The notes below the pieces were generated by a model. That model did no database searches, had not been told where the DNA came from, and saw only the letters and a list, made by a program, of their open reading frames with translations. Both the position numbers and the translations under genes were made by a program. Source: an uncultured Clostridia bacterium (lineage in GTDB: Bacteria; Bacillota; Clostridia; Oscillospirales; CAG-272). Taken from it: DNA of 47,295 nt. The stretch is from assembly GCA_947625805.1 (NCBI GenBank), contig CANQPT010000011.1:1-47295 (forward strand), written 5' to 3'. This document shows, one piece after another, positions 1 to 47,295 of the stretch (position 1 is its first letter; every line of letters begins with the position of its first letter).

Positions 1-76
1 AACAAGACGAACAACGGGCGAAATATTTGATCCGGCATTTGGGACTTTAAGGGAAAAATTTCCGTCGGGACTAATA

Positions 77-105
77 TTGACTTTTGTACGGAAACGTGGT
101 ATACT
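77..105 (+). promoter_or_regulatory. SigA-type promoter for the HprK-like kinase gene
   Basis: TTGACT (77-82), 17-nt spacer, TATACT (100-105), just upstream of the start codon. Confidence 0.7.
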
Positions 106-123
106 TACACAGCCGGGGCGCAA

Positions 124-852
124 ATGGAGGTTGTTATGGCACTGTATCGATTTGCGGGGCTTGTAGTTGAAATGTCTCCGCAGTACCCTACACTGTTAAA
201 GCAGGCCTCGCCTTATATTTTGCAAGCGCAAGACGCAAAGCCGAATATAACCATTCGGCCGGACGAAGGATATATCGAATCCATTATACAAGCCGCTCCG
301 TATTTCTCGGCGGATATGGCCGAATATTGTCGGTTCGGTACGCTGTTTTACCGTGCCTTGCTTGCCTTTGACGGAATGATGCTTCATTCCTCTGCGGTGG
401 TGCTCGATCAAAAGGCTTATCTTTTTTCGGCGCCGTCCGGCACGGGCAAATCCACACATACTTCCGGCTGGATTCGGCGCTTTGGCAACCGATCGTTTAT
501 TTTGAACGACGATAAACCCGCCATACGCTTTCACAATGGCGTACTTTACGCTTACGGCACGCCGTTTTCCGGCAAAAGCGACCTTTCACGCAACGCGATG
601 GCGCCCGTCGCGGGTATCTGTATGCTCGAGCGGGGAAACCACAACCAGATCAAACGGATTTCCGCCGAACAAGCGCTTACGCTCATTTATGAGCAGACCA
701 TCCGCCGCCTGACGCGCGATGAGGGCACACGTATGCTGGAAACGCTGGTCAAAGTCGTTTGTTCGACGCCGCTGTGGAAGATGCGCTGTAACGTCAGCGC
801 CGAGGCGGTCGATCTTTCCTATCGCGCCATGAGCGGAGCCGCAACCGTCTGA
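124..852 (+). CDS. HPr kinase/PadeK-like kinase of the type found in RiPP clusters
   Basis: Walker A 'SAPSGTGKSTHT', 'ILNDDKPAIR', 'YGTPFSGKSDLS'. Resembles the HprK-like kinases of paeninodin-type lasso clusters. The start could be the Met at 136. Confidence 0.7.
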   Translation: MEVVMALYRFAGLVVEMSPQYPTLLKQASPYILQAQDAKPNITIRPDEGYIESIIQAAPYFSADMAEYCRFGTLFYRALLAFDGMMLHSSAVVLDQKAYLFSAPSGTGKSTHTSGWIRRFGNRSFILNDDKPAIRFHNGVLYAYGTPFSGKSDLSRNAMAPVAGICMLERGNHNQIKRISAEQALTLIYEQTIRRLTRDEGTRMLETLVKVVCSTPLWKMRCNVSAEAVDLSYRAMSGAATV

Positions 853-964
853 GCGGAGCAATCGGTACAAACGCACGGCCGGACGGAAAACCGGAAAAAC
901 CGCGTGCGCCGCGGCAGGACGAATTGATTGATATGCGAAAAAAATAAAAAAATGGAATTAGCCC

Positions 965-992
965 TTGACTTCCGTAAAAAATGTAGTATAAT
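965..992 (+). promoter_or_regulatory. SigA-type promoter for the secreted repeat protein
   Basis: TTGACT (965-970), 16-nt spacer, TATAAT (987-992). Confidence 0.7.
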
Positions 993-1078
993 GAATATGT
1001 ATAAAATTGTATGAATCGGCGCATGATCCGACGCAAAAAACGCCGGGTCAGCTGTCGAATTTTAAGGAGGAAAGAATT

Positions 1079-3616
1079 ATGGCAAAATTCAAACGTATGT
1101 CCAAACGAGGCTTGTCTGTGATTCTGGTGTGCATGATGCTGTTGTCCTGCATGACGCCGGTAATCGCGTTGGATAGCCCGGAAAAAAATTCAGTCACTAT
1201 TACATTCCCTCAAGAATTTGATAATGTGGCTTTTTACGGTGGAAGTGATACCAAACTAACAGGCAAAAAAACACTTGTAACAAACAACCCTTCAGATAAC
1301 TTATATATGGGTTTTTTAAGTGGATATTATACTTATACTTTTTATGCTGTTCCACAAAGTGAAGGAGCAGATTCTTTCGATGAGCCAATGCCCAATCTTA
1401 GTATTAAGTCCAAGCCAGATAATATTGCAGAAAACCCGGAATATGTGAATATAGACAAAGCCGGATACGCCGTAACACTCAAACTCCCAAAATCTATAGT
1501 TATGCTACAGGGCATTGCTTTTGAAGTAACAGTCATAGATTCGGTTGAAACTTTCGATGTAAACGTTCGAACCAGCGGCGACGGATTCACGGTAGACAAA
1601 CCCGGTGTTAACCCCGTTGAAAACGAAAAGGGTTTTGAATTAACTATCACTCTCAGCCCGAGTCGCCGCGCAGGCTATAAACCGCAGGTGTATGACAATG
1701 ATACACTGATAGATGACACTAAAGTTACCTCCCTCGATAATGGCAAATCATATACGTATAAACTTGATCAGGTAACGAGTGCTCATACCATTGATGTTTC
1801 GTTGGTTCCCATTACGTTTACGGTAAAACGTGATGAAGGAACAGAAAACTGGAAAAACGTTGAAACCACTTTGCGGGATGGGGGTGAAACGGTAAACTAC
1901 GGAAGCAATTACACGTTTTCTCTTGCTCCTGTCGCGGGTCATACCCTTGCTAATGAACCTGTTACCATCACAATGGCTCAGGATAGTGCAAAAGCAAAAA
2001 CCCTTACAAAAGGCACGGACTATGTGGTAGTCGGAAATCAATATACCATCTATAACATTACCGGCGATGTTACAGTTACGCTCAAGGCAGTAACAGAACA
2101 GAAGTTCAACGTGAATTGGCCTACCGATACAGGATATACAATTGTTTCTGACAGTGGTAGTGACATTACAGCTGACGAGAAGTCAGTTGTTTATGGCGAT
2201 ACGTTCAAGTTCAAAGTTAAATTGGATCCCGCTTATAGCAAATCCGAACGCAATGTGGTCGTTACGGTAAACGGTCAGATTTTACCCGTTGGCGATGACA
2301 AAATTTACACCATTTCCGATATTAAAGAGAATAAAACCATTTTGGTGAACGGCGTTACTCTAAACACCTATAACATCACGCATATACAGACTGGAAATGG
2401 TTATACCTTTAGTTCACAGAGTTCGATGAGTAATGTCCCGCACGGTTCGTCTTTCTCTTTCACTGTTACGCCTGTAACCGGGTACACAATCGAAAGTGTT
2501 AAGTATAAGAAGTCCAGTGAAGTTGCAGATAATGGAACATCTTTAGAATCAAACGGAAACGTTTACACGATCGATAAAGTTGAAGATAACCTTACAATAA
2601 CCGTTACCGCTACGACGAGCACGTATACCCTTACTCTTCCGAATAAAGACACTGAGCGGAAGGGATATACCATAAAAATAGGCAACGAAGAGGCAGGAAA
2701 CAGCAAAGTATGCAATTACAATGATCCCGTCGAACTTACCATCGCGCCAAAAAAAGGCTATACCGTCACGGGTGTTTATAGAGTGGTAGACGGCGAAAGA
2801 TCACTGGTATATGGCGCTAATAACAACTATACGATCAGAGTAACAAGCGATATGAAAATTGTCGTTGAAACAGATACAATCAAATACACTGTTACCTATC
2901 AAGACAGCAAAGGCGGAACGACTACAAAAACATACGACGTAGAAACCGGAGTAAACCTTGAAAAAGGATCTCCCGAGATTACAGTGGATATTGCTGACCC
3001 AACACATGCTTATTACACTTTCGAAGGTTGGTCGAATGCGCAAAACTCTCAAAACTCTAATGTAAAAAAAGGCGGAACGATCGTACTCGCAACCGGCGAA
3101 ACCTCAGCTACCGTTACCGCACAGTGGACACTGAACCTTAGCGCACTTGAAACAAATACCGCAGGCGCTAGTACCAAAGCTTTAGGCGGTACTGTCACCT
3201 ATGACAAAGAAGACCACGAGAAGCTGACCATCAAGGTCACATGGAATTTGGGTGTGTTCCGCGAGGCCATCTCTGAAGTAGCCAACGCCAATTATGATAT
3301 TGTCTCCGTGGGCATCTGCTACTCCAATCAGAAAATAACCGAAACCGATACAAATTGGCAAACAAACGTAAAAAATTTAACGAACGAGAAAACGGAAAAA
3401 GAAGGCGAAGTGATAGTCAACTCGAACCAGCATCTCTACTACTATGTAGACGGCAGAGTTCTTGCCGAACAGGCGGATACCGCTACGTTTAAGTTCAGCA
3501 ACGTGAGAAAACCTCGATATGCGATCGGTTGGATCACAGTTCGGATCGGCAACAACGAAAACGATACCGTCACGCTTTACACAGGTGAAATAAGCTACAC
3601 CGAGTTCGATTCTTGA
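1079..3616 (+). CDS. Secreted InlB B-repeat/beta-grasp repeat surface protein
   Basis: SD AAGGAGGAAAG before ATG 1079; signal peptide MAKFKRMSKRGLSVILVCMMLLSCMTPVIA; repeated 'YTVTVTGVY'-type units; 'FEGWSNAQ...TVTAQW' InlB-like motif. No LPxTG or C-terminal TM. Confidence 0.7.
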   Translation: MAKFKRMSKRGLSVILVCMMLLSCMTPVIALDSPEKNSVTITFPQEFDNVAFYGGSDTKLTGKKTLVTNNPSDNLYMGFLSGYYTYTFYAVPQSEGADSFDEPMPNLSIKSKPDNIAENPEYVNIDKAGYAVTLKLPKSIVMLQGIAFEVTVIDSVETFDVNVRTSGDGFTVDKPGVNPVENEKGFELTITLSPSRRAGYKPQVYDNDTLIDDTKVTSLDNGKSYTYKLDQVTSAHTIDVSLVPITFTVKRDEGTENWKNVETTLRDGGETVNYGSNYTFSLAPVAGHTLANEPVTITMAQDSAKAKTLTKGTDYVVVGNQYTIYNITGDVTVTLKAVTEQKFNVNWPTDTGYTIVSDSGSDITADEKSVVYGDTFKFKVKLDPAYSKSERNVVVTVNGQILPVGDDKIYTISDIKENKTILVNGVTLNTYNITHIQTGNGYTFSSQSSMSNVPHGSSFSFTVTPVTGYTIESVKYKKSSEVADNGTSLESNGNVYTIDKVEDNLTITVTATTSTYTLTLPNKDTERKGYTIKIGNEEAGNSKVCNYNDPVELTIAPKKGYTVTGVYRVVDGERSLVYGANNNYTIRVTSDMKIVVETDTIKYTVTYQDSKGGTTTKTYDVETGVNLEKGSPEITVDIADPTHAYYTFEGWSNAQNSQNSNVKKGGTIVLATGETSATVTAQWTLNLSALETNTAGASTKALGGTVTYDKEDHEKLTIKVTWNLGVFREAISEVANANYDIVSVGICYSNQKITETDTNWQTNVKNLTNEKTEKEGEVIVNSNQHLYYYVDGRVLAEQADTATFKFSNVRKPRYAIGWITVRIGNNENDTVTLYTGEISYTEFDS

Positions 3617-3661
3617 CAAAATTGACGCATGGGAAATCGATTTATGAATAGAAGTTGCATT

Positions 3662-3811
3662 ATGAAGAAGAAACCGTATGTTTCACCGGATTTCAAGGTC
3701 GTGATATACGAATCAGAACAGGATATCATGACATATTCTACTACCCATCCTGATCCGTTCGATTCGTTTGACTCGTTTGAAGATCTGTCAGACGACGACC
3801 TTGACAAATAA
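3662..3811 (+). CDS. Short peptide, YxxPx[LFM] family member 1 (RiPP-precursor-like)
   Basis: MKKKPYVSPDFKVVIYESEQDIMTYSTTHPDPFDSFDSFEDLSDDDLDK. The start at 3662 is chosen by alignment to the two paralogs; the track ORF begins at 3629. Confidence 0.65.
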   Translation: MKKKPYVSPDFKVVIYESEQDIMTYSTTHPDPFDSFDSFEDLSDDDLDK

Positions 3812-3831
3812 ACGTAAGAGGTGCTTGTGAT

Positions 3832-4017
3832 ATGAGCAAGAAGTATATTTCACCGGAATTAACCGTTGTGCTTTTTGAGACAAAAGATGCATTGATGGCC
3901 GGCGCTGGCGGATACGAGAAGTCCTACGTCGACCCGTTCCAAGACAAAGCTCCTTCTCCGCCCGCCGCCGAGGGCAAGATAAAACAGGACTGGAGTCCGA
4001 TCGATAGTCTGAAGTGA
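3832..4017 (+). CDS. Short peptide, YxxPx[LFM] family member 2 (RiPP-precursor-like)
   Basis: MSKKYISPELTVVLFETKDALMAGAGGYEKSYVDPFQDKAPSPPAAEGKIKQDWSPIDSLK; SD AGAGGTG upstream. Confidence 0.7.
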   Translation: MSKKYISPELTVVLFETKDALMAGAGGYEKSYVDPFQDKAPSPPAAEGKIKQDWSPIDSLK

Positions 4018-4028
4018 CGCACAACGCG

Positions 4029-4063
4029 ATACGCCCACGACCTGCTCTGGGTCGTGGGCGTAT
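4029..4063 (+). terminator. Strong hairpin ending the peptide operon
   Basis: Perfect 14-bp inverted repeat ATACGCCCACGACC / GGTCGTGGGCGTAT with 7-nt loop. A second hairpin follows at 4090-4118 (AAAGAAAGGC/GCCTTTCTTT). Confidence 0.7.
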
Positions 4064-4128
4064 CTTTGGTGTTGTTTGCGGTAAGACGGAAAGAAAGGCC
4101 GATTTTACGCCTTTCTTTCAAACGGGCA

Positions 4129-4157
4129 TTGCATTTTGCCGCATAATCTGTTATAAT
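4129..4157 (+). promoter_or_regulatory. SigA-type promoter for the CpsC-CpsD-CpsB module
   Basis: TTGCAT (4129-4134), 17-nt spacer, TATAAT (4152-4157). Confidence 0.6.
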
Positions 4158-4243
4158 CATCACTGTTGTGATGAGCGGCCTGCCCCGCCCGTCGGTTTAC
4201 GCCGCAAGGATACGAATCATTTTTTTAAGGACCGGAAAACAAG

Positions 4244-4975
4244 ATGGAGAGCAACAATCAAAAAACGTTGGAAATCAATTTGATACAGATTTTTTCTGTA
4301 TTATGGCATAAGGCGTGGATCCTCATTCTGGCCGCCGTTCTCTGCGGCTCGGTCGGCGTTGGTTATGCCAAATTACAAACGCCGATTTACCGTTCGCGCG
4401 TTTCCATTATGGTCAATAATACGTATGCCGTCGAAACCGGCGTTATTTCAAGCGGCGAAATATCGGTAGCGGTGCATTTGGCGCAAACGTATATTGTCTT
4501 AGTTAAGAGCGACACGATCTTAAACGACGTTCTTGAGGCGACCGGGCTCAACTATACAACCGCACAGCTTAAGAGCATGGTTTCGGCCAACGTCGTGAAT
4601 GACACCGAGATATTTGAAATATACGTCAGCGGCACCGATCCAAACCAAACGCGCCTGATCGCAAACGCTTTTCTTGAAGTCATGCCCGACCGCGTTCACG
4701 AAATTGCCGAAGGCAGTTCTCTTAAAACGGTAGATCGCGCCATTCTTCCGGGATCACAGACTTCGCCGAACGTGCCGAGAACGACGTTTCTGTTTGCTTT
4801 GATCGGAATTTTTATCAGCGCCGCGATCATTATGTTACTTGAAGTATTCAGCGATAAAATAACAGATGAGGATTATTTGATCCAGACGTACGATCTTCCT
4901 ATTCTTGCTTCCATACCAAGCATCGGAGATTCGCATAAATCATCTCGTTACAAATACGGATATTATAAAAAATAA
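4244..4975 (+). CDS. Wzz/CpsC-type polysaccharide co-polymerase (tyrosine kinase modulator)
   Basis: Two TM segments flanking an extracytoplasmic region; 'PNVPRTTFLFALIGIFISAAIIMLLEVFSDKI' C-terminal TM. Confidence 0.85.
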   Translation: MESNNQKTLEINLIQIFSVLWHKAWILILAAVLCGSVGVGYAKLQTPIYRSRVSIMVNNTYAVETGVISSGEISVAVHLAQTYIVLVKSDTILNDVLEATGLNYTTAQLKSMVSANVVNDTEIFEIYVSGTDPNQTRLIANAFLEVMPDRVHEIAEGSSLKTVDRAILPGSQTSPNVPRTTFLFALIGIFISAAIIMLLEVFSDKITDEDYLIQTYDLPILASIPSIGDSHKSSRYKYGYYKK

Positions 4976-4989
4976 TCGGGAGAAGCGAT

Positions 4990-5742
4990 ATGTCTGATAA
5001 GAGCAAAAAACAAAAAGAGTATACGGCCCTTGAAATAGAAGATGCGTTCCCGATGGGTCAACATCTCAGCTTTGCCGCAACCGAGGCATACAAACGACTG
5101 CGTTCATCGTTGATCTTCTGTTTGCCCAAAAATGAAAATAAAAACTGCCGTATCGTGGGTATCACAAGCAGTAACGTGGGCGAAGGCAAAAGCACTACCG
5201 CGTTCAACCTTGCGTATTCGATTGCCGAAAGCGACCAGCGCGTGCTTTGTCTGGAGGCGGATATGCGCCTTCCGCAGATTTCCAAACGCTTGAATTTAGA
5301 GACCTCACCGGGTCTTAGCGAGTGTCTGGCCGGTGAAGTCCTGGAAGGAAACGACGCCATTCGGAAAATCAACAACAATTTATACGTTATGCCGTCGGGC
5401 AGAGTTCCGCCCAATCCTTCCGAACTTTTGGGCTCGTCGGCAATGAGCCGCCTGCTTGAGCTTTTGTCGCAGGTTTTCAGCTTTATTGTGATTGATCTTC
5501 CGCCGATTGGAGCCGTTGTGGACGCGCTCAACGTGGCCAAACAGGTGGACGGTATGGTTATGGTCGTCCGCAGAGAATGGGCGACGCGCCGTTCTCTTGC
5601 AAGCGCGGTGCGCGAACTCAAACTTGCCGACGCGCGTCTTTTGGGATTTGTCTTTAACGACGCAACGGAAGGAAGCAAAAAGCCTAAAAAATACAAGGGC
5701 TATAAAAAATATTCAAAATACTACTATACAAAACAGGATTGA
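4990..5742 (+). CDS. CpsD/CapB-family BY-kinase (tyrosine-protein kinase)
   Basis: 'SSNVGEGKSTTAFNLAYSIAESDQRVLCLEADMRLPQ'; Tyr-rich tail 'KKYKGYKKYSKYYYTKQD'. Confidence 0.9.
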   Translation: MSDKSKKQKEYTALEIEDAFPMGQHLSFAATEAYKRLRSSLIFCLPKNENKNCRIVGITSSNVGEGKSTTAFNLAYSIAESDQRVLCLEADMRLPQISKRLNLETSPGLSECLAGEVLEGNDAIRKINNNLYVMPSGRVPPNPSELLGSSAMSRLLELLSQVFSFIVIDLPPIGAVVDALNVAKQVDGMVMVVRREWATRRSLASAVRELKLADARLLGFVFNDATEGSKKPKKYKGYKKYSKYYYTKQD

Positions 5743-5763
5743 TACGATTTCAGGCGGGTTATT

Positions 5764-6471
5764 ATGTTGATTGATTTTCATTCTCATATTCTTCCCGGGA
5801 TCGACGACGGTGCGGCGGATCTTTCCGTAAGTCTGGAACTGATCGCCTCATCTGCGAAACAAGGCGTTGGGCTTATGGCGGCAACGCCTCATTTCTACCC
5901 GTATCGCGTTGGATTTGACACGTTCTTTCAAAATCGCGCAAGGGCTTTCGATGCAGTATCGGAAGTCTTGCCGGCCGGGTCGCCTCATATCCTGCCGGGT
6001 GCGGAAGTGGGCTATTTCAAAGGAATCAGTCAAGTATCCGAAGCCGAACGGTTGGGACTGGGAAACACGGGGATTCTCCTATTGGAAATGCCGTTTGAGC
6101 GGTGGGATAAGAGCGTGATATCCGAAGTCGTGGACTTACACCAAAGCGGCGGGGTGACCGTGTTGATCGCGCACATTGAACGATACATAGACTATCAGAA
6201 ACATAACGCTGTGCAAGAACTGCTCAACTCCGGGATCTATTTTCAATCAAACGCAGAGTTCTTTTTGAATAAGAGGCAAAAAAAGACAGCGCTTAAGATG
6301 TTGGAGCGCGGGCAGATCCACGTCTTAGGGTCGGACTGCCACAATATGACCGATCGCAAACCCAATCTGGGCGAGGCCGTTCGCGTTATAACCGACGCAT
6401 TCGGCGCGTCGGCGGTCGATGCGATTGACACGTTCGGCGCAAATCTTTTGTCAGGTGAAATTCCAAAGTAA
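5764..6471 (+). CDS. CpsB/CapC-family PHP tyrosine phosphatase
   Basis: 'LIDFHSHILPGIDDGAADL...MAATPHFYP...VLGSDCHNM' PHP motifs. Confidence 0.9.
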   Translation: MLIDFHSHILPGIDDGAADLSVSLELIASSAKQGVGLMAATPHFYPYRVGFDTFFQNRARAFDAVSEVLPAGSPHILPGAEVGYFKGISQVSEAERLGLGNTGILLLEMPFERWDKSVISEVVDLHQSGGVTVLIAHIERYIDYQKHNAVQELLNSGIYFQSNAEFFLNKRQKKTALKMLERGQIHVLGSDCHNMTDRKPNLGEAVRVITDAFGASAVDAIDTFGANLLSGEIPK

Positions 6472-6491
6472 TTTCCTTTACTTTGGAATTT
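6458..6491 (+). terminator. Rho-independent terminator overlapping the cpsB-like stop codon
   Basis: Perfect 14-bp inverted repeat AAATTCCAAAGTAA / TTACTTTGGAATTT followed by T-rich DNA. Confidence 0.75.
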
Positions 6492-6573
6492 TACTTTTCA
6501 AAGCCGCCGTCTCTCTTGAAAAAAAAGCGTCTATGTGATATACTAAAAGAGACATGAAGGAGAGCGCAAACAT

Positions 6574-7668
6574 ATGAAACTTGGGATCGTAGGACTGCCG
6601 AACGTCGGCAAAAGCACACTGTTTAACGCCATTACCAACGCGGGAGCGGAGAGCGCCAACTATCCGTTCTGCACGATTGAGCCCAACGTGGGCACAGTCG
6701 CAGTGCCGGACAAGCGGCTGGACGCGCTGGCAGAGTTATATCACCCGGAAAAGTACACGCCCGCCGTGATCGAGTTTGTGGACATCGCCGGGCTGGTCAA
6801 AGGCGCGTCTCAGGGCGAAGGTCTTGGAAACAAATTCTTATCACACATTCGCGAAGTTGACGCAATCGTGCACGTGGTGCGCTGTTTTGAGGGCGACGAT
6901 ATTATTCACGTAGACGGAACCGTCGACCCCATGCGCGACCTCGAAACCATCAACACCGAACTGATCCTCGCCGACATGGAACTTCTCGAACGCAGGATCG
7001 ACCGCATCAAAAAACTGCTCAAAGGGGACAAAACCCTTGCGCCGGAGATAGAACTTCTCGAACGGGTCATGGCCGCCCTTTCGGATGGAATCAGCGCACG
7101 GGCGCTCCAATATACCGAGGAAGAACACCGCCTGATCGCGCAGACTCCCCTGCTCTCCCTCAAGCCGGTTATCTATGCCGCAAATATCAGCGAGGACGCG
7201 GTAGGCGGCGACCCCTCGGAGATCCCCGGATATGAAACCCTTGCCGCGTATGCCCGCAGTGAGCATTCGGGCATTCTTCCCATCTGCGCTTCCATTGAGG
7301 CGGAGATCGCGGAACTTGCCGCCCAAGAAAAGGCGGAATTTCTTGAAAGTCTCGGCATTAAAGAAAGCGGGTTAGACCGTCTGATCCGGCAGAGTTATTC
7401 TCTTCTCGGCCTGATCAGTTATCTTACCGCAGGCCCCAAAGAGGTGCGCGCCTGGACCATTACCGAGGGCACCAAAGCGCCGCAGGCGGCGGGGGTCATT
7501 CACTCGGATTTCGAGCGGGGCTTTATCCGCGCCGAGGTCATCGGCTTTGACCAACTCATGGCATGCGGGAACATGGCCGCGGCAAAAGAAAAGGGTCTGA
7601 TTCGCAGTGAGGGCAAGGATTATGTGGTCAAGGACGGCGACGTGATCCTGTTCCGCTTTAACGTGTAA
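6574..7668 (+). CDS. ychF: Redox-regulated ATPase YchF (Obg-family)
   Basis: '[40 protein letters not shown]...' and TGS-like C-terminus. Confidence 0.97.
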
Positions 7669-7719
7669 CCGTATGGCAAACGGAACTCATAAAACAAACA
7701 AGGACAGGAGAACACAGCG

Positions 7720-8190
7720 ATGGCATTTTTTGACGATTTGGGAAAGAAACTGTCGCAGACAGGTCAGGGAGTGGTTCAAAAGACCAAAGACACTGCCGAG
7801 ATTGTGCGGCTGAGCGGACTGGTTTCCGATCAGGAAAAGAGTCTGGCAAGTCTGTATAACGAGCTTGGAAAGGCATATTATGCGGAGCATGCAGAGTCTT
7901 ATGAAGATTCCTTTGCGCCCATGATCACGGCGATCAAAGACTGCAAAGCAAAAATCGACGACCTCTCTGAGCAAATCAAAAAACTCAAGGGGATCACACG
8001 ATGCCCGCAATGCGGAAACGATGTGCCCTACGGCGCTCCTTTTTGCAGTGCCTGCGGCGCAAAACAGCAAAACGATCCCGCACAAGCGCAGGCTGAGGAA
8101 GAGCAGGCCGCCCGATTCTGCGCCAAATGCGGCGCGCAGATTGCTCCCGGTCATGCCTTTTGCACGGCTTGCGGCGCAAAGGTCGAATGA
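7720..8190 (+). CDS. Zinc-ribbon domain protein
   Basis: Two C-terminal zinc ribbons 'CPQCGNDVPYGAPFCSACG' and 'CAKCGAQIAPGHAFCTACG' after a coiled-coil-like N-terminus. Confidence 0.8.
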   Translation: MAFFDDLGKKLSQTGQGVVQKTKDTAEIVRLSGLVSDQEKSLASLYNELGKAYYAEHAESYEDSFAPMITAIKDCKAKIDDLSEQIKKLKGITRCPQCGNDVPYGAPFCSACGAKQQNDPAQAQAEEEQAARFCAKCGAQIAPGHAFCTACGAKVE

Positions 8191-8203
8191 ATATCAGGCA
8201 TAC

Positions 8204-8233
8204 AAAAGCCCCGGTCATACCGGCGGCTTTTTT
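8204..8233 (+). terminator. Rho-independent terminator
   Basis: AAAAGCC-CCGGT-cat-ACCGG-CGGCTTTTTT. Confidence 0.75.
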
Positions 8234-8331
8234 CCACTGACGGTTGATAAAAATCCACGAACGGTATGTGGTATTCGGCGGCTTTTCATGGTATACTGTT
8301 CTCACAAAATCAAAAGAACGGAGAAAACAAA

Positions 8332-8948
8332 TGAATCAAAACTACTTTTCTTTGACTGTCAAAGAACTGCGCAAACAGCGCGCGCTCACCCAAGAGCAGG
8401 CGGCGGAAGCGCTGAGCGTTTCCGTGCAGGCGGTCAGCAAATGGGAATGCGGCCAGTCCTATCCCGATCTGGAAACCCTTGTGCGGCTGGCAGACTTTTA
8501 CGGCGTGAGCATGGACTCGCTTTTGCGGGAAACTCCCGACCGCCCGACAGGGGAACTGCGCCAACTGCCGGCAGACGGGGTACTGCACGTCGTGCAGGTA
8601 CTAAACGGGCATATTTTGAGCGATCATGAATATGACCCGCACCAAGCGATCCCGCTCTGTATTCCGGAAGGGGCAAAAGGGTTTGAGATGGATATTCGCG
8701 GGAGCGCAAAGATAAAAGGCGAGGTCAACGGTACGGTGAGCGCAGGAGGAAATATCGCATGCGGCAATATAAGCGGCGACGCTTCGGCAGGCGGCAATTT
8801 AGAGTGCGGCGGCAATATTGACGGCGACGCTTCGGCGGGCAACGCATTAAAGTGCGGCAATATCGGCGGCGACGCTTCGGCGGGCGGAGCGATCGTATGC
8901 AACGGTATCAACGGCAAAGCGACGGGAACGACCGTCGAGATCGGCTAA
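8332..8948 (+). CDS. XRE-family HTH regulator fused to a glycine-rich beta-helix/bactofilin-like repeat domain
   Basis: N-terminal 'KELRKQRALTQEQAAEALSVSVQAVSKWECGQSYPDLETL' HTH; C-terminal GDASAGGNLECGGNID repeats. Confidence 0.85.
8775..8915 (+). repeat. Three tandem 45-48-bp units in the C-terminal coding region
   Basis: GGCGACGCTTCGGC recurs at 8775, 8823 and 8868. Confidence 0.85.
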
Positions 8949-8951
8949 AAA

Positions 8952-8983
8952 GCGCCCCGGCACGCAAACGTGTGCCGGGGCGC
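8952..8983. terminator. Bidirectional terminator between convergent genes
   Basis: GCGCCCCGGCAC-gcaaacgt-GTGCCGGGGCGC. Confidence 0.8.
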
Positions 8984-9004
8984 AAAAGCGTCGTTTTTTG
9001 GGCG

Positions 9005-10216
9005 TTATTGCATCATTTGCTCGAAAAGATCCATTTGCCGGACGGCGGGCGGGCGGCGCTCGGAAAGCGCCCGGACGTAGCCCTCGCAAAGCGCGGGGTC
9101 GTCCATCATACGCTTGAGCCCCTCGTACACGCCGTCCGCGCCGATCGGGCAGATGGTACCGAGCGCCCCGTCCTCTAACTGTTCACGGGCGGACAGATAC
9201 TCGGTGACTAAGATGGGTTTGCAGAGGATTTTTGCCTCCTCAACCGCGATCGGTTTGCCCTCATGACGGGAGGGCTGGGCGTAAATATCACAATCCTCCA
9301 CGTACCTGTAAGGGTTGACCGTCGTACCCAAAAGACACAGGCGATCTTCCACGCCAAGCGCTTTGGCACGGTCGGTCAGGGCACGGATATCGTTCTCATC
9401 CCCGCCGCCGAGGACATACCAGCGCACGTTCCTGCCGTCCGCCGCAAGGCGGGCGAGGGCTTCTGTTGCGAAATCGTAGCCTTTTTGCTCGCTGATCCTG
9501 CCAATCGTGAGAATACGCACGCCGTCAAAGTCATCGGTATAGGTTTCCCCCTGCTCTGCCATCTCACGGATCAGGCGCGGGTTGCAGACGTTTTCCATCA
9601 TGACGCACCGATCGGCGATTTCCGGCAGTTTGTCCTTGAGCGCCCGGTCGATCTTTGTCGACACGGTTACGATCTTGTCACAGGCGGCAAAGTATTTTCC
9701 GTACAGCGCGTCGTCGCGCGGCGGATTGGCATAGTCAAAATGCAGCCATGTGATCTTCTTTTTTGCCCGCACCTTGTCCACCATGTAAAACATGGTCTTG
9801 TCCCCCCAATAGGCGACCGCTGCGTCGTATTCCCCGGTCAGGGCGGGCATTTTGCGCATCATATGCACCCACAGGCGCATGGCGGTAAACGAGCGCTTTC
9901 GCGGGAAAAGCACGGTTTTGATCACGTAGGGTAACAACTCGAAATACACAAGAGGATTTTTCCGGCAGTAACAGTCCCGGATCACCCGGGCGGCGTTCCC
10001 GCCGGTCAGAGTGAACATATCCGCATATTCCGGAAGTTCGATCACCCGGATCTTCTTTGGCACAAGCGGAAGAAACAGTCCCTCCTTTTTGGCAAGAAGC
10101 AGGGTGACGTCATATTTGTCATAGTTTAAAAGATCGGCAAAGGAAAGAAAGGATTTTTCCGTTCCCGCGCAGTTCATGGTAATGCCGACGATCAACAGCT
10201 TTTTCTTTTCCGCCAT
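9005..10216 (-). CDS. Glycosyltransferase (GT4/GT-B type)
   Basis: 'ILTIGRISEQKGYDFATEALARL', 'CDIYAQPSRHEGKPIAVEEAKILCKPILVTEY'. Start at MAEKKKLL. Confidence 0.85.
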   Translation of the reverse strand: MAEKKKLLIVGITMNCAGTEKSFLSFADLLNYDKYDVTLLLAKKEGLFLPLVPKKIRVIELPEYADMFTLTGGNAARVIRDCYCRKNPLVYFELLPYVIKTVLFPRKRSFTAMRLWVHMMRKMPALTGEYDAAVAYWGDKTMFYMVDKVRAKKKITWLHFDYANPPRDDALYGKYFAACDKIVTVSTKIDRALKDKLPEIADRCVMMENVCNPRLIREMAEQGETYTDDFDGVRILTIGRISEQKGYDFATEALARLAADGRNVRWYVLGGGDENDIRALTDRAKALGVEDRLCLLGTTVNPYRYVEDCDIYAQPSRHEGKPIAVEEAKILCKPILVTEYLSAREQLEDGALGTICPIGADGVYEGLKRMMDDPALCEGYVRALSERRPPAVRQMDLFEQMMQ

Positions 10217-10268
10217 GATGGCCTCCAAAGTCTGATTGTAGTATAAATCCATAAATGCCGGCCTGCGG

Positions 10269-10297
10269 TTGGGGGACTTTTGTAAAAGTCCCCCCAA
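10269..10297 (-). terminator. Hairpin downstream of pheT
   Basis: TTGGGGGACTTTT / AAAAGTCCCCCCAA, near-perfect inverted repeat immediately after the pheT stop. Confidence 0.6.
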
Positions 10298-10298
10298 T

Positions 10299-12698
10299 TC
10301 AATTGCGCAAAGTCGCGCCGAGTTCGCGCTCCAACAACTCGCAGATCTTGCCTGCCGTGCGGTCGGCCTCCTCGTCGGTCAGAGTGCGGTCGGAAGCGCG
10401 CAGGGTCACGCTGAAGGCGGCGCTCTTTTTGCCCTCCCCGATCTGTGCGCCGCGGTAGAGGTCAAAGAGCCGTATCTGCTCCACGGTCTTGCCGCCCGCG
10501 CGGGCAATCAGTTGCTCGATCTTACCCACCTCGATCGCCTCGTCGCACACGAACGCAAAGTCGCGGGTGAGCGCCGGGAAGCGGGGCAGCGGCACAAAGT
10601 GTTTTTCAAAATCGGAAAGCGAGAGCAGTGCCTCAAAATCCAACTCGGCGGCATAGACCTCGCCCGTAAAGCCGAAGTTGCCGGCGGCAGCCGGATGCAG
10701 CTGACCGAACACGCCGATCGGCGTGCCGTCCGCACCCGATACAAGCGCACATCTTCCGGGGTGATAGGTCGGCTGATCGGTGCAAGCCGTGTATTTCACG
10801 CCCCGGACGCCCGCGTGAGCCGCAATGCGCTCGACCATGCCCTTCATGCGGTAGAAATCGCCCTCTCCGTAGAAGGCAATCGCCACCCGCTGCGGCTCGT
10901 CCGGCAATTGGTCCGGCTTTTTGGGCAGATAGACGCGGGCGATCTCAAAAAGACCGGTCGGTGTGCCGTGACGGTTATAGTTGCGGGCAAGACAGTCGAG
11001 CAACGACGGAAGCAGGGTGGTGCGCATGACCGAGGTGTCCTCGCCCAAAGGATTGGCAATCACCACACTGCGGCGACGTTGGTCCTCCGGGTGCAGGCGG
11101 ATCTTGTCGTAGTTCTTTGCGCTCATAAACGAGAAAGTGCAGCTCTCATACAGGCCGAAGGACACGAGCAGCTCGCCCAGCGCACGGCGGTATTTCTGTG
11201 CGGGGGTGAGTATACCCGGCTTGACCTTGCCGGTAAACGGCGTGGCCTCGATCTTATTGTAGCCGTAGATGCGAATGATCTCCTCCGCGATATCGTTCAT
11301 ACAGCGCACGTCGTCGCGGAAAGAGGGCACGATCACGTCGTTGCCGTCAAAGGTAAAGTCAAGGCTTTCCAGAACCTCCCGCATATACGATTCGCTCAGT
11401 TGTACGCCGAGAAAACGGTTGATGCGCTCGACCTCGAGGGGAACGCGCACGGTCTCTTTCGGGGTCGGATAGACGTCGATCATGCCTTCCACGACCTCGC
11501 CGGCACCCAGCAGTTCGACCAATTCGCAGGCGCGCTGCAGTGCGCCTACCGTATTCTCGCAGTCAAGACCCTTTTCAAAGCGGCCGCTGGACTCGGTACG
11601 CATACCGAGCGCACGGGAAGTCACCCGCACTGACGCGCCGTCAAAGCAGGCGCTCTCAAAAACCACTGTTTTGGTGGTATCCAGAATTTCGGAATTTGCG
11701 CCGCCCATCACGCCGGCAAGCGCAACCGGTTTTTCCGCGTCCCGTATGGTGAGCATACCGGCGCTTAACACATGATCCACGTCGTCCAGCGACCGGAAAA
11801 CCTCTCCCTCGGCGGCCTCGGCTACCGTGATCTTACTGCCCGACAGGCAGGTGTAATCAAAGGCGTGCATGGGTTGCCCGTACTCGAGCATGACGTAGTT
11901 GGTGATGTCGACGATATTGTTGATCGGGCGCACACCGGAAGCAAAGAGACGCATCCGCAGCCAGAGCGGAGACGGTTGGATTTTGACGTTGCGCACCACG
12001 CGGGCGCTGTACCGTGCGCACAGCGGACTTTGGACGGTCACGTCCAGATAATTGCTCACCCGGTCGTCATCGCCCGCACCGTGCACCACAGGGGTGTGAT
12101 AATGCACCTTGCGCCCGAAACTCGCGCCGGTCTCACGGGCAAGGCCGATCACCGACAGGCAGTCCGGGCGGTTGGGCGTGATCTCAAACTCGACCACGTC
12201 GTTACGCAAGCCCAAATACGTGCATACGTCCTCGCCGATCGGGAAAGGGCCGGGCAGGACTTGGTCCAGCAATAAAATGCCGTTGGGGTCGGCGCCGGGC
12301 ATCTCGTGCTCAGACAGCCCCAGTTCGGCAAAGGAGCACATCATACCGTAGGACGGCAGTCCGCGGAATTTGGTCGCCTTGATTCTGGTGCCGTCCGGCA
12401 GAACAGCGCCCTCAAGGCAGACGGGCACCACCGCGCCCTCGTAGACGTTCTGTGCACTGGTGATGATCTGCACCGGCTCGCTCTTTCCTGCGTCGATCCG
12501 GCAGACGCTCAGGCGGTCGGCGTCGGGGTGTTGTTCTTTTTTGATAATACGGCCGATCACGATATTGACAATATCTCCGGCAAGGCTGCGACAGCCCTCC
12601 ACCTTACTGCCTGTGTCGGTCATGCGATCACAGTATTCCGGGCTGGGAATGTCGGCAACGTCGACAAATTCCGACAGCCATTCTCTTGATAAATCCAT
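10299..12698 (-). CDS. pheT: Phenylalanine--tRNA ligase subunit beta
   Basis: N-terminal 'MDLSREWLSEFVDV', tRNA-binding domain, B3/B4, B5 and FDX-ACB C-terminus. Confidence 0.97.
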   Translation of the reverse strand: MDLSREWLSEFVDVADIPSPEYCDRMTDTGSKVEGCRSLAGDIVNIVIGRIIKKEQHPDADRLSVCRIDAGKSEPVQIITSAQNVYEGAVVPVCLEGAVLPDGTRIKATKFRGLPSYGMMCSFAELGLSEHEMPGADPNGILLLDQVLPGPFPIGEDVCTYLGLRNDVVEFEITPNRPDCLSVIGLARETGASFGRKVHYHTPVVHGAGDDDRVSNYLDVTVQSPLCARYSARVVRNVKIQPSPLWLRMRLFASGVRPINNIVDITNYVMLEYGQPMHAFDYTCLSGSKITVAEAAEGEVFRSLDDVDHVLSAGMLTIRDAEKPVALAGVMGGANSEILDTTKTVVFESACFDGASVRVTSRALGMRTESSGRFEKGLDCENTVGALQRACELVELLGAGEVVEGMIDVYPTPKETVRVPLEVERINRFLGVQLSESYMREVLESLDFTFDGNDVIVPSFRDDVRCMNDIAEEIIRIYGYNKIEATPFTGKVKPGILTPAQKYRRALGELLVSFGLYESCTFSFMSAKNYDKIRLHPEDQRRRSVVIANPLGEDTSVMRTTLLPSLLDCLARNYNRHGTPTGLFEIARVYLPKKPDQLPDEPQRVAIAFYGEGDFYRMKGMVERIAAHAGVRGVKYTACTDQPTYHPGRCALVSGADGTPIGVFGQLHPAAAGNFGFTGEVYAAELDFEALLSLSDFEKHFVPLPRFPALTRDFAFVCDEAIEVGKIEQLIARAGGKTVEQIRLFDLYRGAQIGEGKKSAAFSVTLRASDRTLTDEEADRTAGKICELLERELGATLRN

Positions 12699-12709
12699 CT
12701 TGCTCTCCC

Positions 12710-13729
12710 TTAAAACTGCGCCAAGAAGCGCTTGTCGTTTTCGTACAGCAGGCGGATATCGTCAATGCCGTACTTGGTCATGGTCACCCGTTCGATGCCG
12801 AGACCGAATGCAAAGCCCGAGTAGACCTCCGGGTCGATGTCGCAGCCGCGCAGCACGTTCGGGTGCACCATACCCGCGCCCAGGATCTCGATCCAGCCCT
12901 CGCCCTTGCACAGACGGCATCCCTTGCCGCCGCAGACAAAGCAGGAAACGTCGACCTCCGCCGACGGCTCGGTGAACGGGAAATGGTGGGGGCGGAAACG
13001 AATGCGGGTGGACTGCCCGAACATATGGCGGGCAAAGGTCTCGAGCATTCCCTTGAGATCTCCCATGGTGATGCCCTTGTCTACCACCAGACCCTCCATT
13101 TGATGAAAGACCGGCGAATGGGTGGCGTCCAGCGCGTCCGAGCGGTAAACTCTGCCGGGGGAAATCACGCGGATCGGGGGGCGCTGACGCTCCATAGTGC
13201 GTACCTGCACCGGCGAGGTCTGAGAGCGCAGCAGGATCCGATCGGTAATATAGAAAGTGTCCTGGGTATCGCGGGCCGGATGATTCTCCGGAATATTGAG
13301 CGCCTGAAAGTTGTAGTAATCGAGTTCCACTTCCGGGCCGTCCGCGACGTCAAAACCCATGCTGGTAAAGATGTCGCTCATCTCGCGCTCGACCTGATAA
13401 AGCGGGTGTGCCCCGCCCTTCGGGATATCCGCGCCGGGCATGGTCACGTCCAGTTTTTCCGCGCTCAGGCGGTCGTTTTGTTCTTTGTCCGCCAGCGCCG
13501 TACCCCGGTCAGACAGCGCCTGTTCGATCTCGGCACGCACCCGGTTGGCGATCTGCCCGATCACCGGGCGCTGGTCGGCGCTCAGCGCACCCATGCCGCG
13601 CAGCACGGCGGTCAGCGAGCCTTTTTTGCCCAAATACGCCACGCGAATGCGCTCGAGCGCACTACCGCTCTCGGCACCGCCGATCGCGGCAAGCGCCTCC
13701 TCCTTGATTTGTTGTAACTGTTCTTTCAT
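12710..13729 (-). CDS. pheS: Phenylalanine--tRNA ligase subunit alpha
   Basis: '[54 protein letters not shown]'; start at [13 protein letters not shown]. Confidence 0.97.
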
Positions 13730-13754
13730 CAGAATACCTCCTGTTATACAAAAC

Positions 13755-13975
13755 AAAAAGCCGCCCAGATATAGGGCGACCGTCTCGCTGTACCACCTAT
13801 GTTCGCGCAAACGCGGAAAGCCCGCGAACTACGCCTCTTCGCGATAACGGAACGACCGTGCACGGCTTTGACCGCGCAAGCTCCAAAGTGAAAGGCGCAC
13901 CGAATCGGGCAAAGCGGCTTTCAGCCCATGACCGCTCTCTCTTTTTGCCGGAAAAACCCGGGTTGCCGTCTTTTT
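13755..13975 (-). ncRNA. T-box riboswitch (Phe) upstream of pheST
   Basis: Minus strand: AGAGAG...GGCTGAAAG, CCGTTATCGCGAAGAGG, T-box AGGTGGTACAGCGAGAC, then terminator CGCCC-tatatct-GGGCG-gcTTTTT. Candidate specifier UUC(A) in 'CCTTTCACTTTGGAG'. Confidence 0.9.
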
Positions 13976-14063
13976 CATTGCTTTTATACTATTTTTTTGA
14001 TTGTAACACACAAACCGCCGTTTGTCAAGGGCAGATGCTCGAACTTTTCGTTTTGCGGCGAAA

Positions 14064-14690
14064 TTATCGGAAGACCCTGCCGTCCGCAAAATACAGCTCG
14101 GTGCGCAGAATGGAATAATCCGGGCAGGCAAAGAGAGCCGCGAACTGATCGGGATTGAGATACCGGTCGGGTGCGCAGTCGAGGGTGGCGCGCACCAGCG
14201 TACCGTTCGGGACGGCGGCGACCTCGTACGAGCGGATCATGGGTGCGGGATCGATCTTCTTTTCCGCGCCTTTTTTGTTAAACTTGGTAATCTCTTTCGG
14301 ATGTTTCAGCACCGCGCCTGCCGCGTCGGGGGAAAGCCCATCAAAGGTGACCTCGTAGGCGCTGAGGGCCGCGTCGGTCAAAGGTGTATCCGGAACGTAT
14401 GCCTCCGAAAAATGCAGCTCGGGCGGAGTACAGGCGTCAAGGGCGGCGCATAGCGCGTCCGGGTCGCTTTCCTCGGGCACCAAAATGTCCATGTATTCGC
14501 ACAAACTCTGTGCGCCCAGCGGAAGAGGCAGGGTAAAGGTCATGCGGGGATGGGGGCTGAAGCCCTCGGAATAGCGCACAGGGATCTTTGCCCGACGCAG
14601 AGCCGTGCGAATGGACCGGCACAGGTCAAGATGCGAGATAAAGCGCAGCGTGCCGGTACGCGAAAATCTCATTCGCAGCTTCTTGTACAC
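14064..14690 (-). CDS. TIGR03936-type radical SAM-associated protein (DUF2344)
   Basis: 'MRFSRTGTLRFISHLDLCRSIRTALRRAKIPVRYSEGFSPHPRMTF'; overlaps the end of the radical SAM gene. Confidence 0.9.
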   Translation of the reverse strand: MYKKLRMRFSRTGTLRFISHLDLCRSIRTALRRAKIPVRYSEGFSPHPRMTFTLPLPLGAQSLCEYMDILVPEESDPDALCAALDACTPPELHFSEAYVPDTPLTDAALSAYEVTFDGLSPDAAGAVLKHPKEITKFNKKGAEKKIDPAPMIRSYEVAAVPNGTLVRATLDCAPDRYLNPDQFAALFACPDYSILRTELYFADGRVFR

Positions 14691-16534
14691 CATGAACGCT
14701 CTCCTCCCAACTTGTTTGCGCCGCACCCCGAGCACTGCTGTTTGCAGTTGGGCGTGACCTGCCCCGCATACGCGCGCTCCCGCTCACGCAGCAAAAATTT
14801 CTTATCCACGCCGCAGTCGATGATCTCCCACGGGAGCACCTCGTCGAGGTCCCGCTTGCGTTCGGCGTAAAAAGCGGGATCAAGACCCGCGCGGGAAAAC
14901 GCCTCGAGCCATTTTTCGTATGAAAACATCTCGTCCCAGCCGTCAAAGCGCACGCCCAGTTTGTGGGCTTCCAGCAGAGCGGCGGACAGGCGGCGGTCGC
15001 CGCGTGCAAATACCGCCTCCACCCGGCTGACCTTGGCCTCGTGCCAGTGATATGCGATGTGCTTGCGGTCGTCGAGCAGTGTCGCCAGATACATCTGCTT
15101 TTCCCGCAGGGTCCCGAGGTCGTCCTGCGCCTCCCACTGGAATGGGGTGAACGGCTTTGGGATAAAGCAGGAAACGCTGACCGTCACCGACGGTTTTCGC
15201 CCCTTGACCCGATTTTGCCCTGTGTAATAGCGATCGATGACCTTTTTTGCAAGGTCTGCGATGCCCGCAATATCCTCGCGGGTTTCTGTGGGCAGTCCGT
15301 TCATAAAGTACAACTTGACGCCGGTCTTGCCGTAGCCGAAAGCCACGTCGCACGCCCGCATGAGGTCGGCCTCGGTCACGTTTTTGTTGATAACGTCCCG
15401 CAGGCGCTGGGTGCCCGCCTCGGGCGCAAAGGTCAAACCGCTCGCGCGCACCGACGAGATGCGGTCCATGAGTTCCCGCGTAAAGGAATCAAGCCGCAGG
15501 GATGGGAAAGAGATGGACACTTTTTGCTCGTCGGTCCACTCGAGTAAGCGCTCGGTCAATGCGTCAATCTGCGAATAGTCGGAAATAGACAAAGAGGACA
15601 GGGACATTTCGTCGTATCCCGTACTCTCGAACAGGCACTTTGCCTGCTGGTTCAGTTTGTCCACGGTCTTTTCCCGGACGGGACGGTAGACCATACCCGC
15701 CTGACAGAAGCGGCATCCGCGGATGCACCCACGGTAGACCTCCAGCACAATGCGGTCGTGCACGGTCTTGATATAGGGCATGACAAACCGGTCGGGATAG
15801 TAAGCCTTGTCCATGTCGGTGAGAATGCGCTTGGTGATCCGGCGGGGAATGTCGTCGTACACGGGCGTATACCGGCTCACTCTGCCGTCCGGCAGGTACT
15901 CCGCCCGATAGAGCGAGGGCACGTAAAAACCCGGGATTTTTGCCGCCTCGTGCAAAAACGCCGCGCGGGTATAAGCGCCCGACGCTTTCATGTCGATATA
16001 CAAGCGGGCGATCTCGGGCAGGGCGTCCTCTCCCTCTCCGATGCTGAACAGGTCAAAAAAGTCCGCCACCGGCTCGGGATTGTAGGCGCAGGGACCGCCG
16101 CCGATGACGATGGGATGGTCCTCGCCGCGATCCGCCGAGAGCAGCGGAATGCCGCCAAGATCCAGCATATTTAACACGTTGGAATAGGAAAGCTCGTATT
16201 GCAGGGTAAAGGCGACAAAATCAAAGTCGCTGATCGGGTCGCCCGATTCGTGTGCCCAGAGCGGAATGTGATGCTCCCGCATTTTTTCTTCCATGTCCAC
16301 CCAAGGGGCGTACACCCGCTCGCACCAGACGTCGCTCTGCGCATTGAGCACGCCGTAGAGCAGACGCACGCCGAGATTGGACATACCGATCTCGTAGGTA
16401 TCGGGAAAGCAAAAGGCCCAGCGGCAGGCGATATCCGCCTTGTCCTTGATGATCTGGCCGTATTCGCCGCCCACATATCTTCCCGGCTTTTCGACCGCTT
16501 TGAGGATTTGATCCGTCACTTTCATATTACTCAT
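14669..16534 (-). CDS. TIGR03960-type B12-binding-domain radical SAM protein
   Basis: 'VLEVYRGCIRGCRFCQAGMVYRPVREK' CxxxCxxC motif; 'KPGRYVGGEYGQIIKDKADIACRWAFCFPDTYEIGMSNLG'. Confidence 0.93.
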   Translation of the reverse strand: MSNMKVTDQILKAVEKPGRYVGGEYGQIIKDKADIACRWAFCFPDTYEIGMSNLGVRLLYGVLNAQSDVWCERVYAPWVDMEEKMREHHIPLWAHESGDPISDFDFVAFTLQYELSYSNVLNMLDLGGIPLLSADRGEDHPIVIGGGPCAYNPEPVADFFDLFSIGEGEDALPEIARLYIDMKASGAYTRAAFLHEAAKIPGFYVPSLYRAEYLPDGRVSRYTPVYDDIPRRITKRILTDMDKAYYPDRFVMPYIKTVHDRIVLEVYRGCIRGCRFCQAGMVYRPVREKTVDKLNQQAKCLFESTGYDEMSLSSLSISDYSQIDALTERLLEWTDEQKVSISFPSLRLDSFTRELMDRISSVRASGLTFAPEAGTQRLRDVINKNVTEADLMRACDVAFGYGKTGVKLYFMNGLPTETREDIAGIADLAKKVIDRYYTGQNRVKGRKPSVTVSVSCFIPKPFTPFQWEAQDDLGTLREKQMYLATLLDDRKHIAYHWHEAKVSRVEAVFARGDRRLSAALLEAHKLGVRFDGWDEMFSYEKWLEAFSRAGLDPAFYAERKRDLDEVLPWEIIDCGVDKKFLLRERERAYAGQVTPNCKQQCSGCGANKLGGERSWCTRSCE

Positions 16535-16548
16535 AAAACGGCATCGGG

Positions 16549-16574
16549 CGGGGAAATCCGCCCGATGGGGTTCG
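16549..16574. terminator. Intergenic hairpin in a minus-strand gene pair
   Basis: ATCGGGCGG / CCGCCCGAT inverted repeat between the two minus-strand genes. Confidence 0.4.
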
Positions 16575-16583
16575 CTCCTTATA

Positions 16584-19373
16584 TTATACGGTAAATTTGG
16601 ACACAAGCAGCAAAGGTAGCGCCCAGAACAGCTGGAAGAGTGCCGCCCAGCCGGAGGCAACTCCCGTTCCGGCAAGGGCCACCACGATCCCGCAGACGAT
16701 CATGCCCGCAGCCATGGCCGCGATCTTGACCGCCGAGCCCATCTTGATGACCCGCAGCACGCGGTCGCAGCTCATAAACGCCCGCAACATATCCATAGAT
16801 GAACGGCGGGAAATAATGGCCGAGTCCATATGTTCTTTGGCGAGATTTTCGCTCTGCTCAGTGCGGCACTTGATCGCCCGCACAGGATAGTCCCCGTAGC
16901 GCAGTAATAACTGCAGCATACGGTCGTCGATATTCGGGTCATACGTGCGCACGCTGATGCACACGCCGGACGTATAAAGGGTGCGCAGGATGCGCTCAAA
17001 TTCGGGATCGATGGTATATTCCACATAGAACTTGGCGGCAACCTCGTCTTCGATGGCCATAAACATCACGCAGATGCCGCCGTTGCCCTCGATGACCTCG
17101 TCCTCGTCGTCAAAGCCCGGCTCATAGCCCTTGCGGCGCAGGTAATCGGTCTTGCCCATGTAAATGTGGGTGCCGCCTACCATGGCCTCAATGCCGTCCT
17201 GCTCGATGGTACCGAAATAGACCTCGTCGGTGGTACCAAGTTCCAGAGTGGCCATATTGAATACCTGAGAGAGCGGGCCGCCGTACTTGCGGAAGATATT
17301 TGCCGCGTTGAATACCACACGGTCGATGCGGTGCGCACCGTAGACCTTGATGCTCTTGACCTTGACTCCCTTAGCCGGGAAGATGTCCTTGTCCTCAAAA
17401 CTAATGACCTCGGCGTCCAAATACTCCTCCACTGCCTGCTCGCCGATGATGGCGCTTTCGGTACGGAAAGCGGCACGGCTGGCGCGGTAGAGGGGATAGC
17501 TGTATGTAAAGAACATGGACATGGGCGCACAGAAAGCCAGCGCAAGATAGCCGGTGGACACGCCGTAGGAGAAAGAGCCTGCGCGAATGGCGCCGATCAG
17601 CAAAAACAATACCGAAAGGGCCGCCGCCGCGGGCAGCAATAGACCCAGCAACGCCTTATAAGACGGATATTTTCCGATCTTTTCAAAGAAGCCGTCGATA
17701 AACGCACCGCGCCTCAGTTGATACATGGGCTTGCCGTCAAAGGGGTCGGTCTCCGGCGCACTTCCGCCCTCAGTTTCGGCCTCGTCGGCCTGCACGGCAG
17801 GCTCGGTTTCCTGCTCGGGCAGTTCGCCCTCTGCCGGGACGGGGGTCAGGGCCGGCTCGTAAAAGGCGCGGAACGCGTCCCGCTCCCGCCGGGAATCTTC
17901 CTCCGAGAGCGCACACAGGGCGTATTTGACCTTTTTGGAAGCGGTGATATTGAAAGAATAGATCTCCCGCTTGAGATTCATAAATTCAAAGGCAAGAGCA
18001 AAGACCATGCACAGTGCCACAGGGAAATTATAGGTAGTAAAAGATGCGCGGCAGAAGAGCGCCATCAGAATCTGATAGATAAACGATAAGCCGACAATTA
18101 TCACCGTCCCGATCTCGGGGATCCACTTGCGCTCGATCAGCGCGCTCACGCCCCGCTTCAGTTGATCAAAAACCAGCGCATAGCAAAAGACCGACAGCTG
18201 TAAGCCCACCATCAGGTTGACAAGCGGATAGTATCCCTTGTCCAGTGCCCGTGGCAGAACTGACAGGTTTTCCAAAAGGAATAAGAGCAACGCGAGCAAG
18301 ATCCCGCCGCCCAGCGAAAAGAGCGCTTTGCGGTATTTTTTTTTGTATCCTGCGAAAATTTCTTTGGTTTGAGAATAATCGGTAAATTCTTTGGGCGACT
18401 CGACCGAAACCTTGGCAAAAATATCTGTGGAAGTCATGGTCTTGGCGTCCTCGTCCGCCTGGGCCGTGAGTTTTTCGGTCTCCTCCTCGCCTAAAGCGTC
18501 CTTGAGTTTTTCTTCCATGCCGAATGCCAGCATCAAATTGACGTCCACCTCGTCGAAATCGACCTGGGTGTCCTGATCGCTTGCCCCGTCCACAGACGCT
18601 TCCGCCTGCGCGGGGGACTGCTCTTGCTCTTCCCCACTGCTCTCCGACGCAGCGCTTTCGGCCGCTTGTTTGGTCAAGGAGGTGATATAGTTCATGGCAT
18701 TCAGCCGCGAACTTTCACTGGGCGTAATGCTGCCGTCCGCATGAAAGACCGAGCCGTCTGCCGCCGTGTCTTCCGTCCGGCCCCCGGACTGCTCCGCCTC
18801 TTGATCAAGGGCGCGGTAATATTCCTCAGAGCCTTCGTATACGGCCTCTACCTCGTCGGTCAGCGAAAGCCGCTGGTCCGTCACGGACGGCGCCTCATCG
18901 GTCGGCTGTACATCCGCGCTTTGCTCATAGGCAAGCCGGGCTTCTTCCTTTGCCCGGAGGGCGATATGTTCAGCGTCCGGCATACCGCCGATCCGCTCCA
19001 TCTGTGCAATCTCCTGCGCAGAGAGCATATCCCCCATCAGGGTGCGCACGTCCGGCGCACTGCCCGCCTCAAAGCCGATCTCGGTGTCCGATGCGGGCAA
19101 CAGTTCCTCGGTGCTGGGCACGGGATCTGCCGGCGCTTGTTGCTTCTCTGCCGCCTCCGGTCTGCTTACGCGAAACCGGTATTTTACGGTAGGTGCAGCC
19201 TGCGGCTGCGGCTCCTCCTCATCGGACTGCCCGACGCGCAGAAGAATGGTATCGTCCTCCGTGTCCCGGGCATCGGAACCTTTCCCGTCCGGGGCGTCCT
19301 TCTGCGGGGCAAGGCTTTCCTTCAGTTTTTTTAACAACTCCTGCGGAGTCAGTTCTCTGTCTTTCTCGTCCAT
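16584..19373 (-). CDS. 929-aa membrane protein with degenerate P1B-type ATPase-like architecture (pseudo-ATPase)
   Basis: Long acidic Q/E-rich N-terminus; TM layout plus 'LALAFCAPMSMFF...AIIGEQAVEEYLDAEVISFEDKDIFPAKGVKV' and 'GGICVMFMAIEDEVAAKFYVEYTIDPEFERILRTLYTSGVCISVRTYDPN', collinear with P1B ATPases but lacking DKTGT and TGDN. Confidence 0.6.
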   Translation of the reverse strand: MDEKDRELTPQELLKKLKESLAPQKDAPDGKGSDARDTEDDTILLRVGQSDEEEPQPQAAPTVKYRFRVSRPEAAEKQQAPADPVPSTEELLPASDTEIGFEAGSAPDVRTLMGDMLSAQEIAQMERIGGMPDAEHIALRAKEEARLAYEQSADVQPTDEAPSVTDQRLSLTDEVEAVYEGSEEYYRALDQEAEQSGGRTEDTAADGSVFHADGSITPSESSRLNAMNYITSLTKQAAESAASESSGEEQEQSPAQAEASVDGASDQDTQVDFDEVDVNLMLAFGMEEKLKDALGEEETEKLTAQADEDAKTMTSTDIFAKVSVESPKEFTDYSQTKEIFAGYKKKYRKALFSLGGGILLALLLFLLENLSVLPRALDKGYYPLVNLMVGLQLSVFCYALVFDQLKRGVSALIERKWIPEIGTVIIVGLSFIYQILMALFCRASFTTYNFPVALCMVFALAFEFMNLKREIYSFNITASKKVKYALCALSEEDSRRERDAFRAFYEPALTPVPAEGELPEQETEPAVQADEAETEGGSAPETDPFDGKPMYQLRRGAFIDGFFEKIGKYPSYKALLGLLLPAAAALSVLFLLIGAIRAGSFSYGVSTGYLALAFCAPMSMFFTYSYPLYRASRAAFRTESAIIGEQAVEEYLDAEVISFEDKDIFPAKGVKVKSIKVYGAHRIDRVVFNAANIFRKYGGPLSQVFNMATLELGTTDEVYFGTIEQDGIEAMVGGTHIYMGKTDYLRRKGYEPGFDDEDEVIEGNGGICVMFMAIEDEVAAKFYVEYTIDPEFERILRTLYTSGVCISVRTYDPNIDDRMLQLLLRYGDYPVRAIKCRTEQSENLAKEHMDSAIISRRSSMDMLRAFMSCDRVLRVIKMGSAVKIAAMAAGMIVCGIVVALAGTGVASGWAALFQLFWALPLLLVSKFTV

Positions 19374-19390
19374 TTTCTATACCGCTCCAT

Positions 19391-20164
19391 TTACCGATTT
19401 CTTTGTCTTGCCGCTTCGCAAAGAATGACAGCGGCCGCCGTGGAAACATTAAAGGAATTGACCTTTCCGTACATGGGTATGGAAAGAATAAAATCGCATT
19501 TTTGCCGGATCAGGTGGGAAAGTCCCTTTCCCTCGCTGCCCATAACGAACGCCGCCGGACCCCGCAGATCCTGTTCATATACCGGTGTTCCGTCCGCCTC
19601 CGCACCGTAGACCCAAAGTCCGCCCTCCTTGAGGGCGTCTATGGTGGAGGCCAGATTTGACACCTTGGCAATGGCCAGATGCTCGCAGGCGCCCGCCGAA
19701 CTTTTGACCGTGACCGGCGTCAGAGCGGCGGAGCGCCGCTTTGGAATGACGACGCCGTGTGCGCCCGCTCCCTCGGCGCAACGAATGAGCGCACCCAGGT
19801 TGTGGGGGTCTTCGATCCCGTCCGAGAGCACCACGAAAGGCGGCTCGCCCCGCTCGGCTGCGATCTCAAGAATGCGCTCAAGGCTCACATAAACGGCCCC
19901 TGCGGTATAGGCCACCACCCCCTGGTGGTTTGCCCCTCTGCTGACCGCCGACAACTTGGCCCTGTCGGCGCGTACGACCGGAATGCGCGCCTCGCGTGCC
20001 GTCGACTCGATCAGGCTGATCGAACCCTCGCCCGCGCCTTTTGCCAGTAAGATCTTGTCCACGCTGCGTCCGCAGCGCAGCAGTTCCAGCACAGCAGTGC
20101 GTCCGGCCACGATATGCTCGGCCGGCTCCGTATCTTGATCCTCTTTTCTCTCGTAATCTTTCAT
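19391..20164 (-). CDS. rlmB: 23S rRNA (guanosine-2'-O-)-methyltransferase RlmB-like (TrmH/SpoU family)
   Basis: 'VVLSDGIEDPHNLGALIRCAEGAGAHGVVIPKRRSA...FVMGSEGKGLSHLIRQKCDFILSIPMYGKVNSFNVSTAAAVILCEA' SPOUT knot motifs. Confidence 0.92.
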   Translation of the reverse strand: MKDYERKEDQDTEPAEHIVAGRTAVLELLRCGRSVDKILLAKGAGEGSISLIESTAREARIPVVRADRAKLSAVSRGANHQGVVAYTAGAVYVSLERILEIAAERGEPPFVVLSDGIEDPHNLGALIRCAEGAGAHGVVIPKRRSAALTPVTVKSSAGACEHLAIAKVSNLASTIDALKEGGLWVYGAEADGTPVYEQDLRGPAAFVMGSEGKGLSHLIRQKCDFILSIPMYGKVNSFNVSTAAAVILCEAARQRNR

Positions 20165-20274
20165 GCTTTTTGTATATACAATAGGGCAGAATAATATATA
20201 ATATTATATCACAATGAACAGAGTTTGTACAGGCAATCCGCAGAATTTTTGCGCAAATTTTCTTGTCGGGGAAA

Positions 20275-20307
20275 ATAAGGGGCTGTCCCGGCAAGACAGT
20301 CCCTTAT
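20275..20307 (-). terminator. Terminator of pepF
   Basis: ATAAGGGGCTGTC-ccggcaa-GACAGTCCCTTAT; T-rich on the minus strand. Confidence 0.75.
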
Positions 20308-20339
20308 ATCCTCATTCGCCTCCGGTGCGCGGAGGCTTG

Positions 20340-22136
20340 TTATTCGCTCATGAGCGTTTCCATCTCGTCGATCAACTCATCGAAGAGATTCAGCGCCTGC
20401 TCGATCGGCTGGGGAGTGGCCATATCCACACCCGCGTCCCGCAAAAGGGAGATCGGGTCTTTGGAACAGCCGCCGGACAAAAATCCGAGATACGCCTTTG
20501 CGGCGCTCTCTCCCTCGCTCAGGATTTTTTGGGCCAGAGCGACGGCGGCCGAGAAACCGGTCGCGTATTGGAACACATAATAATCGTAATAGAAGTGGGG
20601 AATGCGCGACCACTCGTAGGCGATCTCCCCGTCCACTACCAGACCGTCGCCGTAATAGGTACGGTTGAGGGCGTAGTACATCTCGTTCAGGGTCTGGGCG
20701 GTCAGGGTAGTGCCCTGCTCGGCAAGGGTATTGAATTGCAGCTCAAACTCGGCGAACATGGTCTGCCGATAGAGCGTGGTGCGGAACTGCTCCAAGAAAT
20801 AATTGATCAAATATGCACGCTCCCGCTTTTCGGCAGTGCGCGCAAGCAGGTGCTTCATGAGCAGCACCTCGTTGCAGGTGGAAGCTACCTCGGCTACAAA
20901 GATCACGTAGTCCGCATAGGTCGTGCTCTGATGCTCCTTGGAAAGATAGGAGTGCAGGGCGTGACCCATCTCGTGGATCAGAGTGAATTCACTGTCCAGC
21001 GTTTCGGTATAATTGAGAAGCACGAACGGGTGGGGACGTGCGCCGGCCGAATATGCGCCCGAGCGCTTGCCGCGATTTTCATACACGTCGATCCAGCGGT
21101 TATCAAAGCCCTCTTTCACGACCGAGCAGTATTTTTCACCCAGCGGGGCCAGCGCCTCAAGGCAGGTGGCCTTTGCCTGCTCGTAGGGAATGGAACTGTC
21201 CGCCTCCGCCACGATGGGTGCGTAAAGATCGTACATATGCAGCTCGTCAAGGCCCAGCAGTTTTTTGCGCAGAGCCACATAGCGGTACATTTTATCCATA
21301 TTGGCGTGCACGGTGTCGATGAGATTGTGATAGACCTCCACCGGCACTTCGTTTGCGGAAAGAGAAGCCTCAAGGGTGGAACCGTATCCGCGGGCGCGGG
21401 AGAAAAAAAGCAGCTGCTTTGCCTGTGCGTCTAAGGCGGCGGCATAGGTGTTCTCATACGCTTTGTGGGTGTTATGCAGTTTTCGGAATGCGTCCGCGCG
21501 CACTTCACGATCCTGTGAAGTGCGGAAGATGGCATAAGAGCCCTGGGTCAACGGGCGCGGCCCATCCGGGGTGTCCACGTCGGGGTAGCGCAGATCGGCG
21601 TCCGAGAGTTTGGACGAGATCTCATCGGGAGCGCGTCCCAGTTCGCTTGCCATTGCCAACAGCCGCTCTTCCCGCTCCGAAAGCGTGTGCGCTCTGCGGG
21701 CAAGAATGCGGTCGATGGCCAGTTTGTAGTGGGCAAGGGCCGGGACCTTCCGATAAAAGCCCTCAAAGAGTTCGGGCGGAATGGCCATGATCTCCGGTTC
21801 CGAAAAAGCGCAGGCGGCGCTTACCTGCACGTACAGGCTGTACGCTTTGCCCACCATGTCGGTGTATTTGCTCACGGCAGTATCCTCATCGCTTTTGCGA
21901 CAGGCATAGTTATAGATGGCCGAGAGCGCAAGGCCTGCGCGGTCGTTTTGCTCGAAAAAGGCCAGCAACTGCTCGGGGTCGCTTAATTTGCCATGATAGG
22001 CGGCAAGCCCTTCCGGGATCTTGCAGGCCTCGGCATACGCCTCCTCCCACGCCCGGTCGGTTGCGAAAATGTCCTCTACCGCCCAAGTGTCCTCTTTGCG
22101 CACCTCGCTGCGATTTTTGACTGTTTGATCACTCAT
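20340..22136 (-). CDS. pepF: Oligoendopeptidase F (M3 metallopeptidase)
   Basis: 'TLIHEMGHALHSYLS' HExxH zinc motif; start at MSDQTVKNRSEVRKEDTWAVEDIF. Confidence 0.95.
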   Translation of the reverse strand: MSDQTVKNRSEVRKEDTWAVEDIFATDRAWEEAYAEACKIPEGLAAYHGKLSDPEQLLAFFEQNDRAGLALSAIYNYACRKSDEDTAVSKYTDMVGKAYSLYVQVSAACAFSEPEIMAIPPELFEGFYRKVPALAHYKLAIDRILARRAHTLSEREERLLAMASELGRAPDEISSKLSDADLRYPDVDTPDGPRPLTQGSYAIFRTSQDREVRADAFRKLHNTHKAYENTYAAALDAQAKQLLFFSRARGYGSTLEASLSANEVPVEVYHNLIDTVHANMDKMYRYVALRKKLLGLDELHMYDLYAPIVAEADSSIPYEQAKATCLEALAPLGEKYCSVVKEGFDNRWIDVYENRGKRSGAYSAGARPHPFVLLNYTETLDSEFTLIHEMGHALHSYLSKEHQSTTYADYVIFVAEVASTCNEVLLMKHLLARTAEKRERAYLINYFLEQFRTTLYRQTMFAEFELQFNTLAEQGTTLTAQTLNEMYYALNRTYYGDGLVVDGEIAYEWSRIPHFYYDYYVFQYATGFSAAVALAQKILSEGESAAKAYLGFLSGGCSKDPISLLRDAGVDMATPQPIEQALNLFDELIDEMETLMSE

Positions 22137-24597
22137 TGTCCTGCTCTCCTTGTTGTTTTTTATGTTCGGTGCCCGCTGTCGTGTCAAAGCCTGTGGACTC
22201 GTTTCCGTCAGTCGGCTCGATCCCCAGCGACATGGTGTCGCGTTTGGGTATGGTCTGTTGTTTTGCCGGGACCACAAAGGTCTTGCTCTTGGTCTTGGGC
22301 ATTTCTGGTATGCCGCGCTCCTTTGCGGGTGCGAACGGTTTGTCCTTTTGCCTGCGCTCGGGCACCGAAGCCGCCGGAGCGCCTGTCTGCCTGCTGGTAT
22401 AGGTGTAGCGGGCATGGATCGGCTGCGGACGGGCTCTTGTGCGCATACGCAAAAGAATCAGCCAGAGTGCCAAGAATACGGCCGTCACAATGGCCAACAC
22501 CCAGACGATTACCCGGACGGCCAGGTCGGATATGCCCTGCGGGGCGTGGTACAGGGTAATGGTGTGCACATACAAGGTCAGGTCGCTCCGGGCGCCGGAT
22601 ACCGCCTCGACGGCCATGTGCTCCAGAACGTCGATGCCCGCAAGGTCAAAGGCCACACGGGTCCACTGCCCGGAGGTAAGTTCAGTCGTGCCGTACAGCA
22701 CCACCGGCTCGCCCTCGCTCTGCCCGGTGAGGGACAGGGTAAAGGCGGTTTCCGGATCGTCGGTCTTTGCCATGACGTCCAGCACAATCAGGTCGATTCC
22801 GTCCATGGTATAGTCCCGGAAGTCCCGGACCATACCCGCCCGGTCTGCTTTTCCGGTCAGAGCCAGCACGATGCCCTCCTCAGTAAGAATGGCGCTGGCA
22901 GCGCTCTCGGTCTGACTGTCTGCCGAGAAGTTATAGAGCGATCCATCCGCAAAATCGGCAAGATACTCGCCCCGCGACTGACGCGGAAGGGAGCCATCGT
23001 GCAGTGAAAGCCGGGTGCGGGAAACAAACAATTCGGACAGCACGCCGCCCGCAAGCCGCTCATACTCGTCATCGCCCAACAGCATACGCACCCGGTCGGT
23101 AAGGGCGGCGTCGTCCATCACGGCGGTCTCGCACAGCAGCTGATATGCCCGCGTAGGCATTCCCTGCCCGTCGGCAAGTCCGTCAGTGCCGCCCTCCGTG
23201 GGCAGATAGGCACAGAGCAGAGCCGACACGCCGGAGGTGGTTTCGGTAAGATAATAAGCGCACAGCACCGACGCCGCCTGCAAATTCCGATCTTCTCCCG
23301 CATCCGCGCGGAACTGTCCGATCACAAGATCCCGCACACGTCCGCCGTGTAACAGTTCGGGAGTGCGCAGCGCGTCGGCAAGCACCGCAATATTTTTGAC
23401 CGTAATCCGCCGGGCGGCGGGATCCGGGGCCGCGTCCTCATCTTCCCAAAAGCGGGCGGAGGCCCCCTCCGCCGTGCCGTCAACGGAAATACCAAAGGGA
23501 AGATCGGACAAAGAAGCGCACAAACCGTTCAAGACCTCGGCCGCAGCGAAGCCGCCCTCGGGGGCAGCCGTATAATCTCCGGACAGGCTGAGATACAGCC
23601 TTGCGTTGGTATAAGTGCCGCGCAGCGCCGTGGAGGCAATACGCAGGGTACGGCAGAGATCGTAAAGATAGTCGGAAAGATCGTCCGGCGCGCCGGCGTA
23701 CCGGTCGGCATAAAGATTAACCGAATCACCGAAAATAAACCGTCCCGCAAAGCCGTAGGCCTGATCGTCGCGGGTATAGCGTTCACATAAAAATTCCATC
23801 AAGGCCGCATAGACCTCGCAGGACTCGGCAGAGGCGGTATTGACCGCGTAGGCGCTCCCCCGGCTGTCGGAGTCGGCATACAATAACTGCGCGGTCTGCG
23901 ACACGGCAGTCGCGGGAAGATCCAGCACCGTCTGCAAATAGACGCACACTCCGGCGGAGGACAGAGCACGCACGCGATTGTCTAAACGAATCAGTTCTTC
24001 TTTGTCTAAGTAATAGGCGCTCTCTCCGTATTCAAAACGAACGGCGCCGTCCACGCTGTCCGCCAAAAGAGCGGAAAGCGAAACCCGCACTACGGCCTGA
24101 GAGAGTCCTTGGTAGGAGGACACCCCCACGTCCGCGCTCACACCCGCAAGACCCTCCGGCTCGGGCAGAGCCGCGGAAGACGCCGCAAGCACTTCGGGAT
24201 TTTCGATATATTTGGCGGTGGCAAAGGTACGGTATCCTCCATCCACCTCGCGGGCCAGCACGTATTTGCAGTATTTTCTGCGATCTGCCTGCTCGGTGAA
24301 ATCCACACGGAAGGCAAGCTCGCTTGCGGCGACCATCTGGGCGATGGGCGCTTTTTGATTGATGGTGGCAAACTTCTCTTGGGGATCAAACTCAAACAAA
24401 TAGACCCCGCATGTACCGTAATCGTGTAAAAACGCCTCCGAGAGCACGGCGTCGACCTCTAACGTTTTTCCGTCTTCACTCAATCTGACCGACACAAGCT
24501 GGGTCTGCCGGCCGTCCTCGGCCGTGACCGCACAAGCAAGCAGGGCGAGCATTGCGCACGCCGCCAGCATACTGATCACCCGGTACCATTGCTTCAT
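22129..24597 (-). CDS. Signal-peptide-bearing membrane protein, DUF5722-like
   Basis: N-terminal signal peptide, 'FEYGESAYYLDKEELIRLDNRVRALSSAGVCVYLQTVLDL', 'GRFIFGDSVN', C-terminal TM and basic tail. Family name from memory. Stop overlaps the pepF start (ATGAGTGA). Confidence 0.5.
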   Translation of the reverse strand: MKQWYRVISMLAACAMLALLACAVTAEDGRQTQLVSVRLSEDGKTLEVDAVLSEAFLHDYGTCGVYLFEFDPQEKFATINQKAPIAQMVAASELAFRVDFTEQADRRKYCKYVLAREVDGGYRTFATAKYIENPEVLAASSAALPEPEGLAGVSADVGVSSYQGLSQAVVRVSLSALLADSVDGAVRFEYGESAYYLDKEELIRLDNRVRALSSAGVCVYLQTVLDLPATAVSQTAQLLYADSDSRGSAYAVNTASAESCEVYAALMEFLCERYTRDDQAYGFAGRFIFGDSVNLYADRYAGAPDDLSDYLYDLCRTLRIASTALRGTYTNARLYLSLSGDYTAAPEGGFAAAEVLNGLCASLSDLPFGISVDGTAEGASARFWEDEDAAPDPAARRITVKNIAVLADALRTPELLHGGRVRDLVIGQFRADAGEDRNLQAASVLCAYYLTETTSGVSALLCAYLPTEGGTDGLADGQGMPTRAYQLLCETAVMDDAALTDRVRMLLGDDEYERLAGGVLSELFVSRTRLSLHDGSLPRQSRGEYLADFADGSLYNFSADSQTESAASAILTEEGIVLALTGKADRAGMVRDFRDYTMDGIDLIVLDVMAKTDDPETAFTLSLTGQSEGEPVVLYGTTELTSGQWTRVAFDLAGIDVLEHMAVEAVSGARSDLTLYVHTITLYHAPQGISDLAVRVIVWVLAIVTAVFLALWLILLRMRTRARPQPIHARYTYTSRQTGAPAASVPERRQKDKPFAPAKERGIPEMPKTKSKTFVVPAKQQTIPKRDTMSLGIEPTDGNESTGFDTTAGTEHKKQQGEQDNE

Positions 24598-24748
24598 CGT
24601 AAAAATCCTTTTGCTTTCTCCAAATGATTCATTATTATTGTATCACACCCTACCCTGTTTTGCAAGCATTCCGCCCGACTTGGGACAAAAAACGCTCGAC
24701 AAAAGTGCGGATTGCCGCCACACTGTCGATTTCTTTTGCGCGATTAGG

Positions 24749-25016
24749 CAATACAATCAGGGTACAACGCGTTTTTCAGGGAATGCCCGCCGCGCCTGCT
24801 GTGCCGCCGCATTTGCCATACGTTTTATGCCTGCAAGCGCGCGCCTTGCATTCATCGGCGGGCATTCTCTTCGAAAAATCTCCGACCCATGAAAAGCGCG
24901 ATTTTTCGATTTGCAAGACAGCAGGCCGATGGAATACTTTCCGTATTCCGAGGCCGATCACACAGCAAAGCGGGAAATCACGCCGTCAGGGGCGCATTGG
25001 CACCCTGATTGTATTG
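24749..25016. repeat. MITE-like element or multi-hairpin structured RNA candidate
   Basis: Perfect 15-bp terminal inverted repeats CAATACAATCAGGGT (24749-24763) / ACCCTGATTGTATTG (25002-25016). Internal inverted repeats GAATGCCCGCCG/CGGCGGGCATTC, CGAAAAATC/GATTTTTCG, GGAATAC/GTATTCC. Confidence 0.65.
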
Positions 25017-25136
25017 TCTATTCAATACGTTTTACGACCTCCGCAATTCCATCTTGGCGTTTTGTTGCACAGGTCGCGCATCGCGTCACCGCGCCCAAAA
25101 TCCCGGAAAATAAGGGTTTCCACTCTCAGTTTCTGC

Positions 25137-25157
25137 CCCTCTACCGTGAGTAGAGGG
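25137..25157 (+). terminator. Intrinsic-terminator-like hairpin in the intergenic region
   Basis: CCCTCTAC-cgtga-GTAGAGGG followed by ctATTTTTg. Confidence 0.6.
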
Positions 25158-25196
25158 CTATTTTTGCGCAGTAGTGATCGGGCGAGAGGAAGTAGG

Positions 25197-25224
25197 TTGT
25201 ATTTTCCGGCAGGTGTGGTATACT
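25197..25224 (+). promoter_or_regulatory. Putative promoter of degV
   Basis: TTGTAT, 16-nt spacer, TATACT (25219-25224). Confidence 0.55.
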
Positions 25225-25283
25225 GAAAAGGCAAACAACGGACGGCGGACCTTTCCGGCCGTCCTCACTTTTCGGAGGATTCT

Positions 25284-26180
25284 ATGAACGATACCAAACG
25301 CTCTTCATCGGGACTTGTAATCACAACCGATTCCGCATCCAACCTGACCGACGATCTTCTCGATCGGTACGGGATCGAGATGATCGCTTTTACTGCAAAA
25401 GTAGACGGCGACGATTTTATCTGTTGGGAACGCGGCAGAGATTACGAAGCGGCCGCACATACTTATTATGACGCCATGCGGGCGGGCGCCGCACCCGGCA
25501 CGTCGCTGATCAACGCCCAGTGTTTTATTGACTTTTTCACCCCGTTTGTCGAAGGCGGTCATGATCTTCTTTATATCGGTATCTCCTCAGGTCTTACCGG
25601 AACAGTCTATTCGGCCGCCCACGCCGCGGCCGAGCTGCGCTCCCGCTTCCCCGACCGCCGGATCGAGGTGGTGGATTCGGTTGGCGCTTCGCTCGGCGAG
25701 GGAATGCTGGCCATACGTGCGGCCGAACTGCGCAACGAGGGCAAAGATCTCGATGAGATCGTAAAAGAGGTGCATGAGGTCATTCCCCACATGAATCAAC
25801 TGTTCACCGTCGACGATCTGGTCTATCTCTACCGGGGCGGCAGAATCTCCAGACTGGTCAAACTGGCGGGAGGACTGTTGGGCATCAAGCCTTTGCTCAA
25901 GGCGACCGACAAGGGTACGATTGAATTATATGAAAAAAGCCGCGGCAGACGACGCGCGCTCGACCGGATCGCCGAGCAGTTCGCCGGAACCTTTCAGCCC
26001 GTCCTGCAACGGGTGGGCATCGCCCACGCCGACTGTGAGGCGGACGCGCTCTATCTTCGCGACCGGATCAAGAGCCTGACCGGAGTGAAAGACCTTCTTG
26101 TCCGGCAATACGACCTTTGCTCCGGCTCTCACGTCGGCCCGGGTGCACTGGCCCTGTTCTTCACGGCGGAAAAACGATAA
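25284..26180 (+). CDS. DegV-family fatty-acid-binding protein
   Basis: 'LVITTDSASNLTDDLLDRYGIEMI', 'YIGISSGLTGTVYSA', 'GGRISRLVKLAGGLLGIKPLL'. Confidence 0.95.
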   Translation: MNDTKRSSSGLVITTDSASNLTDDLLDRYGIEMIAFTAKVDGDDFICWERGRDYEAAAHTYYDAMRAGAAPGTSLINAQCFIDFFTPFVEGGHDLLYIGISSGLTGTVYSAAHAAAELRSRFPDRRIEVVDSVGASLGEGMLAIRAAELRNEGKDLDEIVKEVHEVIPHMNQLFTVDDLVYLYRGGRISRLVKLAGGLLGIKPLLKATDKGTIELYEKSRGRRRALDRIAEQFAGTFQPVLQRVGIAHADCEADALYLRDRIKSLTGVKDLLVRQYDLCSGSHVGPGALALFFTAEKR

Positions 26181-26195
26181 ATTTTGATTTTGGAT

Positions 26196-26316
26196 CAGGG
26201 GGATTTTTGAAAAAATCCCCCTGAAACCCCAAAAACTTTGAAAAAATAGCGAAAAAACTTTATTTCAAAGTTTTAGGGAGGAGTTTGAGGGACCTCTTTT
26301 TCAAAAGAGGTCCCTC
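26196..26316. repeat. Cluster of three hairpins between convergent genes
   Basis: CAGGGGGATTTTT..AAAAATCCCCCTG (26196-26223); AAAACTTTGAAA/TTTCAAAGTTTT (26232-26274); GAGGGACCTCTTTT-tc-AAAAGAGGTCCCTC (26287-26316). Confidence 0.75.
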
Positions 26317-26334
26317 AGTCTGACAAAAATTTAC

Positions 26335-27126
26335 TTATAACTGCATGGGTCCGTCCGTAGGTGGGGCGGGCGGCGGGTTCAGAATGGACTGGGACTGCGC
26401 TTGGCGCTGTTGCTCCAAGAGGACGGTACCCAGCACGAAAAGAATGACGTAGGCGGCGCAGATGCAGCCGTTGCCGAGAAAGAACACCAGATCGTTCTGC
26501 CCGTCGGACAGGCAGGAAAGCGCACTGATGATCCCTATGACCAAAAACCATGCTCTGACCGTCGAGATCTTTGCCACCTCGCACCGTCCTGTGGCAAAAC
26601 TGTTGCATACGCTTTTGGTAAACTTGTGCAGATTGCGAAAGAAAAACAGATTGATAAGCAGAATCATGCCTGCGGCAAACAGGCAAATAACGCCCATGAC
26701 CGCAAAGAGCATGGTGCCCATGATCGGCATGAGCGCTTCCCTCGATTGACCCGTAAGATTCTCTAACTCGGTGTACATTTCACCGACTGCCTCGGTAAGG
26801 CTGTTCCAGACCGCGTCCATGATCGCATCGGCCTGAGTCGAGATCGCGATCAGAATCAAAGCGACGGCGATCAGAATACCCATGCACACCCAAAGCACGA
26901 TCATCTTTGCTTTGACCGTGCCGCTGATCATCTTCAATCCGCTTTGCCTAATCTGCAGCTCACCCTTGCGGGCGGCGGCATAGATCAGCCACAACGCGAT
27001 GGCGTACAGCAGGGCAAAAAGGTTGAAACTGTACAAAAGGGATATTCCGGCGCCTGCGCTCATCAGAATACACAAGGCCAAAAACAGCGGCCCCGCGCAG
27101 ATCTCTTCCAATTTCTTCAGTGTCAT
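26335..27126 (-). CDS. Multi-pass membrane protein, unknown function
   Basis: Several hydrophobic segments; start at MTLKKLEEICAGPLFLALCILMSAGAG. Confidence 0.65.
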   Translation of the reverse strand: MTLKKLEEICAGPLFLALCILMSAGAGISLLYSFNLFALLYAIALWLIYAAARKGELQIRQSGLKMISGTVKAKMIVLWVCMGILIAVALILIAISTQADAIMDAVWNSLTEAVGEMYTELENLTGQSREALMPIMGTMLFAVMGVICLFAAGMILLINLFFFRNLHKFTKSVCNSFATGRCEVAKISTVRAWFLVIGIISALSCLSDGQNDLVFFLGNGCICAAYVILFVLGTVLLEQQRQAQSQSILNPPPAPPTDGPMQL

Positions 27127-27260
27127 GATATCTTCCTCCCGGAATATTATACCACACTTTTTCCCGGAAGGCAATACAAGAAAAAAGGCAGTCAAAAACA
27201 AAATCACACGGACACGCCTTGACTATGGCGCGTCCGCGTGATAAAATGAAATATACACGC

Positions 27261-27557
27261 TCATAATCCCATGACAAACAACAGAGCGAGCATCAAGATC
27301 AACTCGGTGTCCGCACCCGAGCCAAGCAACAGCGCGATCAGCGCCAGCAGGAGCAGGTCCTCCATGTCCAGTTTATGGGAAAACAAATGCTCGAGCCATC
27401 CTCTGTCCCGTCCTTTGTTCTGATCGTGTACCTCGCTCCTCACCGGCTCGGGCAGGCAGGGCACGGGGGCTTCCGGCGGCGGATCCGGCGTACACGCCAC
27501 CCCACGGTAACCCGGAGGAAGCCCGCCGGTATCCGGATATTTTCCTGCGTACATCAT
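27261..27557 (-). CDS. Small hypothetical protein, Pro-rich N-terminus and hydrophobic C-terminus
   Basis: 98 aa; 'DMEDLLLLALIALLLGSGADTELILMLALLFVMGL'. Overlaps the next gene. Confidence 0.6.
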   Translation of the reverse strand: MMYAGKYPDTGGLPPGYRGVACTPDPPPEAPVPCLPEPVRSEVHDQNKGRDRGWLEHLFSHKLDMEDLLLLALIALLLGSGADTELILMLALLFVMGL

Positions 27558-27904
27558 AACCGCTTCCCGAAATCAAAAATTGACGCGGCGCCCATCATCT
27601 GCATGGCACGCATGAGTGTGAGCACCGTACCCACCTTTTCGCTTCTCTTTGGCGAAAGGAAAGGCTTAAGCGCAAGCAGCAGCTTGGCTTTGTCATCTTC
27701 CTGCCCTGCGCCCGCAAGCATACCGCCAAGACCGGAAAGCGGCGCCGGGCCGGCTTCCCCCGTCGGCGGCGGGGTATCCGCCGCCTTCTCGGGCGCAGGC
27801 TGCGCCGGGGAAGATGAAAGAAAGTTCTTGGCCAGTTCCATGGCGGCGGACAGCGCCGCCGGATCGGACAGCAAGGTCGACAGAGCGTCCTGCGGATTAT
27901 CCAT
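27554..27904 (-). CDS. Small hypothetical protein, probably conserved in Clostridia
   Basis: 116 aa; 'DDKAKLLLALKPFLSPKRSEKVGTVLTLMRAMQMMG'; overlapping start/stop with its neighbours. Confidence 0.6.
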   Translation of the reverse strand: MDNPQDALSTLLSDPAALSAAMELAKNFLSSSPAQPAPEKAADTPPPTGEAGPAPLSGLGGMLAGAGQEDDKAKLLLALKPFLSPKRSEKVGTVLTLMRAMQMMGAASIFDFGKRL

Positions 27905-28148
27905 TTCCGCCCCGGATCAGCGCCATGATCTGCGCCGCACGCTCTTCCCCTAACTGCGATACAAATCTTTGCAGATCCTGTTCACTCATAGCGGCAAGGC
28001 GCGATTGAATGAGCGCACTGTTCCCCGCGACGGCCAGTGCCTTTTCCGCCGGGATACCCATGATCTGTGCGATCCCCCGTGCCAGAGCCTCAATACGCTC
28101 AGGATCGGCACTCAGCGCTTGGTTCAGTACATTCTTATCGATTTCCAT
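27897..28148 (-). CDS. Small hypothetical protein
   Basis: 83 aa from MEIDKNVLNQALSADPERIEALARGIAQIMG; overlaps the downstream gene by 8 nt. Confidence 0.55.
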   Translation of the reverse strand: MEIDKNVLNQALSADPERIEALARGIAQIMGIPAEKALAVAGNSALIQSRLAAMSEQDLQRFVSQLGEERAAQIMALIRGGNG

Positions 28149-28198
28149 CTGCAACATCTCCCGTATCATACTATGACGCGGGAAGAAAAGAGTTCCAT

Positions 28199-28663
28199 AT
28201 GAAATATGTAATTTTATCCGATTCTCACGGAGCGGCCTTGGGGCCGATCCTGCAAAAGCACCCGGACGCGCAGGGGATCGTCTTTTTGGGCGACGGCCTG
28301 CGGGACTTAACACGGGCAAGCGTCTTTACCGCCGGCAAGCAGGTCATTGCCGTGCGGGGCAACACCGATACCGCGCCGGACGGGACCCTGTCCTTTGCCG
28401 GGTTTTCCATAGACGGAATACGGATCGCCGCCATGCACGGCCATGAACAGATGGTAAAACTGAGCGACTCTATGCTGCACGCCATTGCCGAGCAGGGCTA
28501 TCGCCTGATCCTGCACGGGCACACCCACGCCCGGCGCAAGGTGCTCTTTCACACCTCGGGCGGGCGGCAGGTGACCGTTTGTTGTCCGGGGGCTGTCTGC
28601 GAGGGACAGTTTGCCCTGCTTTCGGTCGAAAACGGTCAATTTGAACTTTCTTTTAAGGAGTAA
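28199..28663 (+). CDS. YfcE/MJ0936-family metallophosphoesterase
   Basis: 'MKYVILSDSHGA...IVFLGDGLRDL...AVRGNTDTA...AAMHGHEQMV...LILHGHTHARR'. Confidence 0.92.
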   Translation: MKYVILSDSHGAALGPILQKHPDAQGIVFLGDGLRDLTRASVFTAGKQVIAVRGNTDTAPDGTLSFAGFSIDGIRIAAMHGHEQMVKLSDSMLHAIAEQGYRLILHGHTHARRKVLFHTSGGRQVTVCCPGAVCEGQFALLSVENGQFELSFKE

Positions 28664-28664
28664 A

Positions 28665-29597
28665 ATGACGTACATTGTTCTTGATTTAGAATGGAATCAA
28701 CCCTTTTTCGGGCAGGCGCCTTACGCCGTGCCCTTTCCGTTGGTGGGAGAGATCGTGCAGTTCGGTGCGGTCAAGCTGAACGACGCCTTTCTGCCCGCCG
28801 AGCGCTATCGCGCCTTTGTACGCCCGCGCTTTTATCCCCGTCTGCACCCCTATGTCAAACGCATCACGGGTATCACCGACAGTGTTTTGCGGGGTGCGCC
28901 CGAATTTCCCGAAGCGCTTGAATTGTTCTGGGAGTTCTGCGGCGAAGATTTCGCCTTTCTGACCTGGGGCCCGGACGACGTCCCCATGCTGTGCGACAAT
29001 ATGCTGGCAAACGGGCTTGACACCGCGTCCATTCCTCCCACCTACAATTTACAGCACATTTTCAACCGTCAAAAAACCGATGAGGACAAGCAGCTCTCTC
29101 TCTCTGACGCCTGCGATTTTCTGGGAATACGCAGAGAACTGCCCGATCACGACGCGCTGGCCGACGCCTATCACACCGCCTGCATCTGCGGCTTTTTGGA
29201 CATGGCGCGCGGACTTTCGGAATATACGCACGATATCCGTCCCGAACGGCATTATACCCATCCCGTTCGCCGCAAAAAGTCCCCCTCCTTCCCCGACAAA
29301 CTCTCCGAGAGCCGACTGGGGCTTTTCCCTACCCGTTCGGCGGTCTTTTCCGACCCCGGGATGCCGGCCGCCGCCTGTCCCGTCTGCGGCGGGCCGTTAG
29401 AATGCGACCGATTCTTCACCCAAACAAAAAACAAGCGCGCTGCAGCCGCACGCTGTGCCGAACACGGAGAATTTTTGGCCAAGTTGTTCTTCTATCCGGA
29501 GGAACAGGGCGGCTATCAGGCGGTCCTGCGTCTTTATCCCATGACCGATGGCATACGCGCCTCCCTTGACCGCTTAGCCCGACGAAAAAAGAAATAA
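28665..29597 (+). CDS. DEDDh 3'-5' exonuclease with C-terminal Cys/His motif
   Basis: 'YIVLDLEWNQP...' Exo I, 'LPDHDALADAYHTA' Exo III; C-terminal 'CPVCGGPLECDRFF...CAEHGEF'. Confidence 0.88.
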   Translation: MTYIVLDLEWNQPFFGQAPYAVPFPLVGEIVQFGAVKLNDAFLPAERYRAFVRPRFYPRLHPYVKRITGITDSVLRGAPEFPEALELFWEFCGEDFAFLTWGPDDVPMLCDNMLANGLDTASIPPTYNLQHIFNRQKTDEDKQLSLSDACDFLGIRRELPDHDALADAYHTACICGFLDMARGLSEYTHDIRPERHYTHPVRRKKSPSFPDKLSESRLGLFPTRSAVFSDPGMPAAACPVCGGPLECDRFFTQTKNKRAAAARCAEHGEFLAKLFFYPEEQGGYQAVLRLYPMTDGIRASLDRLARRKKK

Positions 29598-29621
29598 AAC
29601 CGTTTGGTTTTGGACGTTATT

Positions 29622-29655
29622 GCGGGAGTGTCAATCAACCGATTCACACTCCCGC
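29622..29655. terminator. Terminator between convergent genes
   Basis: GCGGGAGTGT / ACACTCCCGC followed by ATTTTTTG. Confidence 0.8.
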
Positions 29656-29669
29656 ATTTTTTGAGAATC

Positions 29670-30398
29670 CTATTCCCGCCACGCGCCGCCGGCGCGGATT
29701 AAGTCCTTGATTACCTCTCCGGCCAAGATCAGGCCGGCTGCCGGTGGAACGAAAGAATTGCTGCCCGGGATTTGCCTGTGCCGGGTACATTCGCGGGCGG
29801 CGTCCGCGGGCGGAATGGGCGGCTCTTTGGAATAGACCACCTTGAGAGCGCGCACGCCTCTGCGACGCAGTTCATGCCGCATGACCCGCGCCAAAGGGCA
29901 GACCGACGTTTGATAAAGATCGGCCACCTCCAAGGCGGTAGGGTCGGCCTTGTTGCCCGCGCCCATACAACTGATGATCGGCGTGCCGGCCGTCTGGGCA
30001 CGCTCGGCCAGAGTCAGTTTGCCGCTCACCGTGTCGATGGCGTCTACAATATAATCATACTGCCCAAAGTCAAATTGATCTGCCGTTTCCGGAGTGTAAA
30101 AGACCTTGTGCAGGGTGAGTTTGATATCCGGATTGAGTTGCGCGATCCGCTCGGCCGCCGCTTCCACCTTGTACTGTCCGACGGTCTTGCGGGTGGCGTA
30201 GATCTGGCGGTTGATGTTGGTAAGGCAGACCTTGTCGTCATCAATTAAATCCAACGCGCCGATCCCGCCCCGCACCAGCGCCTCGGCCGTATAACCGCCC
30301 ACGCCGCCGATGCCGAATACCGCCACCCGCGAGCGGGCCAGCACCTCCATGGCAGGCGCGCCGAATAATAATTCTGTTCTTGAAAAGGTGCTTGGCAT
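29670..30398 (-). CDS. tcdA: tRNA threonylcarbamoyladenosine dehydratase (E1-like, TcdA/CsdL)
   Basis: '[44 protein letters not shown]'; '[40 protein letters not shown]'. Confidence 0.92.
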
Positions 30399-30486
30399 AT
30401 GGCTTTTCCTCTCAAAACCGATCTTTTTTGTGTATTATATCACAGAGGGCAAACGACTGTCAACCAAAAGAATTTTTCAAAAGGGG

Positions 30487-30515
30487 TTGACAGAGCGGGA
30501 AAATGGCGGTATAAT
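30487..30515 (+). promoter_or_regulatory. Near-consensus SigA promoter of cysK
   Basis: TTGACA (30487-30492), 17-nt spacer, TATAAT (30510-30515). Confidence 0.85.
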
Positions 30516-30570
30516 AATACCTACAAAAAAGATATGTTTTGTAATTATTAGTCGGAAAGGAAGCTACACT

Positions 30571-31503
30571 ATGAAAACCTATGACAGAATCACCGATCTG
30601 ATCGGCGGCACTCCCCTGCTCAGACTGACCAACTATATCGCGGCAAACGGGCTCGGCGCGGATATATACGGGAAATTAGAATATTTCAATCCCGCAGGAA
30701 GCGTAAAAGACCGGATTGCCAAGGCCATGATCGACGACGCCGAGGCGTCGGGAGCGCTCAAGCCGGGCGCGGTCATCATCGAGCCAACCAGCGGCAACAC
30801 CGGCATCGGCCTTGCCGCAGTGGCCGCCGCCAGAGGCTACCGGATCATTCTTACCATGCCCGAGACAATGAGCATCGAGCGGCGCAATCTGTTAAAAGCC
30901 TACGGCGCGCAGTTGGTGCTGACCGAGGGCGCGAAAGGCATGAAAGGCGCGATCGAAAAGGCAAACGAACTTGCCGCAAAGACTCCGGGCAGTTTTATCC
31001 CCGGGCAGTTTACCAACCCTGCCAATCCGGCGGTACATCTTCGCACCACAGGCCCGGAGATCTGGGAGGACACGGACGGCAAGGTGGATATCCTTGTGGC
31101 CGGCGTCGGCACGGGCGGAACGATTTCCGGCGTCGGTGAATACCTGAAAAGCAAAAAACCCGCCGTCAGGGTGGTAGCGGTAGAGCCGGCAAGTTCTCCC
31201 GTACTGGGAGGAGGCTCGCCCGGAGGGCACAAGATCCAGGGCATCGGCGCGGGATTTGTACCGGAAACGCTGAATACCGATATTTACGACGAGATCATCG
31301 CGGTGACCAACGAGGACGCCTTTGCGGTGGGACGCACCCTCGCAAAGAAAGAGGGCTTACTCGTGGGTATCTCCTCGGGTGCTGCCGTTTGGGCGGCTGC
31401 CGAACTGGCAAAACGGCCGGAAAACAAGGGCAAGATCATCGTAGCAGTGCTCCCGGACACCGGCGAGCGCTACCTGTCCACTCCCATGTTCTCGGAAGCA
31501 TAA
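30571..31503 (+). CDS. cysK: Cysteine synthase A
   Basis: '[12 protein letters not shown]...[16 protein letters not shown]...[20 protein letters not shown]...[16 protein letters not shown]'. Track ORF starts upstream; ATG at 30571. Confidence 0.97.
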
Positions 31504-31548
31504 CAGATACGGCAAAAAGGAACGGCGCGCGCCGTTTGCCGGGACGAA

Positions 31549-31590
31549 AACAAAGGGGCTTTGTGATCAAGCGCACAAAGCCCCTTTGTT
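31549..31590. repeat. Dispersed hairpin repeat, copy 1
   Basis: AACAAAGGGGCTTTGTG - atcaagcg - CACAAAGCCCCTTTGTT, 17-bp perfect stem. Confidence 0.8.
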
Positions 31591-31618
31591 GCATATTTCA
31601 CCTAAAAACAATGCCTTT

Positions 31619-34423
31619 TTATCCAAAATTCATATTCCAGTCGATTGGATCTTGGGCGCGGTAGAGGAAGGTCACAGCCTGTCCTCGGACGCAGGCGCCG
31701 CTCGGATCAAAGTGGGTGACGTCCACGCCGGTGGTGACGTTGCAGGAAACCGCCCAGAGCATGGCGTCGTAATAGAACGCATCTACTCTTACGTCAAAGA
31801 AGGAATGATTCACCATTCCCAGCATGTCGAGCGGCTGGCCTGCCGCCCGCCATAAGAAGGTCACGATCTGTGCGCGGCTGCAGATGCCCTCCGGTGCAAA
31901 ATGGGTGGCGTCCATGCCTGTGGTAATGCCCTGCTCCACTGCCCAAAGAACGGCGTTGTAGTAGTAGGCGTCGGGCGACACGTCCACAAAAGGATTGTCC
32001 CGAAAGAGCGGGGTCGGCTGTCCGGCGTATCTCCAGAGGAAGGTGACAATCTGCGCTCTTGTGCAACTGCCCTTCGGTGAAAAGTGGGTGTCGTCCACGC
32101 CTGTGGTGATATCGCCCGCTGCCGCCCAAATCACGGCGTCGGTATAATATGCGCTGTCGGATACGTCGACAAACTGGGTGAGGGGCGCGTTTCCTACCGC
32201 AAGAAACGCGCACTCGTGCACGATGCCCAGCGTCAATTCGATGCCTGTATGTCCCTCTTTCAGCGCCGTGACGTTGCCCGCGCCGTCGACGGCCGCCACC
32301 GTGGGATCGGTGCCGGTCCACACACAGCCGGTATTTTCGATCTTCACCCCGTCCCCAAAGCGTTCGCTGCCGACGGCAAGGGCAGTCACTCGGATGCTTT
32401 CGCCCACCTGCAGGCGGCTGCTGTCTAAGGAAAGAATGATCTCGATCTTGTAAGGGCCGGAGTTTGCTCCGAAGTCAAAGCTCACGCCGTTTGAAATGGT
32501 CGCTTCGGAAAACTGATCCAGCGCGAGGCGGACTTGATTTGTCACATTCCGGTCGGCGGGTTTTCCGACGGATACGGCATCTTCCGTGCTGAAATCCTGC
32601 ACCCAATAACAGCAACCGTTGATTTTGAAACAACCGATGCCGATCGAGGTATAATCTTCGGCTAAGATGTTCGCCCGATGTCCCTCGGAATGCATCCAAC
32701 TTTCCATGGCCTCCGCGGGACTTGCCTGACCTGCGGCGATGTTTTCGCCCCAGATCTTGCTGTTCATTTCGTTGATGTGAGAGCCGTCGGTACGGGTGTG
32801 GGAGAAGAGCACCGAAGCCTCTGCCGCCCGCTGCATGGCGCATTCGAGCAGTTCTTTGTCCATGGTAAGTGCGCCAAGCCCCTGCTTTGCACGCTCTGCG
32901 TTGACCAGATCCAGCACCTCATAGGCCGCCGAATAATCGTCATAGCCTGAAATGCTTACCGTCTGGATCCTTGCAAGACCGTTGACGCCGTAGGCGCTGA
33001 GTTCGGGGTTTTTGCAGTTTAAGCGCACGTTTGCCGGGAAAGCAAAACTGTGCACGTACCGGATGCTCTCCGGCAGGGTTACTTCACCCAGACTGCCGCA
33101 CCCGTAGAAGGCCGCGCGGTAGATATTTTTCACCCGGTCAAAGGTGAGGTCGGTAAGCGAGTAACAGTTCATGAACGCCTGGAACGGAATGACGGTCAGG
33201 CCGTTGCCCACGAAGGATCGCAGAGACGTGCACTCGCCGAAGCAGGCGTTGCCGATGTAAGTGACCGTGTCCGGCAGGACGACCTCGGTCAGCGAGTCGC
33301 AGTATGCAAAGGTATGCGCATAGAGGCGCAAAGGCGTATCGGGGAAGTGGATGGTCGTAAGGTCACGGCACTCCCGGAACATCTGGTAAGAGGTTTCCCT
33401 AAGACCGCGCCCCAAGGTCACGGTCTGCAAGGCGCACCCGTAAAAGGTAAAGTACCCGGCGACGGTCACGCTGTCCGGAATGGTCACCTCGGTCAGTCCC
33501 GCCTCCTGAAAAGAAGATTCGTCCAGTTCGCTCACGCTGTCCGGAACGGTCACATGGGTGAGGTTTTCGGCTTGCAGAAATGCGCCTCTGTACACCTTGG
33601 TCACGCCGGTCGGAATGGTGAAAGAGGAATCGCTTTTACCGGTCGGATAGGCGAAGAGCGTCTTGCCGCCGTCGGCGTAAAGCACGCCGTCGACAGCGGA
33701 AAAGACCGTGTTGCCGGCCTCTACGGTGTAAGCGTTGATTTTTGCGCCGAAAAATGCGATCCCGGAGATCTCGGTCACGTTTTTGCCGACCTCAAAGGTG
33801 GTAAACGGACACCGCTCGAAGACGTAGTCATCGATGGTCCTGACCCCGGGCGCCTTGATTTCGGAAAGGCTTGTACAGCCTGAAAAAAGAGCGTAGGACA
33901 GCTTCTCGATCCCGGCGGGCAGGGTGATGGAGGCTAAGGACGTGCATTCCGCAAAGGCCGCGTTCCCGATGGCGGTGAGCGTGTCGGGGAAGGACACGCT
34001 CGTAAGGAGCGGGCACAGGCAAAAAGAATACCGTGAGAGGGAGGTCACCCCGGAAGTCACGATCACAGCGCGAATGGACGACTGAAAATCGCCCCACGGA
34101 ATGTCGTCCAAGGTTTCGATCTCCTTCATCTCGCCGGTTCCGGAGACGGTCAGAGTTCCGTCCGACAGGGTCCAGGTAAGATTTTCTCCCCAGGTTCCCG
34201 CAGTCCCGGCAGCAAGCGTCCGAATCCCGCCGTTTTCGGGCAGGCCGGCCTCAAGTTGAAATTCGTCCGGCGCCTCGGCCTCGGACTGCAGAGACAGGGC
34301 TTGTGCCGCTCGGTCGGCGGCAGCCTGTCCGATCACTCCTTCAGACTCTGCGGCAAGGGACGCAGGACAGAGAGCGAAGAACACGGCGATCATCAAAAGA
34401 CCCGCGATCATTCGGTTTTTCAT
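31619..34423 (-). CDS. Secreted BspA-type LRR + CAP (SCP) domain + three SLH domains surface protein
   Basis: Signal peptide MKNRMIAGLLMIAVFFALCPASLA; LRR_5 repeats 'LTSVSFPDTLTAIGNAAFAECTSLASITLPAGI'; CAP 'LVNAERAKQGLGALTMDKELLECAMQRAAE...HRANIL'; SLH 'FVDVSDSAYYTDAVIWAAAGDITTGVDDTHFSPKGSCTRAQIVTFLWR' x3. Confidence 0.93.
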   Translation of the reverse strand: MKNRMIAGLLMIAVFFALCPASLAAESEGVIGQAAADRAAQALSLQSEAEAPDEFQLEAGLPENGGIRTLAAGTAGTWGENLTWTLSDGTLTVSGTGEMKEIETLDDIPWGDFQSSIRAVIVTSGVTSLSRYSFCLCPLLTSVSFPDTLTAIGNAAFAECTSLASITLPAGIEKLSYALFSGCTSLSEIKAPGVRTIDDYVFERCPFTTFEVGKNVTEISGIAFFGAKINAYTVEAGNTVFSAVDGVLYADGGKTLFAYPTGKSDSSFTIPTGVTKVYRGAFLQAENLTHVTVPDSVSELDESSFQEAGLTEVTIPDSVTVAGYFTFYGCALQTVTLGRGLRETSYQMFRECRDLTTIHFPDTPLRLYAHTFAYCDSLTEVVLPDTVTYIGNACFGECTSLRSFVGNGLTVIPFQAFMNCYSLTDLTFDRVKNIYRAAFYGCGSLGEVTLPESIRYVHSFAFPANVRLNCKNPELSAYGVNGLARIQTVSISGYDDYSAAYEVLDLVNAERAKQGLGALTMDKELLECAMQRAAEASVLFSHTRTDGSHINEMNSKIWGENIAAGQASPAEAMESWMHSEGHRANILAEDYTSIGIGCFKINGCCYWVQDFSTEDAVSVGKPADRNVTNQVRLALDQFSEATISNGVSFDFGANSGPYKIEIILSLDSSRLQVGESIRVTALAVGSERFGDGVKIENTGCVWTGTDPTVAAVDGAGNVTALKEGHTGIELTLGIVHECAFLAVGNAPLTQFVDVSDSAYYTDAVIWAAAGDITTGVDDTHFSPKGSCTRAQIVTFLWRYAGQPTPLFRDNPFVDVSPDAYYYNAVLWAVEQGITTGMDATHFAPEGICSRAQIVTFLWRAAGQPLDMLGMVNHSFFDVRVDAFYYDAMLWAVSCNVTTGVDVTHFDPSGACVRGQAVTFLYRAQDPIDWNMNFG

Positions 34424-34437
34424 AAATTCTCCTCCTA

Positions 34438-34944
34438 TCATTCAAATAAACATTTTGCGCTTTGATAGTGTAAAAAGATCCCCTGCTCGCCCAGGGCCGC
34501 GATCTGCCCCGCGTCGGCAAGCTGCCAGCCGTCGGTTTCTTGAGGCTGAGCGCGCACCTCGGACGGGTCAAAGTCCCGCTCGAACCGATAGCAGTCGACG
34601 ATATAGTTGTCCCCGTCGTTCGACTCCCGCCGATAGGTGAGCATCAATTGGTGCGGACAGTCCGAGACGTCGATCCCGGTTTCCTCCCGTACCTCGCGCA
34701 CAACCGCATCGTACGAGTCCTCGCCTGCCTGTGCCGCCCCGCCCGGAATCTCCCACCAGCCGGGGGCGTAGTCCTTGTTCGCCTTGCGTTTGGTGATCAA
34801 AAACTTTCCGTCCGGGCGGCGGATCGCGCCCAGTACGGTCAGATGAAATTCTCCGTCTTTCAGAATCCAGTCGTTTCGGCGCATGGTGCGGCCGGTGCGG
34901 TTTTTGTCTTTATCGTAAATGTCCCAACGTTCTTCCTTTTTCAA
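34438..34944 (-). CDS. NUDIX hydrolase
   Basis: 'GGAAQAGEDSYDAVVREVREETGID' Nudix box; 'WDIYDKDKNRTGRTMRR'. Confidence 0.93.
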   Translation of the reverse strand: MKKEERWDIYDKDKNRTGRTMRRNDWILKDGEFHLTVLGAIRRPDGKFLITKRKANKDYAPGWWEIPGGAAQAGEDSYDAVVREVREETGIDVSDCPHQLMLTYRRESNDGDNYIVDCYRFERDFDPSEVRAQPQETDGWQLADAGQIAALGEQGIFLHYQSAKCLFE

Positions 34945-35750
34945 CTTAAAACCTCACATATCGTATCGCAGACCCGTTCCATCAGAGCGTCCCGCCAGTT
35001 TTTGTCCCGCAATAGAGCCAGATCCTCCGGATTGGTGTAATATCCGGTTTCCAAGAGTGCCGCCGGCATGGAATTATACTTGGTCACCACGAATGCGTCC
35101 TCCCAAGAGTCCTCGTAAAACCAGAGGCTGCGTCCCGGGTAGGCGGCCTCCAGCGCCTCTTTGAGCGCATAGGCGAACACCGCGCTCTCCTCCGACCAGG
35201 GGTTTTCCTTGCAGTAATCGAGGTCAAAGCCGTTTAACCGATCGGAGTCTGCATTGGAATTGACGTGCACCGAGAGGGCGTAGTTGACCCCGTACTGAGC
35301 GTCCAGACAGTTCATGTAAAGCACCCGTTCATAGGGGGAAAAGATCTCGTTGTCCTCCCATTGGTCCTTTTGGGCGTCGTATTCCACCCCGTATTGGTCG
35401 CACAGATCGGAGAGCTCTTGCGTGGAGGGGAAATGTTCGCCGTCGTGGGTGAGCAGTACCCGCACCCCACGCCTTTCAAAGCAGGCCTTCAGGGTGCGCA
35501 CCATGTCGATGGTCAACTGGTACTCCCAAGCTCCCAGCAGGGTATCCGGCCCGGCGCAGCCCACGTCTGCGAAGCCGTGACCGGCGTCCAGCACCACGGT
35601 GGGAATATGCCCGGGCATGTCCCGTAAAAGGGGAGGATCGGTTGGATCGCTATGCGCAATGGCAGGCTTGTCCTCCGGCTGTTTGGCTCCCGTACAGGCA
35701 CAGAGCGGAAAAAGCAGGCTGAGAATCAGCAGGAAACAAAGTTTCTTCAT
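34941..35750 (-). CDS. N-acetylmuramoyl-L-alanine amidase (Amidase_3), lipoprotein
   Basis: Lipobox 'LLFPLCAC'; 'VVLDAGHGFADVG', 'SVHVNSNADS', 'ALLETGYYTNPEDLALL'. Confidence 0.9.
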   Translation of the reverse strand: MKKLCFLLILSLLFPLCACTGAKQPEDKPAIAHSDPTDPPLLRDMPGHIPTVVLDAGHGFADVGCAGPDTLLGAWEYQLTIDMVRTLKACFERRGVRVLLTHDGEHFPSTQELSDLCDQYGVEYDAQKDQWEDNEIFSPYERVLYMNCLDAQYGVNYALSVHVNSNADSDRLNGFDLDYCKENPWSEESAVFAYALKEALEAAYPGRSLWFYEDSWEDAFVVTKYNSMPAALLETGYYTNPEDLALLRDKNWRDALMERVCDTICEVLS

Positions 35751-35918
35751 CTTTTTTAACTCCCTTTTTGATGTTTGTATTCTATCACACAGCCCACGGC
35801 TTGTCAAGGCGGGAAACATGCAGAATATGCAGAAAAAAGCCTGTTTTTGGTTGTAAATCTCTACACACAAACGGGCATTTATGTTGTATAATAGAGGGAG
35901 AATGAAGGGAGAAGATCC

Positions 35919-37271
35919 ATGCAGTTAAAAACCCCCCTGCCGGAGGAAATCCGTCGCCGCGTACGCCGACGCGCCCTCAAAAGAACGCTGATCATGCTGG
36001 CGCTCTATATCGTTTTGTACTACTCGGTCATCGTGCGGTACGGATATCGGTATTTTGCCGACCGGATCGGCCCGCTTTCCACAGTGCTTATCTTTATGGC
36101 CCTGGCGGTTCTGCCGCCGTTTGTTTCCGGGCTGGTACCCATGCTGCGCACCCCCTCCTATGAGGGCAAGGTGCTGTCGGTGAGCCGCGTCATCACTCTG
36201 AATTACCCGAGGGCCGGAGGATTCCGGTACAGCGCAAATCTGCCCAAAGAGGAACAGCAGTATGCAGTGATCGCGCTTATACGACAGGACGACGGAAGCG
36301 AGGTTCGCCGCAGGATCCGCAAATATGATTTGGACGATCCTGCGGTGGATCTCTGTCAGGCGGGGGATACCGTCCGCTATTACCGCGGCACCCGCTATGC
36401 CCAGATCTTAAGCCGTTACGGCAGACACGACGTGGACTGCGTCGAGTGCGGATTTTACTGCCCCAAAGAGGATACTGTCTGTAGGCGCTGCGGCGCGCCG
36501 CTGATCAAAGAGGGGGTGGAATGGACCGCGGCGGAAGAGGCCGATTTGCAGCGGCCTGAGCCGGAGCATGCCGCCGCAAAACGCGGCCCGGCCGTGACCA
36601 CCCGCGCTCCCATTGAAGATGAGGCGCCTCCCGCCCGCACCAAAAGCGGTTTCTCCTATTCCGCGCCGGTCCCCATTCGGCGGGAGCCGGTCAAGACCGA
36701 GGATCAGCCGGTGATCGAGCACACCGAGCACTATAAGCGCCGTGTGGATCCGTCGGATCAGATGGGATTTTTCGGACAGTGCTTTCTTTTGTACTTGATC
36801 ACCTCGTTCATCTCACTGACCGCCGGCGGCGCGGCGGAAACCCCGCGCGATCTTGTTTTCACGTATCTGGCCGTGTCCGGATTTGTACCGCTTGCGTTCA
36901 GTATCTATTTCATGCGGGATATGCCCTCCATGCACTTCCGGGAGGGCAAGTACACCTGGATCGGACAGTCGCTTTGGTATCTTCTGCCGGCTGAAATTCT
37001 GCGCACGGCCATTTCCTATATTCCCGTGTCCCGCAACGCCTTCGGCGGATTTTTTGCCCCGCTCGCGCACCTGTTGTGGACGCTCTTCTATGTAAATTCG
37101 TCGGGCAGAGCCGAGCAGATCGAAAAAATGCTTTATATCCGCCAAGATTATCTGGCATATCTGCCCTGGCCGATGCTCACCACCATGCTCCGGGTACTGC
37201 TGCTCATGGCCGCATACCGGATCATTTGGGGAAAACACGCCCGCAGTCGCGCCAAACTGCTGGGCAAATAA
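35919..37271 (+). CDS. Multi-pass membrane protein with cytoplasmic zinc ribbon
   Basis: N-terminal TM pair, 'CVECGFYCPKEDTVCRRCGAPL', C-terminal TM cluster. Confidence 0.7.
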   Translation: MQLKTPLPEEIRRRVRRRALKRTLIMLALYIVLYYSVIVRYGYRYFADRIGPLSTVLIFMALAVLPPFVSGLVPMLRTPSYEGKVLSVSRVITLNYPRAGGFRYSANLPKEEQQYAVIALIRQDDGSEVRRRIRKYDLDDPAVDLCQAGDTVRYYRGTRYAQILSRYGRHDVDCVECGFYCPKEDTVCRRCGAPLIKEGVEWTAAEEADLQRPEPEHAAAKRGPAVTTRAPIEDEAPPARTKSGFSYSAPVPIRREPVKTEDQPVIEHTEHYKRRVDPSDQMGFFGQCFLLYLITSFISLTAGGAAETPRDLVFTYLAVSGFVPLAFSIYFMRDMPSMHFREGKYTWIGQSLWYLLPAEILRTAISYIPVSRNAFGGFFAPLAHLLWTLFYVNSSGRAEQIEKMLYIRQDYLAYLPWPMLTTMLRVLLLMAAYRIIWGKHARSRAKLLGK

Positions 37272-37345
37272 AAAAGGAACGGCGTGTGCCGCTTTGATCT
37301 GAAGGTAAAGTCTTAGAAAGGGCTTTGTTTTGAGGGAAAATTTAC

Positions 37346-37387
37346 AACAAAGGGACTTTGTGGTTAAGCGCACAAAGTCCCTTTGTT
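37346..37387. repeat. Dispersed hairpin repeat, copy 2
   Basis: AACAAAGGGACTTTGTG - gttaagcg - CACAAAGTCCCTTTGTT, 17-bp perfect stem, followed by T-rich DNA. Confidence 0.8.
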
Positions 37388-37436
37388 TTTTGTTTGAGGC
37401 GACCGCTAAAGCAGTCGGTTTTGGATTATGTTGTGT

Positions 37437-37580
37437 TCATTCGCCGAAAAAGGTTTCTTCGTCCAGCAAAGAATCAAAGCCAAGGGGATCGGTGTCGGAG
37501 CCGTTAAAATCGTCCATGATCTCCTTGTCGGTCGCAAAGTGATATACGATCATCTCGGGAGTTTCGTACTGTGTTTTCAT
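37437..37580 (-). CDS. Short peptide, YxxPx[LFM] family member 3 (absent from ORF track)
   Basis: MKTQYETPEMIVYHFATDKEIMDDFNGSDTDPLGFDSLLDEETFFGE (47 aa); strong SD GGAAAGGAGAA upstream of the ATG on the minus strand. Confidence 0.7.
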   Translation of the reverse strand: MKTQYETPEMIVYHFATDKEIMDDFNGSDTDPLGFDSLLDEETFFGE

Positions 37581-37603
37581 TCGCTTATCTTCTCCTTTCC
37601 GGC

Positions 37604-40504
37604 TTAAACGTTATCGGGCATCAGCTGAGTGCTCGTCTCCGCGGTGACCACATAAATCTTTCCGTTGATACGCAGGGTTACGAAGGCCATGACGTACCGC
37701 TCCTCGTTTTTCGGAATATCTTTCATGGTGAAGTTGATGTTGCTGGCAATATAAGCATCGAAAGAAAAATCTCTGCCCGCTACGTAGTAGTATACGCCCT
37801 TTGGACTATTTTGAAGAACCGTCGATGGCTGTCGGTTTTTCCACTCGTAGTCACCATTATCAACCTCGTAATTCTGTTTGGCAATTTCATCTTTTACTTG
37901 ATCCGCCGTAAAGGAGCCATCCGCATAAACAAAGCCAAACGCCAGAATCTTCGCGTTTTTCAGATCTTCTTGATACTTGAACTCTGCGCCGTCTCCCCCG
38001 GTCGAGTCCCATCCAAACCGGAATGCATTCGTATACTTGCCATCCTGTTCACCCTGTGTAGGTGGATCCGTTTTTACATCTACCTGCACCATTTTCTGAA
38101 CGGCCTCATCAGGAACATACCACAAGGCCGTCAAGTGGATCTCCGTGCCTTTCTTGAAGTCGCTGTTGATGGTCAGTGTCTGCCCGTCCTCGGAAAGGGT
38201 ACAACCGACTGGAGCTTGGTCCGTAAACTCCCATCCGCCGAATTCGTACTTGACCGTTTCTTCATCATCGTTCATGATGTCGTCAAGCGTTTTCAGCGTG
38301 ACGGTCATGGTGCCATCGGCCACTTGCACATTCTCATCCTCGGAGGTGTACGTCTCCTGCGTGGTCTTGGGTTCGCTTTCACTCTTATCGTCCGTGTAGG
38401 AAACGGTGTACGTGTTGGGGGTCTTATCGAAGATCGGGTACAGGTCGCAGTTGGTGTAGATCGCCTCGACCGGGTTGCCCTTCCGGTCACCCCAACACTT
38501 GAAGGTGTAGGTGTACTGAACGTCGGCAGGCTTTTCGGGTTTGCTCACGTCCTTGAGAAGTGCGAAGACTTCGTTCGGGGTCTTGAGCGCGCCGCGCTGG
38601 ACGTTGTTCGAGTTACTAGTACCTTGGACAACGTTCACATTAGTATACTCGTATTTCACGGGCTCGGCGATCGGCTCCCCGTCTTCACCGTGGAAGGTCA
38701 CGGTCGGCTGTAGGTTGTCCTGAATGACCGCCAACATGGTGAAGGTTGCGTTCGAATTTTCGTTTTTCGGCTCTCTTTGGTTGTTTTCATCGTAAAAATG
38801 TGTTGCATGACTGTTAAAGATCGAAAATTCGCTGACCGCACTTGCGGTATACACACCGTTCATGCCGTTCAATCTCGAATTGATATAAAAGTAATAGTAT
38901 CCGTTTTTCAGGTCAAGTACGCTGGGGGCTTTTCCGTCGTTCGAGTCCGCGGGTGAGCCCCATTGCCAAGATTGACCGCGCAGACCATCATTACCATTTG
39001 AATCCAGACCCCACATTTTGACGTACACATCATCCGCGATGATAGTCTTGTCGGCATCCACTCCGTCAATCTTGTAGACCAGCGTGATACCGGTACCGCC
39101 GTGCAGAGCCACCTTCTCCTGCAAGAAATTCTGTTTTGCGGCGGGGTTGTTGATGGTTTGTGTGGTCGGTTTTTCGTAGACGATACCGTATTTGTCGTAG
39201 GAGGCTACGAAGGTTACGTCATCGACGTAAACATAGGTTGCGGGATTCACAAGTGTTCCGTCCGAGCCTTGCACCGTCCAGCCCTTAAAGGTGTAGGCAT
39301 ACACGCCGTCGTGCTTACTCAGGTTCGGCACTTGCGGGACTTCCCCGTCCAGTTTACCTTGATTTGCGGAAAGTTGCTTAATTGTCGTTCCGTCATCGTC
39401 GAGGAAAGTGACCGTGTACTCCGTCTCTCCGGAAGCCGTCTTGTAGTACGGGAAAAGATCGACGTCCTCGTAGATGTAGTCAATCCGGTTGCCCGCCTCG
39501 TCACCCCAGTAATCAAACACGTAATAGGTCTCACCTTCCGGCTCCTTGGCGGGAAGAGTGGGGTGTTCGTCCAACAGCGCGTACACTTCGTTCGGTGTCT
39601 TGAGCGCGCCACGCTGTACGTTGTTCGAGTTATTAGTACCTTGGACAACGTTCACATTGGTATACTCGTATTTTATGGGCTCGGCGATCAGCTCCCCGTC
39701 TTCACCGTGGAAGGTGACGGTCGGCTGTAGATTGTCCTGAATGACCGCCAGCATGGTGAAAGTTGCGTTTGAATTGTTGTTTAACGGGTCTCTTTTGTTG
39801 TGTTCATCGTAAAAATGTGTTGCATGACTGTTAAAGATGGAAAATTCGCTGACCGCACTCGCGGTATACACACCGTTCATGCCGTTCAATCTCGAATTGA
39901 TATAAAAGTAATAGTATCCGTTTTTCATGTCAAGCACGCTGGGGGCTTTTCCGTCGTTCGACTCTGCGGGCAAGCCCCATTGCCAAGATTGACCGCGCAG
40001 ACCATCATTACCGTTTGAATCCAGACCCCACAATTTGACGTACACATCATCCGCGATGATAGTCTTGTCGGCATCCACTCCGTCAATCTTGTAGACCAGC
40101 GTGATACCGGTACCGCCGTGCAGCGGAACTTTCTCAGGTAAAAGATCCTGCTTGGTACCATCAGGGTTTTTGATTGTAATCGGTTTCGGGTCTACGAAAT
40201 ACACACCGCCCCCGTCTGCCGCCTTTGTTTGCACTTCATCATCTGTGTCCGCGTCCGTGGCGGTCAATTCCGCTTCCGGGACGGCGTCCGGCGTGTCCGC
40301 GCTCGCAGTGGTTTCCGCGCCGACGGAAGAGTCTGCTTCATCCGCGGCGGCGATTTCCTGCCCCACGGGCTGTACGCTTGCCGACAGGGTTTCTTCAGCC
40401 GCGCTTTCGACGGTTTGTGCGCCGACGGAAAAGCTCGCAACAGGCGTTACGGAAACGACTGTCACAATCGCCAGCAAAAGCGCCAACAACTCTTTCTTCA
40501 TCAT
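37604..40504 (-). CDS. Secreted protein with duplicated domain and InlB-like repeats
   Basis: Signal peptide MMKKELLALLLAIVTVVSVTPVASFSVGAQ; SD GGAGGAACAT; 'YAYTFKGWTVQG...VASYD' InlB-like motifs; C-terminal module shared with the 1079-3616 product. Confidence 0.75.
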   Translation of the reverse strand: MMKKELLALLLAIVTVVSVTPVASFSVGAQTVESAAEETLSASVQPVGQEIAAADEADSSVGAETTASADTPDAVPEAELTATDADTDDEVQTKAADGGGVYFVDPKPITIKNPDGTKQDLLPEKVPLHGGTGITLVYKIDGVDADKTIIADDVYVKLWGLDSNGNDGLRGQSWQWGLPAESNDGKAPSVLDMKNGYYYFYINSRLNGMNGVYTASAVSEFSIFNSHATHFYDEHNKRDPLNNNSNATFTMLAVIQDNLQPTVTFHGEDGELIAEPIKYEYTNVNVVQGTNNSNNVQRGALKTPNEVYALLDEHPTLPAKEPEGETYYVFDYWGDEAGNRIDYIYEDVDLFPYYKTASGETEYTVTFLDDDGTTIKQLSANQGKLDGEVPQVPNLSKHDGVYAYTFKGWTVQGSDGTLVNPATYVYVDDVTFVASYDKYGIVYEKPTTQTINNPAAKQNFLQEKVALHGGTGITLVYKIDGVDADKTIIADDVYVKMWGLDSNGNDGLRGQSWQWGSPADSNDGKAPSVLDLKNGYYYFYINSRLNGMNGVYTASAVSEFSIFNSHATHFYDENNQREPKNENSNATFTMLAVIQDNLQPTVTFHGEDGEPIAEPVKYEYTNVNVVQGTSNSNNVQRGALKTPNEVFALLKDVSKPEKPADVQYTYTFKCWGDRKGNPVEAIYTNCDLYPIFDKTPNTYTVSYTDDKSESEPKTTQETYTSEDENVQVADGTMTVTLKTLDDIMNDDEETVKYEFGGWEFTDQAPVGCTLSEDGQTLTINSDFKKGTEIHLTALWYVPDEAVQKMVQVDVKTDPPTQGEQDGKYTNAFRFGWDSTGGDGAEFKYQEDLKNAKILAFGFVYADGSFTADQVKDEIAKQNYEVDNGDYEWKNRQPSTVLQNSPKGVYYYVAGRDFSFDAYIASNINFTMKDIPKNEERYVMAFVTLRINGKIYVVTAETSTQLMPDNV
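38568..39118 (-). repeat. 551-bp intragenic repeat, copy B
   Basis: Encodes EKVALHGGTGITLVYK...ALKTPNEVFALL, near-identical to copy A at 39585-40135. Confidence 0.85.
39585..40135 (-). repeat. 551-bp intragenic repeat, copy A
   Basis: Encodes EKVPLHGGTGITLVYK...ALKTPNEVYALL; same length as copy B. Confidence 0.85.
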
Positions 40505-40816
40505 ATGTTCCTCCTACATGAAATCATAGAATCTATTGTTTTTGTACAATGCGCTAATGATACATATACATTCTAACACGAAAAAAAGGCAATGTAAATA
40601 ACCTTTTTTATTTCGCAGAAAATCTGTACAAGTGCACAAAAAGCGCGGATTGATTTTGTGTAAAAAGCCTATGTATTCCGTAGCCATCTTCCAAAACCGA
40701 ACAAAAAATGCGGCGCACTTTGACCGTGCGCCGACGTTTTCCCGTACGACCGGTAGGTTTCTTTCGGGGGCGAACGCCTCTTTTTTGCAAGCATTTGCGC
40801 CGAACATGCACTACAC

Positions 40817-40845
40817 TTGAAAAAAACGCTTGTTTATGATACAAT
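40817..40845 (+). promoter_or_regulatory. SigA promoter for the small ORF-mnmG-rsmG operon
   Basis: TTGAAA (40817-40822), 17-nt spacer, TACAAT (40840-40845). Confidence 0.75.
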
Positions 40846-40875
40846 GGCAGAAACAAACCGTGGGAGGTAAAGAGT

Positions 40876-40986
40876 ATGAAAGAACGCATCGGGCACATCA
40901 TAGCCATCCTCGTATTGGCGCTTACCGTGCTTGCGGCTTTCGGATATGCCCTCGGGTATTTTGATCTAACCTTTATTCGCAGATGA
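40876..40986 (+). CDS. 36-aa single-TM peptide overlapping the mnmG start
   Basis: [44 protein letters not shown] upstream; stop/start overlap ATGA with mnmG. Confidence 0.6.
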
Positions 40987-42866
40987 ACGACACATATTTT
41001 TGCAAGCAAACAGACGTCGCGGTGGTAGGCGCGGGGCACGCGGGCATTGAGGCCGCGCTTGCCTGTGCGCGCATGGGCTGCCGGACGGCACTGTTCACCA
41101 TGAATCTGGACGCGGTGGGGAATATGCCCTGCAATCCTGCCATCGGCGGAACGGGCAAGGGCCAGTTGGTCTTTGAGATCGACGCGCTGGGCGGAGAGAT
41201 GGGCCGGGCGGCCGACCGGGTCACCCTGCAATCACGCACCCTCAACGCAAGCAAAGGCCCCGCCGTACAGTCCAAGCGAGTGCAGGCCGACCGGCGGCTG
41301 TATCAGGAGATCATGAAAGAGACCCTGGAGCGCACGCCGTCCTTAGAACTCATTCAGGCCGAGATCGTGGATCTAAAGATAGAGAACGGCGCCGTGTGCG
41401 GTGTGGTCACACGCATGGGCGCGGTCTTTTCCTGCCGCGCGGTCATTCTTTGCTGCGGTACCTATCTGAACGGCGAGGTCATCGTCGGAGAGGTGCAGAC
41501 CCCCTCCGGCCCGGACGGAATGCTCCCGGCCGCCGATCTCTCGAAGGCGCTTATCCGTGCGGGCATCGCGCTGAGGCGATTCAAGACCGGTACCCCGCCC
41601 CGCATCCGTCGGGACTCGGTGGATCTTTCCGGGCTGGAAGTACAGCAGGGCGAGGAATATATCACACCCTATTCCTATCATACCGACGAGGCTGAGTTGA
41701 ACGCACGGGCACAGGTCGACTGTCATATCGTCTACACCAACCAAAAAACCCATGAGATCATTCGGGAAAACCTCGACCGTTCGCCCATCTATTCCGGGCG
41801 CATTCACGGCACGGGACCGCGATACTGTCCGTCCATCGAGGACAAGGTGGTCCGTTTTGCCGACAAGGAGCGGCACCAGCTCTTTCTTGAGCCAATGGGA
41901 ACGCACACCCAGGAGATGTACCTGCAGGGCTTTTCCTCTTCCATGCCGGAAGAGGTACAGCGGCAGATGCTGGCCACCCTGCCCGGCTTTGAGAATGCGC
42001 AGATCATGCGCACCGCCTACGCCATCGAATACGACTGCATCGATCCCACCGAACTTGCTCCGACTCTGGGATTCAAACGGATCGCGGGGCTGTACGGCGC
42101 AGGGCAGTTCAACGGCACCTCGGGCTATGAGGAGGCCGCGGCGCAGGGCATCGTGGCCGGCATCAACGCCGCCCTTTCGGTCAAAGGCGAACCACCCATG
42201 ATTCTCGGGCGGGACACGTCGTATATCGGTATGCTGATCGACGATCTGGTCACCAAGGGGACAAACGAGCCATATCGGGTGATGACCGGCCGTTCGGAAT
42301 ACCGGCTGCTGCTCCGGCAGGACAACGCCGACGCGCGTTTAACTCCCTACGGCAGACGTGTGGGTCTGATCGACGACGCCCGCTGGGCGGACTTTGAGGC
42401 CAAGCAAGAGGCAATCCGGGCCGAGATTGCGCGGATCGGGCGCACCAATATCCCACCCGGCCAAACGCTGGACCAACTGCTGGAGCGGGCAGGCACCGCA
42501 CCGGCACGCAACGGCATCAGCTTAGCGGAACTGCTGCGCCGACCGCAGCTCGACTATGATATGCTCGCTCCCGTCGACCCGGGGCGGCCAAACCTGCCGC
42601 GCGCAGTGCGCAAGACGGTGGAGGTCAGCGTCAAATACGAGGGGTACATCCGCCGGCAACTTGCCGAAGTAGAGAAGTTTTCCCGCCTGGAGCAGAAAAA
42701 ACTGCCGACCGATTTTGACTATACAACCGTAAAAGGCATTCGTCTGGAGGCCCGGCAAAAGTTAAACCGCATCCGGCCGGAAAATCTCGGACAGGCCTCC
42801 CGGATCAGCGGAATCTCTCCGGCTGATCTTTCGGTTTTGCTGATCTGGCTGGAGGGCAGAAAATGA
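40983..42866 (+). CDS. mnmG: tRNA uridine-5-carboxymethylaminomethyl(34) synthesis enzyme MnmG
   Basis: '[21 protein letters not shown]', '[24 protein letters not shown]', '[30 protein letters not shown]'. Confidence 0.97.
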
Positions 42867-43573
42867 GCGCGTTTACGGAAGTTTATTTACAGGCGCTCAC
42901 GCGCAACCGACTGGAACGGTACGCGCCGCACGCGGCCAAATTTGAGGCGCTGGCAGAACTTTTGCGTACCGAAAACAAAAAATACAACCTGACCGCCATC
43001 ACCGACGACCGGGGGATCGCCTACCGGCATTTTGCCGACTGCTTGTATGCCGCCGACCGCTTTGAAGTCGGCGCCCAAGTGCTGGACGTCGGCTGCGGCG
43101 GGGGCTTTCCCGTACTGCCGCTTGCCATTGTCCGCCCGGATCTGCGTCTGACCGCCCTTGACTCGACCGCCAAAAAACTCGGTTTTGTGGAACAGGCGGC
43201 AAAGCGGTTGGCCCTTGAAAACGTCCGCGTATTATGCGCACGGGCGGAAGAGGCGGGACAGGGACCTTGGCGGGAGCGTTACGACGCGGTCTGCGCACGG
43301 GCGGTCGCCCGACTGCCGCTGCTTCTCGAATGGTGCATACCCTTGGTCAAGCCGGACGGGGTTTTTTACGCCCTCAAGGGAAAGAACGGCGGGAAAGAAC
43401 TGGCCGAGGCGGCAAACGCGCTGGCCGCGCTTCTATGTACTGCCGAATGCGAGGAATACACCCTGCTTGCTCCCGAGCCGCAGGGACGGTGTCTGATCAC
43501 CGTGCGCAAGAGAGCGCCCACCCCGGCGCGATATCCCCGCCCGGGCGGACAGGCCGTCAAGAAACCGCTTTAG
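42863..43573 (+). CDS. rsmG: 16S rRNA (guanine(527)-N(7))-methyltransferase RsmG
   Basis: '[23 protein letters not shown]...[38 protein letters not shown]'; ATGA overlap with mnmG. Confidence 0.95.
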
Positions 43574-43617
43574 TCATGCCGCACAGTCTCATATTCTCCG
43601 GCTTTTCCCGGCAAAAA

Positions 43618-43645
43618 ATCGCGGCAGACTTTGGTCTGCCGCGAT
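43618..43645 (-). terminator. Terminator at convergent gene ends
   Basis: ATCGCGGCAGAC-tttg-GTCTGCCGCGAT, followed by TTTTTT on the minus strand. Confidence 0.75.
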
Positions 43646-43655
43646 GCTTGCAAAA

Positions 43656-44588
43656 TCAATTTACGATCTCTTCAATGTCCGCCGTCCGGATGGTCTGGGG
43701 CTGGCCGTATTCGTTGGCTTCGCCGTAGGCCACCGTCCCGTCTTCTCCGAAATAATAGAGATCCACGTATCCGGTTTCTACCGGGTATTTTTTGTACAGA
43801 GTGCCTGTGGTTTCAAGCAGCAGCGTGTAGGAAAGATCATGGCCGTCGTCGGCGGTTTGCAGTACCAGACGGTAGCTTCCGTCGGGAGATTCCACCGGAT
43901 TTTCGCGGGTGAGTTTAGCGTTGTTCACTCCGATGACCACCGCATAAAAGGCCATGAACACCGTGACCGCACACACCGCGATGCGGGGGTAGGTCCCCTC
44001 CACCGTGATGCCGATGGCAATAAAGGCGGCGATCATGGGAACCATAAGATAGAGATTGCCGTGCACGCAGAACATGCTGACAAAGGTCACGAGAAGCGCC
44101 AGCGGCTTGGGCAGCATATCCATGAACATGAGCAGCACCACACCGAGCAGCGACAGGGCGAGATAGAGCACATAAAGAATGACGCTGACCGGGGTCAGTC
44201 GGAAGTAATAGCCGCATAAACCGAGAATATCCACTGCCACCAGCGAAAAGATGTAAGCGATGATAATGCAGAGCGGAATGAGCATGGCCGCCGCACGTTT
44301 CCCGGTCATGGGCTTGCGCTTGCCACCGGGAGAGGCGGGCACGGCAAGAGAGGACGTGGTCATCATACGGTTGACCGTCTGGGTGTCCATGCGCTTTACC
44401 GAATTGGTGGTGTAAAAGCGGTATTCCCGCTCGGCCGTCTGAGAGAGCGGCCGGTCGCCCGGCGTATTCAGCCGCGCCTCCTCTTCACGGGCAATATCGT
44501 CCACGAGATTGCTGTCTACCGCTTCAAATTGAAAGGTGTCGATTTTGGACATCTTATTGCGGTTTCCGTGAGGATCATTTGTTTTCAT
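43656..44588 (-). CDS. Multi-pass membrane protein, unknown function
   Basis: 310 aa, several hydrophobic segments; overlaps the end of polA. Confidence 0.65.
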   Translation of the reverse strand: MKTNDPHGNRNKMSKIDTFQFEAVDSNLVDDIAREEEARLNTPGDRPLSQTAEREYRFYTTNSVKRMDTQTVNRMMTTSSLAVPASPGGKRKPMTGKRAAAMLIPLCIIIAYIFSLVAVDILGLCGYYFRLTPVSVILYVLYLALSLLGVVLLMFMDMLPKPLALLVTFVSMFCVHGNLYLMVPMIAAFIAIGITVEGTYPRIAVCAVTVFMAFYAVVIGVNNAKLTRENPVESPDGSYRLVLQTADDGHDLSYTLLLETTGTLYKKYPVETGYVDLYYFGEDGTVAYGEANEYGQPQTIRTADIEEIVN

Positions 44589-47076
44589 ACCATGTTTCTC
44601 CTATCGTTGTCGCGGCGGTCAGCGGTACCGACAGAGCGCATACCCGCTCCATCTCGCCCTTCAGAATTTCCGCCGCCTGATGCGCACACTCGCGCGCGCT
44701 CTCAATCACCAGTTCATCGTGCACCTGTAGGATCAGGTGAGCGTCGATCCCCGCCTGTTCCAGCGCACTGTGTACGTTTACCATGGCCAGTTTCATGACG
44801 TCGGCGGCCGTGCCCTGGATCGGGCTGTTCATTGCCACCCGCTGCCCGAAAGCGCGCAGCATGGCCTTGCCCGAGGAAAGTTCGGGGATATACCGCCTTC
44901 GACCCATCATGGTGGTGACGTAGCCGTCGGCGGCCGCCTGTTCCACTACGGTGTGCAGATAGGCGGCTACCTTGGGATATGCCGCCATATAGGAAGCGAT
45001 ATATTCCGCCGCCTGCTTTTTGGTCACACCGATGTCCTGTGCCAACTTAAAATCGCTGATGCCGTAAATAATGCCGAAGTTGACCGCTTTGGCCCGCTTG
45101 CGCAGGTCGGGTGTGACCTGCTCGGGCGGGATGCCGAAGGCCTGAGAGGCTGTGACCGCGTGAATGTCAACGCCCTCCCGAAACGCCCGGATCATGGTTT
45201 CATCTCCCGAGATGTGTGCGAGCAGGCGCAGTTCGATCTGCGAATAGTCGGCGTCCACCAGCACTCTGCCCGGCGCGTCCGGCAGGAAATACCGCCGCAG
45301 AGTGCGTCCCAGTTCGGTTTTGATGGGAATATTCTGCAAATTCGGCTCGGTAGAAGAGAGTCTTCCGGTGGCGGTCACGGTCTGCTGAAAGACCGTGTGC
45401 ACCCGTCCGCTTTGATCGGCGGCACGGGAAAGGCCAACCGCGTACGTGGAATTCAGCTTGGTCACCTGCCGGTACTCTAAGATCGCGTCCACAATGGGAT
45501 AGAAAGGCCGCAGTTTCTCTAAAATTTCCGCCGAGGTAGAATATCCGCTCTTGGTTTTTTTGCCCGCGGGCAACTCCAGTTTTTCAAATAAAATATGCCC
45601 TAACTGCTTGGGGGAATTGATGTTGAACTCCTCGCCCGCCATAAGATAAATCTTCTCGGCCAACCGATCGGCACGCTCGGAAAGGGCTCGGGCGTATTCG
45701 GCAAGGCCGTCAAGATCTACCGTAAAGCCCGCCCGCTCCATCTCGGCCAGCACCATGGCACAGGGGTGCTCGATCTTATAATAAACGTCGGCGGCGCCGG
45801 TCTCGGATAAACGTGCGTCCAGCACCTGACGCACAAGGAAAAGTTCGTCCGCCGGGTCGGTGCGTGCGCCGGGGGCATAAGCGCGCATCAGATGGTCAAG
45901 GGTATAGTCGGACGCTGTGGAATCGAGCACGTAGGCGGCGAGGGAGACGTCGAATGCGCAAGCCCGCAGCCGCACGCCGGATTTGTCCAAAAAATGCCAG
46001 AAGTCTTTGCTGTCCTCTAAAATCAGGAGGTAGTCCGTGTCTTCAAAAATCTCTTTCAGCTCGGTCGGGTCGGCGGTGATGCACAGATGGTCCTCCCCGC
46101 CGGCAAAATAAAACGCGCCGTCCGCATAGGTGACCCCGTAATACTCGTTTCTCCGGACGTCGCTTACCCGCGCCGTCCGGTATTCGCAGGGAGCGCTTGC
46201 CGCCTGCCCGGCGGGCAGAGCCAGCCGCTCGGCAAGGGAGAACAGTTCCAGCCGGTCGAGCAGAGGATTCAGTATCTCCGGCCTCGGGCCGTTCCATGCG
46301 GTATCGTCGAGGGAAAGCGCGACGGGCGCGTCGGTCACGATGCGGGCAAGAAAGAGCGAACGGTACGCGCTGTCCTTTCCTGCCGCCAGTTTTGCCTTGA
46401 CGCCGGCCGAAAGAGAAGAAGTTTCATATCCGGCATACAGGCTGTCAAGAGAGCCGAACCCGGCGATCAGTCTGAGAGCGGTTTTCTCCCCGATGCCGGG
46501 CACGCCCGGAATATTGTCGGACGAGTCGCCCATCAGAGCCTTGACAAAGACAAACTGATCGGGGCGCACGCCGTATTTTTCCATAAAGGTTTCGGGTGTA
46601 TAGTCGACGGTACTGCCTGTGGAAGCCAGCAGGACGGTGGTTTTGTCTGTGATCAGCTGCAGGCTGTCCTTGTCCCCGGTCAGAAGATAGACCTGCACCC
46701 CCTGTGCGTTGGCCGTGCGGGAAAAAGTGCCGAGAATGTCGTCGGCCTCGTAGCCCTCGCATTCCACCACCGCAAAGCCCAGCGCCCGGCAGAGATCCTT
46801 GGCATAGGGCAGCTGCATTGCCAACTCGGGCGGCATACCCTTGCGGGTGGCCTTGTAGGCGGCGTCCGCCTTGTGCCGGAACGTGGGCGCGGGCATATCA
46901 AAAGCCGTCGCCACATAGTCCGGGCGCAGTGCGTCGGTATGCTTTAAGATCATATTTGCCATACCGTACACCGCCTGGGTGAACAGGCCGTCCTTAGTGG
47001 TCAGCGGCGGGATCCCGTAAAAGGCGCGGTTGAGAATGGAATTTCCGTCTATGACCAGCATTTTCTTGTCTTGCAT
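44575..47076 (-). CDS. polA: DNA polymerase I
   Basis: N-terminal 5' nuclease 'MLVIDGNSILNRAFYG'; polymerase 'DYSQIELRLLAHISGD', 'RKRAKAVNFGIIYGIS', 'LQVHDELVIE'. Confidence 0.97.
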   Translation of the reverse strand: MQDKKMLVIDGNSILNRAFYGIPPLTTKDGLFTQAVYGMANMILKHTDALRPDYVATAFDMPAPTFRHKADAAYKATRKGMPPELAMQLPYAKDLCRALGFAVVECEGYEADDILGTFSRTANAQGVQVYLLTGDKDSLQLITDKTTVLLASTGSTVDYTPETFMEKYGVRPDQFVFVKALMGDSSDNIPGVPGIGEKTALRLIAGFGSLDSLYAGYETSSLSAGVKAKLAAGKDSAYRSLFLARIVTDAPVALSLDDTAWNGPRPEILNPLLDRLELFSLAERLALPAGQAASAPCEYRTARVSDVRRNEYYGVTYADGAFYFAGGEDHLCITADPTELKEIFEDTDYLLILEDSKDFWHFLDKSGVRLRACAFDVSLAAYVLDSTASDYTLDHLMRAYAPGARTDPADELFLVRQVLDARLSETGAADVYYKIEHPCAMVLAEMERAGFTVDLDGLAEYARALSERADRLAEKIYLMAGEEFNINSPKQLGHILFEKLELPAGKKTKSGYSTSAEILEKLRPFYPIVDAILEYRQVTKLNSTYAVGLSRAADQSGRVHTVFQQTVTATGRLSSTEPNLQNIPIKTELGRTLRRYFLPDAPGRVLVDADYSQIELRLLAHISGDETMIRAFREGVDIHAVTASQAFGIPPEQVTPDLRKRAKAVNFGIIYGISDFKLAQDIGVTKKQAAEYIASYMAAYPKVAAYLHTVVEQAAADGYVTTMMGRRRYIPELSSGKAMLRAFGQRVAMNSPIQGTAADVMKLAMVNVHSALEQAGIDAHLILQVHDELVIESARECAHQAAEILKGEMERVCALSVPLTAATTIGETWYENK

Positions 47077-47102
47077 GGTGTTCTCCTTGCGTGATTATCT
47101 TT

Positions 47103-47152
47103 TGCCTATATATTATCTGCCTGCCTATATATTATCTTGCCTATATATTATA
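47103..47152 (-). repeat. Three copies of TGCCTATATATTAT(CT) upstream of polA
   Basis: Copies at 47103-47118, 47122-47137 and 47138-47152. Confidence 0.85.
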
Positions 47153-47175
47153 ACAAAGATATGAAAATTTTTCAA
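47147..47175 (-). promoter_or_regulatory. SigA promoter of polA
   Basis: Minus strand TTGAAA (47170-47175), 17-nt spacer, TATAAT (47147-47152). Confidence 0.75.
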
Positions 47176-47181
47176 ATACTA

Positions 47182-47210
47182 TTTACGAACGGACTTTTTT
47201 TCGGTATAAT
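47182..47210 (+). promoter_or_regulatory. Putative divergent promoter at the right edge
   Basis: TTTACG (47182-47187), 17-nt spacer, TATAAT (47205-47210). Confidence 0.5.
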
Positions 47211-47295
47211 TAGGATAGGAAAGCCTACAAATAAAAAGTCAAGCCCCAAAAAAGAACTTGACGAAAAAAATTGTAGGTGAAGTAGGAAGAAAAAG

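Follow-up and report, generated by a model that had tools for sequence, protein, structure and literature searches.

The window analyzed here is the whole of contig CANQPT010000011.1 (G000:C11:1-47295; 47,295 nucleotides), which belongs to a Clostridia bacterium assembly (G000) of 1.87 Mb in 74 contigs, 93% complete. At its left end a gene for an HprK-like kinase precedes, by 2.8 kb, the genes for two small peptides with YxxP motifs, and the locus raises the question of whether the kinase acts on these peptides, at which residue, and in what kind of pathway. The first-pass annotation had tentatively placed kinase and peptides in a phosphopeptide pathway of the paeninodin lasso type. Our results support the connection between kinase and peptides, whereas they do not support the lasso frame, and we put at roughly two in three the probability that the kinase is the LppK-like enzyme of a Linear Polyphosphorylated Peptide (LPP) system, in a clostridial variant whose genes are dispersed and whose precursors are encoded behind large secreted proteins. 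The features on which the argument draws are as follows.

1 to 50, forward strand: final 15 codons and stop codon, at the 3' end of what is probably an LppN/PsmN-like nucleotidyltransferase gene of the NTP_transf_5 family, truncated by the contig edge
77 to 105, forward strand: promoter-like site of the kinase gene, TTGACT-17-TATACT with TG before the second hexamer (10/12; consensus match only)
136 to 852, forward strand: HprK-like peptide kinase (LppK-like), intact; the open reading frame also reads from 124
965 to 992, forward strand: promoter-like site of the unit of surface gene, P1, and P2, TTGACT-16-TATAAT (11/12; consensus match only)
1079 to 3616, forward strand: secreted repeat protein, 845 aa, directly 5' of P1, with a weak List_Bact_rpt match under the cut-off
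3662 to 3811, forward strand: YxxP-leader peptide P1, 49 aa, with an uncertain start (3629, 3644, or 3662)
3832 to 4017, forward strand: YxxP-leader peptide P2, 61 aa
4028 to 4064, forward strand: terminator-like stem of 17 pairs, 3' of P2
4244 to 4975, forward strand: Wzz-type chain-length protein of a polysaccharide locus (PF02706, 1.5e-14)
4990 to 5742, forward strand: CpsD-type tyrosine autokinase (TIGR01007, 3e-43)
5764 to 6471, forward strand: CpsB/CapC phosphatase (PF19567, 5.3e-39)
37437 to 37580, reverse strand: YxxP-leader peptide P3, 47 aa, YETPEM, far from the kinase
37604 to 40504, reverse strand: secreted protein directly 5' of P3, homologous to the protein before P4 on C12
8178 to 8324 of L042 (G000:C12): YxxP peptide P4, near P3 in sequence, kinase not nearby
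1386 to 1535 of L039 (G000:C17), reverse strand: YxxP peptide P5, near P3 in sequence, kinase not nearby

The kinase gene is intact as described. Its better start is the ATG at 136, with GGAGG five bases upstream, within the frame 124 to 852, and its P-loop (SAPSGTGKSTHT) and LNDDKP motif are both unbroken and occupy conserved positions in an alignment with 14 relatives. The nearest curated NCBIfam models, also PqqD-associated by name, are ScmC (SynChlorMet, TIGR04249; 4.5e-7, 29.5 bits against a cut-off of 125) and HprK-related kinase A (HprK_rel_A, TIGR04352; 1.5e-4, 21 bits against 200), but the kinase falls far under both cut-offs. A Pfam search of the kinase gave no match, the HPr-kinase family included, and for that reason the reading as a true HPr kinase was dropped; the AF2 model (pLDDT 92) matches structures of HprK/P and PEPCK. 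The promoter of its own that had been ascribed to the gene would correspond to the promoter-like site at 77 to 105. A second kinase, on contig C6, is 59% identical to that of the window and is directly followed by an RRE gene; both kinases are in frame and keep the conserved motifs. Just ahead of this second kinase and RRE lie an AMP-ligase and a small carrier-protein-like open reading frame (L004, 8343 to 10018 of G000:C6).

The lasso maturation genes B1, B2, and C had been expected to the left of the window or elsewhere in the genome. Since the window is an entire contig, C11 has no sequence left of base 1; its edge holds the probable 3' end of an NTP_transf_5 gene. The first 55 bases of C11 match, base for base, the 3' end of a PF14907 gene on C31 (9.7e-35), and the two sequences diverge beyond. 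A 55-mer shared with C31 and placed exactly at the contig start suggests that the assembly graph branches here, so that the kinase probably follows an LppN/PsmN-like gene by 85 bases. The overlap makes it probable that genes of the LppN and LppK types stand side by side within a capsule locus. The genome has two NTP_transf_5 genes, on C31 and C14.

Both peptides reported downstream of the kinase are present, as is the third, which carries FDSLLDEE. The YxxPxL motif attributed to the first two is found in P2 (YISPEL), whereas P1 has YVSPDF, that is, YxxPxF. P1 and P2 appear to lie in a transcription unit separate from the kinase, behind the secreted protein. With P4, which is directly 3' of a large secreted protein, and P5, which follows one truncated by the contig end, the assembly holds five precursors. 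P1 to P3 score 2.5e-9 to 4e-11 with the peptide HMM, of whose seed they are part.

The relatives of the kinase bear on whether it belongs with such peptides. Scanning genome contigs for the kinase yielded 80 loci, in 76 of which the kinase was called. Within 4 kb of the kinase in these 76 loci are PqqD-like genes (42), S24/S26-like peptidases (29), ABC transporter clusters (26), NTP_transf_5 (17), and Wzz (11), and the recurrent neighborhood consists of peptide, kinase, PqqD/RRE, SipW-like peptidase, ABC exporter, and NTP_transf_5. The peptide HMM, its seed drawn partly from these same loci, detects precursors at 19 of the 76 loci; its 21 matches without exception lie upstream of the kinase, on the kinase strand, and at most 3.4 kb away, a zone that makes up 9.7% of the strand-space. 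Among 197 sampled genomes of the order, the kinase occurs in 56 and the peptide in 19 when scored by a DNA pattern that misses many precursors, P1 and P2 included. The kinase is present in 18 of the 19 peptide-bearing genomes versus 38 of the 178 others (p 2e-10) and, without two doubtful peptides, in 16/17 versus 40/180 (p 4e-9), genome relatedness being ignored in both comparisons. Neighborhood and whole-genome co-occurrence together support a real link, and hence a system of kinase and YxxP peptides.

The serines originally singled out, those of the [FI]DS motifs in the peptide tails, fare less well: they are unconserved across the family, and that of FDSLL is replaced by Ala in the paralogue P5. 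The conserved Ser is at Y+19, where it is found in 16 of 38 clostridial peptides (p 3e-10) and in 7 of 13 from a later set (p 1.6e-4 with their own tails as background, 5e-6 with the earlier one), sequence relatedness being ignored throughout; the clostridial leader consensus reads YxxPExEVxxFxxED[VI][IL][TM]xS. To judge by conservation, the phosphorylated Ser is likely the one just past the leader and not one of the acidic FDS tail serines. P1 has a candidate at Y+20, within MTYST, and P2 to P5 lack Ser at each of the three positions Y+18 to Y+20, and so at the consensus slot; P1 is accordingly the best substrate candidate among the precursors.

Of the maturation genes expected elsewhere, counterparts of a different kind are found. 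A discrete PqqD-like RRE on C6 (71.9 bits) stands beside the second kinase and not beside that of the window, and a SipW-like peptidase with Ser-His-Asp residues is encoded on C28 (E 7e-37), alone beside housekeeping genes. For the MsbA-like exporter there are 14 candidate ABC proteins at 24 to 37% identity, of which none could be singled out. The RRE family keeps an Asp four residues before a conserved Phe, as in LppB (9x8z), whereas PbaB1 of paeninodin has Gln; the same Asp is also found in YxxP-binding lasso RREs, and by profile scores alone (TbiB1, 41.5 bits; TfuB1, 34.5; PbaB1, 33.2; LppB, 31.5) RREs of LPP and of lasso pathways cannot be told apart. A PDB search with the single RRE sequence returned mostly alphaRep matches, judged an artefact.

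These parts recall LPP, described from Paenibacillus alginolyticus by Popov et al. (Nat Commun, May 2026; PMC13381572). The LPP gene set, lppA-K-B-S-D-N, encodes a YxxP leader, lies in capsule loci, and has no cyclase; core Ser3, at Y+18 counting residues from the leader Tyr, is polyphosphorylated, and the leader is removed by a SipW-like peptidase in an RRE-dependent manner (PMC13381572). By gene content and motifs our system is most like LPP, yet it is dispersed over the genome and has its own leader consensus. The genome has the HprK-like kinase, discrete RRE, SipW-like peptidase, and NTP transferase, and the ABC exporter of the set is seen in relatives of the window locus; YxxP leader, capsule loci, and lack of a cyclase are common to both. 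A Ser soon after the leader is seen family-wide at Y+19, but among the precursors of this genome in P1 only, at Y+20. LPP, however, was worked out in Bacilli (the SpI set is mostly Bacillota), whereas the present system is clostridial, and the clostridial leader has neither the HQ nor the FET of the LPP leader consensus, YxxPxVLxHQxIxFETxxS. LPP clusters are described as having one to three precursors and not five behind secreted proteins, and their genes are clustered, whereas here only precursors, kinase, and the probable NTP transferase gene are together; clustering is seen in the relatives L084, from the cultured Herbivorax sp. ANBcel31, and L092, which have the order A-K-B-S-D-N, A being separated from K by a single S-layer-type gene.

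By analogy with the published Paenibacillus system, from which alone the binding, phosphorylation, and cleavage steps are known (PMC13381572), the C6 RRE would bind the YxxP leader of the precursors, P1 first and possibly P2 to P5; the kinase would then phosphorylate the Ser just past the leader (Y+19 in the consensus, Y+20 in P1), and the C28 peptidase would cut off the leader. The NTP_transf_5 enzyme, its gene probably adjacent to that of the kinase, may modify the phosphate ahead of export by a putative ABC transporter. We infer that in this bacterium these enzymes cooperate in trans, with P1 and P2 as substrates of the window kinase; the basis from the present analysis is gene content, conserved neighborhood, co-occurrence, intact active-site residues, and the conserved Ser. 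The capsule-locus setting and the position behind large secreted proteins suggest a role at the cell surface or in the matrix.

Several points count against an LPP variant: the spread of its genes over several contigs, the lack of an ABC protein that stands out as exporter, the apparent separation of the peptides from the transcription unit of the kinase, the RRE profile scores, the divergent leader, and the missing consensus-slot Ser of P2 to P5. The first and the last of these would also fit a decayed or split remnant in which the window kinase, adjoined by no RRE, no longer meets RRE or exporter, and the kinase-RRE pair on C6 is the working one; RRE, peptidase, and kinase are indeed on different contigs. 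We consider this quite improbable, given two kinases intact in frame with conserved motifs and five precursors in the assembly. The peptides might instead serve the secreted proteins that they follow, as chaperone, partner, or tail decoy, with the kinase substrate elsewhere in the polysaccharide locus and the shared neighborhood reflecting a common surface role. Each of P3, P4, and P5 follows a large secreted protein at a site away from any kinase gene, the peptide of relatives is often close behind a large open frame, and its tail clearly matches that of a neighboring protein in 2 of the 19 peptide loci (permutation mean, 0.05 loci). This explanation is unlikely, if less so than a remnant: peptides and kinase co-occur across whole genomes, the 21 matches are placed on one side of the kinase, and the conserved leader and Ser point to the RRE/kinase set. 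As a long shot, the YxxP peptides would accompany large proteins of secreted or S-layer type, and a phosphate or sugar-phosphate added by the kinase and NTP_transf_5 would tie the peptide, and perhaps protein tails that imitate its own, to capsule polysaccharide, which would amount to cell-surface tagging and not a free small-molecule pathway.

The lasso pathway with C-terminal Ser phosphorylation has a rationale in that lasso peptides of Firmicutes are tailored by HprK-like kinase and NTP_transf_5 enzymes (PMC8498205), and the same tailoring pair marks paeninodin and pseudomycoidin (PadeK, PsmK, PsmN). It is nevertheless already contradicted and hardly credible here. The best B2 protease (PF13471) match in the 93% complete assembly reaches 14.5 bits, under the cut-off, and the cyclase family is represented only by a sole full-length Asn_synthase match (PF00733 type) that begins MCGFVGFTGE, lies among non-RiPP genes, and looks like housekeeping AsnB; for these two reasons the lasso pathway is not supported. 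In addition, the leaders have Tyr and not Trp, the RRE has Asp and not Gln, and P1 to P5 end in K, K, E, E, and Q, none of them Ser. A Pfam scan of 46 neighboring proteins from the peptide loci gave neither lasso family among the 25 of 60 families listed.

If the LPP-variant reading is true, LPP-related systems are common in Clostridia, to judge by the frequency of the kinase in the order, and gain a new leader consensus and a predicted phosphorylation site. The 2026 description of LPP, from Bacilli, assigned it no role (PMC13381572), and the recurrent position of precursor genes 3' of large secreted proteins would offer a concrete lead on function.

Several further observations were made in passing. 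The peptide tail EGDNGTGWG of L120 is identical to the C terminus of a neighboring secreted protein, the tail GGWET...PEGW of L091 matches such a C terminus, and a G[YW][ST]GIY tail is common to three non-peptide proteins of L074; tail sharing as a general rule was dropped, as same-locus tails are overall no more alike than random. A Lentisphaeria record (L107) has kinase and YxxP peptide with the other module genes not nearby, possibly through transfer or contig misassignment. In L019 and L024, kinase relatives stand with genes of the radical-SAM-like and PqqD-like kinds and with peptides that contain Cys and start YxKP, an arrangement that recalls SynChlorMet cassettes. Finally, L154 (1671 to 3292 of G000:C13) encodes a small Cys-rich peptide that by eye resembles SCIFF; its neighbor, a protein of 470 aa whose N terminus is weakly PqqD-like, is possibly a radical SAM maturase.

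Follow-up and report, generated by a model that had tools for sequence, protein, structure and literature searches.

The stretch of DNA analysed here, called the window, comprises 47,295 nt (positions 1 to 47,295 of contig CANQPT010000011.1 from an uncultured Clostridia bacterium, GCA_947625805.1). At its left edge stands the 3' end of an NTP_transf_5 gene, which is followed by the genes of an HprK-type kinase and a secreted protein, by the short peptide genes pepA and pepB and by a capsule operon (Table 1). A third peptide gene, pepC, begins 23 nt after the gene of its own secreted partner. The left end of the window (61 nt) is 96.7% identical to the end of a PF14907 gene on contig C31 of the same genome; the genome has two PF14907 genes, and the end of one of them lies directly upstream of the kinase gene in the window. 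Two NCBIfam models matched the kinase below cut-off, TIGR04249 (E 4e-7) and TIGR04352 (E 1e-4); no Pfam family matched. Its AlphaFold model (pLDDT 94) had HprK/P (1kkl) as the best PDB match in Foldseek, followed by PEPCK. The preliminary description had left this gene at the left edge unlinked to the peptides, with which we now connect it. The promoter-like site preceding the secreted-protein gene has a similar counterpart at the same place in the related genome G226. In the 966-aa secreted protein a long internal segment (from ..LPEKVPLHGGTGITLVYKIDGVDADKTI..) occurs twice in nearly identical form, and the minus strand also encodes, at 31619-34441, a surface protein with BspA-type LRR, CAP, Big_2 and SLH domains.

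Table 1 Position and strand of the features described in the window, with the basis of each assignment
Feature	Position	Strand	Basis
NTP_transf_5 (PF14907-type) nucleotidyltransferase, 3' end, cut by contig edge (QDEQRAKYLIRHLGL-stop)	3..50	+	Similarity to C31 copy
Promoter-like site before kinase gene, TTGACT-17-TATACT	77..105	+	Consensus match only
HprK-type serine kinase (LppK-like), likely start 136	124..852	+	NCBIfam weak matches, structure model
Promoter-like site before secreted-protein gene, TTGACT-16-TATAAT	965..992	+	Consensus match
Secreted repeat protein, 844 aa, signal peptide, pepA/pepB partner	1082..3616	+	Sequence
C-terminal domain common to four peptide-paired secreted proteins	3194..3613	+	Alignment, genome profile search
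pepA, YxxP precursor peptide, 55 aa	3644..3811	+	Ortholog comparison, profile match
pepB, YxxP precursor peptide, 61 aa	3832..4017	+	Ortholog comparison, profile match
Intrinsic-terminator-like hairpin, 17 pairs, weak T tail, ends secreted-pepA-pepB unit	4028..4064	+	Sequence
Wzz/CpsC chain-length determinant, capsule-locus neighbour	4244..4975	+	PF02706 E 1.5e-14, TIGR01006
CpsD-type tyrosine autokinase, capsule-locus neighbour	4990..5742	+	TIGR01007 above cut-off
CpsB/CapC phosphatase, capsule-locus neighbour	5764..6471	+	PF19567 E 5e-39
pepC, YxxP precursor peptide, 47 aa	37437..37580	-	Paralog comparison, profile match
Secreted repeat protein, 966 aa, signal peptide, pepC partner	37604..40504	-	Sequence
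C-terminal domain, shared type, in pepC partner	37607..38056	-	Alignment, genome profile search

The peptide genes and their family

The three short peptides claimed in the preliminary description are all present, their alignment fits the consensus proposed there, and the DP[FL] and [FI]DS[FL] elements were found in their tails. For pepA, the open reading frame placed at 3662-3811 was correct but its start was not: position 3662 is an internal ATG, and the ATG at 3644, which has GGGA upstream and in the alignment coincides with the first codon of the ortholog in G226, is the likelier one. A profile trained on 67 peptides, all from other genomes, picked exactly pepA, pepB and pepC (E values 2.6e-8, 8e-4 and 9e-4 for the three) from the 1,031 stop-to-stop frames of the window; the next frame had an E value of 5.4, and no further member of the YxxP family was found in the window. 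The motif expressed as a DNA pattern hit five sites in the 1.87-Mb genome and none when reversed. The two hits beyond the window lie on contigs C12 and C17 and bring the genome total to five peptides.

The G226 orthologs of pepA and pepB are 65% and 60% identical, with dN/dS pairs of 0.26/0.81 and 0.33/1.26, respectively; third codon positions are the most changed and the indels preserve the frame. For pepC and its two paralogs, dN/dS is about 0.37-0.51. Short reading frames of which the window holds just three examples might be taken for spurious ORFs or chance similarity. The purifying selection, the conserved starts and ribosome-binding sites, the orthologs and paralogs found in order and the specificity of the profile match leave this a negligible chance, and the short peptides are real genes under purifying selection. 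Pfam and NCBIfam assigned no family to the peptides; only the one from Herbivorax gave a weak paeninodin match (E 0.19).

Counting from the Tyr as 0, the consensus of the 78 distinct peptides of the family is Y-x-x-P-E-[LI]-E-[IV]-[IV]-x-F-x-[TA]-E-D-[VI]-[IL]-[TM]-[AT]-S, followed by an acidic tail, and includes the lasso-type leader motif [Y/W]xxPx[L]. F, Y or L occupies the Px6 position in 72/78 peptides, 42 of which also have T, A or S two residues later. A Ser stands at Tyr+19 in 48/78 and somewhere between +16 and +24 in 70/78. A conserved leader of the RRE-binding type with a divergent tail had been put forward as the signature of RiPP precursors, and our tests support this. Hypervariability of the tails holds between paralogs only; orthologs retain parts of the tail, and KQDWSPIDSLK of pepB is identical in its G226 ortholog. 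In the genome G006 (L246 and L247), three very similar peptides were observed (..EPILDDPF..GGWDTDVSLPEGWM), and in a relative (locus L136), HprK, PqqD and SpI genes adjoin the same peptide.

Pairing with secreted proteins

In the window genome, each of the five peptides comes after a large secreted protein. The C-terminal domain of these proteins, searched for with a profile of their last 150 residues, occurs in exactly four copies in this genome, with one or two of the five peptides behind each of the four proteins that carry it. The link between the peptides and the secreted repeat proteins that had been drawn earlier is borne out at the level of gene pairing. The domain itself matched no Pfam family over cut-off and, as a model with pLDDT 69, no PDB fold at E 0.001 or better.

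The same arrangement was observed in other genomes, which were mostly metagenome bins. With a crude signal-peptide rule and complete ORFs only, the ORF directly before the peptide had at least 400 aa and a signal-like N-terminus in 18/25 cases, compared with 117/1,436 other ORFs (P about 2e-14). Conversely, the domain profile found 42 proteins away from contig edges (E below 1e-3), 29 of which are followed by a peptide according to strict rules and at least five more if looser spacing or start is allowed. The distance from the secreted gene to the peptide is mostly 1-65 nt, and peptides distant from any kinase also mostly stand just after large secreted proteins. The upstream partner is sometimes cut off because the repeat-rich secreted genes often end contigs.

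The idea that the peptide tail copies the C-terminus of its own secreted partner proved not to be general (mean score 15.9 for own and 16.0 for other partners), L136 being an exception with a score of 65. There the secreted protein (893-5707) ends GGWETETENPEGWE and its peptide (5963-6118) ends GGWETDVSLPEGWM; the tail seems to be present twice, within the secreted protein and within the peptide. Peptide-like tails also end the proteins L221 3133-9852 and L233 793-4848.

Enzymes in the window genome and its relatives

The candidate enzymes are dispersed in the window genome, which has two HprK-type kinase copies: the first is that of the window, the second lies beside a PqqD/RRE gene on contig C6, and an SpI-type peptidase gene (E 5e-40) lies on contig C28. 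The discrete RRE of the gene set matched PF05402 (E 4.6e-20). The RRE profile matches the solved RREs of lasso peptides and of linear polyphosphorylated peptides (LPPs; 5v1u, 6jx3, 9x90 and 9x8z) and is closer to TbiB1 (E 4e-10) than to LppB 9x8z (E 4e-5). The motifs GxSMxP, HR and GD are invariant in the alignment of the SpI-type peptidases and correspond to the Ser, His and Asp of LppS, the LPP peptidase (PMC13381572); the SpI-type peptidases match TIGR02228 weakly. At the orthologous locus of G226, the genes of HprK, PqqD/RRE, the SpI-type peptidase, the secreted protein, pepA, pepB and Wzz stand in a row, and we regard this locus, judging by its gene order, as the complete version of that in the window. 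Two more secreted proteins are encoded directly upstream of HprK in G226 (L239 5167-8150). Herbivorax sp. ANBcel31 contains one run of genes for a secreted protein, a peptide, an SLH protein, HprK, PqqD, SpI and an ABC-transporter-like protein and probably, judged by position, a nucleotidyltransferase; peptide and kinase share a locus in Ruminococcus bromii ATCC 27255 as well, and these three genomes have the clearest loci. An MsbA-like ABC transporter was assigned by Pfam in G037 (L066) and by position in Herbivorax (L131).

At least 593 relatives of the kinase were confirmed. HprK-like and PqqD genes adjoin in many relatives, the SpI-type peptidase commonly being the third gene: among 120 HprK/PqqD loci, all three were found in 55, HprK with PqqD in 20 and HprK with SpI in eight. 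A YxxP peptide lies at most 1.5 kb upstream on the same strand at 21 HprK loci; the twelve control motifs gave 1-5. The preliminary description had named a lack of homologs elsewhere, a non-coding substitution pattern and homologs never lying near RiPP enzymes or secreted proteins as findings that would count against it. On the contrary, homologs occur in many genomes, substitutions between orthologs are of the coding kind, and homologs adjoin PqqD/RRE, HprK and SpI genes and follow secreted proteins.

Alternatively, the phosphopeptides could stay in the cell: RRE and kinase would modify the peptide so that it regulates the secreted protein or the capsule operon, or senses their translation, and neither leader removal nor export would take place. 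The tight coupling to the secreted gene, the adjoining CpsB and CpsD genes and several HprK loci in which no SpI gene was detected are in line with this proposal. It is nevertheless improbable in view of the SpI-type peptidase, which is present in 64/120 HprK/PqqD loci, mostly together with PqqD, and also in the window genome, and of the conserved Ser right after the leader, which resembles that of LPPs.

Co-occurrence of kinase and peptides

In 199 genomes of the order, the kinase was found in 54 and the peptide family in 49, with both in 45, the kinase only in nine and the peptide only in four (Fisher P about 8e-31, kinship ignored, with a peptide profile partly built from peptides picked near HprK genes). 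The survey yielded 125 peptides, one to seven per genome, only 19 of which lie within 6 kb of a kinase gene. No HprK was detected in the four peptide-only genomes, one of which, G006, is 98% complete. These four genomes, and a pairing with secreted proteins as strong as that with HprK, would suit small non-RiPP chaperones of the secreted protein, associated with HprK and PqqD only through shared ancestry or capsule-locus linkage. Such chaperones are a distinctly remote explanation: the leader fits the RRE-binding consensus, the kinase accompanies the peptides in nearly all genomes although most peptides are far from it, and the peptides adjoin the HprK-PqqD-SpI genes in G226 and Herbivorax.

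Discussion

The leader motif YxxPx[LIF] is that of lasso peptide precursors, whose core is cyclised. The peptide system described here shares with paeninodin-type lasso peptides (PadeA/PadeK; PbaA/PbaB1) the [Y/W]xxPx[L] leader, a discrete PqqD/B1 RRE, an HprK-type kinase acting on Ser and an NTP transferase; HprK and nucleotidyltransferase genes are contained in paeninodin-type lasso clusters (PMC13381572), and the best matches of the RRE profile are the lasso RREs TbiB1 and TfuB1. The lasso systems, however, have a B2 protease, a macrolactam cyclase and a ring-forming core. A search for B2 protease genes, suggested in the preliminary description, gave no PF13471 match over cut-off in the genome; the best score (E 0.04) belonged to a 67-aa frame overlapping a long ORF on C6. 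The penultimate leader position has no conserved Thr (I or L precedes the shared Met), no Asp or Glu stands at a fixed ring position (7-9 from the N-terminal residue), and the length and composition of the core vary freely. The leader residue is Tyr, not Trp. The lack of a B2 match over cut-off and of a ring-forming core largely refutes the lasso identity, which we consider very improbable, and the earlier remark that the peptides have no canonical lasso core was right.

The enzyme set corresponds to that of LPPs, known from the lpp cluster in Paenibacillus alginolyticus (Popov et al., May 2026; PMC13381572). This cluster comprises genes for a precursor, an RRE, an HprK-type kinase phosphorylating a core Ser, which is polyphosphorylated and lies near the end of the leader, an SpI-type leader peptidase (LppS, with residues Ser, His and Asp), an NTP transferase and an MsbA-like exporter (PMC13381572). 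Likewise, we found a short precursor with a YxxP leader and variable tail, a discrete RRE, an HprK-type kinase and no cyclase, together with an archaeal-type/SipW-like SpI peptidase with Ser-His-Asp, an NTP transferase, a capsule-locus context and, in G037 and Herbivorax, a candidate MsbA-like ABC transporter. The precursors differ. The LPP consensus YxxPxVLxHQxIxFETxxS has the form Px9Fx[T/A] (PMC13381572), which occurs in 0/78 of our peptides; their spacing is Px6[FLY]x[TAS], and the VLxHQ element is absent. The modified Ser of LppA is Tyr+18 (Y-16, S3; PMC13381572), whereas the Ser is mostly at Tyr+19 here; no Ser occupies the exact LppA position in these peptides, and it is displaced in pepB-E. 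Moreover, our precursors are scattered in trans, often far from the enzymes, and usually lie 3' of a large secreted protein. Because none conforms to the LPP precursor consensus, we classify the peptides as LPP-like and not as LPPs. The product class had been called unclear and possibly new; the form of the precursor does differ from LPP, but with an LPP enzyme set the class is not wholly new. The main text of the LPP paper (PMC13381572) does not mention Clostridia or secreted or surface proteins, and the pairing with secreted proteins, the scattered precursors and the presence across Clostridia go beyond that text. Among Clostridia of the gut and rumen, such a sister family of LPP seems to be common.

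The NCBIfam cassettes HPr-rel-A (TIGR04352/TIGR04353) and SynChlorMet (TIGR04248/TIGR04249) are also related, since the kinase and PqqD match them weakly and occur paired. All scores were nevertheless below the curated cut-offs (for HPr-rel-A, 21.1 vs 200 bits and 23.3 vs 35 bits), and we identify a peptide family as the target.

Genes, gene order, coding selection, family membership, co-occurrence and pairing were directly observed. On this basis we consider it likely that the peptides serve as precursors for a linear, phosphorylated, LPP-like RiPP which is exported and paired with a surface protein. The leader MKx-Y-x-x-P-x-[LIF]-x-V, about 20 residues long, would bind as a β strand in the groove of the discrete RRE (PqqD of C6), which would present the peptide to an HprK-type kinase, either that of the window or its C6 paralog. 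Since the enzyme set is that of LPP, serine phosphorylation of the HprK type is the expected first modification. The target would be the Ser that directly follows the leader. In most family members this would be S19 or S20, numbered from the Tyr; in the window subfamily it would be a Ser a few residues ahead of D-P-[FL]. The leader may then be removed by the membrane SpI-type Ser-His-Asp peptidase (C28) and the acidic core exported by an ABC transporter, with the NTP_transf_5 enzyme putatively adding a further group. Only HprK and the end of NTP_transf_5 from the enzyme set are present at the window locus, and a single set would serve several precursors in trans. Each precursor would be made behind a Sec-secreted surface protein with the shared C-terminal domain. 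Since the precursor is encoded behind the secreted protein, the two probably reach the surface or capsule together and act as partners. We infer this role, as we do leader binding, phosphorylation, leader removal, export and any association with the secreted protein.

A more specific form of this proposal is dispersed maturation of surface proteins, in which one RRE/HprK/SpI set would act in trans on many peptides, each with a secreted protein of its own, and the modified peptide would bind or join the shared C-terminal domain, thereby anchoring, assembling or decorating the protein at the capsule. The set would then work much as sortase and exosortase sets do for many scattered substrates. 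We consider this form rather unlikely.

The usual pairing of a peptide with a large secreted protein provides a concrete, testable hypothesis of phosphopeptides acting with surface proteins at the capsule. The peptide family offers candidate substrates for many RRE and HprK genes annotated without a target, and its pairing with surface proteins in gut Clostridia is a clue to the role of the peptides.

Two further observations concern related genes. Peptides of a second type, which have the approximate pattern MKKxYxKPxVxFExF and several Cys residues in their tails, were seen at L075 10651-10896, L080 3007-3261 and L084 8225-8473; they adjoin more divergent HprK and PqqD genes, follow large secreted proteins in two of the three cases and possibly form a further branch. 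The HprK-PqqD pair on C6 is preceded by genes of an adenylation enzyme of the AMP-binding family (PF00501) and of a small protein resembling carrier proteins (L052 5475-9167; G000:C6 about 48474-52166). This order suggests that an aminoacyl or another acyl step is linked to the peptide system.

Follow-up and report, generated by a model that had tools for sequence, protein, structure and literature searches.

The locus at positions 37437-37580 (minus strand) of contig CANQPT010000011.1 raises the question whether a 47-aa reading frame below the ORF cut-off is a gene and, if so, what kind of product it encodes. The window covers positions 1 to 47,295 of this contig, from an uncultured Clostridia bacterium whose genome (1.87 Mb, 74 contigs, numbered here with C) is 93% complete. 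The first-pass annotation had proposed a hidden peptide gene with a strong Shine-Dalgarno (SD) sequence, paralogous to two peptides 34 kb away and likewise placed directly 3' of a large secreted protein. We conclude that it is a genuine gene, belonging to a large family in gut Clostridia that stands behind big secreted-protein genes. Its product is probably a RiPP-like precursor of the type of the recently described linear polyphosphorylated peptides (LPPs), encoded apart from its maturation enzymes and matured in trans.

The 47-aa peptide gene and its surroundings

Translation of the minus strand at 37437-37580 gives exactly the 47 residues that had been proposed (MKTQYETPEMIVYHFATDKEIMDDFNGSDTDPLGFDSLLDEETFFGE), and the strong SD is there as well: AGGAGA at 37591-37596 (minus strand), 10 nt ahead of the ATG and present also in the copies on C12 and C17. 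The start of the gene lies 23 nt after the TAA of a 966-aa ORF (37604-40504, minus strand). This secreted protein has a signal-peptide-like N-terminus and a weak List_Bact_rpt match under the curated cut-off; no recognised surface anchor was found in it. It is likely the upstream partner co-transcribed with the 47-aa peptide. The gene of the 966-aa protein contains a 548-bp direct repeat (38559-39106 and 39576-40123; 94% identical).

On the 3' side of the peptide gene, two stem-loops (37346-37417, minus strand), one at 37400-37417 and the other a 17-bp hairpin at 37346-37387, form a putative transcript end, which would also serve the convergent gene. The 42-bp hairpin-forming sequence is found twice in the window (37346-37387 and 31549-31590; 90% identity) and adjoins two gene ends. 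Neither a kinase nor a RiPP recognition element (RRE) nor an SpI peptidase is a neighbour of the 47-aa peptide.

Paralogues in the genome and in close relatives

Profile searches gave five peptide copies in the genome, three in the window and one each on C12 and C17, and every copy, single or paired, stands 3' of a large secreted protein. The pair at the left end of the window consists of peptide 1 (3662-3811, plus strand; MKKKPYVSPDFKVV..., start codon uncertain) and peptide 2 (3832-4017, plus strand; MSKKYISPELTVV...). Their partner is an 869-aa secreted protein (1007-3616, plus strand), for which a later ATG is probably the true start. The paralogy of the 47-aa peptide to this pair is real though remote (27-36% identity, 8 invariant columns), and a single-sequence query with the 47-aa peptide misses the pair in the genome. 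With a profile built from the peptides of other genomes only, the three window peptides were the top 3 of 1,212 window frames (E-values 1e-10, 3e-5 and 7e-5; next frame 0.11).

Closer paralogues lie outside the window, at C12:28177-28320 and C17:31644-31790 (79% and 70% identity), each 23 nt 3' of a secreted-protein paralogue. Among the 47-aa peptide gene and these two copies, SD, spacing and frame are all kept, and length differences are whole codons only. Their pairwise dN/dS is about 0.37-0.51, which counts as moderate evidence only because the sites are few. The tails of all five peptides share an Asp-Pro pair; the next residue is Phe in four of them and Leu in the fifth.

The first-pass annotation had staked its proposal on conservation of the frame in close relatives, and here the outcome is divided. 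Within the genus, the peptides are missing from genomes G001 and G002, which also have no HprK-like kinase and no strong match for a discrete RRE; G003 has the peptides (as weak matches), the kinase and the RRE.

A family with a YxxP leader

At the N-terminus the conserved residues, MKxxYxxPExxVxxF...D-I, make up a YxxP leader motif such as RREs bind, and the family form reads MKKxY(E)xPE(L/M)xV(V/I)xFExxDII(T/M)xS. In the 47-aa peptide, Y5, P8 and M10 provide the YxxPx[V/L] leader feature. Of 58 peptides, 55 have the Tyr (the rest Phe), 53 the Pro(+3), 42 the Asp(+14) and 40 the Ser(+19). Their tails vary and are acidic, Asp and Glu together making up about 25%. Neither Pfam nor NCBIfam assigned the peptides to a family, and the leader profile matched none of the solved structures.

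The leader profile finds 145 of 395 genomes of the bacterial family at E<=1e-3 and 217 of 395 at E<=0.5, the latter threshold covering 58 of the 71 genera, and a genome may have as many as 21 scored copies. In a phylum-wide sample, besides the window's own genome, the leader occurs in 2 of 397 genomes at E<=1e-3; because it is so rare there, the family of peptides is largely a family-level expansion. Two further loci are recorded for their arrangement. L079 (G208:C13) holds three tandem pairs of secreted protein and peptide, the peptides being very alike, and at L080:9972-10124 a leader-type peptide with a Cys-rich core (SGCTSDCACVDPTGGFAGEAVCF) lies between an HprK-like kinase and an RRE.

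Position behind secreted proteins

The same relative position had been noted for the 47-aa peptide and the distant pair. It holds for all three window peptides and extends to the family: a same-strand ORF of >=300 aa ends <=60 nt upstream of 40/58 peptides, against 58/376 control genes from the same loci. Of the 26 complete partners, 25 have a signal-peptide-like N-terminus; the corresponding figure for controls is 16 of 53. The partners are of various kinds (metallophosphoesterase, BspA-type LRR, List_Bact_rpt or nothing known). A single domain common to all of them was sought and rejected, the C-termini falling into mostly unrelated groups.

SLH, LPXTG and C-terminal membrane helices were found in 0/40 partners. 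Lack of anchors was nevertheless dropped as a partner feature, since the difference in C-terminal anchors (0/40 vs 8/91 controls) is not significant (p 0.1); lipoproteins are the main source of the overall anchor difference between partners and controls. Elsewhere in the window, 31619-34441 encodes a 940-aa LRR/CAP/SLH surface protein with an SLH anchor.

Homologues of maturation enzymes

The left end of the window has the order NTP_transf_5 3' end, kinase, secreted protein, two peptides, Wzz, Wze, CpsB, all on the plus strand. The NTP_transf_5 (LppN-like) gene is cut by the contig edge, so that only its 3' end is present (3-50; QDEQRAKYLIRHLGL*). The HprK-like kinase (LppK-like) at 124-852 is 58% identical to a copy on C6; its AlphaFold model (pLDDT 93) matches HprK/P and PEPCK structures. 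The capsule-type genes for Wzz, a Wze-like ATPase and CpsB/CapC (4244-6471) adjoin peptides 1 and 2.

The genome has two HprK-like kinases, those just named. There is one discrete RRE, on C6 together with the second kinase (PF05402, 4.6e-20). An SpI-like peptidase homologue (C28:10753-11169; E 1e-38 to the SpI profile) is unlinked, and NTP_transf_5 genes occur on C14 and C31 in addition to the cut one. Homologues of LppA, LppK, LppB, LppS and LppN are thus all present. The genome's second PqqD match was rejected as a discrete RRE, being the SCIFF radical SAM maturase (C13, L041:1671-3083; TIGR03974, 754 bits).

On C6 (L040:5474-9166), the HprK-like kinase and the RRE stand immediately behind a VanW-like gene, a gene for an AMP-binding enzyme and an ORF resembling a carrier protein; this neighbourhood possibly represents a further modification activity. 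An interspersed repeat of ~270 bp at 24741-25020 of the window has further copies on C6 and C12 and a partial one on C13 (88-96% identity).

The RRE profile matches solved lasso and LPP RREs, namely TbiB1, TfuB1, LppB (9x8z) and PbaB1, the family profile reaching E 8e-6 against 9x8z. Matches of the RRE to AlphaRep proteins were repeat artefacts of a single-sequence search and were superseded by the profile search. In the alignment, the invariant columns N35 and D72 fall on N33 and D70 of LppB; in the LppB crystal structure, these two residues make contact with the Pro and Tyr of the leader (PMC13381572). LppB favours Tyr over Trp in this motif.

Co-occurrence and co-localisation in relatives

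The RRE is found in 130/145 peptide genomes vs 88/250 others (Fisher 4e-28) and the HprK-like kinase in 135/145 vs 96/250 (2e-29), shared ancestry being only partly controlled in both comparisons. With one genome per genus, the counts are 27/30 vs 14/39 for the RRE (p 5e-6; peptide E<=1e-2) and 20/21 vs 24/48 for the kinase (p 3e-4; peptide E<=1e-3). About 10% of the peptide genomes are without an RRE and 7% without a kinase, and many of these are incomplete MAGs.

Most family peptides stand apart from any enzyme. In 10 of 40 fetched loci, the peptide has both an HprK-like kinase and a discrete PqqD-type RRE at <=6 kb, often in the order peptide-kinase-RRE; some of these loci also include an archaeal-type SpI (TIGR02228-like) and NTP_transf_5. 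Co-localised peptide, kinase, RRE, SpI and NTP_transf_5 make up the LPP core gene set. Locus L074 brings together a large protein, peptide, kinase, RRE, SpI, NTP_transf_5, Wzz, Wze and CpsB, and so combines the secreted-protein layout with the LPP-type enzyme set. Many of these parts recur, differently ordered, at the left end of the window. Searching the contig collection with an HprK-like kinase profile gave 80 loci, for the most part of Clostridia from gut and rumen; only 13 of them contain a leader of the present type. Kinase/RRE clusters accompanied by such a leader occur in the cultured relatives Herbivorax sp. ANBcel31 (L166) and Clostridiales bacterium VE202-01 (L151).

Comparison with known systems

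LPP loci comprise LppA/K/B/S/D/N (Popov et al. 2026, PMC13381572) and have been mapped on Bacilli genomes; their leader consensus is YxxPxVLxHQxIxFETxxS, and the phosphorylated Ser3 of LppA lies 18 residues after its Tyr (PMC13381572). The present family shares with them the YxxP leader followed by a hydrophobic residue, the variable core, the discrete RRE, HprK-like kinase, archaeal-type SpI and NTP_transf_5, and a frequent capsule-locus neighbourhood. In the window's own genome, the HprK-like kinase and NTP_transf_5 are present, the LppB-like RRE with its Asn and Asp is on another contig (C6), and a homologue of the SpI-like leader peptidase is on C28. ABC exporters are too widespread for one of them to be singled out as the MsbA-like exporter of LPP loci.

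In contrast to LPPs, the precursors here are numerous and scattered, and most of them follow the gene of a large secreted protein at a great distance from the enzymes. The full LPP leader consensus is absent, with Phe at +10 instead of +13, no HQ and only a partial FE[A/T]. Ser at +19 (40/58 in the family) compares with +18 for LppA Ser3, but all five peptides of this genome lack Ser+19 and have their first core Ser/Thr elsewhere. The 47-aa peptide is not an in-cluster precursor; close to the pair at 3.7-4.0 kb, by contrast, are a kinase and NTP_transf_5. Because the leader consensus and the in-cluster precursor are lacking, we name the system LPP-like, not LPP.

The kinase and RRE also remotely resemble ScmC, HprK_rel_A/B and ScmD of the NCBIfam PqqD/HprK-rel cassettes (SynChlorMet ScmC/ScmD, HPr-rel-A/B), but all these matches are far under the curated cut-offs, and no radical SAM partner lies immediately beside the kinase or RRE.

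Proposed maturation in trans and its rivals

For the LPP-like precursor that we favour, the N-terminal ~20 residues (YETPEMIV...) would be the leader and would bind the discrete PqqD-type RRE of C6. The core would be the acidic tail with Ser/Thr (GSDTDPLGFDSLLDEETFFGE). Taking the precursor from the RRE, an HprK-like kinase (the one at window 124-852 or the one on C6) would phosphorylate a hydroxyl residue of the core. The SpI-like peptidase of C28 is the candidate for removing the leader, and the NTP_transf_5 enzyme may attach a further group ahead of export. The peptide is probably on one transcript with the large secreted protein; hence, the peptide product and the protein probably act jointly at the cell surface.

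The strongest constraint on the family, its location 10-40 nt behind the gene of a large secreted protein, would also suit an accessory peptide: a small cytosolic or surface partner of that protein (export helper, folding or retention factor), with the RRE as a docking adaptor only and no natural product. The signal-peptide-like N-termini of the partners, their lack of a common domain and the absence of SLH, LPXTG and C-terminal membrane helices point the same way. We nevertheless consider this unlikely, as it leaves the YxxP leader and the co-occurrence of kinase, RRE, SpI and NTP_transf_5 unexplained when taken alone, and the C-terminal-anchor difference does not separate partners from controls.

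Very improbable is a precursor of another RRE-guided RiPP class, e.g., a lasso peptide. Paeninodin-like and other lasso peptides share the RRE and a [Y/W]xxP leader, paeninodin clusters have an HprK-like kinase, YxxP[E]x[L/M] is like lasso leaders, and the best RRE matches are lasso B1 proteins. However, the B2 transglutaminase-like leader peptidase (PF13471) does not exceed the cut-off in this 93% complete genome (best 14.5 bits, cut-off 26), the motif has Tyr instead of Trp, and the linear acidic core has no Gly1 + Asp/Glu ring pattern; LPP is the better fit for kinase and SpI. We give hardly any credence to the idea that the ORF is a leftover, untranslated or in decay, from a duplicated 3' region of a secreted-protein gene: such a region is indeed duplicated among the three secreted-protein paralogues, but frame, SD and spacing are conserved, dN/dS is <1 and the leader occurs in most genera of the family.

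Beyond the LPP-like precursor itself, we tentatively put forward, as a possible but rather doubtful extension, a genome-wide "tail-peptide" system. In it, one shared RRE/kinase/peptidase/transferase set would serve many dispersed peptides, each made in step with one unrelated secreted protein that has no recognised anchor, and the modified peptide would not be a free natural product but would serve for the display, retention or regulation of its partner at the surface (e.g., by capsule linkage).

Significance

What is new here is the layout, with many dispersed precursors behind unrelated secreted proteins; in an open-access library, we found no description of dispersed precursors of this kind in such a position. 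Tiny ORFs that are nameless in Pfam and NCBIfam, and that occur in >1/3 of the sampled species of one gut Clostridia family, would thereby gain a functional context. The LPP-like pathway would be widened to include precursors that are matured in trans and linked with secreted proteins, and what LPPs are for, a question left open in PMC13381572, would become directly testable via the partner protein.
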